Positions 1 to 11,531 of a stretch of DNA of 11,531 nt are shown here, piece by piece. This stretch comes from Devosia sp. (lineage in GTDB: Bacteria; Pseudomonadota; Alphaproteobacteria; Rhizobiales; Devosiaceae), in contig JAEUMC010000068.1 in the NCBI GenBank assembly GCA_016793415.1, positions 1 through 11,531 on the forward strand. Direction: 5' to 3'. A program made the position numbers and the translations under genes. Position 1 is the first letter of the stretch; each line of letters starts with the position of its first letter. The notes beneath the pieces were generated by a model. That model was not told the origin of the DNA and made no database searches. It worked only from the letters and a program-made list of their open reading frames with translations.

Positions 1-502
1 CCGCCTTTTCGAAATAGGCTGCCGCGTTGGCCTCGGTGGTCGTGCCGCTGACCACGCAGATGCTGGCGCCGTCGAGTTCGAGCGGACTGATGGCGCCGAA
101 GAGGGCGGGAACCATGAAACCCTGCCCGTCGAAATAGCTGGTGCCGGGGAAATCGAGACCGAGGCCGAGATCACGCGACATCGTCCAGGTACTGTTGCGC
201 GACAGCAGGTCAATCTTGCCGGCGCTGAGCGCGGCGAAGCGGGCTTCTGCCGAGAGCGGCACATACTCGACCTTGCCGGCGTCGCCGAGCGTGGCGGCGG
301 CGATCGCCCGGCAGAAATCCACATCGAACCCCTGCCAGGTCCCTGCCCCGTCCTGCTCGGAAAAGCCGCCCAGTCCCTCACTGACGCCGCAGATCAGCTT
401 GTCGCGGTTGCGGACATCGTCGAGCGTACCGGCCAGGCAGGCCCCCGTGCAGGCGATCGTCGACGCCACGAGAAGCCCCACCGCAACTGCAAATCGATGC
501 AT
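1..502 (-). CDS. AapJ/BztA-type amino-acid ABC transporter substrate-binding protein (3' part outside window)
   Basis: This is the N-terminal 167 residues of a periplasmic solute-binding protein of family 3, which captures amino acids for an inner-membrane ABC permease. The start is the ATG read leftward from 502. Residues 1-24 form a signal peptide (charged MHR, hydrophobic VAVGLLVAST, likely cleavage after CLA); the cysteines nearby do not make a good lipobox. The mature part has the sequence style of the general L-amino-acid binders AapJ and BztA: LICGVSEGLGGFS near residues 37-48, WQGFDVDFCRAIAAA at 56-70, and SRNSTWTMSRDLGLGLDF at 101-118. The DVDFCRA segment carries the acidic residue usual in the binding cleft. 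Only about half the family length of roughly 340 residues is present because the window ends. Permease genes, if linked, would lie further left. The family is clear; the exact substrate is not. Confidence 0.9.
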   Translation of the reverse strand, partial: MHRFAVAVGLLVASTIACTGACLAGTLDDVRNRDKLICGVSEGLGGFSEQDGAGTWQGFDVDFCRAIAAATLGDAGKVEYVPLSAEARFAALSAGKIDLLSRNSTWTMSRDLGLGLDFPGTSYFDGQGFMVPALFGAISPLELDGASICVVSGTTTEANAAAYFEKA

Positions 503-683
503 CTGCCGTCCCTGATTTGCCAGAGTGTGTGGGGCGACTTTTGTCCGTATCGGCGGCGTGATCAACCCCTTGGCGCGATGCCGCCGTTACGGCGACGTTG
601 TCGATAGTTACTCCCCGGCTCGCATTCATCCGCCAGTCATGCAACCTCGGCATGCTCGAAGTTTCATTTGCAGGAGGGATCAA
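503..683. other. Divergent intergenic region between binding protein and nuclease-like gene
   Basis: About 180 bp separates two divergently transcribed genes, so promoters for both should lie here. I could not identify a convincing -35/-10 pair for either. A 13-nt palindrome (CGCCGT, central T, ACGGCG) at 582-594 is the clearest structure and could be an operator, but dyads of this size arise by chance in GC-rich DNA. The reading frame of the rightward gene stays open through this stretch, but no good ribosome site precedes the upstream start codons. Confidence 0.4.
672..678 (+). promoter_or_regulatory. Ribosome binding site that fixes the start of the nuclease-like gene
   Basis: AGGAGGG lies 5 nt before a GTG at 684. 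It is the strongest Shine-Dalgarno match in the region and argues for GTG 684 over the upstream in-frame ATG at 525, which has no comparable site and would add 53 residues of low-quality sequence. Confidence 0.75.
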
Positions 684-1802
684 GTGGGACAGGTCGAAAT
701 CCATGGAAAGGTCGACATCTTCCAGTATTGGCCAAATGGAGCGTCGGACGTCGACACGCTTCAGTTCGTCCCGGACATGCCGACGGCCGAGTATGTCTCG
801 GACGGGAAGCGCGTGCCGGTAGCGGCGTTCTTCCAGAACGGCGGCAACTTCCAGGAGGACGAGAACAAGCCGGGCCAGGAGCGCTTTCGGTCGATCATCC
901 GCAGCAGCGGCGGCAAATTCCTGTCCGTCCGCCTGCAAGGCATCGACGCGCCGGAAACCCACTATGCCTCGAATTTCCGCGAAGGCATGTTCACCGGCGA
1001 CTACGGTCAGTGGCTGGCCAAGCAGGTGACGCGCAAGAAGTCGCACCGGCAGCCCTATGGGAAACTGTGCACCGACCTGTTCGCCTCCGGCCTCAGGACC
1101 AGCCTCGGAATTGGTCCTTTCAATCCGGACAGCCCCGAGTTCCTCGTCGAGGCGAGGCTCACCATCCTCGCCGACAGCATCAATGGGGCCGTCGATGTCT
1201 ATGGCCGGGTGATCGGCTACGTGACGCTGATCGGCAACGGCCAGGAGGTCGTGCTGAACGACCATGCCCTCGCCAACGGCTTCGCCTTCTGCTCGTTCTA
1301 CGGCAGCATGGCGATCGACGAGATGCAGCGATTGACCGGCCTCTACATGGGCCACGGGACTGGCGAGGCGCGGAAATCGCAGTTGCGCGACAATCTCTCC
1401 GACCAGCTCCTCGATTTTGAGCCCGAACTGTGGACCACTGCATCCATGCGCGAGAACGATCGCGACGACAATCGATCGGGCTCGTTCCGCTCGCGCTGCT
1501 TCGATCCCAAGATCTTCCGGCGCTGCGTCGACTGGGTCGGCCGAAGAGAAGCGCTCGGCGAGCCCATCGGGCTGCTCGACTATATCCGCAGCAATGACGA
1601 GGAAGTGGTGTTCCTCAGCGATTTCGTCGCCGCCGATGGCAACTGGGCGAGATCGCGCAAGTTCGCCATGGGCTCGCTGATCGCCAGGGATGGCGGCTTT
1701 CTTTACGACCCCGGCGAGGTCGTGTTCGAAGCGCGACCGGTGATCGTCGTCGACAGGAACCGCATTCCTCTGCCCGACAGCTTCGTGGCGCCGTACCCTT
1801 GA
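684..1802 (+). CDS. Staphylococcal-nuclease-like (SNase/TNase) domain protein
   Basis: This 372-residue protein probably starts at GTG 684. It lacks a signal peptide, so it is likely cytosolic. Its core resembles staphylococcal nuclease, a Ca-dependent phosphodiesterase of DNA and RNA. VRLQGIDAPETHYA at residues 82-95 supplies equivalents of the catalytic Arg (R83), a metal Asp (D88) and the catalytic Glu (E91). DVYGRVIGYV at 171-180 supplies the second catalytic Arg (R175). An earlier DVDT at 22-25 may match the DGDT metal motif, but about 55 residues separate it from VRLQG, far more than in classical SNase. A second insertion of about 45 residues follows the helix at 106-118. Residues from about 215 to 372 form a C-terminal region I do not recognise, with many charged and aromatic residues. 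The key residues are intact, so activity is plausible. Substrate and role are unknown, and the neighbours give no hint. Confidence 0.7.
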   Translation: MGQVEIHGKVDIFQYWPNGASDVDTLQFVPDMPTAEYVSDGKRVPVAAFFQNGGNFQEDENKPGQERFRSIIRSSGGKFLSVRLQGIDAPETHYASNFREGMFTGDYGQWLAKQVTRKKSHRQPYGKLCTDLFASGLRTSLGIGPFNPDSPEFLVEARLTILADSINGAVDVYGRVIGYVTLIGNGQEVVLNDHALANGFAFCSFYGSMAIDEMQRLTGLYMGHGTGEARKSQLRDNLSDQLLDFEPELWTTASMRENDRDDNRSGSFRSRCFDPKIFRRCVDWVGRREALGEPIGLLDYIRSNDEEVVFLSDFVAADGNWARSRKFAMGSLIARDGGFLYDPGEVVFEARPVIVVDRNRIPLPDSFVAPYP

Positions 1803-1814
1803 ACGGCAGGATGC

Positions 1815-1841
1815 GGTCGAGGCGGAGCATCCGCCTCGACC
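1815..1841. terminator. Bidirectional stem-loop terminator between convergent genes
   Basis: A perfect 12-bp inverted repeat (GGTCGAGGCGGA / TCCGCCTCGACC) with a 3-nt GCA loop begins 12 nt after the stop of the nuclease-like gene and ends 8 nt before the stop of the opposing receiver gene. The position and strength fit a terminator shared by both transcripts. Neither side has a long U tract, so termination may be weak or the stem may mainly protect the 3' ends. Confidence 0.65.
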
Positions 1842-1849
1842 AATCTCGT

Positions 1850-2269
1850 TCAGCCCCGCGGTGGCAGGTTGGTCCGAGCGCGCGGCACCGTCCCTGTCAG
1901 GCCGAGCTGGTCGAGCGCACGCTCGATCTCGGCGTGGGTGTAGGGCTTCTCGAAGTACCGCGCTCCCAGCGGCAGGTCGGGCGTCTCGCCTGGCCGCGGC
2001 CGCGACACGACGATGATCTCGATGGTCGGCCAGCTGTTGCGGACGGTCTCCGCCAGCTGGGCGCCATCGATGGTGCCCGGCACGTCATATTCGATGAATG
2101 CCACGACGATCCCCGAGCGGCTTTCGAGATGCGCCACCGCTTCGTCGGAGCTGAAGGCGACCAGGGCCTCAAACCCCGCCGCCTCGAACAATTGCACTGC
2201 CCCCAGCATGATCATGGGTTCGTCCTCGACGACGAGGACCAGTGGCCGGCTGCTTCCGGTTGATATCAA
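1850..2269 (-). CDS. Single-domain response-regulator receiver with Glu at the phospho-acceptor position
   Basis: This 139-residue protein consists only of a CheY-like receiver domain with no output domain. Landmarks in order: hydrophobic beta-1 and the acidic pair in LVLVVEDEP (E15, D16), beta-3 in IVVAFIEYDVPG (54-65), a switch Ser in IEIIVVS, and the conserved Lys in YFEKPY. In typical relatives beta-3 reads xxxTDxxMPG with Asp as the phosphorylated residue; here the aligned residue is Glu60 (codon GAA). Asp62 lies two residues further on. Glu at this site often mimics the phosphorylated state, so the protein may be locked on or regulated differently; that is inference. The start is a TTG at 2269 directly preceded by an in-frame TAA; the next in-frame ATG (codon 19) would cut off beta-1, so TTG is preferred. 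No sensor kinase gene is adjacent. Confidence 0.85.
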   Translation of the reverse strand: MISTGSSRPLVLVVEDEPMIMLGAVQLFEAAGFEALVAFSSDEAVAHLESRSGIVVAFIEYDVPGTIDGAQLAETVRNSWPTIEIIVVSRPRPGETPDLPLGARYFEKPYTHAEIERALDQLGLTGTVPRARTNLPPRG

Positions 2270-2299
2270 TTATTGCGACCCGCATTTCATCACCCATTC

Positions 2300-2321
2300 G
2301 CGTGGCGTTGCCGCGCCACGC
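2300..2321. repeat. Inverted repeat (8-bp arms) in receiver gene leader
   Basis: GCGTGGCG at 2300-2307 and CGCCACGC at 2314-2321 are perfect reverse complements around 6 nt. The repeat lies about 30 nt upstream of the TTG start of the receiver gene, so it could form a 5' leader hairpin or serve as an operator. Confidence 0.5.
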
Positions 2322-2331
2322 ATACGAGCCC

Positions 2332-2382
2332 AAGAGGCCCCTCTTCGACGCTGAGGCGAAGAGGGCCACTTCGACTCGGCCC
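2332..2382. repeat. Overlapping, mutually exclusive stem-loops upstream of receiver gene
   Basis: Three copies of one half-site occur close together: AAGAGG at 2332-2337, CCTCTTCG at 2340-2347 and CGAAGAGG at 2357-2364. The middle arm can pair with the left copy (2-nt gap) or the right copy (9-nt loop, extended by GGCC/GGCC with one bulged C). The right copy's GGGCC (2363-2367) can also pair with GGCCC at 2378-2382. The pairings compete. No gene reads into this from either side, so a leader of the receiver transcript or a small RNA are the possible readings. Confidence 0.45.
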
Positions 2383-2629
2383 AACGCGAATCCTTTCGCC
2401 TAAGGACGGCAAAAGCGCGACCATCAGGACGCGCTCCCGTTCCACGCGCGAGGTGCGCATAAAGACCTAACGAATCCTCGCCGAAAACGTGCGACGATTA
2501 GATAAAGCTCCGAACAAAAGCGTCGGCAGGGCCGGTTTGCTTGGAGTTTCGGTAGTTACCGGGCTCGTGGCGAGTTGGCTGCGGCGCAAATCGGCAGCGC
2601 TGTCATCGCGTCGTCATCCGGCACGGAAT

Positions 2630-2644
2630 GGGCAAAAAGTGCCC
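2630..2644. repeat. Short inverted repeat GGGCA/TGCCC flanked by A-runs
   Basis: GGGCA and TGCCC flank AAAAG, and the second arm is followed by another AAAAAG, so CAAAAAGT is repeated directly 11 nt apart. It sits in the middle of the long non-coding gap. There is no U tract, so it is not a classical terminator, and its role is unknown. Confidence 0.3.
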
Positions 2645-2951
2645 AAAAAGTAATCACGCGGCCGTGAGCTTCGGAGCGAGGCACGGTTTCGCCGCAATGC
2701 GACCATGCTTCGAGCACGGATGAAACCGGCGCCCAACTGACGGAATGCCGCAGGGCACGTACGGTTTGGCGCATCGTCGCCCGAAACGCCCCAGGATGAT
2801 GACGATCGTACGTCATGCATCAGCCGCATGGCTCGTATGAGTCCGGGTTGCTTCTCAGCTTGGGGGCCAACGAACACGCTTTCAGGCATCGGATGGCGAA
2901 CAACGGCCATCAACCGGCAAGGATGCCAATACTAAGCGCCAGCAACGATCA

Positions 2952-3015
2952 CTCCAGCGGTGGAGAGTACGTGTGATGTCACTTAGCGTAACGGGGCCAC
3001 CGAGCTACTAGCTCG
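2952..3015 (+). promoter_or_regulatory. Cluster of dyad elements upstream of algD
   Basis: Three inverted repeats lie within 64 bp: CTCCA-N4-TGGAG at 2952-2965, GTGA-N2-TCAC at 2973-2982 and CGAGCTA-C-TAGCTCG at 3001-3015. The last is a 15-nt palindrome with a single central base, 82 bp before the algD start, a good distance for an operator over or near the promoter. No binding protein can be named from sequence alone. Confidence 0.4.
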
Positions 3016-3044
3016 TCGTTCTGTACTCAGTCGCCACTCAACAA

Positions 3045-3061
3045 CTCGTCCCTCGGGCGAG
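3045..3061 (+). promoter_or_regulatory. Leader hairpin before algD
   Basis: CTCGTCC and GGGCGAG pair (one G-U) around a 3-nt CTC loop, 35 nt before the algD start codon. If the transcript begins upstream it would fold in the 5' leader, close to but not covering the ribosome site at 3086-3091. Confidence 0.35.
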
Positions 3062-3085
3062 AACAATATTGCTCAACCTTTTGAA

Positions 3086-3091
3086 AGAGGA
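3086..3091 (+). promoter_or_regulatory. Ribosome binding site of algD
   Basis: AGAGGA sits 5 nt before the GTG at 3097. The frame downstream begins [12 protein letters not shown], the standard start of a nucleotide-sugar dehydrogenase, so GTG is accepted as the start. Confidence 0.7.
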
Positions 3092-3096
3092 CCGTC

Positions 3097-4416
3097 GTGG
3101 CCAAAATCAGCGTCTTTGGGATCGGGTATGTCGGGGTGGTCTCCGCAGCGTGTCTGGCGGATGACGGCCACGAGGTCGTGGCGGTCGATCTCGATCCTGC
3201 CAAGGTAAGCGCCGTCAATGCCGGCCTCTCGCCGATCGTCGAGAACGGGCTCGATGAAATCATCGCCCGGGCGGTAGCTTCGGGCCGACTGCGCGCCACC
3301 ACCGATGGCCAGCAGGCGGTGCTCGATACCGACGCGAGCTTCGTCTGCGTCGGCACCCCGAGCGACGACACCGGCGCAGTGGGGCTGAAGTACGTCAGGG
3401 GCGTCTGCGCCGATATCGGCCAGGCGATCCGGCACAAGCAGAGCTTCCACTCGGTGATCATCCGCTCGACGATCGTACCGGGCACCATGGATGAGACCTG
3501 CATCCCGGTGCTCGAAGAGGCGAGCGGCATGATCGCCGGCCAGGATTTCGGGGTCGGCTACTATCCCGAGTTCCTGCGCGAAAGCACCGCGATCGCCGAC
3601 TACTACGACCCGGGCCTGATGGTCTTCGGCGCGCACGAAGCGCGCACGGCGCAGATTCTCAAGGACATCAACGCCCAGATGCCAGTGCCCTCGCACGTGG
3701 TGACGCTGAAGACCGCCGAGGCGGTGAAGTACGCGTCGAACTCCTGGCGTGCCGTCAAGGTGACCTTCGCCAACGAGATCGGCAACATTGCCAAAGCCTC
3801 GGGTGTCGACGGCCAGCAGGTGATGAAGCTGATCTGCGCCGACACCAAGGTGAACATCTCGCCCTACTTCATGAAGCCGGGCTTCGCCTTCGGCGGCTCA
3901 TGCCTGCCCAAGGATGTCCGCGCGCTGCAGCACCTTGCCGCCAAGAAGGGGGTCCCCTCCCCGCTGCTCGACTCCGTGCTCATCGCCAATGCGGCGCAGA
4001 TCGACCGGGCAGAGAAGATGGTGGCCAATTCCGGTGCCAAGACCGTCGGCCTCGTCGGCATCGCCTTCAAACCCGGCACCGACGACCTGCGCGAAAGCCC
4101 GCTGGCCGAGCTCGCCAGTCGGCTCATTTCCAAGGGCTTGGAACTCAGGGTCTATGACCCGTACGTGTCGCAGGCCGTGGCTGGCGGCGTCAGCGCCATG
4201 GGCCGCGGCAACGACGTGGTGCCGGACCTGCCGACCCGCCTGGTCGGCAAGATCGAAGACCTGATCTCGTCCTCCGACGTGATCCTGGTGGGCAATCGCT
4301 ACGAGGAAACCATCGCGCCGCTCAACGCGGTGAGCGAGTATCGCTCGCTGGTCGACCTGACGCGCATCAACGCCTCGCTCCGCTCCAACGGTACCTACGA
4401 AGGCATCTGCTGGTAA
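3097..4416 (+). CDS. algD: GDP-mannose 6-dehydrogenase AlgD
   Basis: This 439-residue cytosolic enzyme oxidises GDP-mannose to GDP-mannuronic acid with two NAD, the committed step of alginate synthesis. The N-terminal NAD fold has GIGYVG at 8-13 and an acidic residue after the second strand (VAVDLD). VCVGTPS at 83-89, the RSTIVPGT stretch at 123-130 and [10 protein letters not shown] at 157-166 are family hallmarks. The catalytic cysteine is C269 in [15 protein letters not shown], almost the same position as in Pseudomonas AlgD. The central [19 protein letters not shown], the C-terminal [17 protein letters not shown] and the terminal EGICW match AlgD more closely than UDP-glucose dehydrogenases. 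Length equals the usual 436-440. It starts at GTG 3097 behind AGAGGA and is the first gene of the operon; alg8 begins 5 nt after its stop. The assignment is firm; substrate specificity is inferred from similarity. Confidence 0.95.
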
Positions 4417-4421
4417 GCGTC

Positions 4422-5909
4422 ATGAACCTCGTTGCGCACGCCATCTACGTCCTTTCCGCTGCCGCCATCGCCAGCACCGTGCCGGCCTCCGCATTCTCGG
4501 GCGGTGCCGGGGTGTTCCTCACCCTGGGGGTGATCGGGCTCTGGCGCTACAGCTGGGCGCTGATCAATTTCGTGCGGGCGCACGTCTATATCCGGATCGC
4601 ATATCCTCGGCGGCGTGCCGCCGCCGAGGCGCTCTATGCCGCACGCCGTCCGGCACACGCCTTCTTCCTCGCCACCAGCTACAAGATCGAAGCGGCGATC
4701 ACCGCGCGTGTCTATCGCTCGATCTTCGAAGCGGCGCGCCGCTCCCCCGGTGGATCGACTGTAGTCGCCTCGGTGGTCGAGCTCGCCGACGAACGCCTGA
4801 TCCGCGCCGTCGCCGCGCAAGTACTGGCCGGAACCAACACCGTCGAAGTGGTGATCGATCGCATCGACGGCACCGGCAAGCGCGATGCGCTCGCCACGTC
4901 GCTCCGCTCGATCGCCCGCCGCTACCCCAGCGCCGACGACGTGGTGCTGCTGATCGATGGCGACACCCAGATCCCCGCGGACATCGTCGAACGCGCGGCG
5001 CCGTTCTTCGCCAACGGCAAGGTCGGGGCCCTCACTACGCACGAGCGCGCCGAGATCGACGATGCGCCGCTGTTCCGCGACTGGTTCAAGCTGCGCTTCA
5101 CCCAGCGCCAGATGATGATGTCGGCCGTGGCACTTGGCGGGCGCGTCCTCACGCTCACCGGCCGCATGTCGGTGTTTCGCGCCGACCTCGCCACCAACCC
5201 CGAATTCATCGCCTCGGTCGAGCAGGACTATATCGACCACTGGCGGCTGGGCCGGGTGAAGTTCCTCACCGGCGACGACAAATCGACCTGGTTCTGGCTG
5301 CTCAAGAACGGCTACGAGATGGCCTACCTGCCGGATGTCGCCTGCGTCTCGATGGAGACCCAGCCCAAGCCCGGCTTCGTCGAAAGCGCCATCACGCTGA
5401 TGCGCCGCTGGTTCGGCAATATGCTCAGGACCAATGGCCGCGCCCTGGCGCTATCGCCGACCAAGATCGGGCCCTTCGCCTGGTGGTCGATCCTCGACCA
5501 GCGCATCTCGATGTGGACGACGCTGACGGCGCCGGTCGGGATCGTGCTGTTCTCGGTGTTCGTCGATCCCCTGATCGCGGTGGCCTACATCGCCTGGGTG
5601 ATGGCCACCCGCTACGCCTATTGCTGGCTGCTCGCCAGCTTCGGCGGCCCATTCCCGATCACCTATCCGTTCCTGCTCTATTTCGGCCAGCTGTTCGGCG
5701 CCGCGATCAAGACCTCGGTCATGTTCCGCCTCGACCGCCAGCGCTGGACCCGCCAGTCGGCGACCAGCGTCAGCAACAGCGGCGGCTCCGAGGGGCGGGT
5801 CCGCTCCATCAGCTCCAGCTACATGCACGTGCTCGCCCTGGGCCTGCTCGTCGCCGGAGTGATTTTCGTCACGGGGCTCCTCAGCCCCTTCCCGATCCAT
5901 GCCAACTGA
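4422..5909 (+). CDS. alg8: Mannuronan synthase catalytic subunit Alg8 (GT2 family)
   Basis: This 495-residue inner-membrane glycosyltransferase polymerises mannuronic acid from GDP-mannuronate and moves the chain outward together with Alg44. Two hydrophobic segments lie near residues 1-18 and 28-50. The cytosolic GT2 domain follows, with GTGKRDAL at 150-157, the metal/nucleotide-binding DGD at 179-181 (VLLIDGDTQIP), VGALTTHE, and RVLTLTGRMSVFRA at 241-254. VEQDYIDHWRLGRVKFLTGDDKS carries the likely catalytic Asp (D269 or D272), and LMRRWFGNMLRTN at 327-338 stands in for QxxRW. Further membrane segments are at about 352-402 and 411-435, and one at 468-487. These blocks match Pseudomonas Alg8 closely. 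Pseudomonas Alg8 as I recall it ends soon after FRLDRQxWTRQ, so the Ser-rich linker (447-467) plus the last helix may be an extension. Start ATG 4422 has only a weak ribosome site and may rely on coupling to algD. Confidence 0.95.
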   Translation: MNLVAHAIYVLSAAAIASTVPASAFSGGAGVFLTLGVIGLWRYSWALINFVRAHVYIRIAYPRRRAAAEALYAARRPAHAFFLATSYKIEAAITARVYRSIFEAARRSPGGSTVVASVVELADERLIRAVAAQVLAGTNTVEVVIDRIDGTGKRDALATSLRSIARRYPSADDVVLLIDGDTQIPADIVERAAPFFANGKVGALTTHERAEIDDAPLFRDWFKLRFTQRQMMMSAVALGGRVLTLTGRMSVFRADLATNPEFIASVEQDYIDHWRLGRVKFLTGDDKSTWFWLLKNGYEMAYLPDVACVSMETQPKPGFVESAITLMRRWFGNMLRTNGRALALSPTKIGPFAWWSILDQRISMWTTLTAPVGIVLFSVFVDPLIAVAYIAWVMATRYAYCWLLASFGGPFPITYPFLLYFGQLFGAAIKTSVMFRLDRQRWTRQSATSVSNSGGSEGRVRSISSSYMHVLALGLLVAGVIFVTGLLSPFPIHAN

Positions 5910-5922
5910 GGGCTCACCAGCA

Positions 5923-7047
5923 ATGACCGAAGCGCATGCAGAACTCGACAAACCAAAAGCCAACAGAAGCCCGTCCCCTGCCCCGCTAGCGGCCGAACCG
6001 GCCGTGCACGGTGAACATCCGGTCATCCGGCTGCCGTTCAACGTCATCATCAATGGTCGCTCGTTCCAGGGCCACGCACTCAGCATCGTCGGGGCGGAAG
6101 CCACTGGGCTGATCGATCCGCAGTTGCATGGACGCGTGCAGCTGGTGACGCTGGTGTTCAACTTCCCCGGCTATGCCATCAGCCTGCCGGTGGATGCGGC
6201 GATCGGCGCCGGCGCGCCGGAAGCAGGCACCGTTACGCTGCGCTTCCTCGAGCCGACCGGCCCGCATTTGCCGCAGCTGCGCTACATCCTCAATGCCTTC
6301 GTCGGCGGCGACCTGATCGGCGTCGACGGGCTGATCCGCACCGGCGACAAGCCGGACAAGGTCAGGTCGGAACTGCCCAAGGCGCAGCGCTCGGCGTCAC
6401 ATGGCATCATGACCGGCATCCGCTGGGGCGCCTTTGCCGGCCTCGGCCTGCTGCTGGTCGGGTTCGTGGGGGTGAAGCTCTACGAGCGGCTGTTCGTGCT
6501 GTCGGTCACCGGGCTTTCCACCATCACGCTCGACGGGATGGACCTGCGCGCCATCAGCCCCGGCCAGCTCGATTTCGTCAATCCGGCGGCGACCAAGGGC
6601 GAGATCGCCTTCGCCATCCGCACCACCTCCGGTGAAGTGCTCGCCGTCTCCATGCCGTGCGATTGCGTGGTGGCGCCGGGCGCAGCCCAGGGCGGCGCTA
6701 CCGTGCTGGCCGGCGACACGGTGATGACCGTGGCACCCAAGGACGCGCCGGTGGTGATCTCGTCCAAGGTCGACGGCAATGGACTGCGGGCACTCGCTTC
6801 CGGCGCTCATGCCGAAGTGCACATGCCGAACGGCGCGGTCACCACGGCCTCGCTCGATGCCAAGCAATTGCCGGGACTGCTGCGCAGCGCCACCGACAGC
6901 GCCGCCATCCCGGTCACGCTCGTACCGGCCACCGCGCTCGACCAGAGCAGCGTCGGCTCGCCGGTCGACGTGCTGATCAAATCCGACCCGCTGGCGGTGG
7001 TGGGGCGGTTCTTCTCCTTCAACGGACCGGCGAACGAGGGCCACTAA
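5923..7047 (+). CDS. alg44: Alg44-like alginate polymerase co-factor with degenerate PilZ domain
   Basis: This 374-residue protein is the partner of Alg8; in Pseudomonas its cytosolic PilZ domain binds c-di-GMP and switches polymerisation on. A PilZ-like domain spans about 34-127, one membrane helix lies at about 169-186, and a periplasmic membrane-fusion-like region follows with SMPCDCVVAPG (243-253), which matches the SPCDC motif of Alg44. The PilZ signature is eroded: there is no RxxxR (only R37 in VIRLPF), and the DxSxxG position reads ALSIVG (52-57). Overall length is close to Pseudomonas Alg44 (about 389). An upstream in-frame ATG at 5899 overlaps alg8, but TGAGGG at 5907-5912 precedes ATG 5923 by 10 nt, so the shorter start is preferred. 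The family call is firm from position, layout and the CDC motif; c-di-GMP binding is doubtful. Confidence 0.85.
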   Translation: MTEAHAELDKPKANRSPSPAPLAAEPAVHGEHPVIRLPFNVIINGRSFQGHALSIVGAEATGLIDPQLHGRVQLVTLVFNFPGYAISLPVDAAIGAGAPEAGTVTLRFLEPTGPHLPQLRYILNAFVGGDLIGVDGLIRTGDKPDKVRSELPKAQRSASHGIMTGIRWGAFAGLGLLLVGFVGVKLYERLFVLSVTGLSTITLDGMDLRAISPGQLDFVNPAATKGEIAFAIRTTSGEVLAVSMPCDCVVAPGAAQGGATVLAGDTVMTVAPKDAPVVISSKVDGNGLRALASGAHAEVHMPNGAVTTASLDAKQLPGLLRSATDSAAIPVTLVPATALDQSSVGSPVDVLIKSDPLAVVGRFFSFNGPANEGH

Positions 7048-7048
7048 G

Positions 7049-8485
7049 ATGAACGCCATCCATCCAGTCGTGCTTTGCGGAGGCGTGGGTACGCGGCTTT
7101 GGCCGTTGTCCCGCAGCCAGCAGCCCAAACAGTTCCAGCCCATCGATCATGAGGGCTCGATCACCTTCTTTCAGACCACCGTGCAGCGGCACCGGGGTGA
7201 ACTGTTCCACGATCCGGTGGTGTCGGTCGCTGCCGGGCACCTGGGCACGGTCCGTCGCCAGCTTCGCGATGTACAGCGCAACGCGCGGATCATCGCCGAG
7301 CCGGTGGCGCGCAACACCGGACCGGCGGTGCTGTCGGCAGCGCTGCTGATCGCCCGCACCGATCCCGACGCGGTGATGCTGATCTGCCCCTCGGACCATG
7401 TGATCGAGGGCGATCTCAACTCGCGCATCCGGGAGTCGCACAAGGCAGCGGCCGACGGGCTGATCGTCACCTTCGGCATCAAGCCGCGCTACAACGAGAC
7501 CGGCTACGGCTACATCATCGATGGCGGCGAGTACTCGAACTATCGCGGCGTGCATCGCGCCGAGAAGTTCGTCGAGAAGCCGAACGCGCAGACCGCGCAG
7601 TCGCTGATCGAGACCGGCTTCGCCTACTGGGCCTCGGGCATCTCGCTGATGCGCGCCGATACGGTGATCGAAGAGTATCGCCGCTTCGACCCCGTGACCT
7701 TCGGCGCGGTCAGCGCCTCGCTGGCCAACGCCCGGCATGAAGACGGCGCCCTGCTGCTCGAGGAAGCCAGCTTCGGCTCGGCCGAAAGCCTGCCCACCGA
7801 ACGGGCGGTGTTCGAGAAATCCAAGACCGTGGCGCTGGCGCCGACCGATGTCGAATGGGACGATGTGGGCGCCTGGGCGGCGTTCCACACCATCGGCAAG
7901 AAATCGGAGGACAACAACGTCGTCAGCGGCGACGTGATGATGGTCAACTCGACGGGCAGCTACGTCCGGGGTTCCGATCGCCTGGTCGCGGTAGTCGGGG
8001 TCAACAACCTGGTGGTGGTCGATACGCATGACGCACTGCTGGTGACGACCCGCGAGCAGTCCCAGGACGTCAAGAAAGTGGTCGAGCAGCTCAAGGCGCA
8101 GAGCCGCCGCGAGGCCGAGGATCACTCGTTCGGCGCCACCGACTGGGGCAAGCAGGGCAAGCTCGCCTCCGGCGCCGGCTACATGCTGCGCCACCTCACC
8201 GTGAACCCCGGCGCAACGCTGCCGGTGGAAAGCGGCTCGGAGTTCCGTCGGCTGATGGTCGTCGCCTCTGGAGGCGGCATGCTGCACATGGGCAGCCGCC
8301 GCCGCGAGATCCGCGCCGGCGCCACCTTCGAGATCGGTCCGGAGCAGACCGCCGAGGTGATCAATGACGGCACAGGCCCGATGCAGGTCATCGAGGTCGC
8401 CTGCCATGTGGACGGTCCCCTGACGCACCTGACGCCGCTGCTGGAACTGGCAGCGGTGGCCGACGGGAGCCGCGAACATGCGTAA
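7049..8485 (+). CDS. algA: Mannose-1-phosphate guanylyltransferase AlgA with degenerate isomerase domain
   Basis: This 478-residue protein has the layout of bifunctional AlgA/ManC. The N-terminal domain makes GDP-mannose from mannose-1-phosphate and GTP: VVLCGGVGTRLWPLSR at 7-22 with PKQF following, AEPVARNTGPA at 83-93, CPSDHVI at 113-119, GYGYI, FVEKP at 174-178 and VEWDDVGAW at 268-276 are all typical. The usual WNSG reads WASG at 194-197. The C-terminal cupin (about 358-455) aligns with type II phosphomannose isomerase but lacks the metal ligands: QxHxxRxEHW is replaced by PVESGSEFRRLM at 392-403, and the later GxxH by PEQTA. The closing EDDxxRxEDxYGR motif is absent. Isomerase activity is therefore unlikely, so mannose-6-phosphate must come from another enzyme. 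It begins 1 nt after alg44 with GAGGG 8 nt upstream. Guanylyltransferase function is confident. Confidence 0.9.
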   Translation: MNAIHPVVLCGGVGTRLWPLSRSQQPKQFQPIDHEGSITFFQTTVQRHRGELFHDPVVSVAAGHLGTVRRQLRDVQRNARIIAEPVARNTGPAVLSAALLIARTDPDAVMLICPSDHVIEGDLNSRIRESHKAAADGLIVTFGIKPRYNETGYGYIIDGGEYSNYRGVHRAEKFVEKPNAQTAQSLIETGFAYWASGISLMRADTVIEEYRRFDPVTFGAVSASLANARHEDGALLLEEASFGSAESLPTERAVFEKSKTVALAPTDVEWDDVGAWAAFHTIGKKSEDNNVVSGDVMMVNSTGSYVRGSDRLVAVVGVNNLVVVDTHDALLVTTREQSQDVKKVVEQLKAQSRREAEDHSFGATDWGKQGKLASGAGYMLRHLTVNPGATLPVESGSEFRRLMVVASGGGMLHMGSRRREIRAGATFEIGPEQTAEVINDGTGPMQVIEVACHVDGPLTHLTPLLELAAVADGSREHA

Positions 8486-9998
8486 GGCGTGGGTCTGCGC
8501 AGGTCTGGTCACCGCGGCATGCTCTCTCCCTTGGGCCGCCACGGGAGCCGACTACGCGCGGACCCTCGCCTATGAAAAGACCGTCGCTGCCCTCGCGGCG
8601 ATGGTCGAGGCCGGCCGTCCGGCCACCGACCTCCAGTCGGCGGCCGCGCCTCTCGGCTTCAGCTATGCTGCAGCCGAACCCAGGCCCTTGAAGGCGCCGG
8701 AACTCGGTGATGCCCAGGTCAGTGTCGTGTCGATCGACCTGGTCCTGAGCCAGTTGGCGCTGCAAGCCGGCGCCAACTACCACGTGGCGTTGCGCCAGGC
8801 GCAGGCAAGGCCCGAAGTGCTGCTGGTCGAAGCGGGCGTCGCCAGCCTGGCGCAGCTCTATGAAGCGGTGACCGCCGCCAAGCTCAGCGGCGTGCTCGAC
8901 AAGACCGATGCCGGCTATGTCGCGCATCTCCCCATTGCGGTGTGGAACGGCGCCACCCTGGCGCTGCAGCCGGGCGAGACGCTGCTGCTCGATCGCTCCA
9001 GCGGCGCTTTCCTCCTCGCCTCGGGCAACCTCGTCGGCGATGGCGCCACGATTGCCGGGGCGGGCGAACCGAACGCGCGGCTCAAAGATTTCAACCCGTT
9101 CGTGGTCGTAGCGCTCTCGGGCAGCGCCAGCCTGGAGCGGATGCACTTTGCCGATCTCGGCTACGGGCTGTTTCCACCACTCACCGGCGTCACCATTCTC
9201 GAGGGTGGCTTTTACGCCAAGCCCTCGCCCTCGGTGATCCGCGACAGCCGCTTCGACCATGTCGGCTCGCTGGCGCTGGTCGATGCCGATGAGGCGATCG
9301 TCGACGGCAACGTGTTCGGCGCCTCGAGCGGCCCGGCCCTGCTGCCCAGCGGCGGCAAGGATATTTTCGCGCGGGGCAACGTCGTGCTGGCCGGGACCGG
9401 TGCGCATGGCATCAAGGTCACCGGCGGTGCAAACACCGTCGAGCTCACGGGCAACATCGTCATCGACGCCGGGCTCAATGGTATCTTTGCCGATGGCGGC
9501 GCTGCCAACCTCAGGATCGAGGATAACCTCATCGCCGGCAGCAAACGCTCCGGCGTGTCGGTTGCCTCGGCCGACTGCATCGACGTCGCCGGGAACCTCC
9601 TGCTGCAGAACGCCCAGTCGGGGCTCGCCGTGCGCGACAGCGCCGGCCTCAAGGTCAGCGCCAACCGACTGATCGACAACGGCAATGCCGGGATCAGCGT
9701 GACGCATCAGCCCGATTACGGGGTGATCGAGATCGCCTCGAACGAACTCGACGGCAACCGGGTCGGCATCAAGGGCTCGACCACCGCAAGGCTGCAGTTC
9801 GCCATGAACGATTTCACCGGCCAGGCGCCGCGGCTGCTCGACGGCGAGTTGGTGCAGTTCACCGATCGCTTCTTCAACCTCAGCGCCACCGACGGCACGC
9901 CGACGATCATCGACGGCCTGCAGCTCAAATCCGGCGCCAAGCTCACACCCACCGGCGCCCTGCGCCCCACTAGCTGTACCTTCGAGGGGGATGCCTGA
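8478..9998 (+). CDS. algG: AlgG-like periplasmic beta-helix protein lacking the DPHD epimerase motif
   Basis: This 506-residue exported protein has the position and fold of mannuronan C5-epimerase AlgG, which turns some mannuronate to guluronate in the growing polymer and also helps guide it through the periplasm. Residues 1-24 are a signal peptide ending TGA. An N-terminal region (about 25-165) is followed by right-handed beta-helix repeats from about 165 to 470, with regular N-x-hydrophobic turns such as DGNVF, RGNVVLAGTGAHGIKV, TGNIVIDAGLNGIF and VAGNLLLQNAQSGLAV, which match AlgG repeats. Where AlgG carries the catalytic DPHD, this protein reads LPSG (289-292), just before KDIFARGNVV. Epimerase activity is therefore doubtful and a structural or guiding role is possible. 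The ATG at 8478 overlaps algA by 8 nt, with GGGAG 9 nt upstream. The family assignment is fairly firm; the activity is not. Confidence 0.8.
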   Translation: MRKAWVCAGLVTAACSLPWAATGADYARTLAYEKTVAALAAMVEAGRPATDLQSAAAPLGFSYAAAEPRPLKAPELGDAQVSVVSIDLVLSQLALQAGANYHVALRQAQARPEVLLVEAGVASLAQLYEAVTAAKLSGVLDKTDAGYVAHLPIAVWNGATLALQPGETLLLDRSSGAFLLASGNLVGDGATIAGAGEPNARLKDFNPFVVVALSGSASLERMHFADLGYGLFPPLTGVTILEGGFYAKPSPSVIRDSRFDHVGSLALVDADEAIVDGNVFGASSGPALLPSGGKDIFARGNVVLAGTGAHGIKVTGGANTVELTGNIVIDAGLNGIFADGGAANLRIEDNLIAGSKRSGVSVASADCIDVAGNLLLQNAQSGLAVRDSAGLKVSANRLIDNGNAGISVTHQPDYGVIEIASNELDGNRVGIKGSTTARLQFAMNDFTGQAPRLLDGELVQFTDRFFNLSATDGTPTIIDGLQLKSGAKLTPTGALRPTSCTFEGDA

Positions 9999-11428
9999 TG
10001 GTCTTTTCGTCCGAGACGTTCCTGTTCCTGTTCCTGCCGATTTTCCTCGCGGCGTATTACCTGACGCCGCCGAAGTGGCGGAACCTCACACTGCTGATCG
10101 AGTCGTACCTGTTCTACGGCTGGTGGCGCTTCGACTTCCTGATGCTGCTCTGCGCGAACACGCTGTGGGCCTATGTGTTCTCGATCCTCGTCGAAAAGTA
10201 CTATGGCACCCCCAAGGCCAAGCTGTTCGTCGCCATCGGCGTCACCGGGCACCTGCTGGTCCTCGGGGTGTTCAAGTATCTCAACTTCTTCATCGACAGC
10301 TTCGCCTCGTTATGGGGCACGACGCCCGACGCGCTCGGCATCCACTGGCAGTTGCTGCTGCCGATCGGTATCTCGTTCTACGTCTTCCACTCGATCAGCT
10401 ACCTGGTCGACGTCTATCGCGGCGACGCCAAGGTGTCGCGCAACATCATCGATTTTGCCGCCTTCCTCGCGCTGTTCCCGCAGCTCGTGGCCGGCCCGAT
10501 CCTCCGCTACAAGGATCTGGCGCCGCAGTTCGAGCATCGCGAACACAGCTGGGAGCTGTTCAACGCCGGCTGGCAGCGCTTCCTGATCGGCCTTTCGATG
10601 AAGGTGCTGATCGCCGACCCGGTGGCGCCGCTGGCCGACGCCATGTTCTCGGCCCCCAACCCCACCGTGGTCGAATCCTGGCTGGGCGCACTGGCCTACT
10701 CGATGCAGCTCTATTTCGACTTTGCCGGCTATTCGGCGATGGCGATCGGGCTGGCGCTGATGATCGGCTTCCGTTTCGCCGAGAACTTCAACATGCCCTA
10801 TATCAGCCGCTCGATCACCGAGTTCTGGCGGCGCTGGCATATCTCACTCAGCACGTGGCTCCGCACCTACCTCTACATCTCGCTGGGCGGCAACCGTAAG
10901 GGCACGGTTCGCACTTACATCAATCTGTTCCTGGTGATGCTGCTGGGCGGGCTTTGGCACGGCGCCGCCTTCACCTTCATCCTGTGGGGCGTCTGGCACG
11001 GCGGCATCCTCGTCGTCGAGCGGCTCACCGGCTACGACAAGACGGCGCAGAACTACTGGTGGAGCCTGCCGCTCTGCTTCGTCGCCGTCGTGCTCGGCTG
11101 GGTGATGTTCCGCGCTCCCGATGTCGGCCAGGCCTTCCAGATGTATGCCGGCATGTTCGGCTTCAACGGTATCGGCATCCGGCCGGAGGTGGCCTGGATG
11201 GTGAGCCGCGAGGCAATGACCATGCTCGCCATCGCGATCGCCATCACCATCGCCGAGCCGCGCATGCGCCACCTGTGGGAGCCGCAGATCACCGTCAATG
11301 CCGACGGTACGGCGACCGCAGCCGCCACCAGTCTGGTCAAGGCCGGAGCCCTCAGCGCGCTCGCCATCTTCTGCCTGATGCGGCTCGCCGAGCAGACCTA
11401 CTCGCCCTTCCTCTACTTCCAGTTCTGA
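9998..11428 (+). CDS. algI: Alginate O-acetyltransferase AlgI (MBOAT family)
   Basis: This 476-residue multi-pass inner-membrane protein belongs to the MBOAT family and passes acetyl groups across the membrane for O-acetylation of mannuronate, working with AlgJ/AlgX-type proteins. It starts MVFSSETFLFLFLP, the typical AlgI N-terminus, then FKYLNFF (92-98), LLPIGISFYVFHSISYLVDVYRG (120-142), AGPILRYKDLAPQF (165-178), YFDFAGYSAMAIG (239-251), FWRRWHISLSTWLRTYLYI (276-294) and LLGGLWHGAAFTFILWG (315-331). The two MBOAT histidines are H281 and H321, the latter in GLWHGA as in Pseudomonas AlgI. About ten or more membrane helices are apparent. Length fits the family (460-520). ATG 9998 shares its A with the algG stop (TGATG), with GAGGGGG 7 nt upstream, so translation is coupled. 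Acetylation of this operon's polymer is the likely role. Confidence 0.95.
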   Translation: MVFSSETFLFLFLPIFLAAYYLTPPKWRNLTLLIESYLFYGWWRFDFLMLLCANTLWAYVFSILVEKYYGTPKAKLFVAIGVTGHLLVLGVFKYLNFFIDSFASLWGTTPDALGIHWQLLLPIGISFYVFHSISYLVDVYRGDAKVSRNIIDFAAFLALFPQLVAGPILRYKDLAPQFEHREHSWELFNAGWQRFLIGLSMKVLIADPVAPLADAMFSAPNPTVVESWLGALAYSMQLYFDFAGYSAMAIGLALMIGFRFAENFNMPYISRSITEFWRRWHISLSTWLRTYLYISLGGNRKGTVRTYINLFLVMLLGGLWHGAAFTFILWGVWHGGILVVERLTGYDKTAQNYWWSLPLCFVAVVLGWVMFRAPDVGQAFQMYAGMFGFNGIGIRPEVAWMVSREAMTMLAIAIAITIAEPRMRHLWEPQITVNADGTATAAATSLVKAGALSALAIFCLMRLAEQTYSPFLYFQF

Positions 11429-11436
11429 GGCCGGAA

Positions 11437-11531
11437 ATGACACTCGACTCCAACGTCAGCGCCAAATCCTCCTGGGTCGCAGCCGCGCCCGCCTTCGCCC
11501 TGCCGGTGCTGTTCCTCGGCTATGCGGTTGT
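11437..11531 (+). CDS. Start of a membrane-anchored protein, probably an AlgJ/AlgX-type acetylation partner (truncated by window)
   Basis: Only the first 31 residues are visible: a polar start (MTLDSNVSAKSS) then a hydrophobic stretch (WVAAAPAFALPVLFLGYAV) that looks like an uncleaved signal anchor or the start of a membrane helix. It begins 8 nt after the algI stop with GAGG 6 nt before the ATG, so it belongs to the same operon. In other AlgI operons the next gene often encodes AlgJ or AlgX, SGNH-fold acetyltransferases anchored in or exported across the membrane; that identity is inferred from position only. Confidence 0.55.
   Translation, partial: MTLDSNVSAKSSWVAAAPAFALPVLFLGYAV

Follow-up and report, generated by a model that had tools for sequence, protein, structure and literature searches.

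The canonical alginate operon of Pseudomonas and Azotobacter has the order algD-alg8-alg44-algKEGXLIJF-algA. The "atypical" alginate operons of Bundalovic-Torma et al. 2020, in which algKE or modification genes are rearranged or missing, were described as gene losses (PMC7112194); in the portion of that text compared here, neither site losses in retained Alg44, AlgA and AlgG nor an alphaproteobacterial family is mentioned. In P. aeruginosa Alg44, R21 and residue 44 have been reported as essential (PMC8461298), and laboratory algG mutants are reported to secrete mannuronan (PMC4444821).

The window analysed here is an 11,531-nt stretch of Devosia sp. GCA_016793415.1 (contig JAEUMC010000068.1, C424; assembly 82.5% complete). 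It carries algD-alg8-alg44-algA-algG-algI as a single tight run on the + strand (3097-11428), with six open frames whose neighbours overlap or stand 1-5 bp apart, and the contig stops within the next gene. AlgD (3097..4416) is a GDP-mannose 6-dehydrogenase by PDB search, with 1mfz as best match at 440 bits versus 250 bits for the best UDP-glucose dehydrogenase. The GT2 polymerase Alg8 (4422..5909) adjoins a PilZ-fold Alg44 co-polymerase (5899..7047), as in canonical alginate operons; the latter consists of a PilZ-fold N-domain, a predicted TM helix and an HlyD-like periplasmic part. These are followed by an AlgA-like mannose-1-phosphate guanylyltransferase with a degenerate isomerase cupin (7049..8485), an AlgG-like periplasmic right-handed beta-helix protein (8478..9998) and the MBOAT acetyltransferase AlgI (9998..11428; PF03062, 116 bits). 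The interrupted gene (11437..11531, + strand) is likely the start of an AlgJ/AlgX-type SGNH acetyltransferase, which is complete in the related locus L050 (PF16822, 229 bits). A preliminary description of this DNA held that Alg44, AlgA and AlgG each lack key residues while retaining their frames and folds, and motif columns, profiles and structure models agree with it on this point. The window represents a distinct, conserved family of alginate-type loci, which is probably a system for acetylated polymannuronate that works independently of c-di-GMP.

Like the canonical operon, window-type operons hold homologs of AlgD, Alg8, Alg44, AlgG, AlgX, AlgL, AlgI, AlgJ, AlgF and AlgA in one run and retain the PilZ and beta-helix folds. 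Unlike it, they have a different gene order with algA inside the operon as a guanylyltransferase, lack the c-di-GMP residues, the DPHD motif and a detected AlgE, and carry two Sel1 proteins, one of them of ~910 aa. Rearranged or missing genes are common to window-type operons and the atypical operons, as far as the latter are described in the compared part of PMC7112194. No description of the window-type family was found in the open-licence full-text literature searched.

Thirty-two loci were obtained from an Alg8 scan of named genomes queried with peptides of the window's own Alg8, and their hosts are Devosia, Rhizobiaceae, Rhodobacteraceae-type bacteria (Paracoccaceae, Roseobacteraceae) and Martelella. 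The six-gene order of the window is found in 27 of them; contig ends truncate two, and AlgI was not detected in three. L044, whose frames are split, and L038, which is half a locus, were dropped from the Alg44, AlgA and AlgG family sets, L039, L042 and L045 were dropped as well from the Alg8 set, and the AlgI set leaves out L018, where the frame is shortened, and L041 and L049, where no AlgI was found. In L044, an operon of window type, the alg8 and algA frames are split, through either decay or sequencing error. All 31 complete window-type sets (30 of the 32 loci plus the window) are without a full motif in Alg44, AlgA or AlgG, and the 32-row column counts given below comprise these 31 sets plus a further window-type locus, L130. 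In a less biased sample, a strong Alg8 match occurred in 24 of 398 phylum genomes and 23 of 385 class genomes, the window's own genome being in both; L130 was the one window-type locus among the 40 read from these genomes, with the strong Alg8 places of G654, G700, G222, G384 and the second place of G298 left out. No window-type relative showing just one or two of the three losses appeared among the 32 rows, and such intermediates may be missed because the 32 loci were found via the window's own Alg8 peptides.

In the AlgG of the window, the DPHDRS epimerase motif has become L289-P-S-G-G293 (9342..9356) with one residue deleted, and the equivalents of Y314, D317, H319, R321 and R345 are all gone. 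Across the 32 window-type rows the canonical letter is found in no row at Y314, D317 or R321 and in a single row each at H319 and R345, where it sits within otherwise lost motifs. DPHD is absent from all 31 complete window-type AlgG proteins and from L130; the motif is retained in 10/10 canonical AlgG rows. Against the mannuronan C5-epimerase model NF038177 the window AlgG scores 46 bits, below the curated cut-off of 700, and its structure model matches AlgG 4nk6 with a target TM of 0.76. This protein would be a conduit or scaffold in the periplasm with no epimerase activity, and the chain would therefore stay polymannuronate. A backup AlgG of canonical type (NF038177) was found in none of 29 window-type genomes (26 distinct) except that of Rhizobium tibeticum (G806, L241), where a second, 285-bit AlgG with DPHD accompanies the window-type operon. 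The AlgG profile run over 385 class genomes returned mostly unrelated beta-helix proteins. Two further loci of the same genus, L015 (G008) and L017 (G010), encode other distant AlgG-like proteins.

The motif QxHxHRxExW is characteristic of type II isomerases. In the AlgA of the window, the nucleotidyltransferase domain scores 141 bits and MannoseP_isomer 27 bits, barely above the cut-off of 23.6; GGxGxRLWPxSR and FxEKP are present, and QxHxHRxExW is gone from the degenerate cupin domain (8102..8401). The guanylyltransferase motifs are retained in 31/31 window-type AlgA proteins and the isomerase motif in 0/31, with Gln, Glu and Trp of the motif each in 0/32 rows and both His of HxH in no row. 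QxHxHRxExW is intact in other AlgA copies, and these document the intact motif, the AlgA of pseudomonad loci lying beyond the stretches compared. A second AlgA match above 160 bits with QxHxHRxExW is present in 24 of the 26 distinct window-type genomes, including the window's own; no second AlgA with PF01050 was found in G731 and G808, and the type I isomerase PF20511 gave nothing above cut-off in nine genomes. The operon AlgA would provide the guanylyltransferase step only, the isomerase step coming from the intact AlgA elsewhere.

That step can be supplied from elsewhere in most genomes, and relatives have up to twelve genes, so the description of the system as "stripped-down" is not entirely apt. 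Downstream of the window's equivalent in L050, a one-contig Devosia genome, are AlgJ-like and AlgX-like SGNH proteins, a short Sel1-type protein, AlgF, a 909-aa Sel1 protein and a PL5 AlgL-like protein. The best explanation is that the window holds the leading half of an operon with as many as twelve genes, algD-alg8-alg44-algA-algG-algI-algJ-short Sel1-algX-algF-long Sel1-algL. Of the acetylation genes, AlgI is in the window; AlgJ, AlgX and AlgF, whose place is beyond the contig end, were observed in relatives only. The DxHW and GTSxS motifs are retained in 27/27 AlgJ proteins and, by pattern, both are found in 25 of 29 AlgX proteins (L031 has GTSMS). In L041, L044, L049 and L130, algI, algJ and algF were not detected and AlgX is present without intact DxHW/GTSxS motifs. 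L041 and L130 are sisters within the clade in the Alg8 tree and L049 stands at the clade's open base, so the alteration of AlgX needs at least two changes. Altered AlgX in loci where algI, algJ and algF were not detected supports, as a parallel case within the family, the idea that proteins stay as scaffold once their chemistry goes.

The long Sel1 gene and algL stand one after the other as the last two genes of the conserved run in all 18 stretches compared. Downstream of AlgL no gene family holds a fixed place in these 18 stretches, and general ABC-transporter ATPases, in no constant position, occur in ten of them. An exporter role for the 909-aa protein was weighed and rejected, its sequence being that of a Sel1/TPR repeat protein. 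The AlgE exporter (PF13372) was found in 0/9 and 0/20 window-type genomes (26 distinct), of which the window's own is just 82.5% complete. AlgE is present in six of eight other Alg8-bearing genomes and was not detected in G533, which carries the canonical-type locus L131, so its absence is not special to the window-type family.

In the polysaccharide lyase Smlt1473, Y222 is given the roles of base and acid towards mannuronate, and H168 that of a possible base for guluronate-type residues; the H168A variant served as an inactive mutant (PMC8511899). All 18 AlgL proteins examined (L223-L240) retain equivalents of N167, R215 and Y222; at the position of H168, 15 have Leu, and those of the two Agrobacterium loci and the Ciceribacter locus have His. 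Since H168A inactivates Smlt1473, the Leu in these 15 proteins makes the lyase activity and substrate of AlgL doubtful. The pattern fits a chain without guluronate or an inactive lyase, and does not decide between them. The AlgL of L050 has as its best NCBIfam match a general polysaccharide lyase model (156 bits, below cut-off) and not the mannuronate-specific models.

Taken as a pathway, AlgD would make GDP-mannuronate, Alg8 and Alg44 would polymerise it, and AlgI, AlgJ, AlgX and AlgF would acetylate the chain. Judging from sequence, bacteria with window-type loci may naturally make unepimerised acetylated polymannuronate under different control; the mannuronan reported in the consulted part of PMC4444821 comes from laboratory mutants, and polymannuronate is the predicted product of this family. 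We tentatively extend this to a fuller picture, which has somewhat less than an even chance of being right, in which an alphaproteobacterial clade makes a natural guluronate-free acetylated mannuronan with an alginate machine released from c-di-GMP, whose modification enzymes are a dead scaffold guiding the chain across the periplasm to a non-AlgE exporter.

It is also conceivable, though unlikely, that the family produces some other uronic acid polymer to which the AlgG, Alg44 and AlgL sites have been altered accordingly, AlgG or the Alg44 N-domain possibly having new ligands. Functional sites are altered in four proteins (Alg44, AlgA and AlgG in 32/32 rows, the AlgL His in 15/18), the Alg44 N-domain has a conserved signature of its own, and the general lyase match of the L050 AlgL points the same way. 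Set against this are the GDP-mannose 6-dehydrogenase type of AlgD, the guanylyltransferase within the operon, the grouping of Alg8 with alginate-type synthases and the presence of AlgI, AlgJ, AlgX and AlgF in most members.

The PilZ-fold domain of the window Alg44 (residues 36-138; 6004..6312) lacks the c-di-GMP residues. In the column alignment, canonical R17, R21 and D44 correspond to G38, V42 and A60, and S46 is retained; by column count, the canonical letter is found in 0/32 window-type rows at each of R17, R21 and D44 and in 32/32 at S46. The c-di-GMP motifs RxxxR and DxSxxG are retained in 10/10 canonical Alg44 rows, and the Pfam PilZ model has no match in any of the 29 window-type family Alg44 proteins scanned. 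A PDB search by Alg44 sequence alone gave chance matches only, and the assignment of the PilZ fold came from the structure model, in which the N-domain is closest to Alg44 PilZ structures. The domain's own invariant residues include H40, P41 and S62 (29 rows), and its fold could bind another ligand.

We take the His of the EHPP stretch in Alg8 to be P. aeruginosa H323. It is present in 9/9 pseudomonad-like rows and 0/29 window-type rows; its loss is weak evidence because it is also found in just 5/30 other rows. H323 has been reported to contribute to activation by c-di-GMP (PMC8461298). The Alg44 PilZ-fold domain would serve as a structural part of the polymerase with no c-di-GMP binding; if Alg44 no longer binds this signal, the polymerase would be ungated by it and control would have moved to transcription. 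Continued sensing of c-di-GMP or another nucleotide via residues outside the canonical motif, with post-translational control kept, would account for the retained PilZ fold and the S46 found in every row; it is improbable given that the equivalents of R17, R21 and D44 are gone in all 32 rows, including both residues reported as essential in P. aeruginosa.

A different mode of control, as the preliminary description supposed, is suggested by the regulators upstream of the operon. In 19 of the 32 loci a regulator homologous to a LuxR-type protein lies on the same strand ~160-580 bp upstream of algD; both of the two such regulators scanned have a LuxR-type DNA-binding domain, and one has a receiver match just below the Pfam cut-off. 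Eight Devosia-type loci, the window among them, have a divergent single-domain receiver instead, which in the window is a response-regulator receiver at 1850..2269 on the - strand (PF00072, 37.7 bits). By its position, this gene may be tied to the operon. Neither regulator was found in the upstream sequence examined for L034, L037, L041, L044 and L049.

A 68-row Alg8 tree separates the 29 window-type rows from all others by a branch whose SH-aLRT support is 100. Closest to this clade among the remaining rows is L131 (SH-aLRT 84, not starred), which comes from a genome of the same taxonomic order, has a long Sel1 protein and an undetected AlgE like window-type loci, and differs from them in retaining the RxxxR and DxSxxG motifs of Alg44 and the DPHDRS of AlgG. 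Both PilZ and DPHD motifs are present throughout L131-L137, L141-L143 and L154. Counted on rows with clear motifs only, the loss of DPHD needs one change and that of the PilZ motif three, two of them being L147 and L158; L150, L151 and L168 (PilZ) and L147 and L155 (AlgG) were not coded, and the counts would rise if they were scored as losses. The tree comes from a quick search, and some of its outer rows are long-branched.

That the three losses arose independently and at random, and are not one family trait, is very improbable. Motifs are also missing outside the clade, namely the PilZ motif in the Alg8-Alg44 pairs of L147 and L158 and, by pattern, in the weak Alg44 matches of L150, L151 and L168 (25-27 bits), and DPHD in a 143-bit beta-helix protein of L155 whose PilZ motif is intact; against this, all window-type rows share the three losses and belong to one clade, with a single coded change for DPHD and three for PilZ. 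The co-occurrence of the losses in one clade, raised in the preliminary description, is thus borne out in the Alg8 tree, and its suggestion of a distinct family of alginate-like loci gains support from this one well supported clade.

Purifying selection, also suggested there, appears to act on all six genes, as NG86 pairwise dN/dS values between the window and four close Devosia loci (L018, L019, L020 and L022) are 0.02-0.20. Within the altered domains, residues 1-140 of Alg44 give 0.07-0.19 and the degenerate AlgA cupin (residues 353-478) gives 0.02-0.06 against the same four. Against the more distant L021, whole-gene values are 0.17-0.39, with high dS. Ordinary decay of the operon into a pseudogene cluster, which the split frames of L044 and the patchy presence of full-length AlgG homologs in the genus (seven of 18 other genomes) might suggest and which had already been thought unlikely, is largely contradicted and extremely improbable, because frames are open, dN/dS is low even in altered domains and the same losses are conserved across a deep clade.

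The family supplies named candidate genera, among them Devosia, Tabrizicola and Roseivivax, and offers a polymerase that may run without c-di-GMP. Its natural Alg44, AlgG and AlgX proteins without active sites could tell scaffold from catalytic roles. Upstream of the operon, the window also encodes a protein with a weak nuclease-like (SNase) domain match (525-1802) and a solute-binding protein (SBP_bac_3) cut by the contig end (2-565).
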